From Candidatus Mediterraneibacter quadrami (lineage in GTDB: Bacteria; Bacillota; Clostridia; Lachnospirales; Lachnospiraceae), in assembly GCA_019120575.1 (NCBI GenBank), contig DWUU01000004.1, positions 1 to 47,482 of the forward strand: a DNA stretch of 47,482 nucleotides, given 5' to 3'. The notes beneath the pieces were generated by a model. That model made no database searches, was not told where the DNA came from, and worked only from the letters and a program-made list of their open reading frames with translations. Of this stretch, positions 1 to 47,482 are shown piece after piece; the stretch's first letter is position 1, and each line of letters starts with the position of its first letter. A program made the position numbers and the translations under genes.

Positions 1-237
1 ATCAATGATTTTTATAAAGTTTACGGCTATGCCTGTATCTATCAATCCAATACGGACCAGATAAAGGAGATTGATCCGCAGGAATTAACGCTTACGTTTG
101 TGTGCAGTCATTATCCGCGGAATCTGCTCCGTCACTTAGAACATGCGCGTGGGATCAATACCGAATATCAGGGCGGAGGGATTTATTATCTGAAAGGGGA
201 TCCGATCCCCATGCAGCTCCTGATCGTTCCGAATTAA
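1..237 (+). CDS. C-terminal part of an uncharacterised Lachnospiraceae-type protein (5' end outside window, 3' end frameshifted)
   Basis: The open frame enters from the left edge and gives 78 residues beginning INDFYKVYGYACIYQ and ending at a TAA at 235-237. The text resembles a family of hypothetical proteins common in Lachnospiraceae, whose upstream part (not visible here) may be PD-(D/E)XK nuclease-like; this is recollection, not shown here. Just at the stop, a shift of one base back (reading GAA at 231) opens a continuation, ELSEEEIEKIRREIE, that ends in TGA at 276-278. The family normally continues past this point, so the gene looks frameshifted or truncated near 230. A hairpin terminator follows. 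Function is unknown. Confidence 0.5.
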   Translation: MNDFYKVYGYACIYQSNTDQIKEIDPQELTLTFVCSHYPRNLLRHLEHARGINTEYQGGGIYYLKGDPIPMQLLIVPN

Positions 238-310
238 GTGAGGAAGAGATTGAAAAAATACGCCGGGAGATAGAGTGAGTAAAATAATGTCATTAGAACT
301 GTCAGGCAAG

Positions 311-350
311 GGAGCCGGCACACTAAATCAGTGTGTCGGCTCCTTTCAGT
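311..350 (+). terminator. Rho-independent terminator after the left-edge gene
   Basis: A 14-bp stem pairs GGAGCCGGCACACT (311-324) with AGTGTGTCGGCTCC (330-343), with one G-T wobble and a short loop. A T-rich run (TTTCAGTTATT) follows. It closes the left-edge gene and separates it from the marR operon. Confidence 0.75.
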
Positions 351-405
351 TATTCTGATTTTGTGAAAAAAGTATAAAATAAATGTGAAATCACCCTGTA
401 ATCCG

Positions 406-454
406 TTGACAGAATTGTGGAACAGTACTAAACTGTCGTTTAGTTTGCTAACTA
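406..454 (+). promoter_or_regulatory. Promoter and tandem palindromic operator of the MarR/ABC operon
   Basis: TTGACA (406-411) and TAAACT (429-434) are separated by 17 bp. The -10 lies inside a perfect inverted repeat, ACTAAAC-4-GTTTAGT (427-444), which runs directly into a second one, TAGTT-4-AACTA (441-454). MarR dimers typically repress their own promoters through such palindromes, so autorepression by the adjacent gene is the simple reading; that part is inference. Confidence 0.7.
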
Positions 455-483
455 ATTAATATGGACTATAAGGAGGAGTTGCC

Positions 484-918
484 ATGAATCACTGCCGTGA
501 TGAGATCCCAGCGATCGGGATGATGGGGATCGTTATGCACAAGATGATGAACCGGGCACAGGAGATGTATCAGGAGTTTGACCTGAATAAAAGTCAGGCG
601 GGCATTCTTTTTACCCTGCATCAGAGTGATTCCATGTCCCAGAAGGAACTGGCGGCAAGGCTCAATGTGACGCCGCCTTCCATCACCGCTTCGATCCAGA
701 AGATGGAGCGGGACGGATATCTGACCCGCCATCCGGATCCGAAAGATCAGCGGGTGATGCGTCTGTCTCTGACAGAGAAAGGAAAATCCTGTATCCAGGG
801 CGTCCGGACGGTGGCGCAGCAGATGGAAGAGCTGATGTTCTGCAATATGACCGGGGAGGAGGTCGCGCTCCTGAAGCGGTTGCTCCTTCAGATCAGCGAC
901 AATCTGGACCGGAAATAG
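484..918 (+). CDS. MarR family transcriptional regulator
   Basis: This is a 144-residue winged-helix regulator of normal MarR length. The recognition-helix region is SQKELAARLNVTPPSITASI (about 54-73) and the wing carries DPKDQRVMRLSLTEKG, both typical of MarR. The N-terminal helix (about 8-32) and the C-terminal helix would form the dimer interface. The start is supported by AAGGAGGAG at 470-478. The gene is followed after 24 bases by two ABC exporter half-genes, so it most likely controls a drug or metabolite exporter and itself, through the palindromes overlapping its promoter. The ligand cannot be told from sequence. Confidence 0.93.
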   Translation: MNHCRDEIPAIGMMGIVMHKMMNRAQEMYQEFDLNKSQAGILFTLHQSDSMSQKELAARLNVTPPSITASIQKMERDGYLTRHPDPKDQRVMRLSLTEKGKSCIQGVRTVAQQMEELMFCNMTGEEVALLKRLLLQISDNLDRK

Positions 919-942
919 ATTTACAGAGAGGAATGACTTGCT

Positions 943-3168
943 ATGAAGAATTTATTTAAGTATGCGGCGGAGCACTGGAAGGCGCTCCTTCTGATCATCG
1001 CCGTGCTGTTTATCCAGGCGTACTGTGATCTGTCGTTGCCGGCCTACACGTCGGACATCGTCAATGTGGGCATCCAGCAGGGCGGCGTGGAGGACCAGGT
1101 GCCGGAACAGATCTCCGTGAAAGAGATGGACCGGCTGCTTCTGTTTGTCCCGTCGGATGAACAGCAGACGGTTCTTGACAGTTATACGGAAGATGACAAT
1201 ACCTATGATGTGCCGGCTTATGTGATGAAAGCGGGCATGACCGATGAAGACATGACAGAACTCCGGGATGTGCTGGCGGGCCCGATGATGCTGACCGCCG
1301 GATTCGAGTCCGGAAGCGAGATGACCGCGCAGATCGAAGAGCAGCTGAAGGCTGCGCTGCCGGAAGGCATGGCTTCGGATGATATGACCGTATTCGATCT
1401 CCTTCAGACGATGCCGGAAGAACAGCGGGAGACACTTATTTTCGGCATGGAGGAGATGACGGGAAAGCTGCCGGATACGATCCTCGATCAGGCGGCGGTA
1501 AGCTATGTGGGATCCGCCTATAAGAATCTGGGGATCGATATGGACGGACTTCAGATCCGCTACCTGGTGACGACCGGCGGGAAGATGGCCGGCCTTGCGC
1601 TCCTCGGGATGGCGGCCAGCGTCCTGGTGGGATTCATGGCGTCCCGGGTGGGTGCCGCCACGGGCCGGGATCTGAGAGGAAGAGTCTTCCGGAAGGTGGT
1701 CGGATTTTCCAACAATGAGTTTGATCATTTTTCAACCGCGTCTCTGATCACACGGAGTACCAACGATATCCAGCAGATCCAGCTGATCATCGTGATGCTT
1801 CTGCGGATCGTGCTCTACGCGCCGATCCTGGCCATCGGCGGCGTGATCCAGGTATTCCAGACCAATGTGTCCATGTCCTGGATCATCGGCCTGGCGGTGG
1901 TGCTGATCGGGCTGGTCATCCTGCTTTTATTCCTGGTGGCCATGCCGAAGTTCCGCATCATGCAGTCCCTGGTGGACCGGGTGAACCTTGTGATGCGCGA
2001 GATCCTGACCGGCCTGCCGGTGATCCGCGCCTTCAGTACGCAGAAGCATGAAGAGGAGCGCTTTGACCGGGCCAACCGGGATCTGACAAGGACGAACCTG
2101 TTCGTCAACCGGGCCATGACCTTCATGATGCCGGTCATGATGCTGATCATGAACGGCGTCTCCGTGCTGATCATGTGGAACGGCGCCCACGGCATCGACA
2201 ACGGCCAGATGCAGGTGGGGGATATGATGGCCTTTATCCAGTATACGATGCAGATCATCATGGGCTTCCTGATGCTGTGCATGCTGTCCATCATGCTGCC
2301 CCGTGCGGCGGTTGCGGCCGACCGTGTGGAAGAAGTGCTTGCAAGTCGGACCGCCATCAAGGATCCGGACTGGGCGGAGCATTTTGCTGAAAATGAAAAA
2401 GGGATCCTCCGGTTTGATCATGTGTCGTTCCGGTATCCGGGGGCGGACGAAAATGTCCTGGAGGACATTACATTTACGGCGAAGCCGGGTGAGACGACGG
2501 CCATCATCGGAAGCACCGGAAGCGGCAAGTCCACGCTGGTCAATCTGGTTCCCCGTTTCTATGACGTGACGGCGGGCAGCATTACGCTGGACGGCGCGGA
2601 CATCCGGAATGTTCCCCAGCACGAACTGCGGGAGAAGCTGGGCTATGTTCCCCAGAAGGGCGTGCTTTTCTCAGGCGACATTGCTTCGAATATCCTGTTC
2701 GGCAATCCGGACGGCGGCGAGGCGGAGATGGTTGAGGCGGCCCGGATCGCCCAGGCGGAAGAGTTCATCGAGGGCAAGAAGGACCGGTATCAGAGCCCAA
2801 TCGCCCAGGGCGGCTCCAATGTATCCGGCGGGCAGAAGCAGCGGCTGTCCATCGCCAGAGCCATTGCGAAGCACCCGGAAGTATTTATCTTCGACGACAG
2901 TTTCTCAGCTCTTGACTTTAAGACGGATGTGACGCTCCGGAAGGCGCTCCGTCAGAAAACGAAAGAGAGCACAGTGCTGATCGTGGCGCAGCGGATCAGT
3001 ACGATCATGAATGCGGAGCAGATCATCGTGCTGGATGACGGGCGGATCGCCGGCACCGGCACCCACCGGGAGCTGCTGGAGAACTGCGAGGTCTACCGGC
3101 AGATCGCCGCGTCCCAGCTCTCGGAAGCGGAATTACAGACAGGAAAGGAGGCGGCTGCACATGCCTAG
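943..3168 (+). CDS. ABC exporter half-transporter, TMD-NBD, degenerate ATP site, large extracellular insert
   Basis: This 741-residue protein is an exporter-type TMD-NBD fusion. TM1 is about 13-33 and TM2 about 213-235. Between them sit some 180 mostly acidic, soluble residues that would lie outside the cell, which is much longer than in usual 580-residue half-transporters. The NBD has Walker A GSTGSGKST (from 523), signature VSGGQKQR (627) and Walker B VFIFDD (647-652). Asp652 replaces the catalytic Glu and Gln683 replaces the switch His. This is the usual degenerate subunit of heterodimeric exporters. The next gene overlaps by 8 bases and supplies the complementary residues. The substrate is unknown; MarR control suggests a toxic compound or peptide. 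Confidence 0.93.
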   Translation: MKNLFKYAAEHWKALLLIIAVLFIQAYCDLSLPAYTSDIVNVGIQQGGVEDQVPEQISVKEMDRLLLFVPSDEQQTVLDSYTEDDNTYDVPAYVMKAGMTDEDMTELRDVLAGPMMLTAGFESGSEMTAQIEEQLKAALPEGMASDDMTVFDLLQTMPEEQRETLIFGMEEMTGKLPDTILDQAAVSYVGSAYKNLGIDMDGLQIRYLVTTGGKMAGLALLGMAASVLVGFMASRVGAATGRDLRGRVFRKVVGFSNNEFDHFSTASLITRSTNDIQQIQLIIVMLLRIVLYAPILAIGGVIQVFQTNVSMSWIIGLAVVLIGLVILLLFLVAMPKFRIMQSLVDRVNLVMREILTGLPVIRAFSTQKHEEERFDRANRDLTRTNLFVNRAMTFMMPVMMLIMNGVSVLIMWNGAHGIDNGQMQVGDMMAFIQYTMQIIMGFLMLCMLSIMLPRAAVAADRVEEVLASRTAIKDPDWAEHFAENEKGILRFDHVSFRYPGADENVLEDITFTAKPGETTAIIGSTGSGKSTLVNLVPRFYDVTAGSITLDGADIRNVPQHELREKLGYVPQKGVLFSGDIASNILFGNPDGGEAEMVEAARIAQAEEFIEGKKDRYQSPIAQGGSNVSGGQKQRLSIARAIAKHPEVFIFDDSFSALDFKTDVTLRKALRQKTKESTVLIVAQRISTIMNAEQIIVLDDGRIAGTGTHRELLENCEVYRQIAASQLSEAELQTGKEAAAHA

Positions 3169-4984
3169 AGGAATGCACGGAAGACATGCCGGCACAGAGA
3201 AGGCCAAAGATTTCAAAGGGACGATCCGAAAACTGATCCGGTATATGAGCGCTTTTAAGGTCCATATGCTGTTCGTGGCGGTGTTTGCCGTCTGCGGAAC
3301 CATTTTCAATATCGTAGGGCCGAAGATACTCGGAAAGGCGACTACCGAGATTTTCAACGGCCTGGTAAGCAAGGTGTCCGGCGGAAGCGGCATCGATTTC
3401 GGCCGGGTCGGACAGATCCTTCTGCTCACGCTGGGCCTGTATCTCATAAGCGCCCTGTGTACGTTTATCCAGGGGATCATCATGACCGGGGTGTCCCAGA
3501 AGACAACCTACCGGCTGCGCAAAGAGATTTCGGAGAAGATCAACCGCATGCCGATGAATTATTTTGACACGAAGCCCGTGGGTGAAGTGCTCTCCCGGGT
3601 GACCAACGACGTGGATACGCTGGGGCAGAGCCTCAATCAGAGCGCGACCCAGATGATCACCTCTGTGACCACGCTGATCGGCGTGCTGGTCATGATGCTG
3701 TCCATCAGCCCGCTGATGACGCTGGTGGCGCTTCTGATCCTGCCGGTGTCCATCCTGCTGATCTCTTTCGTGATGAAGCACTCCCAGCGGTATTTCCGCG
3801 GGCAGCAGGCGTATCTTGGAAATGTAAACGGGCAGGTGGAAGAGATCTACAGCGGCCATAACATCATCAAAGCTTTCAATAAAGAGGAAGATGTGATCCG
3901 GGAATTCAACGAGACGAATGATAAACTCTATGACTCGGCATGGAAATCCCAGTTCTTCTCGGGCATGATGATGCCGGTCATGCAGTTTGTCGGAAATCTC
4001 GGATATGTAGGCGTGGCGATCCTTGGCGGCTTTCTGGCGATCCGGAAGACTATTGAAGTGGGGGATATCCAGTCCTTTATCCAGTATGTGCGCAACTTCA
4101 CCCAGCCGATCCAGCAGGTGGCCCAGGTTACCAACATGCTGCAGCTCACGGCGGCGGCTTCCGAGCGCGTCTTTGAATTCCTGGATGAAAAGGAAGAGGA
4201 TCAGACCGTGCCGGATCCGGTGTCTGTGGAAGGACTTCGCGGAAATGTGGAATTTGACCATGTGAATTTCGGATACAATGCCTACAAGACGATCATCAAT
4301 GACTTCTCCGCGAAAGTGGAGGAAGGCCAGAAGATCGCCATCGTCGGTCCGACCGGCGCCGGCAAGACGACCATGATCAAGCTGCTCATGCGCTTCTATG
4401 ACGTGAACAGCGGCGCCATCCGCATCGACGGCCATGACGTCCGGGATTTCAACCGGAGTGAACTTCGGGAAATGTTCGGCATGGTGCTGCAGGACACCTG
4501 GCTGTTCCACGGTACCATCATGGAAAACATACGGTACGGAAAGCTTGACGCTTCGGACGAAGACGTGATCCGGGCGGCAAAGGCGGCCCACGTCCACCGG
4601 TTCGTACAGACCCTGCCGGGCGGCTACCAGATGGAACTGAACGAAGAGGCCAGCAATGTATCCCAGGGCCAGAAACAGCTCCTTACGATTGCCCGGGCCA
4701 TCCTGGCGGATCCGAAGATCCTGATCCTCGATGAAGCAACCAGCTCCGTGGATACAAGGACAGAGGTGCTTATCCAGAAAGCCATGGATAACCTGATGAA
4801 AGGAAGGACCAGCTTCATCATCGCCCATCGGCTCTCCACTATCCGCGACGCGGACCTGATCCTCGTCATGAAGGACGGCGACATCGTCGAGCAGGGCAGA
4901 CATGAAGAACTCCTCGCCCGGAACGGGTTCTACGCAGAATTATATAACAGCCAGTTTGAATCAACAGCTCAGACGTGCGCCTGA
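3161..4984 (+). CDS. ABC exporter half-transporter, TMD-NBD, catalytic partner subunit
   Basis: From ATG 3161 this is 607 residues. That start is preceded by AGGAAAGGAGG at 3141-3151 and overlaps the upstream gene by 8 bases, which fits translational coupling; an in-frame start further upstream lacks support. Six membrane segments are followed by an NBD with Walker A GPTGAGKTT (from 396), Walker B LILDEATSS (Asp524, Glu525) and switch His556. The signature is VSQGQKQL instead of LSGGQ. So the catalytic Glu and His are here while the canonical signature is in the partner. One competent composite ATP site and one degenerate site are therefore expected. A terminator follows directly. Confidence 0.93.
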   Translation: MPRGMHGRHAGTEKAKDFKGTIRKLIRYMSAFKVHMLFVAVFAVCGTIFNIVGPKILGKATTEIFNGLVSKVSGGSGIDFGRVGQILLLTLGLYLISALCTFIQGIIMTGVSQKTTYRLRKEISEKINRMPMNYFDTKPVGEVLSRVTNDVDTLGQSLNQSATQMITSVTTLIGVLVMMLSISPLMTLVALLILPVSILLISFVMKHSQRYFRGQQAYLGNVNGQVEEIYSGHNIIKAFNKEEDVIREFNETNDKLYDSAWKSQFFSGMMMPVMQFVGNLGYVGVAILGGFLAIRKTIEVGDIQSFIQYVRNFTQPIQQVAQVTNMLQLTAAASERVFEFLDEKEEDQTVPDPVSVEGLRGNVEFDHVNFGYNAYKTIINDFSAKVEEGQKIAIVGPTGAGKTTMIKLLMRFYDVNSGAIRIDGHDVRDFNRSELREMFGMVLQDTWLFHGTIMENIRYGKLDASDEDVIRAAKAAHVHRFVQTLPGGYQMELNEEASNVSQGQKQLLTIARAILADPKILILDEATSSVDTRTEVLIQKAMDNLMKGRTSFIIAHRLSTIRDADLILVMKDGDIVEQGRHEELLARNGFYAELYNSQFESTAQTCA

Positions 4985-4990
4985 GACAAA

Positions 4991-5031
4991 AGACCAGCCG
5001 GTAAGCAAAAGCTTACAGGGCTGGTTTTTTT
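4991..5031 (+). terminator. Rho-independent terminator of the first MarR/ABC operon
   Basis: ACCAGCC and GTAAGC pair across an AAAA loop with GCTTAC and GGCTGGT, interrupted by a small bulge, and a run of seven T follows. It lies 7 bases after the stop codon. Confidence 0.85.
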
Positions 5032-5127
5032 ATGAAAATACTGTGAAACTCCCTCAAAGTTTAAATTCAGTTTAAATAACCGTCATAAAATATCTGCTGG
5101 AAATAACTTTTCAGGAAGGAGAAGGAA

Positions 5128-6216
5128 ATGATAGAAGTCAATAATCTGACTAAATTTTACGGCGACCACAAGGCTGTGGACAATATCAGTTTCTCCGTCA
5201 AGGACGGCACGGTCTGCGGGTTCTGCGGGCCGAACGGCGCCGGAAAATCAACGACCATGAACATTATGACGGGCTGTCTCTCGGCCACGTCAGGCACGGT
5301 GACCATCGGCGGATACGACATCTTCGAGCATCCCATGGAAGCGAAGAAGCTGATCGGCTACCTGCCGGAGCAGCCGCCCCTCTATCTGGAGGAGACGCCG
5401 CGGGAGTATCTGAGGTTTATCGCGGAGGCGAAGAAGGTGCCGCGGGAGCGACTGGCGGATGAGGTGGAGCGGGTCATGAAAGAGACCCAGATCAGCGATG
5501 TGGCGGACCGGCTCATTAAAAATCTGTCCAAAGGATATAAGCAGCGCGTCGGGATCGCCCAGACGCTCCTGGGCAGTCCGAAGGTCATCATCCTCGATGA
5601 GCCCACCGTGGGACTCGACCCGATCCAGGTGGTGGAGATCCGCGATCTGATCAAGAACCTCGGGAAACGGCACACGGTTATCCTGAGCAGCCACATCCTG
5701 TCGGAGGTCCAGCAGATGTGCGATGAGATCATCATTATCGCGAACGGGAAGCTGATCGCATATGATACGACCGAAAATCTGGAGAAGCAGCTCCAGCCGA
5801 AAGTAATGCTGGAGATCCAGACCGATGCGACAAAAGAAGAGAGCGAAGGCGTGCTCGGCCAGATCGAAGGCATCGAGAACGCGGAGTATTCTGAGGAAGA
5901 CGGACTTCTGAAAGTGCTGATCACCACGGTTCCGGACAGAGAACTGGAGATCCGGAAGCTCCTTTCCAGGAAATTCGCGGCCATCGACCGGGCGGTGCTG
6001 AAGAATGATAAAGTAAAGGCCAATCTGGAGGAGATCTTTATCGAGCTGACCCACGCCGAACCGGAGACCCATGAGGATCCGGACGAGGACCCGGATGAAG
6101 AGCCGGACTGGGAAGAAGTAGAGCCTGACGAAGAAACGCCGGGAGAAGAAACGGATGAGGATGATCCGGGCGATGAGGATCCGGATGAGGAGAAGAGAGA
6201 GGGGGATGAGCCATGA
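5128..6216 (+). CDS. ABC transporter ATP-binding protein of a Gld-type system, acidic C-terminal tail
   Basis: The 362-residue protein has an NBD of about 300 residues: Walker A GPNGAGKST (near 33), Q-loop YLPEQ, signature LSKGYKQR, Walker B VIILDEPTVGLDP and switch SSHILSE. This is the arrangement of the GldA/NatA-like ABC-2 ATPases. Residues from about 310 form a very acidic, Asp/Glu/Pro-rich tail that is not part of the normal fold. It is the first gene of a four-gene set with the ABC-2 permease, a GldG-like protein and a DUF4340 protein, joined by overlapping stops and starts. Such sets are common in Clostridia and are not evidence of gliding. Substrate and role are unknown. Confidence 0.9.
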   Translation: MIEVNNLTKFYGDHKAVDNISFSVKDGTVCGFCGPNGAGKSTTMNIMTGCLSATSGTVTIGGYDIFEHPMEAKKLIGYLPEQPPLYLEETPREYLRFIAEAKKVPRERLADEVERVMKETQISDVADRLIKNLSKGYKQRVGIAQTLLGSPKVIILDEPTVGLDPIQVVEIRDLIKNLGKRHTVILSSHILSEVQQMCDEIIIIANGKLIAYDTTENLEKQLQPKVMLEIQTDATKEESEGVLGQIEGIENAEYSEEDGLLKVLITTVPDRELEIRKLLSRKFAAIDRAVLKNDKVKANLEEIFIELTHAEPETHEDPDEDPDEEPDWEEVEPDEETPGEETDEDDPGDEDPDEEKREGDEP

Positions 6217-7076
6217 CCGCGGTATTCCGACATGAACTGCGCATGATGTTTTCAAGTCTCACCGCCTATGTGTACGGGATGTTCTCCCTGCTGGCGGTTG
6301 CGATCTATATGATGTACTACAACCTGAGCGTCGGCTACGCGAACTTCGAGTATGCTCTTGCGGGGGCGTCTTTCGCGCTGCTGATCATGATCCCGATCAT
6401 TACCATGCGGATCATCGCGGAGGAGAAGAAGCAGAAGACAGACCAGCTGCTCTACTCCCTGCCGATCTCAACGACACAGGTAGTGGTCGGAAAGTTCCTG
6501 GCTGTATTCGTGACGTCGGTGATCCCGCTGGTCATCGTGTCCGTTTATCCGGTTATCCTGAAGAATTACGGGAACCTGTATCTCCCGACGGCCTTCGGCG
6601 CGCTGTTCGGCTACATCATGCTGACGGCGGCGCTTCTGTCCATCGGGATCTTTATCTCCTCGATCACGGAGTCCCAGCCGATGGCGGCGGGGATCTGCTT
6701 CGCGGCGATGGTCCTGAACTACTACATGGTCACGCTGGCGGAATATGCCCTGTCGTCGGCCTACGGTTCTTTTGTGGCGCTGCTTGTCATTGAAGTGCTC
6801 CTGGCCCTTCTGGTCCGGCATATGACCGGAAATGACCTTCTGGCGGAAGGACTCGGCGGCGTGGCCATGGTGGCGACGGTTGCCGCATATATCTATAACA
6901 GCGACTGGTTTGAAGGACTGTTCCCGGCCATACTGGAGAAACTCTCTGTCTATGAACGGTTCTATGAGTTCGTGGACGGCGTGTTTGACTACACCCATGT
7001 GGTGTACTTTATCAGTGTGATCGTATTTTTCCTGTTTTTAACAGTCCAGTCACTTGAGAAAAGGAGATATAACTGA
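6213..7076 (+). CDS. ABC-2 type permease of the Gld-type system
   Basis: The 287-residue membrane protein has about six hydrophobic segments (roughly 16-40, 48-70, 96-120, 132-160, 164-210 and 250-275). A conserved-looking cytosolic stretch RIIAEEKKQKTDQLLYSLP follows the second segment, as in GldF-like ABC-2 permeases. It overlaps the ATPase gene by four bases (ATGA) and the next gene by one base, so the set is co-translated. It would form the channel driven by the upstream ATPase. Confidence 0.88.
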   Translation: MTAVFRHELRMMFSSLTAYVYGMFSLLAVAIYMMYYNLSVGYANFEYALAGASFALLIMIPIITMRIIAEEKKQKTDQLLYSLPISTTQVVVGKFLAVFVTSVIPLVIVSVYPVILKNYGNLYLPTAFGALFGYIMLTAALLSIGIFISSITESQPMAAGICFAAMVLNYYMVTLAEYALSSAYGSFVALLVIEVLLALLVRHMTGNDLLAEGLGGVAMVATVAAYIYNSDWFEGLFPAILEKLSVYERFYEFVDGVFDYTHVVYFISVIVFFLFLTVQSLEKRRYN

Positions 7077-8536
7077 TGAAAGAACGATTCAAAAAATATA
7101 TGGCGGAGATCCGGTCCCAGTTCGGGACGCGCTCCAGCAGGGTCGGAAGCTACAGCTTTATCCTGACGGCCGTGGTGCTGGCGATTCTGATCACCGTCAA
7201 TTTCGCGCTCAGCTTCCTGCCGGACAGCTACGCCCAGGCGGACCTGACGGCCAATCAGCTATATTCCATCTCCAGCCAGTCCAAGGTCATGTTAAGTTCT
7301 CTGGAGGATGACATTACGATCTACTGGATCGTGGCGGCCGGCCAGGAAGATGAATATGTGGAAAAGCTGCTCCACAATTATGAGGATTACAGCAGCAAGG
7401 TGAAGGTGGAAAAGAAGGACCCGGACCTGAACCCGGATTTCACCAATGCCTATACCGATGAAGAGATTTACAACAATTCGGTCATCGTAGAGTGCGGGGA
7501 CCGGTACCGTTATATCAGCTATGAAGAAATGTATGAAGTCAGCAGCACAGATTACTATTCCATGTATTCCAGTGCGGATGAGTTCTCCGGCGAGAAGCTG
7601 ATCACTTCGGCGATCTCCTACTGCACGACGGAAGAACTGCCGGTTGTCCATGTGCTGGAAGGGCACGGCGAGGCGGAACTGTCGACGAGTTTCGCGGATG
7701 CCATCGAGACAGATAATCTGGAGACGGAGAGCCTTTCCCTTCTGAACGGGGAGTCGGTTCCGGAAGATGTGGAGTGCATCCTTATTAATGCGCCGTCCAC
7801 GGATATTTCAGAGGAAGAAAAAGACATGCTGATCGACTTCCTGGAAGGCGGCGGACGAGTACTGATCTTAAGCGGCACCAACACGGAAGACGAACTGCCG
7901 AACCTGAAAGCGGTTGCAGAGTACTACGGGATTTCCGTTCTTGAAGGCGTGGTTGTGGAAGAAAGCACAGACCATTATATCTTCAACATGCCGGTCATCC
8001 TGATGCCGGAGATGGGATCCAGCGACATTACGGATCCGCTGATCAACGATAATTATCATGTGATCATGCCGGTGGCGAAAGCACTGGATGTATCCGAACC
8101 GGACGGCGATGTGACGGTTACGCCCCTTCTGACGTCCTCGGAGGATTCATTCCTCAAGGCGGACGGTTATAATATCGAGACTTATGAGAAAGAAGACGGG
8201 GATACGCAGGGCCCGCTGACGCTGGCCGCGCTGGCGACAAAGGATATCGACGACGGGAACCAGATGCAGCTTGTCTGGATCGCATCTTCCGTCCTGCTTG
8301 ACGAGGCGTACAACCAGTACTCATCAGATGCGAATGAAGACTTCGTGCTCAACGCACTGGAAATGATGTGCGAGAAGGACGACAGCGTATCCGTCCGCTC
8401 CAAGAGCCTGACAAATGAGTACCTGACGGTCAGCACAGGTTCGGCTTCACTTATCAAGGTTGTAACGATCGGCGTGATCCCGGCCATCTATCTGATCGTC
8501 GGCATCGGAGTTGTTGTAAGGAGGAAACGCAGATGA
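7076..8536 (+). CDS. GldG-like ABC auxiliary protein
   Basis: The 486-residue protein has an N-terminal membrane anchor (about 24-47), a long extracytoplasmic domain of the ABC_transp_aux/GldG type and a C-terminal membrane segment (about 460-480) ending in RRKRR. The stretch GGGRVLILSG followed by an acidic linker matches the Rossmann-like part of that family. It starts one base inside the permease stop codon and overlaps the next gene by four bases. In this family it associates with the permease; the molecule moved or sensed is not known. Confidence 0.85.
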   Translation: MKERFKKYMAEIRSQFGTRSSRVGSYSFILTAVVLAILITVNFALSFLPDSYAQADLTANQLYSISSQSKVMLSSLEDDITIYWIVAAGQEDEYVEKLLHNYEDYSSKVKVEKKDPDLNPDFTNAYTDEEIYNNSVIVECGDRYRYISYEEMYEVSSTDYYSMYSSADEFSGEKLITSAISYCTTEELPVVHVLEGHGEAELSTSFADAIETDNLETESLSLLNGESVPEDVECILINAPSTDISEEEKDMLIDFLEGGGRVLILSGTNTEDELPNLKAVAEYYGISVLEGVVVEESTDHYIFNMPVILMPEMGSSDITDPLINDNYHVIMPVAKALDVSEPDGDVTVTPLLTSSEDSFLKADGYNIETYEKEDGDTQGPLTLAALATKDIDDGNQMQLVWIASSVLLDEAYNQYSSDANEDFVLNALEMMCEKDDSVSVRSKSLTNEYLTVSTGSASLIKVVTIGVIPAIYLIVGIGVVVRRKRR

Positions 8537-9978
8537 GAAGAAAACGGAAACTGATGATTCTGACCGGCATTCTGGTGGTCTGCGTTGCCGGAGCGTTCGG
8601 GATATCCCGGATCGACTTTGAGGAGAAGATGACCGGGACGGAGACGACGATCGTGGATGTGGACAGTGCGGACATTACGTACCTTGCATGGAACTATGAG
8701 GACGACCAGCTGGCGTTTGCCCGGGAGGACGGCGCCTGGACCTATGAGCCGGACGCGAAGATGGCCGTGAATCAGGATCTGCTGGACGGGATTGCGGAAA
8801 ATCTTTCCAGCATCATTTCGGATAAAAAAGTCGAGGAAGTCCAGAGCCTGGGGGTCTACGGCTTGAGCGACCCGGCCTGTAACATTACCATCAAAACGGC
8901 GGACGATACGTGGGAGATCGCGGTGGGCGACGAGACATTTTCGGATGGGGAAGTGTACATTTCCAACGGCGACGGCTATGTGTACCTGACGGACTCCGGA
9001 CTCATCGACGACATTTCCTACACGCTGCTCGACTGTGTGCAGAAAGAAGAGATCCCGCAGATGGCGTCCATCTCAGAAGTCAAAGTCGTGAACGAAGACA
9101 CGTCGGATATTATTTATAAAGAAAATGCCGGATACTGCTACAGTGATGCCTACCTGTATTATCTGAAAGACGGGGATGCATACCGGAATCTGGATAATGA
9201 GGATACGGGCAATACATTTGCCGCACTGTCGGAATTTACATGGACAGACTGCGTGGATTATTATGCGGACGATACGGAGCTTGAATATTACGGGCTGGCC
9301 GATCCGGCAGCTACGGTGACGATCATCTACAGACCGGTTGAAGAAGATTCAGATGACTCGGAAGACGGTTCGGATGATGCGGAGGCGGCAGATGATGCAG
9401 AAGATCAGATATTTGAATACGAGGTCGGGTCTTCGGATAATGCATACTATGCCAAACTTGCGGATTCCAACATCGTGTACACCATCAGCGAAGAGGTCTA
9501 CAGTGCGGCTGTGAATGCATCCTATGAGAAGCTGAAACCGGATGAAGTGATCCTGCTTGACTGGGATACAGTGGACAGCATCGAGATGGAACTTGACGGA
9601 AATGTGTATACCGTCGATCTTGAAAAAGACGGGGACGATGCATATAAATATACGCTGGATGGTGCGGAAGTTGAATTCGATGACGTTCTGGATCAGATCC
9701 TGAATATTACAGCGGCAGTGGACAGCGCCGATGATGAAGAAGACGATCTGCCGGAAGAAGAACCGGCGCTCAACGGAAACAAGTCCGAATTGAAGCTTAC
9801 CTTCCACCGCAACACGGATGAGTATCAGACCGTGGAACTGGAATTCTACCAGTATGACGGCTCGCACTGCATCTCTGTCCTGAATGGCGATGAAATGAAC
9901 TATACAGACCGGTCGCCGGTGATCGATCTGAAAGAGGCGATCAATTCCGTCATCCTGGACAGTGAAAGCGGAGAATAA
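8533..9978 (+). CDS. DUF4340 domain-containing protein
   Basis: The 481-residue protein has a short basic N-terminus, one membrane segment (about 6-24) and a long acidic ectodomain. Repeated features such as YGLSDPACNITI (about 115) and YGLADPAATVTI (about 255) mark the tandem DUF4340 units. A linker around 275-297 is almost all Asp, Glu, Ser and Ala. It ends the four-gene operon through an ATGA overlap. DUF4340 proteins are regular partners of GldG-like systems, probably forming an extracytoplasmic complex with them; the biochemical role is undescribed. Confidence 0.87.
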   Translation: MRRKRKLMILTGILVVCVAGAFGISRIDFEEKMTGTETTIVDVDSADITYLAWNYEDDQLAFAREDGAWTYEPDAKMAVNQDLLDGIAENLSSIISDKKVEEVQSLGVYGLSDPACNITIKTADDTWEIAVGDETFSDGEVYISNGDGYVYLTDSGLIDDISYTLLDCVQKEEIPQMASISEVKVVNEDTSDIIYKENAGYCYSDAYLYYLKDGDAYRNLDNEDTGNTFAALSEFTWTDCVDYYADDTELEYYGLADPAATVTIIYRPVEEDSDDSEDGSDDAEAADDAEDQIFEYEVGSSDNAYYAKLADSNIVYTISEEVYSAAVNASYEKLKPDEVILLDWDTVDSIEMELDGNVYTVDLEKDGDDAYKYTLDGAEVEFDDVLDQILNITAAVDSADDEEDDLPEEEPALNGNKSELKLTFHRNTDEYQTVELEFYQYDGSHCISVLNGDEMNYTDRSPVIDLKEAINSVILDSESGE

Positions 9979-9981
9979 AGA

Positions 9982-10015
9982 ATAAGGGTGCAGGGATTCA
10001 ATCCTGCACCCTTAT
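9982..10015 (-). terminator. Hairpin terminator between convergent genes
   Basis: ATAAGGGTGCAGG and CCTGCACCCTTAT form a 13-bp or longer stem. On the minus strand the stem is followed by TCTTTATTCT, so it best serves the response-regulator gene, whose last codons lie within the stem. On the plus strand the T-run is poor, although it could also stop the DUF4340 transcript. Confidence 0.7.
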
Positions 10016-10678
10016 CTGCGCTTTGTATCCGAGCCCCCGGATGGTGATGATCTGAAAGTCCGGATTATTTTCAAAATGGTTCCTCAGACGGTTGATATGT
10101 ACGCTGACAGTCGCCTCCATGGACTCTGTGGCCGGGCCCCAGATATCATCCAGAAGCTGGATCCGGGTGAAGATCTTATTCGGATAGGAGAGCAGTTTAT
10201 AGAGAAGCAGGAATTCTTTCGGCGGCAGGGTGATCGTGTGGTGATCCCGCTGAACAGTCAGGGCGTCATAATCCAGCACAGTTTCCCCGACCGTAAGGCG
10301 GTGGTCAGACGCGATCCGGGCCCGCCTTAACAGAGCGCGGATCCGGAGAAGAAGTTCTTCCTCGTCAAAAGGTTTCGTCATATAGTCGTCCGTTCCGGCC
10401 AGAAAGCCGTGCTTGATATTATCCGGAAGCTGCCGGGCGGAAAGCATGAGGATCGGCAGGTCATAGCGGCAGTCCCGCAGCAGCCTTGTGAATTCATAAC
10501 CATCCATGCCGGGCATCATAACGTCCACGATCAGAAGATCGAACGGGATCTCCTTGATCAGCTTCAGCGCTTCGCCGGCCGAAGAAGCACAGCAGGGCGT
10601 GTATCCGGCGTCAGAAAGGAGCGCGCTTAAATAGTGCCGGGTATGTTTATCATTGTCTGTAATAAGGATCTGAAACAT
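9998..10678 (-). CDS. OmpR/PhoB-type response regulator (orphan)
   Basis: The 226-residue protein has a receiver domain (1-115) with acidic pocket Asp8/Asp10, phospho-acceptor Asp52 in LIVDVMMPGMDG, Ser80 and Lys102. A winged-helix output domain (about 130-224) contains ATVSVHINRLRNHFE and TIRGLGYKA. The start has GGAGGG six bases upstream. No histidine kinase gene lies on either side, which is unusual since such regulators normally sit beside their kinase. It may receive phosphate from a distant kinase. Its target is unknown. Confidence 0.92.
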   Translation of the reverse strand: MFQILITDNDKHTRHYLSALLSDAGYTPCCASSAGEALKLIKEIPFDLLIVDVMMPGMDGYEFTRLLRDCRYDLPILMLSARQLPDNIKHGFLAGTDDYMTKPFDEEELLLRIRALLRRARIASDHRLTVGETVLDYDALTVQRDHHTITLPPKEFLLLYKLLSYPNKIFTRIQLLDDIWGPATESMEATVSVHINRLRNHFENNPDFQIITIRGLGYKAQIRVQD

Positions 10679-10700
10679 AGAATCCCTCCATTCATGTTTG

Positions 10701-10724
10701 CCGGTCAGCTGCTGACCGGTTTTT
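10701..10724. promoter_or_regulatory. Perfect inverted repeat upstream of the response regulator
   Basis: CCGGTCAGC and GCTGACCGG flank a single central T (10701-10719), with a T-run after it on the plus strand. It lies about 25 bases upstream of the response-regulator start on the minus strand. It could be an operator for that gene or a small terminator for rightward transcription; the sequence does not decide. Confidence 0.4.
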
Positions 10725-10875
10725 CTGTGAAAATCCTATCAGTGAATCGTGACCATTCTGTTTCGGCGGGGCGGTTTTCACAGATATTTCATAAAATGAT
10801 GAATATATTATTTCTGCCTGATCTTTGTCTGACGTTGAGGGTATTAGAGGTTTTAGAAAGATGATTACAAATGTA

Positions 10876-10904
10876 TTGAAAGAGCAATGAATCTGCATTA
10901 TAAT
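10876..10904 (+). promoter_or_regulatory. Promoter of the toxin-antitoxin operon
   Basis: TTGAAA (10876-10881) and TATAAT (10899-10904) are spaced by exactly 17 bp, and the first gene starts 31 bases later. It is among the best sigma-A-type matches in the window. Confidence 0.75.
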
Positions 10905-10934
10905 ATAAAAAATATCAGGACGGAGGGATGAAAA

Positions 10935-11228
10935 ATGTCTAGTACAATTCAGGTGCGTGTTGATGATGAACTGAAGAATAAGGTAGATAAATTGTTTAAG
11001 GATCTCGGAACGGATACGACTTCTGCAATCCGAATGTTTTTAACACAGGCTGTTGCGACCAATGGTTTCCCGTTTGAGATAAAACGGATTCCAGATAATC
11101 CTTATGCTGCTATGACTGAAGATATGTTTTTAGAAAAACTTGAAAAGTCGAGAGTGTCTGTTTCACAGGGGAAGTGCAGGCCGGCAGAGATGGTTATTGC
11201 AGATATGAGGAAAAAGTATGGAATATAA
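10935..11228 (+). CDS. RelB/DinJ family antitoxin
   Basis: The 97-residue protein begins with a ribbon-helix-helix segment (STIQVRVDDELKNKVDKLF, then GTDTTSAIRMFLTQAVATNG), which is the DNA-binding half of RelB/DinJ antitoxins. The C-terminal half would wrap the toxin. CGGAGGGA lies just upstream of the start. It overlaps the toxin gene by 11 bases, the normal order for such pairs. By analogy it represses its own promoter and neutralises the downstream RNase-like toxin. Confidence 0.88.
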   Translation: MSSTIQVRVDDELKNKVDKLFKDLGTDTTSAIRMFLTQAVATNGFPFEIKRIPDNPYAAMTEDMFLEKLEKSRVSVSQGKCRPAEMVIADMRKKYGI

Positions 11229-11532
11229 AGTAATCGTATCAGAAGAAGCAGAGGCAGACCTGGACCGGTATATCAGATATCTGTTTGCAGTGAAAAGGAA
11301 TGAACAGGCAGCACGAAATGTTCTCGAAGATTTTGAGGCAACGGTCAAAGCGTTAAAAAATGTTGCCGGGAGTCTCAAGCTGTGTGATAATGAGCAACTG
11401 AGAAAACAGGGTTACCGCAGGATAAATTTTCTTTCGCACAGATATTTTTTGATTTACCGGATTGTTGATGATACGGTATTTGTAGATAATATTTTTCATG
11501 AAATGCAGGATTATGAAAATAAAATGATGTAA
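11218..11532 (+). CDS. RelE/ParE family toxin
   Basis: The 104-residue protein has the RelE/ParE pattern: an N-terminal VSEEAEADLDRYIRYL helix, an Arg-rich centre (RKQGYRRINF) and a C-terminal strand pair with YRIVDDTVFVDNIFH. It overlaps the antitoxin by 11 bases and has GAGG seven bases before the ATG. The residues needed to tell an mRNA interferase (RelE) from a gyrase poison (ParE) cannot be assigned by eye. Both genes are richer in A and T than the Moco genes that follow, so the pair may have been acquired. Confidence 0.87.
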   Translation: MEYKVIVSEEAEADLDRYIRYLFAVKRNEQAARNVLEDFEATVKALKNVAGSLKLCDNEQLRKQGYRRINFLSHRYFLIYRIVDDTVFVDNIFHEMQDYENKMM

Positions 11533-11598
11533 ATTTCAAAGTATGATAAAATACATACAATATAAAAATCAAATGGAGACAGAGAAAGGATCAAAACC

Positions 11599-12096
11599 AT
11601 GGGTTTTACGCATTTTGATGAAAACGGCAAAGCGGTTATGGTGGATGTGACCGCCAAGTCCGAGACGGAGCGGGAGGCCACAGCCACCGGCCGGATCGTG
11701 GTGAACCGGGAGGTGTTCCAGGCGATCAAAGCGGGTACGGCCGCCAAGGGCGATGTGCTCGGCGTTGCGGCCACAGCCGGGATCATGGGGGCGAAGCGTA
11801 CTTCGGATCTGATCCCCATGTGCCATATTCTGCCGATCACGAACTGCAGGATCCAGTTTGACATGGATCCGGATGCGTGCGCGATCTACTGTGAGTGTAC
11901 GGTAAAAGTGACCGGGAAGACCGGCGTGGAGATGGAAGCGCTGACCGGCGTGAGCGTGGCGTTGCTTACAGTCTATGACATGTGCAAGGCCATGGATAAG
12001 ACGATGGAGATCGGGGAGATCTACCTCGTAAAGAAGACCGGCGGCAAGAGCGGAAATGTATATAACGAGAAGAAACGGGAACTTGACCTTTTATAG
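11599..12096 (+). CDS. moaC: Cyclic pyranopterin monophosphate synthase MoaC
   Basis: The 165-residue length is normal for MoaC. Diagnostic pieces are [20 protein letters not shown] at the N-terminus, [15 protein letters not shown] in the middle, [20 protein letters not shown] and the C-terminal MCKAMDKTM with the catalytic Asp and Lys. It converts the MoaA product (3',8-cyclo-GTP) into cyclic pyranopterin monophosphate, an early step of molybdenum cofactor synthesis. It heads a four-gene set with a MogA/MoaB-type protein, moaA and a MOSC protein. Confidence 0.97.
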
Positions 12097-12150
12097 AAAA
12101 CAGCGCGGGCCTGTGGACGGGTTCGGGAAAGAAAGGATAACGGTGAAACT

Positions 12151-12651
12151 ATGCCGGAATACAGATGGAAAGCAGCGGTTGTAACCCTTAGTGACAAGGG
12201 TTATGCCGGGGAGCGGGAAGACAAAAGCGGTCCCCTTGTCTGTGAGATGATCGGGGCGGCCGGATACGACGTGCAGGAAATGATCCTGCTTCCGGATGAA
12301 CATGAAGAAATTAAAAAGTGCCTTCTGAAACTCTGCGACGAAGAAAAAATGGATATTGTATTTACAACCGGCGGGACCGGATTTGCCCCGCGGGACTGCA
12401 CGCCGGAAGCAACCATGGCTGTGGCGGACCGGAATGCGCCGGGGATCGCGGAGACCATGCGGGCGGCGTCCATGAAGATCACGCCGAGGGCCATGCTGAG
12501 CAGAGGCGTATCCGTGATCCGTGGACGGACGCTGATCATCAATCTGCCGGGCAGCCCGAAGGCGGTGCGGGAGAATCTGGAAGCCATCCTGCCCTCACTG
12601 GATCACGGCCTGGTGATCCTGACCGGGCGCGGCGGGGAGTGCGGACAATGA
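12151..12651 (+). CDS. MogA/MoaB family molybdopterin-binding protein
   Basis: The 166-residue protein has the MoCF-binding fold. DIVFTTGGTGFAPRDCTPEAT (residues about 68-88) is the TGGTG signature with the Asp used in molybdopterin adenylylation, and LIINLPGSPKAVRENL follows near the C-terminus. Such proteins adenylylate molybdopterin before molybdenum insertion. It ends in a four-base overlap with moaA. Whether it is functionally MogA or MoaB cannot be told from sequence alone. Confidence 0.93.
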   Translation: MPEYRWKAAVVTLSDKGYAGEREDKSGPLVCEMIGAAGYDVQEMILLPDEHEEIKKCLLKLCDEEKMDIVFTTGGTGFAPRDCTPEATMAVADRNAPGIAETMRAASMKITPRAMLSRGVSVIRGRTLIINLPGSPKAVRENLEAILPSLDHGLVILTGRGGECGQ

Positions 12652-13643
12652 CAGATCAGTTTGGCAGAACCATTAACTATATGAGAGTGTCCGTAACGGA
12701 CCGGTGCAATCTCCGGTGCGTGTACTGCATGCCGCCCGAAGGGGTTCCCTGTCTGAGCCACCGGAACATCCTGACATATGATGAGATCACCCGGATCTGC
12801 AGGACCGGCGCCGGGCTGGGGATCAGCCGGATCAAGCTGACCGGAGGGGAACCGCTGGTGCGACGCGGACTGCCGGATCTGCTCGGGATGATCCGGAAGA
12901 TCCCGGGAATTGAACAGGTTACGCTCACGACAAATGGTATATTATTAAAGGATAAAATAAACGAATTAGTTTCCAATGGGCTTAATACGGTCAATATCAG
13001 TATTGACAGCCCTGACCCGGACCGGTATGAGAAGATCACCCGGGGCGGCCGCCTTGAAGACGCGCTTGCAGGTCTTGAGGCGGCGCTGTCCTGTACAGGG
13101 CTGGGAGTCAGAGTCAACTGCGTCCCGATGCAGGAGACGCCGCCGGAAGATATCATCGGGTTGGCATCTCTGGCAGAAGACCGGGAACTGGATGTCCGTT
13201 TCATTGAAATGATGCCGATCGGCCTGGGAAAGAATTTCGGTATGATCAGCGGAAGCCGGATCCGGAGTCTTTTGGAAGATCGGTTCGGAAGCGCCGGTCT
13301 GTGTGCTGAGAACAGAGGAAACGGGCCGGCTGTCTACGTGCGTTTCCCGGGCTTCAAAGGGCGGATCGGGTTTATAGACGCCCTGTCTCATCAGTTCTGC
13401 GGTACATGCAACCGGGTCCGTCTGACGTCGGAGGGCTATCTGAAATCCTGCCTTCAGTATGAAACAGGCGTGGATCTGAGGCAGCTTCTGAGAAACGGCG
13501 CGGCAGATGAGGAAGTGAAAAATGAGATGCTGAAAGCAATCCATGAGAAGCCCGCCTGCCACCAGTTTGCCGGAAAAGGGGAAGCGTGCGGATCAGGGGG
13601 ACAGCTATTAGAGACGAGAGATATGTCGCAGATCGGAGGATGA
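12648..13643 (+). CDS. moaA: GTP 3',8-cyclase MoaA
   Basis: From ATG 12648 (overlapping the previous stop as ATGA) the protein is 331 residues, which is standard. It is a radical SAM enzyme with the N-terminal cluster at Cys20-Cys24-Cys27 (CNLRCVYC) and the second 4Fe-4S cluster in CGTCNRVRLTSEGYLKSC near the C-terminus. It ends in the conserved Gly-Gly. LTGGEPLVRRGL supplies the SAM-binding GGE. It rearranges GTP to 3',8-cyclo-GTP, the substrate of MoaC two genes upstream. No moaD, moaE or moeA is visible in the window. Confidence 0.97.
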   Translation: MTDQFGRTINYMRVSVTDRCNLRCVYCMPPEGVPCLSHRNILTYDEITRICRTGAGLGISRIKLTGGEPLVRRGLPDLLGMIRKIPGIEQVTLTTNGILLKDKINELVSNGLNTVNISIDSPDPDRYEKITRGGRLEDALAGLEAALSCTGLGVRVNCVPMQETPPEDIIGLASLAEDRELDVRFIEMMPIGLGKNFGMISGSRIRSLLEDRFGSAGLCAENRGNGPAVYVRFPGFKGRIGFIDALSHQFCGTCNRVRLTSEGYLKSCLQYETGVDLRQLLRNGAADEEVKNEMLKAIHEKPACHQFAGKGEACGSGGQLLETRDMSQIGG

Positions 13644-13645
13644 AG

Positions 13646-14125
13646 ATGGGAACAGTGATCGCTGTCTGCACAAGCCCGGCAAAGGGCACGCAGAAGACAG
13701 ATGTGAAAGAAGCGGTTTTTACAGAGGATTTCGGGATTGAGGGCGATGCCCATGCGGGGAAGTGGCACCGCCAGGTAAGCCTTTTATCCTATGACAAGAT
13801 CCGGGCTTTTCAGGAGAGAGGCGCCCGGGTCGATCACGGTGCGTTTGGGGAAAATCTGGTCGTTGAGGGGATCGATTTCCGCACGCTTCCGGTGGGAACA
13901 AGACTGGACTGCGGCGATGTGGTGCTGGAAATCACTCAGATCGGCAAGGAGTGCCATCACGGCTGCCGGATATTTCAGGAGATGGGAGAATGCATTATGC
14001 CCAGGGAAGGCGTCTTCGCGAAAGTGATCTGGGGCGGCGTGATCCGTTCGGGCGATGTGATGAATATAGAAGGTTATGAACCGGATTCAAAATGTGATCC
14101 AGGTTTCAGGAAGGAGAGTAAATGA
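13646..14125 (+). CDS. MOSC domain-containing protein
   Basis: From ATG 13646 this is 159 residues. GGAGG at 13635-13639 is six bases upstream, whereas the ATG at 13640 would sit directly on the ribosome site. Family marks are GIEGDAHAG, the RQVSLLSYD region, GAFGENLVVEG and KECHHGCRIFQ with its Cys residues. Stand-alone MOSC proteins bind molybdenum cofactor or sulfur ligands, and the position directly after moaA supports a cofactor-handling role here. It overlaps prmA by four bases. Confidence 0.9.
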   Translation: MGTVIAVCTSPAKGTQKTDVKEAVFTEDFGIEGDAHAGKWHRQVSLLSYDKIRAFQERGARVDHGAFGENLVVEGIDFRTLPVGTRLDCGDVVLEITQIGKECHHGCRIFQEMGECIMPREGVFAKVIWGGVIRSGDVMNIEGYEPDSKCDPGFRKESK

Positions 14126-15081
14126 TGAAATGGTATAAGTACCGTCTGAAAACAACGACTGAGGCAGAAGACATCGTCAGCAGCATGCTGGCGGATCTTG
14201 GCATCGAAGGAGTGGAGATCGAGGACAAGATCCCGCTCACTCAGAAAGACAAGGAGCAGATGTTTGTGGATATCCTGCCGGAGACAGAGCCGGATGACGG
14301 CGTGGCATATCTCAGCTTCTATCTGGAGCCGGAGGCGGACCGGGAGAAAGTCCTGGCGGATGTGCGCAGGGAGCTTGAAGAAATGTCTTCCTATGTGAAT
14401 GTCGGGGAATGCCTCATTGAGGAATCCCAGACAGAGGATGTGGACTGGGTGAACAACTGGAAGCAGTACTTCCACCAGTTCTATGTGGATGACATCCTGA
14501 TCATCCCTTCCTGGGAGGATGTAAAACCCGAAGACAGCGATAAAATGGTGATCCACATCGACCCGGGCACGGCGTTCGGGACCGGCATGCATGAGACCAC
14601 ACAGCTGTGCATCCGGCAGATCCGCAAATACGTGACGGATGAGACAAAGATTCTGGATGTGGGATGTGGAAGCGGCATCCTCGGAATGCTTGCGCTCAAG
14701 TTCGGCGCCGCGTATTCCGTGGGCACGGATCTGGATCCCTGCGCTATTGAGGCGACTTATGAAAATATGGAAGTGAACGGGATCCCAAAAGACCGGTATG
14801 AGGTCATGATCGGCAATATCATTGACGATAAGAACATTCAGGATAAAGTCGGATATGCATGCTATGACATCGTCGTGGCAAATATCCTGGCGGATGTGCT
14901 GGTGGAACTGACCCCGGTGGTCGTAAATCAGATGAAGCCCGGCGGGATCTACATTACCAGCGGGATCATTGACGACAAGGAACAGACGGTAGTGGACGCT
15001 GTGACAGCGGCGGGCCTGGAAGTATTAAGCGTCACATATCAGGGCGAATGGGTCTGTGTGACGGCCAGAAAGCCGGAGTAA
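14122..15081 (+). CDS. prmA: Ribosomal protein L11 methyltransferase PrmA
   Basis: The protein is 319 residues and has the two-domain PrmA layout. The N-terminal substrate-recognition domain starts MKWYKYRLKTTTEAEDI, and the Rossmann-like methyltransferase has the SAM loop ILDVGCGSGILG (about 174-185) and the catalytic-site NILADVLVEL. DPGTAFGTGMHETT is diagnostic. Two adjacent ATG codons (14122, 14125) are possible. The second is better spaced from AAGGAGAG, and the first overlaps the MOSC stop. It trimethylates ribosomal protein L11 and is followed by rsmE, a common pairing in Firmicutes. Confidence 0.96.
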   Translation: MMKWYKYRLKTTTEAEDIVSSMLADLGIEGVEIEDKIPLTQKDKEQMFVDILPETEPDDGVAYLSFYLEPEADREKVLADVRRELEEMSSYVNVGECLIEESQTEDVDWVNNWKQYFHQFYVDDILIIPSWEDVKPEDSDKMVIHIDPGTAFGTGMHETTQLCIRQIRKYVTDETKILDVGCGSGILGMLALKFGAAYSVGTDLDPCAIEATYENMEVNGIPKDRYEVMIGNIIDDKNIQDKVGYACYDIVVANILADVLVELTPVVVNQMKPGGIYITSGIIDDKEQTVVDAVTAAGLEVLSVTYQGEWVCVTARKPE

Positions 15082-15105
15082 TTACAGAAAGAGTAAGGAA
15101 CGATC

Positions 15106-15858
15106 ATGCAGCAGTTTTTTGCAGACCCTTCCATGATCAGGGAGGGCCGGGTTTATCTGGAAGGCCCGGATGTCAATCATATGAAAAATGTCCTCCGGAT
15201 GAAGCAGGGGGAAGATGTCCGCATCAACGACGGGTGCGGCAGGACCTGGCTGTGCAGCATCCAGTCCTATGAGGGGAAAACCGCGGTGCTGGACATCCTG
15301 AAAGAACTGGATGCGGATACGGAGCTTCCGGCCCGGATCTGGCTGTTTCAGGGGCTCCCCAAGGGGGATAAGATGGAGCTGATCGTACAGAAAGCAGTGG
15401 AACTGGGCGCGTATGCGGTCGTCCCCTTCTCGGCAAAACGGTCAGTGGTCCGGCTGGATCAGAAGAAAGCGGAAAAGAAGCGGGAACGCTGGCAGGCGGT
15501 GTCCAAAGGCGCGGCGGAGCAGTCCGGCCGGGGGATCATCCCAGAGGTCCATCCGCTTAAGAGTTTCAATGAGGCGCTTGATATGGCAGCGGATCTTGAC
15601 GTGACCCTGATCCCCTATGAGCGGGAAGAAGGGATGGACGGGATGATCCGGGCAGTCAGGAAGATCAGGCCGGGGCAGTCTGCCGGCATCTTTATCGGGC
15701 CGGAGGGCGGATTCGAGGAAGAGGAAGTGCGTAAGGCCATCGAGAAGGGCGCGCTTCCGGTGTCGCTCGGGAAACGGATCCTCCGGACGGAGACGGCCGG
15801 GCTTGCAATGCTGTCCATCCTGATGTATCATCTGGAGTGCGAAAGTCATATTTTATAA
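15106..15858 (+). CDS. rsmE: 16S rRNA (uracil1498-N3)-methyltransferase RsmE
   Basis: The 250-residue SPOUT-class protein starts with the PUA-like MQQFFADPSM segment and carries the knot region IFIGPEGGFEEEEV (from about 190) and SLGKRILRTETAGLAML near the end. Both are hallmark RsmE motifs that bind SAM. AAGGA lies six bases before the ATG. It methylates U1498 of 16S rRNA. The gap to prmA is 24 bases, consistent with co-transcription. Confidence 0.96.
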   Translation: MQQFFADPSMIREGRVYLEGPDVNHMKNVLRMKQGEDVRINDGCGRTWLCSIQSYEGKTAVLDILKELDADTELPARIWLFQGLPKGDKMELIVQKAVELGAYAVVPFSAKRSVVRLDQKKAEKKRERWQAVSKGAAEQSGRGIIPEVHPLKSFNEALDMAADLDVTLIPYEREEGMDGMIRAVRKIRPGQSAGIFIGPEGGFEEEEVRKAIEKGALPVSLGKRILRTETAGLAMLSILMYHLECESHIL

Positions 15859-15889
15859 AATAGAACAGTTTTGAGAGAAGGCAGTTAAT

Positions 15890-17047
15890 ATGGAAGTATA
15901 TTTGGACAATTCCGCTACGACGATGTGCTATCCGGAAGTGGGGGAACTGGTATATAACGTAATGTGCCGGGACTACGGCAATCCGTCCTCCATGCACCGC
16001 AAAGGCGTGCGGGCGGAGCACTATATCCGGGAGGCGAAAGAGACAATCAGCCGGCTCCTGAAAGTAAATGCAAAAGAGATCTTCTTCACGTCAGGCGGCA
16101 CAGAGAGCGACAACCTGGCGCTCATCGGCTGCGCCCGCGCCAACCGCCGGAACGGGAACCATCTGATCACATCTTCGGTGGAGCATCCGGCGATCCTGAA
16201 TACGATGCGCTATCTGGAAGAAGAGGAAGGATTCCGCGTCACATATCTTCCCGTCGACGAATACGGAAGGATCCGGCTTGAGGCGCTGAAGGAAGCCCTC
16301 TGCCCGGAGACGATCCTGGTTTCCATTATGTATGTGAATAATGAGCTGGGAACCGTCCAGCCGGTGCAGGAAGCGGCACGCATGGTGAAGCAGTACAAAC
16401 CGTCCATCCTGTTCCACACGGATGCGGTCCAGGGATACGGGAAGTACCGGATCTGGCCGAAGCGCATGGGGATCGACCTCCTGACGGCGAGCGGGCATAA
16501 GATCCACGGCCCGAAAGGGGTGGGCTTCCTGTATATCGACAGCCGGGTGAAGATCCGGCCGATCGTCTTCGGCGGCGGGCAGCAGAAGGACATCCGCTCC
16601 GGAACAGAGAATGTACCCGGGATCGCGGGACTCGGCCTTGCCTCGAAAATGATCTATCAGGATCTGGACCGGAAGAACGAGACCATGCGGCAGCTGAAAG
16701 CCCGTTTCCTGGAGGGAATATCAAAAATTGAACACACGAAGGTCCACGGCTTTACAGATGAGAACAGCGCGCCCCATATCGTGAGCGTCGGATTCGCGGG
16801 CGTGCGGAGTGAAGTCCTGCTCCACGCGCTGGAGGATAAAGGGATCTGCGTATCATCGGGTTCGGCCTGCGCATCCAATCATCCGGCGGTGAGCGGGGTG
16901 CTTAAGGGCATCGGGGCGTCAGGAGAATATCTGGAGTCCACTCTGCGGTTCAGTATGTCGGAGTTTACGACGAAAGAAGAAATTGACTATACACTGGAAA
17001 CACTATATAATTGTATACCGATGCTTCGGAGATTTACGAGGCGCTAG
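15890..17047 (+). CDS. Cysteine desulfurase (NifS/IscS family)
   Basis: The 385-residue PLP enzyme starts EVYLDNSATT, has the internal aldimine Lys204 in SGHKIHGPKG and the persulfide-forming Cys327 in SSGSACASN. The following gene is thiI, 26 bases downstream. In Bacillus a dedicated desulfurase (NifZ) next to thiI passes sulfur directly to a ThiI that lacks a rhodanese domain. The same arrangement here points to tRNA thiolation as its main job, although general Fe-S work is possible. Confidence 0.95.
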   Translation: MEVYLDNSATTMCYPEVGELVYNVMCRDYGNPSSMHRKGVRAEHYIREAKETISRLLKVNAKEIFFTSGGTESDNLALIGCARANRRNGNHLITSSVEHPAILNTMRYLEEEEGFRVTYLPVDEYGRIRLEALKEALCPETILVSIMYVNNELGTVQPVQEAARMVKQYKPSILFHTDAVQGYGKYRIWPKRMGIDLLTASGHKIHGPKGVGFLYIDSRVKIRPIVFGGGQQKDIRSGTENVPGIAGLGLASKMIYQDLDRKNETMRQLKARFLEGISKIEHTKVHGFTDENSAPHIVSVGFAGVRSEVLLHALEDKGICVSSGSACASNHPAVSGVLKGIGASGEYLESTLRFSMSEFTTKEEIDYTLETLYNCIPMLRRFTRR

Positions 17048-17073
17048 CGCGGTAGAGATAAAAGGAGAGAACC

Positions 17074-18258
17074 ATGAGATTTCATTCATTTCTGATCAAA
17101 TACGGAGAGATCGGGATCAAGGGCAAGAACCGGTATATGTTTGAGGATGCGCTTGTCAGACAGATCCGCTACGCACTGAAAGATGTGGACGGCGAATTCC
17201 TCGTGCATAAATGCCACGGGCGCGTGTATGTGGACTGTAGCGGCGAGTATGACTTTGAAGGCGCGGCGGAGAGCCTGCAGAAAGTGTTCGGCATCGTGGG
17301 GATCTGCCCGGTGGTGCGCAAACCGGTGCAGGAGATCGGTGAACTCCGCAAAGACATCGTGGCCTATGTGGGCCAGATGTATCCGGAAGGCAACAGGACA
17401 TTCAAAGTGGAGGCGAGACGCGCGAACAAGCGGTATCCGCTCAACTCCATGGAGATCAACTGCGAACTGGGCGAGGCGGTCCTGGAAGCCTACCCGGAGA
17501 TGCGCGTGGATGTGCACAACCCGGATGTCAGGCTGAATGTGGAGATCCGGGAGGAAGTATATATCTATTCCGAGATCATCCCGGGACCGGGCGGTATGCC
17601 GGTCGGAACGAACGGCAGCGCCATGCTGCTCCTTTCCGGCGGGATCGACAGTCCGGTGGCGGGTTACATGATCGCCAAGCGGGGCGTGGAGATCGAGGCG
17701 GTTTACTTCCATGCGCCGCCGTATACGAGCGAGCGCGCCAAGGAGAAGGTGGTGGATCTGGCAAGGCTTGTATCTGCTTATGCAGGACCCATCAAACTGC
17801 ACATTGTAAACTTCACGGATATCCAGCTATATATCTATGAAAAATGCCCTCATGACGAGCTGACGATCATCATGCGCAGATATATGATGCGGATTGCGGA
17901 ACATTTCGCGAAGAAGGACGGATGTCTGGGGCTGATCACAGGCGAGAGCATCGGCCAGGTGGCGAGCCAGACCATGCAGAGCCTGGCGGCGACCAATGCG
18001 GTGTGCACCCTGCCGGTATACCGTCCGCTGATCGGATTTGACAAGAAAGAGATCGTGGAGATCTCGGAAAAGATCGACACGTATGAAGTTTCCATCCAGC
18101 CTTACGAGGACTGCTGTACGATCTTCGTGGCGAAGCATCCGGTGACAAAACCGAATGTGGAGCGGATCGCGAAGTCGGAGCTGAACCTGACGGAGAAGAT
18201 CGATGAGATGGTGAAGACGGCGGTGGAGACTGCAGAAGTGATCACGGTCGGAAAGTAA
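17074..18258 (+). CDS. thiI: tRNA 4-thiouridine sulfurtransferase ThiI
   Basis: The 394-residue protein has an N-terminal ferredoxin-like plus THUMP region (about 1-165) and a PP-loop ATPase with SGGIDS at 188-193. GLITGESIGQVASQTM follows in the adenylation domain. At this length there is no C-terminal rhodanese domain, so the persulfide must be delivered by another protein, most likely the desulfurase encoded just upstream. It makes s4U8 in tRNA, a near-UV photosensor, and may also feed thiazole synthesis. Confidence 0.96.
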   Translation: MRFHSFLIKYGEIGIKGKNRYMFEDALVRQIRYALKDVDGEFLVHKCHGRVYVDCSGEYDFEGAAESLQKVFGIVGICPVVRKPVQEIGELRKDIVAYVGQMYPEGNRTFKVEARRANKRYPLNSMEINCELGEAVLEAYPEMRVDVHNPDVRLNVEIREEVYIYSEIIPGPGGMPVGTNGSAMLLLSGGIDSPVAGYMIAKRGVEIEAVYFHAPPYTSERAKEKVVDLARLVSAYAGPIKLHIVNFTDIQLYIYEKCPHDELTIIMRRYMMRIAEHFAKKDGCLGLITGESIGQVASQTMQSLAATNAVCTLPVYRPLIGFDKKEIVEISEKIDTYEVSIQPYEDCCTIFVAKHPVTKPNVERIAKSELNLTEKIDEMVKTAVETAEVITVGK

Positions 18259-18279
18259 GAGAGTGAACAGACGGGCCCG

Positions 18280-18303
18280 CCTGCGGAGGATCCGCTCCGC
18301 GGG
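18280..18303 (+). terminator. GC-rich hairpin after thiI
   Basis: GCGGAG (18283-18288) pairs with CTCCGC (18295-18300) around GATCCG, with further G-C pairing outside. An A-rich rather than T-rich stretch follows, so it is a weak terminator candidate on the plus strand. Confidence 0.4.
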
Positions 18304-18315
18304 GCCTGCTCAATA

Positions 18316-18348
18316 AAAAAGAAGCTGCCTCATAACTGAGACAGCTTT
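18316..18348 (-). terminator. Rho-independent terminator of the HPr-like gene
   Basis: Read on the minus strand, AAAGCTGTCTCA pairs with TGAGGCAGCTT across a short loop and is followed by CTTTTTTATT. It sits about 16 bases after the HPr-like stop codon. Confidence 0.8.
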
Positions 18349-18363
18349 CTGTATGGACAATAA

Positions 18364-18597
18364 TTATTTGATGATGTAAGAATCAAGTGCAGCGAGGATC
18401 TCATCTACATTATCGTCTGCATGGATGTTCAGATCGATCGGCTTGGAAAGATCCAGGCTGAAGATTCCCATGATTGACTTAGCATCGATAACGTATCTTC
18501 CGGATACTAAATCGAAATCATTGTCATACTTTGTGATCTCGTTCACAAAAGATTTTACTTTGTCGATTGAGTTTAATGAAATCTGTACAGTTTTCAT
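18364..18597 (-). CDS. HPr-like protein lacking the active-site histidine
   Basis: The 77-residue protein aligns by eye with HPr. It starts KTVQISLNS, and VSGRYVIDAKSIMGIFSL corresponds to the HPr segment around the regulatory Ser46, which is kept. The GIHARPA active-site loop with His15 is missing and shortened (NSIDKVKSF), so it cannot carry PTS phosphate from enzyme I. That recalls Bacillus Crh, where His15 is replaced and only the Ser-phosphorylated form acts, as a CcpA cofactor. A regulatory role is inference. The gene stands alone on the minus strand with GGAGGGA before its ATG and its own terminator. Confidence 0.85.
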   Translation of the reverse strand: MKTVQISLNSIDKVKSFVNEITKYDNDFDLVSGRYVIDAKSIMGIFSLDLSKPIDLNIHADDNVDEILAALDSYIIK

Positions 18598-18718
18598 TTT
18601 CAGTCCCTCCTTGAATCATACAATAAAAATAAGCATGGGTTTTCTGAACCCTACGTCTATTCTAAGAGATGCACTGTTAAAAGTCAAGAAACAATAGAGG
18701 AAAAATGAGGTAAATTTG

Positions 18719-20011
18719 ATGGGTAAGAAAGCAGCTCTGCACAATCTGGGGTGCAAAGTAAACGCATATGAAACAGAAGCAATGCAGGAAATGCTCGAGA
18801 AGGCAGGGTACGAGATCGTGCCTTTTAAAGAAGGGGCGGACGTCTATGTCATCAACACCTGTACGGTGACAAATATCGCCGACCGGAAGTCCCGGCAGAT
18901 GCTGCACCGGGCGCGGAAGATGAACCCGGACGCCGTCGTCGTGGCGGCGGGCTGCTACGTCCAGGCGCAGGACGGGAAAGGTCAGGATCCGTGCATTGAC
19001 ATTGTGCTCGGCAACAATCATAAAAAAGACCTGGTGCGGATCCTGGACGAATACGCGGCAAAGCGCGCTTCTGCCGCGGAGATCGAAGACATCAGCCGCA
19101 CCCGCGAATATGAATCCCTGCATCTCACGAAACCGGGAGACCATACGAGGGCATACATTAAGGTCCAGGACGGATGCAACCAGTTCTGCACTTACTGCAT
19201 TATCCCTTATGCCCGCGGCCGGGTGCGCAGCCGCGTGATGGAGGATGTCCTGCGCGAGGTGCGGGAACTGGCGGAAGGCGGCTACAAAGAAGTCGTACTG
19301 ACAGGGATCCACCTGAGTTCCTACGGGATCGATTTTGACCGGGAACGGCATCTCCTGGAGCTGATCCGGGCGGTCCATGAGGTGGACGGCATTGAGCGGA
19401 TCCGGCTGGGGTCCCTGGAGCCCGGCATTATTACGGAGGAATTCGCGCGGGAGCTGAGCCGGATCCCGGAGATCTGCCCGCATTTCCACCTTTCCCTGCA
19501 GAGCGGGTGCGATGCAACGCTTAAGCGGATGAACCGCCGGTATACAAGCGCGGAATATGCTGAAAAATGCAGGATTTTAAGGGAATATTTTGATGATCCC
19601 GCCCTTACGACAGACGTGATCGTGGGATTCCCGGGGGAGACGGAAGAAGAATTCAGGGCGTCTTATGATTTTGTGGACAGCATTGATTTCTATGAGACGC
19701 ATATTTTCAAATATTCCAGACGGAGCGGGACGAAAGCGGCCGTCATGCCGGATCAGGTCAGCGAACAGGTGAAGGCAGAGCGAAGTGCAGTCATGATCAG
19801 ACTGGGCGAACGGAAGCGCGCCGCTTATGAGAAACGGTACGTCGGCCGGGAAGTTGAAGTGCTGGTGGAAGAAGATGCGGTCATGGACGGACGCTGCGTC
19901 CAGGTGGGCCATACAAAAGAGTATATTAAGGTTGCGCTGGAAAGTAATGAGGATCTGAAAAACCGGATCGTAAAAATGCGTATTGAAAATGATTCACAAA
20001 TTATGCATTGA
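18719..20011 (+). CDS. mtaB: tRNA t6A37 methylthiotransferase MtaB
   Basis: From ATG 18719 (TGAGGT eight bases upstream; an adjacent TTG is less likely) the protein is 430 residues. It has the three MTTase parts: an N-terminal UPF0004 domain (LHNLGCKVNAYE, INTCTVTNIADRKSRQ, AAGCYVQ), a radical SAM domain with CNQFCTYCIIP, and a C-terminal TRAM domain (from about 365). The NLGCKVN start and CIIPYARGR mark MtaB rather than MiaB or RimO. It adds the 2-methylthio group to t6A37 of tRNAs reading ANN codons. It is divergent from the HPr-like gene. Confidence 0.94.
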   Translation: MGKKAALHNLGCKVNAYETEAMQEMLEKAGYEIVPFKEGADVYVINTCTVTNIADRKSRQMLHRARKMNPDAVVVAAGCYVQAQDGKGQDPCIDIVLGNNHKKDLVRILDEYAAKRASAAEIEDISRTREYESLHLTKPGDHTRAYIKVQDGCNQFCTYCIIPYARGRVRSRVMEDVLREVRELAEGGYKEVVLTGIHLSSYGIDFDRERHLLELIRAVHEVDGIERIRLGSLEPGIITEEFARELSRIPEICPHFHLSLQSGCDATLKRMNRRYTSAEYAEKCRILREYFDDPALTTDVIVGFPGETEEEFRASYDFVDSIDFYETHIFKYSRRSGTKAAVMPDQVSEQVKAERSAVMIRLGERKRAAYEKRYVGREVEVLVEEDAVMDGRCVQVGHTKEYIKVALESNEDLKNRIVKMRIENDSQIMH

Positions 20012-20036
20012 ATTTTACAGGCGAGTATATTAGAAT
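20008..20036 (+). promoter_or_regulatory. Promoter upstream of ireB
   Basis: TTGAAT (20008-20013) and TAGAAT (20031-20036) are spaced by 17 bp. The -35 overlaps the mtaB stop codon, so the ireB group has its own start of transcription. Confidence 0.6.
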
Positions 20037-20087
20037 GATAAATAGGGATTTTAGTATTAAAATCTATGAAAAAAGGAGGACGTAAAG

Positions 20088-20351
20088 ATGAGTGATCTTA
20101 GTAATACACAGTTCTTCCAGGTTGAGCCGGGGCCGCAGATCTCCGCAAAAGACATCTTAGAGATCGTGTTCAAGGCTCTCAAGGAGAAAGGATACAATCC
20201 GGTCAATCAGATCGTCGGATACATCATGTCAGGCGATCCGACCTATATTACCAGCTATAACGGGGCGAGAAGCCTGGTTATGAAAGTGGAGCGGGACGAG
20301 CTCGTGGAAGAACTGTTAAAAGCGTATATCGAACATAATTCATGGGTATAA
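20088..20351 (+). CDS. ireB: IreB family regulatory phosphoprotein (UPF0297)
   Basis: The 87-residue protein matches the family throughout: NTQFFQV near the start, [20 protein letters not shown] in the middle and AYIEHNSW at the end. In enterococci IreB is a Thr-phosphorylated target of the IreK Ser/Thr kinase and tunes cephalosporin resistance. The Thr in the N-terminal SNTQFF segment fits that role. AAAAAGGAGG lies upstream. The ireB-ruvX-DUF1292 order is the same as yrzL-yrrK-yrzB in Bacillus. Confidence 0.95.
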
Positions 20352-20357
20352 TCTGTC

Positions 20358-20804
20358 ATGAGGATCATGGGGCTTGATTACGGGACCAAAACCGTCGGAG
20401 TCGCAGTCAGCGACCCCCTCGGGATCACGGCCCAGGCGGTCGAGACGATCACCAGGAAAGAGGAAAACAAACTGAGAAAGACCTGCGCCCGGATTGAGGC
20501 GCTGATCGCTGAATACGGGGTTGAAAGGATCGTTCTAGGTTTTCCGAAACACATGAATAATGATATTGGGGAGCGCGCGGAAAAAGCGCTGGAGTTCCGG
20601 GACATGCTCGCACGCCGCACCGGCCTTGAAGTCGTTATGTGGGACGAAAGGCTGACAACGGTGAGTGCGGAACGTACGCTGATGGAGAGCGGGGTACGGC
20701 GTGAGAACCGTAAAAAGCATATCGATCAGATCGCGGCAGTATTCATCCTGCAGGGATATCTGGATATGCTCAGTATGCGTCAGGGGACAGAAACCGGACA
20801 TTGA
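20358..20804 (+). CDS. ruvX: Holliday junction resolvase-like protein RuvX/YqgF
   Basis: The 148-residue RNase H-fold protein has [19 protein letters not shown] at the N-terminus with the first acidic residue, [16 protein letters not shown] in the middle and [12 protein letters not shown] with further catalytic acids. Homologues take part in 16S rRNA 5' processing and were proposed as junction resolvases. It follows ireB after six bases. An ATG nine bases downstream is possible but would remove the conserved start. Confidence 0.95.
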
Positions 20805-20825
20805 ACAGGATAAGGGGCATTATCA

Positions 20826-21086
20826 ATGGAAAAAGTAAGATTTAATTCTGCAGACGGCAGCGGGGCAGATGAATTTTTTGTGCTTGAAGAGACCAGGATC
20901 GGCGGGAGTACATATCTTCTGGTCACAGATTCAGAGGAAGACGACGCAGAGTGCCTGATCTTAAAAGAATCCGAAGGATCAGCTGCGGATGACAGGGTAT
21001 TTGAGATCGTTGAAGACGAGACAGAACTGGTGGCGGTTTCAAAAGTATTCGAGGAACTGCTTGAAGACGTAAATATTGAAATGTAG
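20826..21086 (+). CDS. DUF1292 domain-containing protein (UPF0473)
   Basis: The 86-residue acidic protein has the family pattern: an N-terminal FNSADGSGADEFFVLEETRI followed by YLLVTDSEED and a C-terminal VFEELLED. Its position after ireB and ruvX is the standard Firmicutes arrangement (yrzB in Bacillus). The function is unknown. AAGGGG is eight bases upstream of the ATG. Confidence 0.92.
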   Translation: MEKVRFNSADGSGADEFFVLEETRIGGSTYLLVTDSEEDDAECLILKESEGSAADDRVFEIVEDETELVAVSKVFEELLEDVNIEM

Positions 21087-21142
21087 GATCTTACAGATCT
21101 TTACAATAGAATTACTTAACTGCGGGGGAAGAAAGAACACGC

Positions 21143-21625
21143 ATGGAACAGAAGAACACAGAGAAACTGCTCAAAGAAAAGCTTCGTGAAAAAGGGCTGA
21201 AGGTCACGCAGCAGAGGATCCTTGTGCTTTCGGCGCTTGAGCAGAACAGCGGGGCCCATATGACAGCCGAGGAAATCTGTGAACTGGTGTCGCAAGAATA
21301 TCCGGAGATCGGACTTGCTACGGTGTACCGTACGCTTCAGCTCCTTCTGGACATGCAGCTCGTGGACCGCATCAATCTGGATGACGGATGTGTGAGGTAT
21401 GAGATCGGACATCTGCTGAAAGGCAGTGAAAAGCACAATCACCATCACCTGATATGCAGATCGTGCGGGAAAGTGATCCCGTTTGACGGGGATCTGCTCG
21501 AAGGCCTCGAGCAGCATATCGAGGAGACGGCGGGATTTCATGTGCTTGACCATGAGGTGAAGTTCTACGGTCTGTGCAGTGAGTGTATGAAAACGCAGAA
21601 ATCAATGGAGGTGTTTACTGGTTGA
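21143..21625 (+). CDS. Fur family metal-dependent regulator
   Basis: The 160-residue protein has the Fur winged helix (KVTQQRILVLSALEQ, then EIGLATVYRTLQLLLDM) and a dimerisation domain with HNHHHLICRSCGKV and CSECM, the two Cys pairs that bind structural zinc. Whether it senses iron (Fur), peroxide (PerR) or zinc (Zur) cannot be settled by eye. Its stop overlaps the TTG start of the RNase J gene by four bases, an unexpected coupling of a metal regulator to an RNase. Confidence 0.92.
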   Translation: MEQKNTEKLLKEKLREKGLKVTQQRILVLSALEQNSGAHMTAEEICELVSQEYPEIGLATVYRTLQLLLDMQLVDRINLDDGCVRYEIGHLLKGSEKHNHHHLICRSCGKVIPFDGDLLEGLEQHIEETAGFHVLDHEVKFYGLCSECMKTQKSMEVFTG

Positions 21626-23292
21626 AAAAGGAAAAGAAAGGAAAACTGCGGATCATCCCGCTGGGCGGCCTTGAGCAGATCGGCATGAACATTACTGCTT
21701 TTGAATATGAAGACAGTATCGTGGTCGTGGACTGTGGACTGGCATTCCCGGAGGATGACATGCTGGGCATCGACCTGGTGATCCCGGACGTGACATATCT
21801 GAAGGATAACGCGTCCAAACTGAAAGGATTCGTGATCACCCACGGACATGAGGACCATATCGGAGCGCTGCCCTATGTACTCAAAGAGATCAATCTCCCC
21901 ATCTACACAACGAAGCTTACGATGGGTATTATCGAAAACAAATTAAAAGAACACAATCTGCTGCGGACCACAAGACGCAAGGTGGTGCAGCACGGACAGT
22001 CCATCAATCTGGGCCAGTTCCGGATCGAGTTCATTAAGACGAACCACAGCATCCAGGATGCGTCCGCACTGGCGATCTATTCGCCGGCAGGCGTGGTTGT
22101 CCACACAGGTGACTTTAAGGTGGATTACACACCGGTGTTCGGTGACGCCATCGATCTTCAGCGCTTTGCGGAGATCGGCAAGAAGGGCGTGCTCGCGCTG
22201 ATGTCCGACAGTACAAATGCAGAACGCCGCGGCTTTACACAGTCCGAGCGGACGGTCGGCATTACGTTCGATCACATTTTCGCGGAGCATCAGAATACCC
22301 GTCTGATCATTGCCACGTTCGCATCCAATGTGGACCGTGTGCAGCAGATCATCAACTCTGCCTATAAATATGGCAGAAAGGTTGTAGTGGAAGGCCGGAG
22401 CATGGTAAATATCATTGCCACGGCTTCAGAGCTGGGCTATCTGAACGTGCCGGACAATACGCTGATCGAGATCGACGAGATGAAGAATTATCCACCGGAG
22501 AAGATGGTCCTGATCACGACCGGAAGCCAGGGCGAGTCCATGGCTGCGCTGTCGAGGATGGCGGCGGACGTACACCGCAAGGTGACGATCCAGCCCAACG
22601 ATACGATCATCTTCAGTTCCAACCCGATCCCGGGAAATGAGAAGTCCGTATCCCGCGTGATCAACGAGCTGTCCGCAAAAGGTGCGGAAGTGATCTTCCA
22701 GGATACCCATGTATCAGGGCATGCCTGCCAGGAAGAACTGAAACTGATCTATTCCCTGGTGAAACCGAAATACGCGATCCCGGTGCACGGTGAATACCGT
22801 CATCTGAAGGCCAACGCTGAAGTTGCGAAAAGCCTCGGGATCCCGAAGCAGAACATTTTCATCATCCAGTCCGGCGATGTGCTGGAACTCGATGAAGAGT
22901 CTGCAAAAGTGGCAGATAAGGTGCATACCGGCGCCGTACTTGTTGACGGCCTTGGTGTGGGCGATGTGGGAAATATCGTACTGCGCGACCGTCAGCATCT
23001 GGCGGAAGACGGTATCATTATTGTCGTGCTCACGCTCGAGCGGCGCACGAACCGGCTGCTTGCCGGCCCGGATATCGTTTCCAGAGGATTCGTGTATGTA
23101 AGAGAGTCTGAGCAGTTGATGGAAGACGCGAGACAAGCGGTTTCCGACGCTCTTGACAAATGTCTCGGAAGCCGGCATACAGACTGGAATAAGATCAAGA
23201 TGGTGATCCGCGACGCAATGAACGACTATATCTGGAAGAAGACAAAACGTCGTCCGATGGTGATCCCGATCATCATGGATGTAGATGTTTAG
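21622..23292 (+). CDS. rnj: Ribonuclease J
   Basis: The 556-residue length is normal. The metallo-beta-lactamase core has the HGHEDH zinc motif (FVITHGHEDHIGALPYV, about 69-85), and a beta-CASP domain and C-terminal domain follow. The best start is TTG 21622, 10 bases after GGAGG (21607-21611) and overlapping the Fur stop as TTGA. A longer in-frame ATG lies inside the Fur gene without a ribosome site. RNase J is the Firmicutes 5'-3' exonuclease/endonuclease for mRNA decay and rRNA maturation. Confidence 0.95.
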   Translation: MKKEKKGKLRIIPLGGLEQIGMNITAFEYEDSIVVVDCGLAFPEDDMLGIDLVIPDVTYLKDNASKLKGFVITHGHEDHIGALPYVLKEINLPIYTTKLTMGIIENKLKEHNLLRTTRRKVVQHGQSINLGQFRIEFIKTNHSIQDASALAIYSPAGVVVHTGDFKVDYTPVFGDAIDLQRFAEIGKKGVLALMSDSTNAERRGFTQSERTVGITFDHIFAEHQNTRLIIATFASNVDRVQQIINSAYKYGRKVVVEGRSMVNIIATASELGYLNVPDNTLIEIDEMKNYPPEKMVLITTGSQGESMAALSRMAADVHRKVTIQPNDTIIFSSNPIPGNEKSVSRVINELSAKGAEVIFQDTHVSGHACQEELKLIYSLVKPKYAIPVHGEYRHLKANAEVAKSLGIPKQNIFIIQSGDVLELDEESAKVADKVHTGAVLVDGLGVGDVGNIVLRDRQHLAEDGIIIVVLTLERRTNRLLAGPDIVSRGFVYVRESEQLMEDARQAVSDALDKCLGSRHTDWNKIKMVIRDAMNDYIWKKTKRRPMVIPIIMDVDV

Positions 23293-23337
23293 GTTTTAAA
23301 GAAAATATTTTAAACACAAAGAAACTTGTTAATGACG

Positions 23338-23364
23338 GTGCACAGGGTGATATACTCTGTGCAC
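23338..23364 (+). promoter_or_regulatory. Inverted repeat around an extended -10 upstream of trmR
   Basis: GTGCACAG (23338-23345) and CTGTGCAC (23357-23364) are perfect 8-bp arms. Between them lies TGATATACT, an extended -10 (TATACT at 23351-23356). A protein bound to the arms would cover the promoter; alternatively the repeat forms a leader hairpin. Confidence 0.45.
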
Positions 23365-23391
23365 CTGTGTCGGTTAAAGGGGATATTGTAC

Positions 23392-24042
23392 ATGATCGTA
23401 GATGAACGGATCGTTACATTTATCAATTCGCTGGATACAAAAAACAGCGAACTTCTGGAGACGATCGAAAAGGAAGCGCGCAGAGGCGATGTACCTGTCA
23501 TACGTAGAGAAATGCAGAGCTTTCTCAAAGTTCTGTTGATGTTGAAGCAGCCGGCGAATATTCTTGAAGTCGGGACTGCGGTGGGATTTTCGGCGCTGCT
23601 GATGAGCGAGTCCGTCCCGGCCGGATGCCGGATCACAACGATCGAGAACTATGAGAAGCGGATCCCGGTGGCGAGGGAGAATTTCCGCCGCGCCGGGAAA
23701 GAGGAACAGATCACTCTGATCGAGGGTGATGCGGCAGATGTCCTGAAAACACTTGAAGGACCTTATGATTTTATCTTTATGGATGCGGCAAAAGGGCAGT
23801 ATATCCATTTCCTTCCGGAGATTCTGCGGCTGCTCCCGACGGGCGGCTGCCTGGTATCCGACAATGTGATGCAGGACGGAGATGTGATCGAATCCAGGTT
23901 TGCCGTGGAGCGGCGCAACCGGACGATCCACGCAAGGATGCGGGAATATCTGTATGAACTGAAGCACCACCCGGAGCTGGAGACATCGATCATTCCTCTG
24001 GGAGATGGAGTGGCTGTAAGCGTGAAAAGTAAACTTAATTGA
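23392..24042 (+). CDS. trmR: tRNA 5-hydroxyuridine methyltransferase TrmR (O-methyltransferase family)
   Basis: From ATG 23392 (AAAGGGG nine bases upstream) the protein is 216 residues. SAM-binding ILEVGTAVGFSALLMS and metal-site FIFMDAAKGQY place it in the caffeoyl-CoA/catechol O-methyltransferase-like family. In Bacillus the homologue YrrM methylates ho5U34 to mo5U34 in tRNA and its gene precedes the U32 genes trhP1/trhP2. The same neighbour follows here, which supports this specific assignment over a generic O-methyltransferase. Confidence 0.88.
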   Translation: MIVDERIVTFINSLDTKNSELLETIEKEARRGDVPVIRREMQSFLKVLLMLKQPANILEVGTAVGFSALLMSESVPAGCRITTIENYEKRIPVARENFRRAGKEEQITLIEGDAADVLKTLEGPYDFIFMDAAKGQYIHFLPEILRLLPTGGCLVSDNVMQDGDVIESRFAVERRNRTIHARMREYLYELKHHPELETSIIPLGDGVAVSVKSKLN

Positions 24043-24094
24043 AGCATGAGAAAATATTCGGTGACGGATTGAATAACAGAAAGGAAACAAAACA

Positions 24095-25318
24095 ATGAGC
24101 AGACACCCTGAACTGCTGGTTCCGGCCAGCAGCCTGGAAGTACTGAAGACAGCGGTTATCTTCGGAGCGGACGCCGTTTACATCGGCGGCGAGGCTTTCG
24201 GCCTGCGCGCCAAAGCGAAAAACTTCTCCATGGAGGAGATGAAAGAAGGGATCCGTTTCGCACATGAGCATGGGGTAAAGGTTTACGTGACGGCCAATAT
24301 CCTTGCGCACAATGAGGACCTGCCGGGCGTGCGGGAATATTTTGAAGAACTGAGAGAGATCCGGCCGGATGCACTGATCATCGCGGATCCGGGTGTGTTC
24401 GAGATCGCGAAAGAAGTGTGCCCGGAGATTGAGCGTCATATCAGCACCCAGGCCAACAATACCAATTACGGCACCTATAATTTCTGGTACCGCCAGGGCG
24501 CCAGCCGCGTGGTGTCGGCCCGGGAACTGTCCATGGAAGAAATAAAAGAACTCAGGGCCAATATTCCGGACGACCTGGAGATCGAGACCTTCATCCACGG
24601 GGCAATGTGCATTTCCTATTCCGGCCGTTGCCTGCTGAGCAATTATTTTACCGGCCGCGACGCCAACCGTGGCGCCTGCACGCATCCATGCCGCTGGAAA
24701 TACGCGGTGGTTGAGGAGACCCGGCCGGGCGAATACATGCCGGTCTATGAAAACGAGCGGGGAACTTATATCTTCAATTCCAAAGATCTGTGCATGATCG
24801 AGTACATCCCGGAACTGATCGACGCCGGCATTGACAGCTTCAAGATCGAGGGGCGGATGAAGACGGCCCTCTATGTGGCGACAGTGGCCCGCACATACAG
24901 GAAAGCCATTGATGATTATCAGAAAGACCCGGAGCTGTACCGGAAGAATATGCCCTGGTATCTGGACCAGATATCCAACTGTACTTACCGTCAGTTTACG
25001 ACCGGATTTTTCTTCGGGAAGCCGGACGAGAACACCCAGATCTATGACAGCAACACCTACAATAAAGAATACACCTATCTCGGGATCGTTCATGAAGTCA
25101 GGGGCGGTCTGTGCCGGATCGAGCAGAGAAATAAATTCTCTGTGGGAGAGATGATTGAGATCATGAAGCCGGACGGAAGAAATGTCGAGGTGCAGGTGAA
25201 GAGGATCCTGAATGAAGAGGGCGAAGAGCAGGAAAGCGCGCCCCACTCAAAACAGGTGCTGTGGGTGGAACTGTCGGAAGCGCCGGCGGAATACGATCTG
25301 CTGCGGCGGAAGGAGTGA
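24095..25318 (+). CDS. U32 family protein, tRNA uridine 5-hydroxylation (TrhP-type)
   Basis: The 407-residue protein carries the U32 signature ETFIHGAMCISYSGRCLLS (about 167-185) with its Cys residues, plus further Cys in the RGACTHPCRW segment that may hold an Fe-S cluster. HPELLVPASSLEVLKTAV at the start is typical. U32 proteins next to trmR install 5-hydroxyuridine at tRNA position 34 using prephenate (TrhP). Bacillus has two adjacent paralogues; here there is only one. Older annotations call it a collagenase-like peptidase. Confidence 0.88.
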   Translation: MSRHPELLVPASSLEVLKTAVIFGADAVYIGGEAFGLRAKAKNFSMEEMKEGIRFAHEHGVKVYVTANILAHNEDLPGVREYFEELREIRPDALIIADPGVFEIAKEVCPEIERHISTQANNTNYGTYNFWYRQGASRVVSARELSMEEIKELRANIPDDLEIETFIHGAMCISYSGRCLLSNYFTGRDANRGACTHPCRWKYAVVEETRPGEYMPVYENERGTYIFNSKDLCMIEYIPELIDAGIDSFKIEGRMKTALYVATVARTYRKAIDDYQKDPELYRKNMPWYLDQISNCTYRQFTTGFFFGKPDENTQIYDSNTYNKEYTYLGIVHEVRGGLCRIEQRNKFSVGEMIEIMKPDGRNVEVQVKRILNEEGEEQESAPHSKQVLWVELSEAPAEYDLLRRKE

Positions 25319-25430
25319 AATTCCTGTTTTCCGGACAGCCTGTTGTTTGCCGGATCTGTTCTACACCCTTGAAGCATAAATGAAAAACACTTAAAGGATT
25401 TACAGTTTAAAAATAGCATTTATATATTTA

Positions 25431-25667
25431 GTCCGTATTTTTAAATCTCTATACGGTTAATATAAAGAAATCAACTATTCCGTCGGTATGATTTAGCAAG
25501 TGAATACGGACGCATTTTATGATTCCTGTAATTCACCCGTATTTTGACGAGTTGAAATACGGTCTAAATATCCATTTTAGATGAATGAACCGTAAATAAT
25601 TGTCTGGCGTACGGATTAAATCCGTATTTTTCGAATCTGGTCCGTATTACTAGTATATTTCATACGG
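25431..25667. repeat. Phased array of CCGTA...TACGG inverted repeats
   Basis: Five TACGG half-sites start at 25452, 25505, 25558, 25610 and 25663 (steps of 53, 53, 52 and 53 bp). Inverted CCGTA partners start at 25433, 25537, 25590 and 25642, 19-21 bp before their mates; a degenerate CCGTC at 25480 fills the missing place, and an extra CCGTA is at 25622. The fuller half-site is ATACGG(A/T). The DNA between the half-sites does not repeat. The mean period, 52.75 bp, equals five helical turns. The array lies in a gene-free, AT-rich stretch between convergent genes. Confidence 0.8.
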
Positions 25668-25777
25668 ACAAGATTCAAGTTTATAGAAAATTGACGGTAT
25701 TTATACTTTAAGCGCTGACACAACCGTTGATAATAGGTGTACTTGTATAGCCGGTTACGGTCAGAATGAGACTTTGT

Positions 25778-25890
25778 CTTGCTTGGTTGATTATGATCTG
25801 CAGAGATCAGGGCGCGTCAAGGCCTTGCCCTTTGGGTGCTGCGCAGCCTTGACGCGCCCTGATCCTGCAGATATGATACAGACAAGCAAG
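25778..25890. repeat. Long palindrome (imperfect inverted repeat, about 113 nt)
   Basis: The inner arms at 25798-25823 and 25846-25870 pair over 25 bp with one bulged A; both have PstI-like CTGCAG ends and a 22-nt loop. An outer CTTGCTTG (25778-25785) pairs with CAAGCAAG (25883-25890) across unpaired stretches. It lies between convergent genes and could end transcription of the minus-strand gene. Its GC-rich arms differ sharply from the AT-rich surroundings, which suggests an inserted repeat element. Confidence 0.75.
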
Positions 25891-26006
25891 CAAAGCCTCT
25901 CTGTGGCCCAGATTCCGCCTTATTCCGTGAATCCGCATTCTAATAGAAATTTATTGTTGTATCCTATGCTGCAGGTTCCGCTCAGTTCGATAAACAGGAA
26001 GTTGTC

Positions 26007-26789
26007 TTACAGAAAGATCTCCGCTTCTTTGTTGCTTCTGCATGCTTTTTTCAGCTTGCCTTCTATGACTTTCATTTTCAGGGAATTGACGCTCCGGGCG
26101 TGCTGCCTGCAGATCTGTACGCATTTCATGCAGCCGATGCATTTTTTCGTGTCGGTCTTATTCGGTTCTTTAACCGGGATGGATCCGGTAGGACAGACTT
26201 TTGCACAGGATGCGCAGAGCGTGCACATGTTATTGTCAGCCTTCGGGAAGAGGGCGTTTTTCCCGTATTTTTTATAAGGCGTATTGCCGGGAACCTGGAT
26301 GCTGATACTGCTGAAATCCTCTTCTTTTCGGATGCGCCGGTTCAGCTCGATGCCGTATTCTGCGATGGCCTTCAGGTCGGTTTTGTTCGGTCTCCTGGCG
26401 CCGATGGACGGCACAATGGAGTGCTCCGCCGGGAATGCAGCCGCGCCGATCACTTTGAAGCCGCGGTTCTCTACTTCGGTTTTGAGTTCCAGGAGCGCAT
26501 CGTCATACTCACGGCAGCCGTAGGTCGCGATCAGGGCCGCGGGGGTGCCGTTCCCGGAAATGTTCTGCAGATAGTCCATGAAGAGGGCAGGCACGCGCCC
26601 GTAGTATACCGGGATGCCGAAGATGACAAAATCATTGGGGGCAAATTTTAATGACGGTCTCTTTTCTTTATAGACGGAAAAATCAAAAGATACGGATTTT
26701 AAGTCAATATTACGGGCGGTTTCCATGACCGCTTTTCTTGTTGCGCCGGTCGGGCTGAAATAGACAAGCTTCAGTTCGTTCAGTTTCAT
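26007..26789 (-). CDS. EFR1-type flavodoxin/ferredoxin fusion protein
   Basis: From ATG 26789 (AAAGGAG upstream; a longer start lacks one) the protein is 260 residues. The N-terminal half is flavodoxin-like with an FMN-phosphate loop SPTGATRK (about 13-20) and VIFGIPVYYGRVP. The C-terminal part has two 4Fe-4S ferredoxin motifs, CTLCASCAKVCP and CIGCMKCVQIC. It is an electron carrier or small reductase in the cytoplasm. No partner oxidoreductase is next to it. The assignment to the EFR1 group rests on the fusion order. Confidence 0.88.
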   Translation of the reverse strand: MKLNELKLVYFSPTGATRKAVMETARNIDLKSVSFDFSVYKEKRPSLKFAPNDFVIFGIPVYYGRVPALFMDYLQNISGNGTPAALIATYGCREYDDALLELKTEVENRGFKVIGAAAFPAEHSIVPSIGARRPNKTDLKAIAEYGIELNRRIRKEEDFSSISIQVPGNTPYKKYGKNALFPKADNNMCTLCASCAKVCPTGSIPVKEPNKTDTKKCIGCMKCVQICRQHARSVNSLKMKVIEGKLKKACRSNKEAEIFL

Positions 26790-26950
26790 AATCGTAAAAC
26801 TCCTTTGTATGTATTCTGACCTCCGGCGGGTTGCATTTTCGGCATGCCGGAAGTTATGATCCGATAACAACTATATTAGCATACTATGACAAAAATTGCA
26901 CGACAGTTGGAAAAGAAAGGCGGAGCAAAAGCTGCTGGAAAAATATACAG

Positions 26951-26979
26951 TTGTAAAAACCGCATAAGCGGAGTATAAT
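26951..26979 (+). promoter_or_regulatory. Promoter of the 6S-type RNA
   Basis: TTGTAA (26951-26956) and TATAAT (26974-26979) are spaced by 17 bp. Transcription would begin near 26986, just before the structured RNA. A CCGCATAAGCGG palindrome lies between the two boxes. Confidence 0.7.
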
Positions 26980-26985
26980 ATGCGT

Positions 26986-27182
26986 ATAAATATAGGGAAG
27001 TTAACCTGAAATGTGCGATAACCCTGTGATTTTGAACCTACATTTGTTTAAACGGGATTCCTAAATTTCTGTAATATGTCAGGCCTCCGATATGCAGTGG
27101 ACGACAGAAAAGCAGATGCGGTTGCCCACCTGGCTGCGGCTAGGACTCAAAATACGGGGCCGGCATTTTGGGTGAACTGCAA
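26986..27182 (+). ncRNA. ssrS: Probable 6S RNA (SsrS)
   Basis: A near 200-nt non-coding stretch begins just after a strong promoter. Its ends pair: AGTTAACCTGAAATG (26999-27013) with CATTTTGGGTGAACT (27164-27178), 14 of 15 positions including wobbles. Inside, ATTTTGA pairs with TCAAAAT and CCC with GGG. That leaves a large internal bubble and a GC-rich apical arm, the 6S shape that mimics an open promoter and traps RNA polymerase holoenzyme. I also recall similar sequence annotated as 6S in Lachnospiraceae. Ends are approximate. Confidence 0.72.
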
Positions 27183-27187
27183 AAGAT

Positions 27188-27216
27188 AAAGGCGGTCGTC
27201 TTGTGCGGCCGCTTTT
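27188..27216 (+). terminator. Terminator after the 6S-type RNA
   Basis: AAAGGCGGTCGT pairs with GCGGCCGCTTTT (12 pairs with three wobbles, five-base loop). The T-run is only four bases, so some read-through into the YihY gene 60 bases later is possible. Confidence 0.65.
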
Positions 27217-27275
27217 CCACATAAAGCCCCGCAGATATCCGACAGGCTGAAACGATTTTCCCGGAGTGAGCGGTT

Positions 27276-28178
27276 ATGGATAAGAAAAAGAAGATTAAAA
27301 ATCAGATAATGAGGATCATGCTGACGGTGAATTCTCATCACACAGGCGCCTATGCGGCACAGGCGGCTTATTTTTTTGTGCTGTCCCTGATCCCGATCCT
27401 GCTTCTTCTTGTATACATGGCCGTCCGTTATACGCCGCTTAATCAGAATGACGTGCTGGATGCCGTACTCCAGGTCTTTCCGGCTTCGGTGTCCGGCCTG
27501 ATGCGCAGTATTTTCTATCAGGTATACAATCAATCCGAGACGGTCATCCCTGTAACAATTATCGCTGCGCTCTGGGCGGCAGGGCGGGGCGTCCTTTCGG
27601 TCACCTCGGGCCTGAATGCGATCTATTCGAACATAGAGACGAGAAATTACTTTTATCTCCGCATCCGGTCGACGATCTATACGCTGCTGTTCCTGATCGC
27701 GATCATCCTGTCGCTTGTTATCTCCGTTTTCGGAAACAGCATCAGTGTGATCGTGTATGAGCATGTGCCGTTCCTGATCAAAGTTGTTGACTTTATCATG
27801 CGGATCCGCACGCTGGTGACGCTGATCGTGCTGATCATATTCTGGGATCTGGTGTATAAATTCCTGCCGAACAGGAAGCACAATGTCAGGACCACATTCC
27901 GGAAACAGCTTCCCGGCGCAGCGTTTACTGCCTGCGGCTGGTTGCTGCTTTCGTTTGTATTTTCTGTTTATCTGGATATATTTACCGGATTTTCCGACAT
28001 GTACGGAAGTATGGCGACGCTCATCCTTATTATGCTCTGGCTCTACGGATGTATGTATATCATCCTGCTGGGCGGCGAGGTGAACGCGCTGCTGGACCGC
28101 TATGTGTGGCGGGAGAGAAGCGGGAATGATTTCCGCACAGACAGAATTGGAAAGGAAGACTTACATGAAGACAAGTGA
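27276..28178 (+). CDS. YihY/virulence factor BrkB family membrane protein
   Basis: The 300-residue membrane protein has about six hydrophobic segments and the family marks [18 protein letters not shown] at the N-terminus, [18 protein letters not shown] in the middle and [20 protein letters not shown] before the C-terminus, followed by GGEVNALL. The family was once called RNase BN by mistake; its actual role is unclear. It overlaps queA by 14 bases. No separate promoter is obvious, so it may depend on read-through past the 6S-type RNA. Confidence 0.92.
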
Positions 28179-29190
28179 CTTTAATTATGAACTGCCGCAG
28201 GAGCTGATCGCCCAGGATCCTCTGGAGGACCGCTCTTCATCGAGGCTGATGGTCCTCGATAAAGAGACCGGGAAAGTGGAGCATCATGTTTTTAAGGAAA
28301 TCATAGGTTACCTCAATCCGGGAGACTGCCTGGTCATTAATGACACGAAAGTGATTCCGGCAAGGCTCATCGGGGCGAAGGAAGAGACCGGGGCGAAGAT
28401 CGAAGTGCTGCTCTTGAAGAGAGGGGCGGACGACGTCTGGGAGACGCTGGTGAAGCCGGGGCGCAAGGCGAAGCCCGGAACCAGGATCAGCTTCGGGGAC
28501 GGCCTGCTCGTGGGCGAAGTGGTGGATATCGTGGACGAGGGAAACCGCCTGATCCATTTTGAATATGAGGGGATCTTTGAGGAGATCCTGGACCAGCTGG
28601 GGCAGATGCCGCTTCCGCCGTACATTACCCACCAACTGAAAGACAAAGACCGGTACAACACCGTTTATGCGGAACATTCCGGATCGGCGGCGGCACCGAC
28701 GGCCGGCCTGCATTTCACGCCGGAACTGCTCCGGGAGATCGAAGCGAAGGGTGTGGATATCGCCCGGGTGACGCTCCATGTTGGACTTGGGACATTCCGG
28801 CCGGTGAAGGTGGATGATGTGGAGAATCACCACATGCATTCGGAGTTCTATATGATAAGCGAGGAAGCCGCAGCAAAGATCAACCGGGCGAAAGACGGCC
28901 CGGGGCGGGTTATCTGCGTGGGAACGACAAGCTGCCGCACGGTTGAGTCCGCGGCGGATGAGGACGGGCATCTGAGGGCCTGCAGCGGATGGACGGAAAT
29001 CTTTATCTATCCGGGATACCGGTTTAAGACGCTGGACTGCCTGATCACCAATTTCCATCTGCCGGAATCCACGCTGATCATGCTGGTGTCCGCGCTGGCC
29101 GGGAAAGAACACGTGCTGGCGGCTTATGAAGAAGCAGTGAGAGAGCGGTACAGGTTCTTCAGTTTCGGGGATGCGATGTTTATTAAATAG
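28165..29190 (+). CDS. queA: S-adenosylmethionine:tRNA ribosyltransferase-isomerase QueA
   Basis: From ATG 28165 (AAAGGAAG seven bases upstream) the protein is 341 residues. [16 protein letters not shown] at the start, [15 protein letters not shown] in the middle and the C-terminal [10 protein letters not shown] are diagnostic. It transfers the ribosyl part of SAM to preQ1 in tRNA to make epoxyqueuosine. No other queuosine gene (tgt, queG, queT) is present in the window. It overlaps the convergent LysR gene by eight bases. Confidence 0.97.
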
Positions 29191-29998
29191 TGATGCGTCC
29201 TTTCAGCCGGATGACATGATACATCACATCCGCTTCGGCATCATCTACAGGGATGATTTCGCGGTCTTCCAGTACATCGAAAAAGTCTGTGGCCAGATTG
29301 GTGGTAAAGCAGGGAAGGGTGGAGTTGCGGATGAGTTCCCGGAATTCGTAGTCGTCCTGCTGTACGAGAAAGCGGGAGGCGGGCATTTTCTGCCGGCACA
29401 TCTCATTCCAGAATCCAATCTCGGAGCGAAGCAGGAAATTAAATCCATTAAGCATTTCAAATGTAACAAGACTGTGTCCGGACAGGGCATGGTCTTTTGT
29501 TACGCAGATCGAAAGGGATTCCCGTAAGAACGGCGTACAGTCAAGAGTGGCATCCTCTGTGAAAAAGGGAAGGATGCCCATCTGACAGGCGCCGTTCTTT
29601 ACATTCTGGATGATGTCGGGAATCGGGACAAGCTTGGAGGATATGGTTTGTTCGGGATATTTTTCCGTCAGCCTGGGCAGCAGCGTCCACAGCGGTGCGG
29701 GGGCACAGGACTCGACGGCGATTGTGTGGAGTTTCCGGTCATAGGAACGGACCTGCTCTATGGCATTCCGTGCATCGGCCAGGAGCTGTCTTGCATATGC
29801 CACGGCTTTTTGTCCGGTTTCGTTCAGTGTGATGCGATTCTTCCCGCGGATGAAAAGTGGGACCCCGAATGTCTCTTCTATGTGCTGCATGGTCCGCGTG
29901 AGTGTGGGCTGTGAAATGTGCAGGGCGTCAGCGGTTTTTGAGAGTGTGCCAAGATCTGCAAATGCTGTAAGCTGTTCCAGTTCATTAAGTTCAAGCAT
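29183..29998 (-). CDS. LysR family transcriptional regulator
   Basis: The 271-residue protein has an N-terminal winged helix ([21 protein letters not shown], then [14 protein letters not shown]) and a shortened effector-binding domain (from about 90). AAAGGAGA lies six bases before the ATG. The gene is divergent from an aldo/keto reductase with 166 bases between them, the classical LysR arrangement, so it likely controls that gene and itself. The inducer is unknown. Confidence 0.92.
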
Positions 29999-30164
29999 GA
30001 GGAATCTCCTTTGTGTATACTATTCATTTTATGAAAACTATATTCCGATATTTCTATTGTACATTCCATCATAATATTTGTAAACTTTAAGTGGAAAGAA
30101 GAATTGAAGAAAGCGCTTGATTCAAAAAGATTTCATTAGATGAATAAAGAGGAGGACAAATATA

Positions 30165-31004
30165 ATGGAATATTTGAAGCTGAATAATGGAGTGAAGATG
30201 CCGATACTCGGATATGGCGTATATCAGACGCCGCCGGAGGAGACGGAACGCTGCGTCCTGGAAGCGCTTGAGACGGGATACCGGAGCATCGATACCGCAC
30301 AGGCGTATTACAATGAAGAAGGCGTGGGAAACGCACTGGCGAAATGCGGGATCCCCAGAGAAGAGATTTTCATCACGACGAAAGTCTGGATTTCCAATGC
30401 CGGATACGAGAAAGCAAAAGAATCCATCAGGGAATCTCTGAGAAAACTTCAGACGGATTATGTGGATCTGCTTCTGATCCATCAGCCCTTCGGGGATTAT
30501 TATGGGACCTACCGCGCGATGGAAGAGGCATATAAGGAAGGAAAGGCGCGTGCGCTCGGCGTGTCGAATTTCTACCCGGACCGGTATCTGGACCTGTTCC
30601 ATTTCGCTGAGATCAAACCGGCGGTCAACCAGGTGGAGACCCATGTATTCCAGCAGCAGAAGACGGCACGGAAATATATGGAGAAATACGGAACCCAGGT
30701 CATGTCATGGGGGCCGTTTGCCGAGGGTAAGAACGATTATTTCCAGAATCCGGTGCTGAAAGAGATCGGGGATAAGCATGGAAAATCCGTGGCACAGACG
30801 GCGCTCCGGTTCCTGATCCAGAACGGAGTGGTCGTGATACCGAAATCCGTGCATAAAAACCGGATGGAAGAGAATTTCAATGTATTTGATTTCATCCTGA
30901 CGGAAGAGGAGATGAAGCGTATCGAAGCGCTGGATACGGGAGAAAGCCTGTTCTTCTCCCACTATGATCCGGAGACTGTGGAGTGGTTTATGAGTCGCCT
31001 GTAA
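30165..31004 (+). CDS. Aldo/keto reductase
   Basis: The 279-residue TIM-barrel NADPH-dependent reductase has the full catalytic tetrad: Asp43, Tyr48, Lys73 and His106 (SIDTAQAYYN, TTKVW, IHQP). VVIPKSVHKNRMEENF near the end is the NADPH-binding signature. AGAGGAGGA is eight bases before the ATG. It would reduce a small aldehyde or ketone. The divergent LysR gene is its probable regulator. A terminator follows. Confidence 0.94.
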   Translation: MEYLKLNNGVKMPILGYGVYQTPPEETERCVLEALETGYRSIDTAQAYYNEEGVGNALAKCGIPREEIFITTKVWISNAGYEKAKESIRESLRKLQTDYVDLLLIHQPFGDYYGTYRAMEEAYKEGKARALGVSNFYPDRYLDLFHFAEIKPAVNQVETHVFQQQKTARKYMEKYGTQVMSWGPFAEGKNDYFQNPVLKEIGDKHGKSVAQTALRFLIQNGVVVIPKSVHKNRMEENFNVFDFILTEEEMKRIEALDTGESLFFSHYDPETVEWFMSRL

Positions 31005-31046
31005 TAAAGGAGTCTGTGCAGGGATAGAATAGTAAACAATAAACGT

Positions 31047-31079
31047 GGGATGTCACGCGGGTGTGGCATCTCTTTTTTG
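31047..31079 (+). terminator. Rho-independent terminator of the aldo/keto reductase gene
   Basis: GGGATGTCAC pairs with GTGGCATCTC (two wobbles) across a six-base loop, followed by TTTTTTG. It lies 43 bases after the stop codon. Confidence 0.8.
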
Positions 31080-31101
31080 TATTATTTCTTGGTTTTTGCA
31101 A

Positions 31102-31154
31102 TATAATACTAAAATATAGTAGTAAAATAATGAATTAATACTTGAATTTAGTAT
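31102..31154 (+). promoter_or_regulatory. -10 element and paired ATACT/AGTAT operators of the HipB-like gene
   Basis: A perfect TATAAT (31102-31107) has no clear -35. It runs into the inverted repeat TACTA-5-TAGTA (31107-31121). A second one, ATACT-7-AGTAT (31138-31154), lies 17 bases further on. The two similar palindromes look like sites for the helix-turn-helix protein encoded just downstream. Confidence 0.55.
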
Positions 31155-31264
31155 AGAATGTGTTAATCCATAGAAAAGAAGGCTTAGAACCGGAAAATCG
31201 GGAGGCGGGATGTTTTCCGCGGATGCATGACAAGATGAAGATCATACAGAAAACGGAAGGGAAG

Positions 31265-31564
31265 ATGGCGGAAGACAATTTCCGGATCGAGATCGATAAA
31301 CTGATCGCTGCCCGGATCCGCAGCATCCGCCGGCGGAGAAAGATTTCACAGAAAAGACTGAGCGAGAAGTCGGGAGTAAGCCTGGGGTCTGTGAAGCGGT
31401 TCGAGAGCAGCGGCGAGATTTCTCTGATCTCACTGACTAAGATCGCGATTGCGCTGGATATTGAAAATGAACTGGAAGGACTGTTCGAGCATGTTCCGTT
31501 CCTGTCGATCGAGGAGCTTATAAACGAGGAAGCCGAAAGAGAGAAAAAGTTAAATGCTCTGTGA
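31265..31564 (+). CDS. XRE-family (HipB-like) helix-turn-helix regulator
   Basis: From ATG 31265 the protein is 99 residues. Longer in-frame starts at 31223 and 31235 lack a good ribosome site, so the true start is uncertain. The HTH spans ISQKRLSEKSGVSLGSVKRF and is followed by ALDIENELEGLFEHVPFLS. This pattern is usual for HipB-type antitoxins, which sit directly before a hipA kinase gene. Here the next gene is a convergent LysR with a 15-base overlap, so the HipA partner is absent. Either the toxin was lost or this is a free-standing regulator. Confidence 0.82.
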   Translation: MAEDNFRIEIDKLIAARIRSIRRRRKISQKRLSEKSGVSLGSVKRFESSGEISLISLTKIAIALDIENELEGLFEHVPFLSIEELINEEAEREKKLNAL

Positions 31565-32428
31565 CCTGATATACCGCCCCAGCAGACTGACGAACCGCTT
31601 CAGCGCCGGCAGGTCCTGATTGTATCGGTAATACACGCCGAAGGAGATCTTTGGCAGATCTGTGACAGGGATATACCGGAGATTCGGATCCCGTGCGGCA
31701 ATGATATCGGGATACAGGGCATACCCCATCTGCGCCTTTGCGAGAGCGAAGGCGCTTTCTATATTTTCCGCGAAATACCGGTGCTCCGGAAGGAGTTCGC
31801 TGAGGATCATCCCCTGTACGGAAAAGATGGCTTCCGGGATCTGCCGCGGTGAACAGGCGATAAAGCTTCCGGTCAGCTGGGCTTTTGTGATTGTCTCATG
31901 CCCGGCCAGCGGATGTTCCGGCGAGCAGACGCAGGCGAGCGGGACGCAGCAGAGCTCCCGGAAGAAAAGGGGGGATGCTTTCAGTTCATCTTTTAGGCCG
32001 AGGGCCGCGTGTACCTGATCATTCTCAATAAGTCCCATGAGGGAGGGAAAGGGGATCATGCGGATATCCGGACGCAGCAGAGGGTATTCCTGCGCGAGTT
32101 CCCGCAGAACCGGCGGGAAGAGGCTCAGTTCCATGATGTTGTGGCATCCGAGGATAAGGCTGATATAATGATCCCGGTTCCCCAGCCGTTCTTTTGCAGA
32201 CATTGCCGTCTTCAGGATCAGCTGGGCGTCTCCAAGGAACTGGACGCCTTCACGGGTGAGAGAGACGGTTTTGCTGGTCCGGCTGAAAAGTTTAACGTCC
32301 AGTTCCTTTTCCAGCGCGCGGATCTGGTGGCTGACCGCAGGCTGGGTGATCTTCAGCACCTGCGACGCTTTTGAAAAATTCATATATTCCGCTACAGTGA
32401 CGAAACATTCCAGCTGAACGGTATTCAT
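31550..32428 (-). CDS. LysR family transcriptional regulator
   Basis: From ATG 32428 (AAAGGGG upstream; longer starts lack one) the protein is 292 residues. The N-terminal HTH reads VAEYMNFSKASQVLKITQPA and is followed by a periplasmic-binding-protein-like effector domain. It is divergent from the second MarR/ABC cassette with 224 AT-rich bases between them, so it may act on that promoter. The ligand is unknown. Confidence 0.92.
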   Translation of the reverse strand: MNTVQLECFVTVAEYMNFSKASQVLKITQPAVSHQIRALEKELDVKLFSRTSKTVSLTREGVQFLGDAQLILKTAMSAKERLGNRDHYISLILGCHNIMELSLFPPVLRELAQEYPLLRPDIRMIPFPSLMGLIENDQVHAALGLKDELKASPLFFRELCCVPLACVCSPEHPLAGHETITKAQLTGSFIACSPRQIPEAIFSVQGMILSELLPEHRYFAENIESAFALAKAQMGYALYPDIIAARDPNLRYIPVTDLPKISFGVYYRYNQDLPALKRFVSLLGRYIRSQSI

Positions 32429-32550
32429 ATATGTACCCCTTTCTTTCATAACATTTTCATGGTGTTTTCTTCCTGTATCCCACGATAACATGATACAAAA
32501 ATATAATCAATATCTATAAATGATTTTTATTGATTATAAGATTTTTGAAT

Positions 32551-32626
32551 TTCACTTTCGGTAAAAACTGAGCTAAAATTTGTAATGGACGAATATAAGG
32601 CAGCGAACTGTTTGTTTATAAACAGT
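32551..32626 (+). promoter_or_regulatory. Promoter and palindromic operator of the second MarR/ABC operon
   Basis: TTCACT (32551-32556) and TAAAAT (32574-32579) are 17 bp apart. Downstream, in the leader, ACTGTTT (32607-32613) and AAACAGT (32620-32626) form a perfect inverted repeat with a six-base spacer, suitable for a MarR dimer. Its arms differ from those of the operator at 427-444. Confidence 0.55.
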
Positions 32627-32652
32627 CCGTCTGACAGGAGGTGCTTGTACAG

Positions 32653-33162
32653 ATGAATGAAGGCTTCAGGGCAGAAGGTCTGCTCCTCATGATGAAGAGG
32701 ATCAGCCTGGATCTGTCCGCACAGATGGAGCAGCGTTTAAAGTGCAAAAATATGACCGGAGTCCAGGTCTATTTTCTTGTCTACATATTGAGGCATCATC
32801 CCGAAGGAACATACCTTACGGAATTATGTCGGGAGGTCGGCGTATCGAAAGCGACGCTTTCCGCGCTGATCAAAAAAATGAGGGAAAAAGATTATCTGTA
32901 CTTTCTTGAAGAACCGGGAGATATCCGGAGAAAGAAGGTGCTTCCAACCGCGAAACTGATCGCTGAGGGCAGCGGCTTCCTGCAGAAAGCGGACTGCATG
33001 GAAGCGGAGATCTGCAGCGTGCTCGACGAGGAAGAACAGCGGAAGCTGTGGGATCTGGAGAAGAAACTGATCGGACAGTTTGCGGCAATGGAAGAAAGTG
33101 AAAAAGACAGACAGGAGGTATATAACCGTGAGAAAAGTATTACAGCAGTTGAAGCAGTATAA
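32653..33162 (+). CDS. MarR family transcriptional regulator (second exporter cassette)
   Basis: From ATG 32653 (AGGAGGTG about 9 bases upstream) the protein is 169 residues. The HTH region is TYLTELCREVGVSKATLSAL and the wing contains EEPGDIRRKKVLPT. The C-terminal extension is charged. It overlaps the first exporter gene by 35 bases, so it is translated with it. It probably represses this operon through the palindrome in its own leader and responds to a compound the exporter removes. Confidence 0.88.
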   Translation: MNEGFRAEGLLLMMKRISLDLSAQMEQRLKCKNMTGVQVYFLVYILRHHPEGTYLTELCREVGVSKATLSALIKKMREKDYLYFLEEPGDIRRKKVLPTAKLIAEGSGFLQKADCMEAEICSVLDEEEQRKLWDLEKKLIGQFAAMEESEKDRQEVYNREKSITAVEAV

Positions 33163-34867
33163 ACGGGATACATTCCAGTGTATCGGGCTGACCGCCCTGG
33201 AAGTGGTCATGGAGATCCTGATGCCGTTTATCACTGCGATCATCATCGACAGAGGACTGGAAGCGGGCAATCTTTCCGTGGTCTACCGGTATGGGGGACT
33301 GATGGTTGTCATGGCGTTTCTGGCGCTGTGCTTCGGCGCTTTTGCAGGAAAGAAAGCGGCGGCTGCCGCGTCCGGATTCGGAGCGAATCTCCGGGAGGCG
33401 ATCTATACCAATATCCAGACGTTTTCATTTTCAAATATTGATAAATTCAGTGTACCTGGCCTTGTCACCCGTATGACGACGGATATCACCAACGTGCAGA
33501 ATGCATTTATGATGGTGATCCGCGTGGCGGTCCGGGCGCCGTTGAACCTGATCTTCAGTTTCGCCATGTGTCTGATCATCAACCGGCATTTAAGCCTGAT
33601 GTTCCTGATCGCTGTGGTATTTCTTGTGATCGTGATCGGTTCGATCATGGTTGTCACGATGAGGATCTTCCGTCAGGTGTTCCGCAGATATGACGACCTG
33701 AATGCCAGTGTGCAGGAAAATGTGACCGCCATCCGCGTAGTCAAAGCGTTCGTGCGGGAGGACTATGAGAACCGGAAATTCTCGAAAGCGTCCAGGATGC
33801 TTTATGATCTGTCCGTAAAAGCGGAAGGCCTTCTGGCGTTCAACAACCCGGCGATGATGATTGCGGTTTATTTCTGCATCATCTCCGCATCCTGGCTGGG
33901 CGCGCAGTTCATCGTGGGCGGATCCCTTACGACCGGTGACCTGACCAGCCTTTTCAGTTATATCATGTCGCTTCTGATGAGTCTGATGATGCTTTCCATG
34001 ATCGTGGTCATGATCAGTATGTCCATGGCCAGCATCCGCCGTATCAGCGAGGTGCTGAGTGAGGAAGCGGATCTGACGGATCCGGAAGATCCGGTGATGG
34101 AAGTGGCGGACGGAAGCATTGATTTCAATGATGTGAATTTCTCATACAAACACGGCAGCGGCAAGAATTCCCTGTCCGACATCGATCTGCATATTAAGAG
34201 CGGCGAGACCATCGGCGTGATCGGCGGGACCGGATCAGGCAAGAGCACCCTGGTCAACCTGATCTGCCGTCTCTATGACGTGGACGGCGGTTCGGTCTGC
34301 GTGGGCGGCGTGGACGTCCGGAAATACGATACGGAAGTCCTTCGGAACCAGGTGTCCGTCGTGCTCCAGAAGAACACCCTTTTCTCCGGTACGATCCTTG
34401 ACAACCTGCGCTGGGGCAATCCGGACGCGACACGGGAAGAGTGCATCGAGGCATGTAAGGCCGCCTGTGCGGATGAGTTTATCGACCGGATGCCGGCCGG
34501 GTATGACACGGTGATCGCCCGGGGCGGCGCCAATGTATCCGGCGGCCAGAAGCAGCGTCTGTGCATCGCCCGGGCGCTCCTGAAGAAACCGAAAGTCCTG
34601 ATTCTCGATGATTCCACCAGCGCGGTGGATACATCCACGGATGCGAATATCCGTGCGGCGTTTGCAAGAGAGATCCCGGGCACGACGAAGATCATCATCG
34701 CCCAGCGGATCTCCAGCGTTCAGTCCGCGGACCGGATCCTTGTGCTGGACAACGGCAGGATCAACGCGTTTGACACCCATGATAATCTGCTGAAGACCAA
34801 TGCCATCTATCAGGAGATCTACACATCCCAGCTGGAAGGCAGCGGAGATTTTGACCAGCCGGCGTAA
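33128..34867 (+). CDS. ABC exporter half-transporter, TMD-NBD, degenerate ATP site
   Basis: The best start is GTG 33128, eight bases after AGGAGGT, giving 579 residues. Six membrane segments precede an NBD with Walker A GGTGSGKST (from 366), signature VSGGQKQR and Walker B LILDDSTSAVD (Asp494, Asp495), so the catalytic Glu is replaced. The switch residue is Gln526 in IIIAQRISS. As in the pair at 943-4984, this subunit provides the canonical signature while the next gene provides Glu and His. It lacks the large ectodomain of the first pair. Confidence 0.93.
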   Translation: MRKVLQQLKQYKRDTFQCIGLTALEVVMEILMPFITAIIIDRGLEAGNLSVVYRYGGLMVVMAFLALCFGAFAGKKAAAAASGFGANLREAIYTNIQTFSFSNIDKFSVPGLVTRMTTDITNVQNAFMMVIRVAVRAPLNLIFSFAMCLIINRHLSLMFLIAVVFLVIVIGSIMVVTMRIFRQVFRRYDDLNASVQENVTAIRVVKAFVREDYENRKFSKASRMLYDLSVKAEGLLAFNNPAMMIAVYFCIISASWLGAQFIVGGSLTTGDLTSLFSYIMSLLMSLMMLSMIVVMISMSMASIRRISEVLSEEADLTDPEDPVMEVADGSIDFNDVNFSYKHGSGKNSLSDIDLHIKSGETIGVIGGTGSGKSTLVNLICRLYDVDGGSVCVGGVDVRKYDTEVLRNQVSVVLQKNTLFSGTILDNLRWGNPDATREECIEACKAACADEFIDRMPAGYDTVIARGGANVSGGQKQRLCIARALLKKPKVLILDDSTSAVDTSTDANIRAAFAREIPGTTKIIIAQRISSVQSADRILVLDNGRINAFDTHDNLLKTNAIYQEIYTSQLEGSGDFDQPA

Positions 34868-34894
34868 GATGCTGAGAAAGGAGAAAACTGAGTT

Positions 34895-36787
34895 ATGAAC
34901 GAAAAACATGAACGCAAATCAGCAGCCCGGGCGGCTTCCCCCAAAGTGGTCGGCCGTGTGATCCGGTATATGCTTCATTATTATAAGATCCCGTTTTTCT
35001 TTGTGATCGTCTGCATCGTTATCACAGCGGTCGCGACGGTCGTCGGCGCCACATTTCCGCAGACGCTGGTGGATGATTATATCACCCCCATGCTGAAGAA
35101 CGGCAGCCGTGATTTCAGCGGCCTGGCGTCCCAGATCGTCCGTCTGGCCTGCATCATGGCGGTTGGCGTGATCACAGCGTTCACCTACAACCGGATCATG
35201 GTCAATGTGGGCCAGGGAACTATGCGGCGTTTGAGGGACGATCTGTTTGCGCGGATGGAATCCCTGCCGATCAAATATTTCGACACCCATGCCCACGGCG
35301 ATATCATGTCAGTATACACAAATGATGTAGATACGCTGCGGCAGCTTTTAAGTCAGAGCATCCCGCAGATCATCAACTCGGTGATCAGTATGGCGGCTAC
35401 ATTTATCACGATGATCATCCTTAATCCCGCGCTGACGGTGATCTCAATCCTGACCGCACTGTCCATGCTTCTGGTGACCTCTAATTTTTCAAAGCTGTCG
35501 GCGAAATATTACGTCCATCAGCAGATGGATCTGGGGGCAGTGGACGGTTTTATAGAAGAGATGCTGGATGGCCAGAAGGTGGTCAAAGTATTCTGCCATG
35601 AAGAGGCGGCCATGCGGGATTTCCATGAGGTCAATGAACGGCTGCGGAACAGTGCGGACATGGCGAATCGCTATGCCAACCTGCTTATGCCCATCAACGC
35701 CAACATCGGCTGGATCAGCTATGCGCTGGTGTCAATCGTCGGTGCAATCCTGGGGATCAACGGCCTGGCGGGGGTGACCATCGGTACGGTGGTTACATTT
35801 GTGGGACTGAATAAGAGCTTTACGAATCCGATCACCCAGGTCAGCCAGCAGATCAACTTTGTCGTCAATGCGGCGGCCGGCGCCCAGCGTGTATTCGATC
35901 TGATGGATGAAGAGCCGGAGAAAGATGAGGGGTATGTGGAACTTGTCCATGCGAAAGAGGACGAGAACGGAAATCTGACAGAATCTCCGGTCCGCACGAA
36001 CCAGTGGGCATGGCGGCATCCGCACAGGGCGGAAGGCACGGTGACCTATCAGAGACAGGAAGGCGGCGTGGTTTTCGATGATGTAGATTTCGGATATGAC
36101 GAGGACAAGATCGTGCTGCACAACATTACCCTGTATGCGAAGCCGGGGCAGAAGATCGCCTTTGTCGGTGCGACGGGCGCAGGCAAGACGACGATCACGA
36201 ACCTGATCAACCGGTTCTACGATATCGCGGACGGCAAGATCCGCTACGACGGCATCAATATCAACAAGATCAAAAAGCCGGACCTGAGGCGGTCGCTTGG
36301 CATGGTGCTGCAGGATACCCACCTCTTTACCGGAACGGTCATGGATAATATCCGCTATGGCAAGCTGGACGCCACCGATGAGGAATGTATCAGGGCGGCA
36401 AAGCTGGCCAATGCGGACGGGTTCATCCGACGTCTGCCGGACGGATATAATACCATGCTGACCGGCGACGGCGCCAACTTAAGCCAGGGCCAGAGGCAGC
36501 TTCTGGCCATTGCCCGCGCGGCAGTGGCGGACCCGCCGGCGCTGATCCTGGATGAAGCCACGTCGTCTATCGACACCCGCACCGAGAAACTGGTGCAGGC
36601 CGGCATGGACGCGCTGATGAAGGGCAGGACCACATTCGTCATCGCCCACCGGCTGTCCACAGTCAAGAACTCTGACTGCATTATGGTCATGGAACAGGGA
36701 CGCATCATCGAGCGGGGCACCCATGACGAACTGATCGCAGCCAAAGGAAAATATTATCAGTTGTATACCGGCAATTTTGCGGCGTAA
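34895..36787 (+). CDS. ABC exporter half-transporter, TMD-NBD, catalytic partner subunit
   Basis: The 630-residue protein has six membrane segments and an NBD with Walker A GATGAGKTT, signature LSQGQRQL, Walker B ALILDEATSS (Asp553, Glu554) and switch His585. A 40-residue charged stretch between TMD and NBD (about 340-385) is longer than usual. It follows the degenerate subunit after 27 bases and overlaps the convergent MATE gene by 31 bases. The two proteins should form a heterodimeric exporter; the substrate is unknown. Confidence 0.93.
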   Translation: MNEKHERKSAARAASPKVVGRVIRYMLHYYKIPFFFVIVCIVITAVATVVGATFPQTLVDDYITPMLKNGSRDFSGLASQIVRLACIMAVGVITAFTYNRIMVNVGQGTMRRLRDDLFARMESLPIKYFDTHAHGDIMSVYTNDVDTLRQLLSQSIPQIINSVISMAATFITMIILNPALTVISILTALSMLLVTSNFSKLSAKYYVHQQMDLGAVDGFIEEMLDGQKVVKVFCHEEAAMRDFHEVNERLRNSADMANRYANLLMPINANIGWISYALVSIVGAILGINGLAGVTIGTVVTFVGLNKSFTNPITQVSQQINFVVNAAAGAQRVFDLMDEEPEKDEGYVELVHAKEDENGNLTESPVRTNQWAWRHPHRAEGTVTYQRQEGGVVFDDVDFGYDEDKIVLHNITLYAKPGQKIAFVGATGAGKTTITNLINRFYDIADGKIRYDGININKIKKPDLRRSLGMVLQDTHLFTGTVMDNIRYGKLDATDEECIRAAKLANADGFIRRLPDGYNTMLTGDGANLSQGQRQLLAIARAAVADPPALILDEATSSIDTRTEKLVQAGMDALMKGRTTFVIAHRLSTVKNSDCIMVMEQGRIIERGTHDELIAAKGKYYQLYTGNFAA

Positions 36788-38085
36788 ATGATGCCAGACA
36801 CATCGGCCAGAAACCAGCCGATCGGCACGGCCCACCAGATCCCGACGACGCCGACGGCGGGGATGGCCGAGAGCGCGTAGGCGAGCGCCACTCTTGTCCC
36901 AAGCGACAGGATGGTGAGCACCACCGACATCCCCGGGCGTCCGAGGGCCCGGCAAAGGCCGTAGAGCAGGAAGAGGATGCCGATCAGGGCATAGAATGCG
37001 CCTTCGATCCGCAGATACCGGACGCCCTCAGCGATCACGGCAGTCTCGCCGGCATCAATGAAAAGGGACATGAGCGGCCGGGCAAATATAAAGACCAGCA
37101 GGGAGATGACCAGGCTGAAGACCGTGGAGGTTATAACGGCCGTGCGGACGCCTTTTCGGATCCGGTCGGTTTTCCCGGCGCCGTAGTTCTGGGCAATGAA
37201 GATGGAGAACGCATTGCCGAAATCCTGCACCGGCAGGTAGGCGAAGGCGTCGATCTTCACCGCCGCGGCAAATGCGGCCATGATGGTGGTGCCGAAGCTG
37301 TTGACCAGCCCCTGCACGGCCAGGATCCCCAGGTTCATAATGGACTGCTGGAGGCAGGTCAGGGCCGAGAAGCCGGTGATCTCTTTTATGCGGGAACGGC
37401 GCAGACGGATGTCCGGATCCGGGCGCAGCAGATGGGGGAACCGGATCCAGGTGTACAGCGTGATCCCGATGCCTGAGACATACTGGGCGATCACGGTCGC
37501 CTCTGCAGCCCCGGCCACGCCCCGGTTAAGTCCGGCCACGAACCACAGGTCCAGGATGATGTTGAGTACGGCGGACACAGCCAGAAATACAAGGGGTATC
37601 ACGGAGTTTCCGAGGGAGCGCAGCAGCGAGGCGAAGAAGTTATATAGGAAGATCCCGATGAGGCCCGCGAAGATCACGGTCAGGTATTCCCGCATCATGG
37701 GGATCAGCTCGTCCGGCGTGCGCAGGAACCAGATGATCCGGTCTGTTCCGGCGAAGACAAGGATATTGAGGATCACCGTTACGATCCCCAGCAGGACGAA
37801 AGACGCCAGGATGCATTCACGGAGCGCCCGGTCGTCTTTCTGGCCGAAACGGATGGAGAAGACGGTGCCGCTTCCCATGGCAAGCCCCAGGATGATGGAA
37901 GTGAGGAAGGTCATCAGCGAAAAAGCGGAGCCTACGGCGGCAAGCGCGCCCGCCCCGAGAAACCGTCCGACGATCAGCGTATCTGCGATATTATAACACT
38001 GTTGCAGCAGGTTCCCCAGGATCATGGGAACAGCGAAGCGCAGCATGGTCTTCATGACCGGTCCGTGAGTCAGTTCATTTTGCAT
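36757..38085 (-). CDS. MATE family efflux transporter
   Basis: From ATG 38085 the protein is 442 residues; a GTG at 38094 and an ATG at 38145 are also in frame and none has a strong ribosome site. It has about twelve membrane segments in two related halves, with family marks MILGNLLQQCYNIADTLIVG, FGNAFSIFIAQNYGAGK and GLVNSFGTTIMAAFAAAVKI. It is a cation-coupled antiporter of organic compounds or drugs. It lies convergent to and overlapping the ABC exporter gene, so exporters cluster here. Confidence 0.92.
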   Translation of the reverse strand: MQNELTHGPVMKTMLRFAVPMILGNLLQQCYNIADTLIVGRFLGAGALAAVGSAFSLMTFLTSIILGLAMGSGTVFSIRFGQKDDRALRECILASFVLLGIVTVILNILVFAGTDRIIWFLRTPDELIPMMREYLTVIFAGLIGIFLYNFFASLLRSLGNSVIPLVFLAVSAVLNIILDLWFVAGLNRGVAGAAEATVIAQYVSGIGITLYTWIRFPHLLRPDPDIRLRRSRIKEITGFSALTCLQQSIMNLGILAVQGLVNSFGTTIMAAFAAAVKIDAFAYLPVQDFGNAFSIFIAQNYGAGKTDRIRKGVRTAVITSTVFSLVISLLVFIFARPLMSLFIDAGETAVIAEGVRYLRIEGAFYALIGILFLLYGLCRALGRPGMSVVLTILSLGTRVALAYALSAIPAVGVVGIWWAVPIGWFLADVSGIIYAAKLPVYN

Positions 38086-38160
38086 TTCATTCACACAGCT
38101 TTCCAAATCATTTGTAAACAACGAAATATATGATAATTCCGGCATAAGAGAATGTCAACA

Positions 38161-38190
38161 TTGACGCTTTTTTTCACCCCGTGGTATGAT
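38161..38190 (+). promoter_or_regulatory. Promoter of the cbiG-cbiJ fusion gene
   Basis: TTGACG (38161-38166) and TATGAT (38185-38190) are spaced by 18 bp, 41 bases before the start codon. No cobalamin riboswitch fits in the short leader. Confidence 0.6.
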
Positions 38191-38231
38191 GATTTCATCG
38201 ATGACATGAAAGAAAATGCGGGGACGGAAAA

Positions 38232-40184
38232 ATGAGCGGAACTGGAAACCGAAAGATCATCCTCTTCAGTTTTACCGGGACGGGCGCTTCGCTTGGCCGG
38301 AGACTGTGCAGAAAACTGGAGACGACGGATCATATATGGGAGGCGTATGCGCCGGAAAAATATGTGCAGGAAGGGCTCCGGCCGATGCCGGCAGACCGGG
38401 CGGAACTGATCGGCGGCCAGTGGGGCTGTGCGGCATTCCTGTTTATCGGTGCGGCGGGGATCGCCGTGCGTTATATCGCCCCGTGGGTAAAGGACAAGTA
38501 TACGGATTCCCCGGTGCTGGTGCTGGATGAGAAAGGGCGGTATGTGATCCCCCTGCTCTCCGGACATGTGGGCGGCGCGGCGGCGCTGGCGGACGAGATC
38601 GCCCGTCTTACAGGCGGGACGGCGGTCCACACCACAGCTACGGATGTACAGGGAAAGTTTGCCGTGGATGTGTTTGCGAAGGAACATTGTCTGGAGATTA
38701 CAGACCGGACGGCGGCCAAAGACATATCGGCGGCCGTGCTGGCGGGGGAGAAGATCGCCTTATATATAGAAGAGCCTTTCAGGGATATGCTGGCTTCGCA
38801 GGCGGCAGAAAAGCTGCCCTGCGAAGTGGTCCTCTGCGGGACACGGGAAGAGGCGGACGTATACAGATATCAGGTGATCGTATCCGGACAGCTGTGCGGA
38901 CAGCGGCCGGACGGGGCGGACTCTGAAGTCCATTCCGGTTCTGTCATCCTCCGGCTCAAACCGCAGGAAGCTGCAGCCGGGATCGGCTGCCGGAAAGGCA
39001 TCGCGCCGGAGCTTCTGGAACAGGGCTTCCTGGATGTGCTGAGGGAGAGCGGGATCGGCATCCGGCAGGTGAAAATGATCGCCAGCATCGATCTGAAAAA
39101 AGACGAGCCGGCGCTTGTCCGCCTGGCTGAAAAATATGACGTCCCGTTCGTGACTTATACAGCGGATGAACTCCGGACGGTGGAAGAGGTGACCGCCGGA
39201 TCGGAATTCGTGGAGAAAGTAACCGGCGTGGACAATGTCTGCGAACGCGCGGCGCGTCTGTGCGCCCGGAACCGGGAGACGGACATGGACGGAGAACTGA
39301 TCCGGGGAAAATGCATCCGCGATGGGATGACGGCGGCGCTTGCCGCATATCCGTCCCGGACTGCCGCGAAAACCGGATGCGCAAAGGCGGATGAGAAAAC
39401 CACGGATATCCTTATTTTCGCGGGCACGACGGAGGGACGTCTGCTGGCGGAATATGCATCTGCTAAAGGGATCGGCTGTTATGTGAGCGTGGCGACGGAA
39501 TACGGGGAAACTCTGCTCCGGGATCTGGAAACTGCAACCGTCCTCACAGGACGGATGGACGGGCAGGCGATCCGGACACTTATTGAAGAAAAACAGATCC
39601 GGCTGGTTATTGATGCGACCCATCCTTTCGCCCGGGCGGTGACAGATAATATCCGGGCGGCGTGTGCGGAGGCCGGGAAACATATGCCGGTGCGCTATGT
39701 GCGTTGTCTCCGACAGGAGAATGAGGCGTGCGGCGGTCCGGAATGTGGTGGAGGAACGTCAGAGATCATCCGGGTGGATTCTGTGCAGGAGGCGGTGGAA
39801 TATCTGCAGCGAACCACGGGCAACATCCTGATCACAACGGGCAGTAAAGAACTGAAATTATATACGGCGATCCGGGATTACCGGGATCGGTGTTATGCGC
39901 GAGTGCTGTCTGTGGGACCGTCCGTGCAGGAGAGCGTGAAGCTTGGATTCGAGGGAAGTCATCTGATCGCCATGCAGGGGCCGTTTTCTGAGGAAATGAA
40001 TCTGGCGCTGCTGCATCAGACGAACGCGGCGTATTTTGTCACAAAAGAGACGGGGCATGCAGGCGGCTTCGGGGAGAAGCTGGAAGCGGCGCGGAAAGCC
40101 GGTGCCGTGCTGGTGGTGATCGGCCGGCCGAAGGAAACGGGGATGAGCCTGAGCGAGGTGGAAAAACTGATTGGTCACAGATAA
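38232..40184 (+). CDS. Bifunctional cobalt-precorrin-5A hydrolase / precorrin-6A reductase (CbiG-CbiJ fusion)
   Basis: The 650-residue protein is two enzymes in one chain. Residues 1 to about 355 are CbiG: ILFSFTGTGASLGRRL, FIGAAGIAVRYIAPW, LLSGHVGGAAALADEIA and the C-terminal GIGCRKG and FVTYTADELR. After a linker rich in Ala and Thr, residues about 393-650 are CbiJ/CobK: ILIFAGTTEGRLLAEYA, VIDATHPFA, ILITTGSKEL and VTKETGHAGGFGEKLEAA. CbiG opens the lactone of cobalt-precorrin-5A and CbiJ reduces precorrin-6A, two nearby steps of anaerobic B12 synthesis. No other cob/cbi gene is in the window, so it is isolated or at the edge of its pathway. Confidence 0.93.
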   Translation: MSGTGNRKIILFSFTGTGASLGRRLCRKLETTDHIWEAYAPEKYVQEGLRPMPADRAELIGGQWGCAAFLFIGAAGIAVRYIAPWVKDKYTDSPVLVLDEKGRYVIPLLSGHVGGAAALADEIARLTGGTAVHTTATDVQGKFAVDVFAKEHCLEITDRTAAKDISAAVLAGEKIALYIEEPFRDMLASQAAEKLPCEVVLCGTREEADVYRYQVIVSGQLCGQRPDGADSEVHSGSVILRLKPQEAAAGIGCRKGIAPELLEQGFLDVLRESGIGIRQVKMIASIDLKKDEPALVRLAEKYDVPFVTYTADELRTVEEVTAGSEFVEKVTGVDNVCERAARLCARNRETDMDGELIRGKCIRDGMTAALAAYPSRTAAKTGCAKADEKTTDILIFAGTTEGRLLAEYASAKGIGCYVSVATEYGETLLRDLETATVLTGRMDGQAIRTLIEEKQIRLVIDATHPFARAVTDNIRAACAEAGKHMPVRYVRCLRQENEACGGPECGGGTSEIIRVDSVQEAVEYLQRTTGNILITTGSKELKLYTAIRDYRDRCYARVLSVGPSVQESVKLGFEGSHLIAMQGPFSEEMNLALLHQTNAAYFVTKETGHAGGFGEKLEAARKAGAVLVVIGRPKETGMSLSEVEKLIGHR

Positions 40185-40194
40185 GGAGTTCGTG

Positions 40195-40251
40195 ATTTTC
40201 CTGATTTATGTCAAGATAGCACAGGAAAATGGAAAAACAGGGTGTTATACT
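40195..40251 (+). promoter_or_regulatory. Inverted repeat and extended -10 upstream of the GH88 gene
   Basis: ATTTTCCTG (40195-40203) and CAGGAAAAT (40222-40230) are perfect arms around 18 bases. Fifteen bases later comes an extended -10, TGTTATACT (TATACT 40246-40251), without a clear -35. The repeat may be an activator site. Confidence 0.45.
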
Positions 40252-40311
40252 GGGGTACAGTGGATCGGGGAAGTAAGACCGGTTCTCAAAAACGAATAAG
40301 GAGGTGAGAAC

Positions 40312-41439
40312 ATGGATCAAAGGATCGATCGTGCAGAGGCGCCTCAGTGGGTTGCGGAGGAGCTGGACCGGGTGTGCACAGTCCTGGAAAAGGATATGAA
40401 GAAATTCGGCGACCGGTTTCCGTCCGCCTGTGCTGAAAACGGACGCTATGAGGTGACCGAAAATGATGACTGGACCAACGGTTTCTGGACCGGCATGCTC
40501 TGGATGGCCTACCAGTATACCGGGAAGGAAGCTTTCAGGCGGCAGGCCTGCCGGAATATGGAAAGTTTCGAACAACGGCTCGATGAGCATGTGGTGCTGG
40601 ATCACCATGATATCGGATTCCTCTACAGCCTTTCCGTGGGCGCAGGATACCGGATCACGGGGGACGGTCACTGGAAAGAGGTGCTGATCCGGGCGGCAGA
40701 TGTACTCCTTGCGAGGTATCAGGAGAAGGGCGGATTCATCCAGGCGTGGGGCAAGCCCGGTGATCCGGGCGAATACCGTCTGATCATCGATTCCCTCTTA
40801 AACCTTCCGCTCCTGTACCGGGCGTCGGAACTGACCGGAGATCCGGTGTACAGGGAATGCGCACAGCAGCATTATAAAAACGTGATTGGAAATATTGTCC
40901 GGGAAGATTATTCAACGTACCATACCTTTTATTTTGATCCGGAGACGGGAAAGCCGGACCACGGGGCGACCCGCCAGGGATTCTCGGACCAGTCCTGCTG
41001 GGCGAGAGGACAGGCCTGGGCGGTGCTCGGGATGCCGCTTCATGCAAGGATATCCGGAGAAGGCATGGACGAGGAAGAACGCACGCTCTATGAGAACGTG
41101 ACGGCGTATTTTGAAGATCATCTTTCTTCCGACGGGATGCCTTACTGGGATCTGATCTTCACGGACGGATCGGACCAGTCAAGGGACAGTTCAGCGCTGG
41201 CGGCAGCGGCATGCGGCATGCTGGAGTACGGGAAAAAGGCTCGCGGACTTGAGATGCTCCGCACGCTGAAAGACCTGGCTTCCACAGAGCATGAGGCGGA
41301 TCCGGAAGGACTGCTGCTCCACGGCGTCTATGCGTACATGGAAGGCAAAGGCGTGGATGAGCCGGACCTGTGGGGCGATTACTTCTATATGGAAGCGCTC
41401 TGCAGAGTATGCGACCCGAAGTGGCAGCCTTACTGGTAA
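40312..41439 (+). CDS. GH88 unsaturated glucuronyl hydrolase
   Basis: The 375-residue (alpha/alpha)6-barrel enzyme has DDWTNGFWTGMLW near residue 53, Asp100 in HHDIGFLYSLS and Asp160 in IIDSLLNLPLLY. The two Asp are 60 apart, close to the pair Asp88/Asp149 of Bacillus UGL. It hydrates and removes 4,5-unsaturated glucuronate from disaccharides left by polysaccharide lyases, for example on glycosaminoglycans. No signal peptide is seen, so it acts in the cytoplasm. A strong AAGGAGGTGA precedes the ATG. It sits just upstream of a sugar importer and could use the imported sugar. GH105 is the main alternative family. Confidence 0.9.
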   Translation: MDQRIDRAEAPQWVAEELDRVCTVLEKDMKKFGDRFPSACAENGRYEVTENDDWTNGFWTGMLWMAYQYTGKEAFRRQACRNMESFEQRLDEHVVLDHHDIGFLYSLSVGAGYRITGDGHWKEVLIRAADVLLARYQEKGGFIQAWGKPGDPGEYRLIIDSLLNLPLLYRASELTGDPVYRECAQQHYKNVIGNIVREDYSTYHTFYFDPETGKPDHGATRQGFSDQSCWARGQAWAVLGMPLHARISGEGMDEEERTLYENVTAYFEDHLSSDGMPYWDLIFTDGSDQSRDSSALAAAACGMLEYGKKARGLEMLRTLKDLASTEHEADPEGLLLHGVYAYMEGKGVDEPDLWGDYFYMEALCRVCDPKWQPYW

Positions 41440-41534
41440 GATAAGGAAAATGCACGGAATATTGTGGTTTTTGCAGAATGTATAATAAAAGGCGTTGTAC
41501 AAAATATTATTTGGAACAGTAATTAATAAAGAAA

Positions 41535-41548
41535 TATTGTTCACAATA
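41535..41548 (+). promoter_or_regulatory. Palindrome upstream of the sugar importer promoter
   Basis: TATTGT-TC-ACAATA is a perfect 14-bp palindrome lying 45 bases before the -35 box of the importer operon. It is a candidate operator; no regulator gene for this locus is visible in the window. Confidence 0.5.
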
Positions 41549-41592
41549 AACAAAAAATAGCAAGAATCATAAAAAACAGAACAATATAATGA

Positions 41593-41621
41593 TTGCAACA
41601 ATATGCTCCGGGGACTATAAT
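41593..41621 (+). promoter_or_regulatory. Promoter of the sugar importer operon
   Basis: TTGCAA (41593-41598) and TATAAT (41616-41621) are spaced by 17 bp, with the AAAGGAGG ribosome site and start codon 31 bases further on. It should be strong, as suits a binding-protein gene. Confidence 0.75.
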
Positions 41622-41652
41622 TTAATCATCAAATATCAAAGGAGGATATGAT

Positions 41653-42939
41653 ATGAAAAAGAAAATCATCAGTATTTTGCTTGCAGCAGTTATGGTGACA
41701 ACACTTGCTGCTGGATGCGGAAGCTCAGGTGACAGCAACGAAGGCGGCGGAAGCGCAGACAACAGCGGGGACAAGCCGTATGAAGGCGTAGAGCTTACAT
41801 ACTGGTCAATGTGGTCCAACACAGAGCCGCAGGGACAGGTTATCCAGGAAGCTGCTGATGCATGGGCAAAAGAGACAGGCGGTACAGTCAACATTGAGTG
41901 GAAAGGCCGTGACATCAAACAGATCCTTTCTTCTTCACTTGAAGCAGAAGAGAAGATGGACCTGTTCGAAGATGATTACAAGAGAATTTCCGAGAACTAC
42001 GCTCAGTACTGCTATGATCTGACAGAACTGGCAGAGGCGAACGGATATGCTGATTCAAGTTATGCGCTGTTCAATGACCGTGCAACAGGCTGGGCAGGAT
42101 TCCTTACCTGTATTACAGAGCAGCCGAACGTAGGCGGTGTATTCTACAACCAGGATCTGTTTGAGGAAGCAGGCGTTGAAGTTCCGACAACATGGACAGA
42201 GTTCCTTGATGTGTGCAAGGCACTGAAAGACAAAGGAATCCAGCCGCTTGCACTTGACAGTACATACGCACCGTTCCTTTTCGGATATCATCTTGCAAGA
42301 TACATCGGTGAAGATGCGATCGCTGACATGGCAGACAATGGCGGATGGGGAGAAAATGAACTCGTAGCCAAAGCTGCACAGGATATGATTGATTTTGTTA
42401 ATGCAGGATACCTTGCAGAAGGCGCTCCGGCTGAATATCCGGCAAGCCAGGATTCCATGGGAATCGATGGTGATGTTGCAATGGTTGTATGTGCAAACTA
42501 TGTTACATCAGAAGTTAACCTTCACAGCGGCACAGAACTGAACTGGAGCGTATTCAACTATCCGTCAGTTGAAGGTGCGGCAGAGGGTGTAGATCAGTCA
42601 GCAGCATATGCAGGCGCAAACTCCATCGCAGTTACAAGCTACAGCGAGAATCCGGAAGCAGCGTATGATTTCGCTACATTCCTTACATCAGGCGAGTGGG
42701 ATCAGAAGATGGCTGATACAGCTTCCCAGATCCCGGCTGATCCGTCCAACACAGCTCCGGCTTCTCAGAACGGAACAATTGAAGTTCTGAATACTGTTGA
42801 GACACCGCTTAGCTGGAACATGGGCTTCAACCAGAATGCAGATCTGATGTCCCCGATCGCAGAAGTTATCGTAAAAATGTACGAAGGCAACTTCGCAACA
42901 GGTCAGGACTTCGCAGCAGCTCTGGATGCATTATACTAA
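41653..42939 (+). CDS. Sugar ABC transporter substrate-binding lipoprotein
   Basis: The 428-residue protein has a lipoprotein signal peptide with lipobox LAAGC (Cys22), then a Gly/Ser/Asp linker and a cluster-B type extracellular binding domain starting near YEGVELTYWSMWSN. It would capture a di- or oligosaccharide outside the cell for the two permeases that follow. Most Ala and Thr codons are GCA and ACA, unlike the GCG/ACG-rich gene upstream, which suggests selection for high expression or a different origin. The cargo is inferred from the downstream GH112 gene as a galactosyl-HexNAc sugar. No ATPase gene lies here; a shared MsmX-type ATPase is expected. Confidence 0.92.
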   Translation: MKKKIISILLAAVMVTTLAAGCGSSGDSNEGGGSADNSGDKPYEGVELTYWSMWSNTEPQGQVIQEAADAWAKETGGTVNIEWKGRDIKQILSSSLEAEEKMDLFEDDYKRISENYAQYCYDLTELAEANGYADSSYALFNDRATGWAGFLTCITEQPNVGGVFYNQDLFEEAGVEVPTTWTEFLDVCKALKDKGIQPLALDSTYAPFLFGYHLARYIGEDAIADMADNGGWGENELVAKAAQDMIDFVNAGYLAEGAPAEYPASQDSMGIDGDVAMVVCANYVTSEVNLHSGTELNWSVFNYPSVEGAAEGVDQSAAYAGANSIAVTSYSENPEAAYDFATFLTSGEWDQKMADTASQIPADPSNTAPASQNGTIEVLNTVETPLSWNMGFNQNADLMSPIAEVIVKMYEGNFATGQDFAAALDALY

Positions 42940-42957
42940 GAACGGGTTTTAAACCAG

Positions 42958-42988
42958 GAGGTGGCGCTCACCGGCGCCACCTCGTTTT
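42958..42988 (+). terminator. Hairpin between binding protein and permease genes
   Basis: GAGGTGGCGC (42958-42967) and GCGCCACCTC (42974-42983) form a perfect 10-bp stem with a six-base loop, followed by GTTTTGT. With the weak T-run it probably ends only part of the transcripts and stabilises the upstream mRNA, giving more binding protein than permease. Confidence 0.75.
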
Positions 42989-43010
42989 GTCAGAGAGGTG
43001 ACACAGGAAA

Positions 43011-43904
43011 ATGAAAAAGAAAAAAACATTTATCATACCTTTTGTCCTCCCTTGTGCTCTGGCCCTTACGATTATGTATCTGTATCCGGTGATCCGGACG
43101 GTGATCATGAGTTTCTTCGGGATTGAGAGTGTAACGGCAGACCTGTCAGAATGGTCGTTCAATGGTCTGGACAATTATATCAGGATCTTCGAATCCCCCA
43201 CATTTATCAGAGCGATGACAAACATGCTTCTGATCTGGCTGATCGGCGGGGTGATCGTGCTTGCGTTTGCACTGCTTTTTGCAGTAATCCTTACAAGCGG
43301 GATCCGTTTTAAAAAATTCTTCCGTGCGGCAATCTATCTGCCGAATATCATCAGTGCAGTTGCGCTGGCTACAATGTGGATCCAGTACATTTACAGCCAG
43401 GAGTTCGGTCTTCTGAATAAGATCCTGAACATCTTCGGAATGGAAGGGAAGAACTGGCTTGGCACGGATATGAAATTCTGGGCAATGCTTTTTGCATTTA
43501 CATTTGGTGCAGTAGGATATTACATGCTGATCTTTATCAGCGGCATCGAGCGTATCCCGGAAGATCTTTACGAAGCGGCAACGATTGACGGCGCTAATAA
43601 AGTTCAGCAGTTTTTCACTATGACACTTCCGCTTTTAAGAAGTATTTTTAAGACGAATATTACTTTCTGGAGTGTTAACTGTATTACATTCTTCCTCTGG
43701 TCAAAGATGTTCTCGCCTATTCAGACTGAGACATCTACGGTAGTTCCTGTTGTATATCTGTATGATACTGTATTTGGTACAACAGGAAACGTACAGAGAG
43801 ATGCAGGAGCCGGCGCGGCTGTAGGTGTATGCCTGGCTGTTTTTGTAGCAATTGTTTACTTCGTAATGAATAAACTGCTTAAAGATGACGATCTGGAATT
43901 CTAA
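43011..43904 (+). CDS. Sugar ABC transporter permease (MalF-type)
   Basis: The 297-residue permease has six membrane segments. The coupling-helix EAA motif reads EDLYEAATIDGANKVQQFFT (about 184-203), followed by MTLPLLRSIF. It is the first of two permeases downstream of the lipoprotein. AGAGAGGTGA precedes the ATG. It pairs with the next protein to form the channel and would be powered by an ATPase encoded elsewhere. Confidence 0.94.
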   Translation: MKKKKTFIIPFVLPCALALTIMYLYPVIRTVIMSFFGIESVTADLSEWSFNGLDNYIRIFESPTFIRAMTNMLLIWLIGGVIVLAFALLFAVILTSGIRFKKFFRAAIYLPNIISAVALATMWIQYIYSQEFGLLNKILNIFGMEGKNWLGTDMKFWAMLFAFTFGAVGYYMLIFISGIERIPEDLYEAATIDGANKVQQFFTMTLPLLRSIFKTNITFWSVNCITFFLWSKMFSPIQTETSTVVPVVYLYDTVFGTTGNVQRDAGAGAAVGVCLAVFVAIVYFVMNKLLKDDDLEF

Positions 43905-43924
43905 CCCGGGAAAGGAGGATAAAA

Positions 43925-44797
43925 ATGGCGAAAAAAGAAAAAGTTGTTTATAAAGAAAAAGTGAACTGGAAAAAAGAAGCCGCTCTTCTTCCGGGGTATC
44001 TGATCGTGTTGATCTGGATCGCGTTTACCGCAATTTTTCTGATCTGGATCCTGGCGGCCAGTCTCTCAACGACCAGAGAGATCATGTCCGGAAGTGTTTT
44101 CAAATTTGAATCAGGAGTTCACTGGGAAAACTACATAAATGCATGGACGGCAAGTAATGTTTCCGTATTCTTCATGAACTCATTGATGTATGCGATCATA
44201 TCGTGTACAGTCGTAATCCTGATTGCGGCTCCGGCGGCTTACGCTTTGTCAAGATATACATTCCTTGGCAACAAGCCGATCAAGACGAGCCTGATCCTGG
44301 CTATGAGTATACCGGAAGTTATGATCATCATGCCGATCTATGCTCTGACGGCCGAACTTGGGATTAAGGGCAGAATCCTTCTGATCCTGCTGTATATATT
44401 TATCCGTGTGCCGTTCACAACGACATACCTGCTTAACTTCTTTGCAAGCCTTTCCAGAAGTTACGAAGAAGCGGCTGCAATTGACGGATGTACACCGGGA
44501 AAAACATTCTGGAAGATCATGCTTCCGCTTGTACAGCCGGCACTTGTTACAGTTACAATCTTTAACTTCTTGAGTGTATGGAACGAATTCTTTATGGCGT
44601 TGATCTTTGCAAGTTCAGCAGATATGACTCCTGTAGGCGTCGGACTTCTGCAGATTGTAAATGGTATGAAGTACACAGGAAATTACGGCGGTCTGTTTGC
44701 AGCAGTCGTTATCGTATTTCTTCCGACGTTCCTGCTTTATATCTTCCTGTCAGAGAAGATCATCGCAGGTGTTACCGGCGGCGGTGTCAAAGGATAG
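43925..44797 (+). CDS. Carbohydrate ABC transporter permease (MalG-type)
   Basis: The 290-residue permease has six membrane segments, and its EAA motif reads SYEEAAAIDGCTPGKTFWKI (about 178-197) followed by MLPLVQPALVTV. It lies 20 bases after the first permease with AAAGGAGG upstream. The N-terminus is unusually rich in Lys. It forms the second half of the channel. Confidence 0.94.
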   Translation: MAKKEKVVYKEKVNWKKEAALLPGYLIVLIWIAFTAIFLIWILAASLSTTREIMSGSVFKFESGVHWENYINAWTASNVSVFFMNSLMYAIISCTVVILIAAPAAYALSRYTFLGNKPIKTSLILAMSIPEVMIIMPIYALTAELGIKGRILLILLYIFIRVPFTTTYLLNFFASLSRSYEEAAAIDGCTPGKTFWKIMLPLVQPALVTVTIFNFLSVWNEFFMALIFASSADMTPVGVGLLQIVNGMKYTGNYGGLFAAVVIVFLPTFLLYIFLSEKIIAGVTGGGVKG

Positions 44798-44822
44798 AGG
44801 ATCTATTCCGGATAAAATCGTG

Positions 44823-44884
44823 GCGGAATGCGTTCCGCGACATAGAAAAAATATCGGGCTGGCGCAGACACTGTACCAGCCCGA
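44823..44884 (+). other. Two tandem hairpins between permease and phosphorylase genes
   Basis: GCGGAA-4-TTCCGC (44823-44838) is followed by TCGGGCTGG (44854-44862) pairing perfectly with CCAGCCCGA (44876-44884). Neither has a T-run, so they are more likely mRNA processing or stability elements than terminators. The gap 44798-44972 contains no gene I can support. Confidence 0.6.
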
Positions 44885-44972
44885 AAGTGTCAGGAGCGCT
44901 ATAAGCATGGCACTGTGCCCATTATAGGGCGATTAAAAATACTACATGGCGATTGGCGAAAGGAGAATCATA

Positions 44973-47135
44973 GTGAAAGAGCATACAAGCGGAAGAGTAA
45001 CAATACCTACTGATGTTGATGTAGTACCGGAGACTCTGGAACTATTAAAAAGATGGGGAGCGGATGCCATCCGTGACTGTGACGGAACAGATTATCCCGA
45101 AGAACTGAAGAGCGTGGATGCAAAAGTGTATTCCACATATTATACAACAAGAAAAGATAATGCATGGGCAAAAGCTAATCCGGATGAGATCCAGCAGATG
45201 TATATCATGACTCCGTTTTATACGGCGGTTGAGGATGAACTTTCTATTCATTTGATGAATCATCTTTATCCGGATATGCTGAAAGTAAATGACTATGATG
45301 ATATCACAAGATGGTGGGAAGTGATCGACCGTACAACAGGTGAGGTCGTGCCGGTTTCAGAGTGGAGCTATGACAGTGAGTCAGGAGATCTTACAATCCA
45401 CGGTGCAAAGAAATTTCATGACTATACAGTGAGTTTCCTGGCATATATTATGTGGGATCCGGTGCATATGTACAATGCGGTGACAAATGGATGGACAGAT
45501 TTTGAGAAGCAGATCACATTTGATGTCCGTCAGCCGAAGACACACAAATTTTCTATGGAACGACTTAGAAAATATATGCAGGATAATCCGCATGTCAATG
45601 TAATCCGTTATACGACTTTCTTCCATCAGTTTACATTGATCTTTGATGAACTGGCGAGAGAAAGATATGTTGACTGGTACGGATATTCTGCATCGGTAAG
45701 CCCTTATATTCTTGAGCAGTTTGAGAAAGAAGTGGGATATAAGTTCCGCCCGGAATTCATTATCGACCAGGGATACATGAACAATCCGTATCGTATTCCG
45801 TCAAAAGAGTTCAGTGATTTCCAGGCTTTCCAGAGAAGAGAAGTTGCAAAGCTGGCGAAGGAAATGGTCGACATAACCCATGAGGGCGGAAAAGAGGCTA
45901 TGATGTTCCTTGGCGATCACTGGATCGGCATGGAGCCGTTCATGGATGAATTTAAGACAATCGGACTGGACGCTGTAGTCGGAAGTGTTGGAAACGGATC
46001 CACACTGCGCCTGATCAGTGATATTGAAGGTGTGAAATACAGAGAAGGCCGTCTCCTTCCGTATTTCTTCCCGGATGTTTTCCATGAGGGGGGCGATCCG
46101 GTGAAAGAGGCGAAAGTAAACTGGGTGACAGCGAGAAGAGCGATCCTGCGTAAGCCGATCGACCGGATCGGATATGGCGGATACTTAAAACTGGCGCTTC
46201 AGTTCCCGGAGTTTGTAGACTACGTAGAAGGCGTATGTAATGAGTTCCGTGAGCTCTATGAAAATATCAAAGGGACAACGCCGTACTGCATTAAGAAAGT
46301 GGCGGTTCTCAACTGCTGGGGCAAGATGCGTGCATGGGGAAATCATATGGTCCATCATGCGATCTATCACAGAGAGACGGCGTCTTATGCAGGTATCATT
46401 GAAGCATTAAGCGGTGCGCCGTTTAATGTGAAATTTATCAGTTTTGATGATATCAGAAATAATCCGGGAATCCTGGATGACATTGATGTAATCTTAAATG
46501 TCGGAGATGCTGATACAGCATATACCGGAGGAGATAACTGGACCGATGAGACGATCATCACCGCAGTGAAGAAGTTTATATACAATGGCGGCGGATTTAT
46601 CGGAGTCGGTGAACCGGCAGCTCACCAGCATGAAGGTCATTTCTTCCAGCTTGCAACAGTTATGGGCGTTGAGAAAGAACTTGGATTCACGCTCAACTAT
46701 GATAAATATAACTGGGATGAACATGATCACTTTATCAAAGAAGACTGCACGAAAGAGATTGAATTTGGTGAAGGTGAGAAAAACATTTATGCGCTTGACG
46801 GAACAGAAATCCTTGTACAGCGTAATAAAGAAGTTCAGATGGCAGTTAATGAGTTTGGAAAGGGCCGCTGTGTTTACATCAGCGGGCTTCCGTACAGTTT
46901 TGAAAACAGCCGTATTCTTTACCGTTCTATTATCTGGGCAAGTCATGATGAGGACAATCTGCACAGATGGTACAGCACGAACTTTAATGTTGAAGTTCAT
47001 GCATATGTAAAGAATGGGAAATATTGTGTGGTTAATAACACATATGAGCCGCAGAGCACAACGGTTTACAAAGGAGACGGATCGAGTTTTGATCTTAATC
47101 TGGATGCAAACGAAATTATCTGGTATGAAATTTAA
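44973..47135 (+). CDS. GH112 1,3-beta-galactosyl-N-acetylhexosamine phosphorylase family protein
   Basis: From GTG 44973 (AAAGGAG eight bases upstream; an ATG 27 bases earlier lies before the ribosome site) the protein is 720 residues. It follows the Bifidobacterium enzyme along its whole length: RWGADAIRDCDGT, SFLAYIMWDPVHMYNAVTN, EAMMFLGDHWIGMEP with catalytic Asp315 (Asp313 there), GLDAVVGSVGNGST and GVGEPAAHQHEGHF. It splits galacto-N-biose or lacto-N-biose with phosphate to alpha-galactose 1-phosphate and the HexNAc, in the cytoplasm. The galactosyl-rhamnose phosphorylases are the other specificity in GH112 and cannot be excluded by eye. No Leloir-bypass genes (nahK, UTP-transferases) are visible. 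Confidence 0.9.
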   Translation: MKEHTSGRVTIPTDVDVVPETLELLKRWGADAIRDCDGTDYPEELKSVDAKVYSTYYTTRKDNAWAKANPDEIQQMYIMTPFYTAVEDELSIHLMNHLYPDMLKVNDYDDITRWWEVIDRTTGEVVPVSEWSYDSESGDLTIHGAKKFHDYTVSFLAYIMWDPVHMYNAVTNGWTDFEKQITFDVRQPKTHKFSMERLRKYMQDNPHVNVIRYTTFFHQFTLIFDELARERYVDWYGYSASVSPYILEQFEKEVGYKFRPEFIIDQGYMNNPYRIPSKEFSDFQAFQRREVAKLAKEMVDITHEGGKEAMMFLGDHWIGMEPFMDEFKTIGLDAVVGSVGNGSTLRLISDIEGVKYREGRLLPYFFPDVFHEGGDPVKEAKVNWVTARRAILRKPIDRIGYGGYLKLALQFPEFVDYVEGVCNEFRELYENIKGTTPYCIKKVAVLNCWGKMRAWGNHMVHHAIYHRETASYAGIIEALSGAPFNVKFISFDDIRNNPGILDDIDVILNVGDADTAYTGGDNWTDETIITAVKKFIYNGGGFIGVGEPAAHQHEGHFFQLATVMGVEKELGFTLNYDKYNWDEHDHFIKEDCTKEIEFGEGEKNIYALDGTEILVQRNKEVQMAVNEFGKGRCVYISGLPYSFENSRILYRSIIWASHDEDNLHRWYSTNFNVEVHAYVKNGKYCVVNNTYEPQSTTVYKGDGSSFDLNLDANEIIWYEI

Positions 47136-47145
47136 TAGTGAATGT

Positions 47146-47178
47146 AGTTTCGGTGCAGTGTTTCATTGCACCGAAACT
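47146..47178 (+). other. Perfect hairpin between phosphorylase and sulfatase genes
   Basis: AGTTTCGGTGCA (47146-47157) and TGCACCGAAACT (47167-47178) form a 12-bp stem with a nine-base loop. There is no T-run, so it may be an mRNA stability element or a weak terminator. Confidence 0.65.
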
Positions 47179-47200
47179 GTAAATTAAGGAGATGAAAATT

Positions 47201-47482
47201 TTGAAAAAAAAGCCCAATATCGTATTTGTATTAACAGATGATCAGGGAGCATGGGCTATGGGATGTGCAGGAAATCCTGATGTACAGACCCCGAATCTGG
47301 ACCGGCTTGCTGCAAACGGTGTGCGTTTTGATGAATTTTACTGTGCATCGCCCGTATGTTCTCCCGCGCGAGCATCCATTGTTACAGGAAAAATCCCTTC
47401 CTGCCATGGCGTACAGGACTGGATAGAAAAAGGGAATGTTGACGGATATAAATACCCTGAAATGAGTAAAGTTCCAGGCTTT
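47201..47482 (+). CDS. Sulfatase (3' end outside window), cytoplasmic type
   Basis: The best start is TTG 47201. AAGGAGAT at 47186-47193 is well spaced from it and overlaps the upstream ATG at 47192. The 94 visible residues show the metal site NIVFVLTDDQG (Asp13, Asp14), QTPNLDRLAANGVRF and the active-site sequence CSPAR with Cys53. That Cys must be converted to formylglycine, which needs a maturase encoded elsewhere. There is no signal peptide, unlike most secreted sulfatases, so it would act on imported sulfated sugars. It directly follows the GH112 gene, and desulfation of mucin or glycosaminoglycan fragments is the likely role. Confidence 0.92.
   Translation, partial: MKKKPNIVFVLTDDQGAWAMGCAGNPDVQTPNLDRLAANGVRFDEFYCASPVCSPARASIVTGKIPSCHGVQDWIEKGNVDGYKYPEMSKVPGF

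Follow-up and report, generated by a model that had tools for sequence, protein, structure and literature searches.

A one-faced array of inverted CCGTA/TACGG sites, a candidate protein-binding module of a stop-to-stop foldback repeat in Mediterraneibacter

The intergenic repeat and its phased sites

The window, that is, the whole stretch of 47,482 nucleotides that was analysed, comes from contig DWUU01000004.1 of Candidatus Mediterraneibacter quadrami. It contains a U32 peptidase gene and a gene encoding 4Fe-4S ferredoxin domains; since these two neighbours are convergent, the whole intergenic gap between them is taken up by a single element. An earlier note on this DNA had described an array of CCGTA/TACGG inverted repeats in the gap. 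The array is real, but it extends over a module of about 25375-25710 that lies within a larger repeat at 25318-26003. The TGA stop of the peptidase gene (25316-25318) overlaps the left end of this repeat, at an offset of -2. The features are as follows.

24095..25318, plus strand: left flanking gene, U32 peptidase (Pfam PF01136, E 2.7e-102, and PF16325)
25318..25336, plus strand: left terminal inverted repeat AAATTCCTGTTTTCCGGAC (end L), from the copy alignment and the end pattern
25375..25710, plus strand: array module A (336 bp) with phased CCGTA/TACGG sites, aligned in 17 copies
25433..25437, plus strand: site CCGTA, intact in 12 of 13 other copies
25452..25456, minus strand: site TACGG, intact in 15 of 15 other copies
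25484..25488, plus strand: degenerate in-register site CGGTA, TCGGTATG in 16 of 17 copies (the remaining copy, G006_C16, begins downstream)
25505..25509, minus strand: site TACGG, intact in 15 of 15 other copies
25537..25541, plus strand: site CCGTA, intact in 14 of 14 other copies
25558..25562, minus strand: site TACGG, intact in 14 of 14 other copies
25590..25594, plus strand: site CCGTA, intact in 12 of 14 other copies
25610..25614, minus strand: site TACGG, intact in 13 of 14 other copies
25622..25626, plus strand: CCGTA private to the window copy and outside the conserved array, intact in 0 of 14 others
25642..25646, plus strand: site CCGTA, intact in 12 of 15 other copies
25663..25667, minus strand: site TACGG, intact in 12 of 14 other copies
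25737..25919, no strand assigned: palindrome module P (183 bp) with perfect 19-bp arms at 25805-25823 and 25846-25864
25918..25985, plus strand: right-end module R, which recurs among copies
25985..26003, minus strand: right terminal inverted repeat, AACTTCCTGTTTATCGAAC on this strand, from the end pattern
26007..26870, minus strand: right flanking convergent gene, 4Fe-4S ferredoxin domains (Pfam PF00037), stop at an offset of -6

Ten exact pentamers lie between 25433 and 25667, as had been noted, where the window background is 0.47 per 240 bp and the maximum elsewhere in the window is 4. The reported TACGG steps of 53, 53, 52 and 53 bp are exact. The proposed inverted pairing applies to the in-phase sites, which step alternately by 32 and 20-21 bp, but the CCGTA at 25622 breaks this alternation. 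One place had been called degenerate; it exists, at 25484, but is kept in register in nearly all copies. The ten site centres of the earlier note give R=0.935 at 10.5 bp per turn, in agreement with the same-side phasing it had proposed. With 11 centres (the conserved sites plus degenerate TACAG 25401 and CGGTA 25484, without 25622), R is 0.949 at 10.5 bp per turn versus 0.29 at 10.0 and 0.10 at 11.0, values that are descriptive because a regular period of about 52.5 bp itself generates phase. The one-faced stretch covers about 260 bp of DNA, with half-sites alternately two and three turns apart. The spacers from unit to unit within the array are nearly unrelated: the consensus has 35% identity at a shift of 53, close to the all-shift mean of 30%, and simple tandem duplication was rejected as the origin of the array on this ground.

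Other copies of the repeat show a modular order, with fixed ends and variable inner modules as in elements of the BOX type. The ends form terminal inverted repeats of the AAATTCCTGTTT family in opposite orientation, a feature of MITEs (non-autonomous transposable elements). Module X, a foldback of about 310 bp, lies in several copies between two end sequences 326-328 bp apart, and module U, a foldback of about 270 bp, is absent from the window element. Full elements have the order X-P-U-R (e.g., G013:C30:36557-37500 and G013:C16). Those bearing the array are ordered A-U-R (C23), A-P-R (the window) or X-A-U-R (C25 and G013:C1), and in C58 and C30 module A is reversed and adjoins P. The copies are dispersed, each is shorter than 1 kb, and no gene was noticed inside them on reading; the repeat is apparently non-coding and self-folding. 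At one further locus (L169:161-280, G006:C52), inspection by eye shows a lone end after a stop codon, followed by a simple terminator-like hairpin, and this arrangement looks as though the remainder of the element had been deleted.

Copies of the array and conservation of its sites

A search of the own genome (G000) with 25321-25920 gave 19 matches at E<=0.001, the query itself included. The array part is matched at C23, C58, C25, C49 and C30 and partially at C41 and C21, and the five longest other matches have 85-90% identity, spacers included. Longer matches in relatives have 74-90% identity. Recurrence in the own genome and in relatives, which the earlier note had proposed to look for, was therefore found. 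Its expectation that the gaps would differ from array to array was not borne out: homology of the copies, which were not independently assembled, makes their spacers similar as well.

Among 58 genomes of the genus, with at most the nine best candidates scored per genome, a 690-bp query was matched in 7 and the array part in 4 (G000, G006, G013 and G034), leaving 54 with no array match. The other three (G025, G046 and G053) match only the inner part of palindrome P, at window positions 25791-25873, and weakly (73-76% over 65-86 bp). This inner part of P is thus more widely spread among the genus genomes than the array. In a family sample of 397 genomes, with the best two candidates scored per genome, two were matched: the own genome and G253, from another genus, the latter by a 35-bp chance match with no array around it. 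An exact 34-base array pattern occurs at four places in the genome_contigs collection of 84,980 species, in which records of the own genome are possibly not contained. All four are Mediterraneibacter MAG records (Candidatus Mediterraneibacter guildfordensis, Candidatus Mediterraneibacter excrementavium and two contigs of uncultured Mediterraneibacter sp.). The same pattern has 0 occurrences in viral contigs, and blastn matched nothing in the phages and plasmids collections. Outside the repeat, CCGTAT-N-ATACGG is matched in the own genome at C38 (two), C13, C18 and C47; the two in C38 both lie inside ORFs and were discarded as kin of the array.

Flank fragments of array-bearing loci have 8 matches, from about 0.42 to 2.0 Mb, in a single-contig congener of 2.7 Mb, from which we infer that the copies are dispersed around the chromosome. 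All of the evidence comes from draft contigs, MAG records among them, and many contigs end within these repeats; assembly errors at repeats in MAGs are the main caveat to reading the array as part of an element.

The alignment of 17 array copies omits the shorter ones at G000:C41, G000:C21, G006:C5, G006:C93 and G034:C21. Letters depart from the consensus in 2.0% of cases in site columns versus 8.8% in spacer columns, with the site differences of row G006_C6 inflated by non-array flank, and shifting the site mask circularly attains the conservation observed in 2 of 268 cases. Since a consensus mask favours intact sites, the count was repeated with the sites of the window copy. Summed over nine of these sites, 119 of 128 copy-site comparisons show the pentamer intact, while the 149 spacer pentamers average 50% and 21 of them attain 90%. 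The tenth site, at 25622, is the one intact in no other copy, and the loss elsewhere of this alternation-breaking site fits selection on in-phase sites only. Every one of the 17 copies has an R at 10.5 bp per turn between 0.86 and 0.99. Phase is retained even in G006:C17 and C19, which have lost internal units (one 53-bp unit in G006:C17). Such preferential conservation is as expected of protein-binding sites.

Shared and private variants are distributed differently. Shared variants occur in 1 of 50 site columns versus 60 of 218 spacer columns, and at columns with a G or C consensus in 0 of 30 versus 35 of 58. Private variants occur in 13 of 50 site and 93 of 218 spacer columns, which is not significant (p=0.17); when the two divergent copies are removed, the rates are nearly equal (14 of 50 and 70 of 218 columns, p=0.75). 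The copies in these counts are not independent, owing to orthologues and possible gene conversion, and power is low. The near-absence of shared variants at sites, together with private variants that are roughly even once the two old copies are left out, suggests that the sites are mainly needed in source copies. At this low power, we read the pattern as constraint on the lineages from which new copies arise and not on each resident copy as such. In the divergent old copies G006:C80 and C61, the sites differ at 0 and 1 positions and the spacers at 38 and 51, and this pattern could equally mean maintenance in place.

Stop-codon placement and exchange of modules

Ends of the element were located in the fetched loci of G000, G006, G013 and G034 with the pattern AAATTCCTGTTT[TA][CT]CG[GA]AC, allowing up to two mismatches, and were called flush when an ORF of 100 codons or more had its stop codon at an offset of -8 to 0. 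Of 64 ends in the four genomes, 52 are flush versus a chance level of 1.5% (1413 of 93364 window positions and strands), although these are not independent, as gene ends recur across genomes in 25 shared clusters. Of the twelve non-flush ends, six lie inside composite elements. One gene end, recurring in three genomes, accounts for three more, its ORF being shorter and its stop at -15; another, near a contig edge, has a stop at -1 of a cut ORF; and the remaining two are isolated look-alikes that adjoin no module. Among look-alike ends without modules (two at two mismatches, seven at three), 0 of 9 are flush and one has a stop at -15.

A looser end pattern, AAATTCNNNTTTNNCGGAC, was found in 14 of the 58 genus genomes. 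It has 28 matches outside the four genomes; 16 of the 22 examined have a stop within 8 bp (ORF of at least 80 codons), and the remaining 6 have none within 20 bp.

At orthologous slots, the content of the element varies. The slot seen in the window holds A-P-R in G000, X-P-U-R in G013, an inverted A in G006, and, in G034, what is left of A together with an inserted hairpin. Between gene ends g11 and g12, X-P-U-R runs from one gene in G000 and G034 and in reverse in G013, where the slot is represented by two contigs that both end within the element. Module content or orientation differs between genomes in 22 of the 25 shared clusters; the other three (g21, g23 and g24) show no difference beyond contig truncation. 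Even the gene ends joined across an element vary: g16 is paired with g17 in G034 and with g20 in G006, g19 with g20 in G013 and with g18 in G034, and g8 with g18 in G013. The partner changes at g8 and g16-g20 would be expected if chromosomes break and rejoin at the repeats; chimeric assembly is the alternative. Exchanges, flips and partner changes all rest on drafts, and short-read assembly errs at repeats of this length. No clean empty site or target-site duplication was found, the orthologous slots having held other modules or a related element.

In G053, a distant congener, the same slot between the same two genes (offsets -6 and -4) is occupied by an 870-bp element with ends AAATTCGTATTTGTCGG on both sides. 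This element (L157:1501-2370) has a different sequence with a like plan, including several large arms.

Interpretation and comparison with known repeats

We favour the view, to which we give a probability of roughly 0.6, that module A, the array, belongs to a non-autonomous inter-stop foldback repeat resembling BOX and SPRITE and provides sites for a trans-acting protein. The repeat would be an interspersed element that fills the entire gap between two convergent stop codons, its inverted ends flush with the stops. Its full form would be a chain of the long foldback modules X, P, U and R, for which module A would substitute, or which it would join, in one small clade. The putative trans protein would bind the in-phase inverted half-sites as dimers or as a cooperative filament along one face of the DNA, and through it copies of module A might be moved, paired or exchanged. 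The sites would then be needed mainly for a copy to seed new copies, as docking places for a transposase or recombinase. The array for a cooperative dimeric protein proposed by the earlier note is in keeping with the one-faced phasing, the recurrence and the conservation of sites; the modular foldback repeat to which it belongs had been missed. A protein responsible for spreading the element is a likelier binder than one of the nucleoid or centromere type, and a host nucleoid or architectural protein is our second choice. A genome-wide search for the Y1_Tnp family and a scan of one insertion revealed neither a binder nor a mobilising transposase, nor an autonomous copy.

If a host protein of the architectural or nucleoid type used the array in place, the repeat would be merely a carrier and host selection would keep each copy. 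The one-faced phasing in 17 of 17 copies, the few site changes in the two old copies and the dispersal of copies around the chromosome, as judged from the congener, would all be in keeping with this. Against it, the orthologous slot of the window has no array in G013, a remnant in G034 and an inverted array in G006. Moreover, private mutations hit sites and spacers at similar frequency once the two old copies are left out, and 54 of 58 genus genomes have no array match among the best nine or fewer candidates of each. We therefore regard in-place use by the host as unlikely.

The array might instead act through a fold of its RNA or single-stranded DNA, with successive hairpins at the 3' ends of two convergent mRNAs serving termination or mRNA stability. 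The other modules are indeed long foldbacks. The 944-nt full element G013:C30 folds at -408 kcal/mol versus -267 for 20 shuffles (z -19.7), the G053 element at -367 (z -17.0) and the window element at -226 (z -7.7). By itself, the array is likewise more stably folded than shuffled sequences (RNA z -3.4 and -4.5, DNA z -4.0). At one site-aligned centre, spacer complementarity reaches 49% in the window copy and in G006:C80, versus a background of 31-34%. By contrast, the consensus spacers at site-aligned centres have a complementarity of 0.31-0.41 versus a background of 0.30. For the consensus fold of the array, built from 15 copies, the covariation term is +0.4 and 3 of 44 pairs show two-sided change, which lends the fold no support as RNA. 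No terminator-like site was found in the window element (25250-26100), and full element L063 has one versus 0.8 in shuffles. A structural role of the array is quite improbable in our estimate. Searches of Rfam gave four matches for window positions 25200-26100 at up to E 5, all below the gathering scores, and 0 matches at the gathering score for six loci. Terminator-like hairpins were noticed by eye in modules X and U.

Pairing of the two ends with each other is predicted over 16 bases in the G053 element, at both stop codons, and over 14 pairs in the window element. In L063 only the outer 6 pair, the remainder of the left end pairing with the inner end of X, and in L064 the ends are unpaired with each other and the left end pairs internally. 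Because these predictions disagree, a closing stem was rejected as a general rule, and an end-to-end stem is possible in some elements only. The joint change of both ends between the G000 and G053 types fits a conserved stem; homogenisation of inverted repeats would give the same result.

The regular unit and gap sizes and the inversion of the units recall a CRISPR or a plasmid or chromosome centromere (parS/parC-like), and we consider a true array of either kind very improbable. As the earlier note had argued against a CRISPR, the units are not identical and no Cas protein is present among 10 Pfam-scanned neighbours; in addition, the spacers are alike between copies. A centromere-like or replication-related (ori/ter) site, which that note had entertained, is disfavoured by flanks that are dispersed in the congener and by a different module at the same slot in some species. 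Many dispersed copies, the lack of an array match in 54 of 58 congeners (best nine or fewer candidates each) and the lack of a match in the phages or plasmids collections also speak against both.

Returning to the mobile docking module, a bolder and doubtful extension is that the repeat represents a distinct class. Stop-to-stop foldback cassettes might colonise convergent junctions at the stop codons, with the slot kept over deep divergence in the genus. Their sequence, ends and arms together, might be replaced whole, and modules exchanged, flipped and recombined in place, module A being the docking filament of the protein that drives exchange. Among modular interspersed repeats, this one is unusual in lying flush between two stops and in carrying a phased array of sites. 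A search of the literature, judged by titles and the opening lines of abstracts, with PMC3049150, PMC3733652 and PMC10969869 consulted more closely, found no published description of such an element. If a protein binds one face of the array and the element occurs at stop-to-stop slots only, mobile DNA would have a targeting rule that spares genes, and rearrangements breaking there would in every case join one gene end to another. The G053 element, unlike in sequence and similarly folded, raises the question of what maintains the structure (termination, mRNA-end protection or parasitism), and an odd motif array becomes a testable system.

PMC3049150 describes the BOX element of Streptococcus pneumoniae as boxA-boxB(n)-boxC, with about half of the insertions common to all strains and enrichment between convergent genes. 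Like BOX as outlined there, the present element is a modular intergenic interspersed repeat with fixed ends, a varying inner module and foldback potential. However, boxB is a tandem repeat folding into an RNA-like structure, whereas module A consists of one-faced inverted pentamers with a 53-bp period; the ends are flush with stop codons and the host genus differs. The same source outlines SPRITE as a pneumococcal terminator-like repeat, a stem followed by a uridine-rich tail, found near gene 3' ends and strongly enriched between convergent genes (PMC3049150), a placement shared by the present element. The latter differs in its size of about 450-945 bp, its several modules and its contact with both stops, and no terminator was found in the window copy. 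REP/BIME sequences with their RAYT transposase, as described in PMC3733652, are likewise dispersed extragenic palindromes in inverted arrays. Their GTAG/CGTC tag pattern is missing from the units described here, CGTC being present only at the degenerate place.

One Y1_Tnp match each was found in G000, G006 and G013. The locus in G000 (L174) was examined throughout, and those in the other two (L175 and L176) by their CCGTA/TACGG count alone. The G000 gene (L174:1099-1917, G000:C47) encodes a 272-aa transposase and lies between palindromes GGGACGTAGTAAAATT... Since this sole Y1_Tnp gene of G000 is flanked by its own unrelated palindromes and its locus has no array, a REP/RAYT relationship was rejected.

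Multi-site transposon ends of the Tn7/Mu type are rows of transposase binding sites. In the present case, by contrast, the sites lie within the element and not solely at its ends, and no transposase was seen alongside. Neither the Y1 transposase gene nor the integrase-core transposase next described yielded a link to the array. The latter belongs to an insertion sequence, presumably of the IS3 type, which interrupts one array copy (L078:120-1012, G006:C93; Pfam rve and HTH_21). A short hairpin in the array remnant of G034 (L060:1018-1063, G034:C21) has AAAGTGCGCCCTTTGTC-like ends that, by eye, are similar to those of this insertion.
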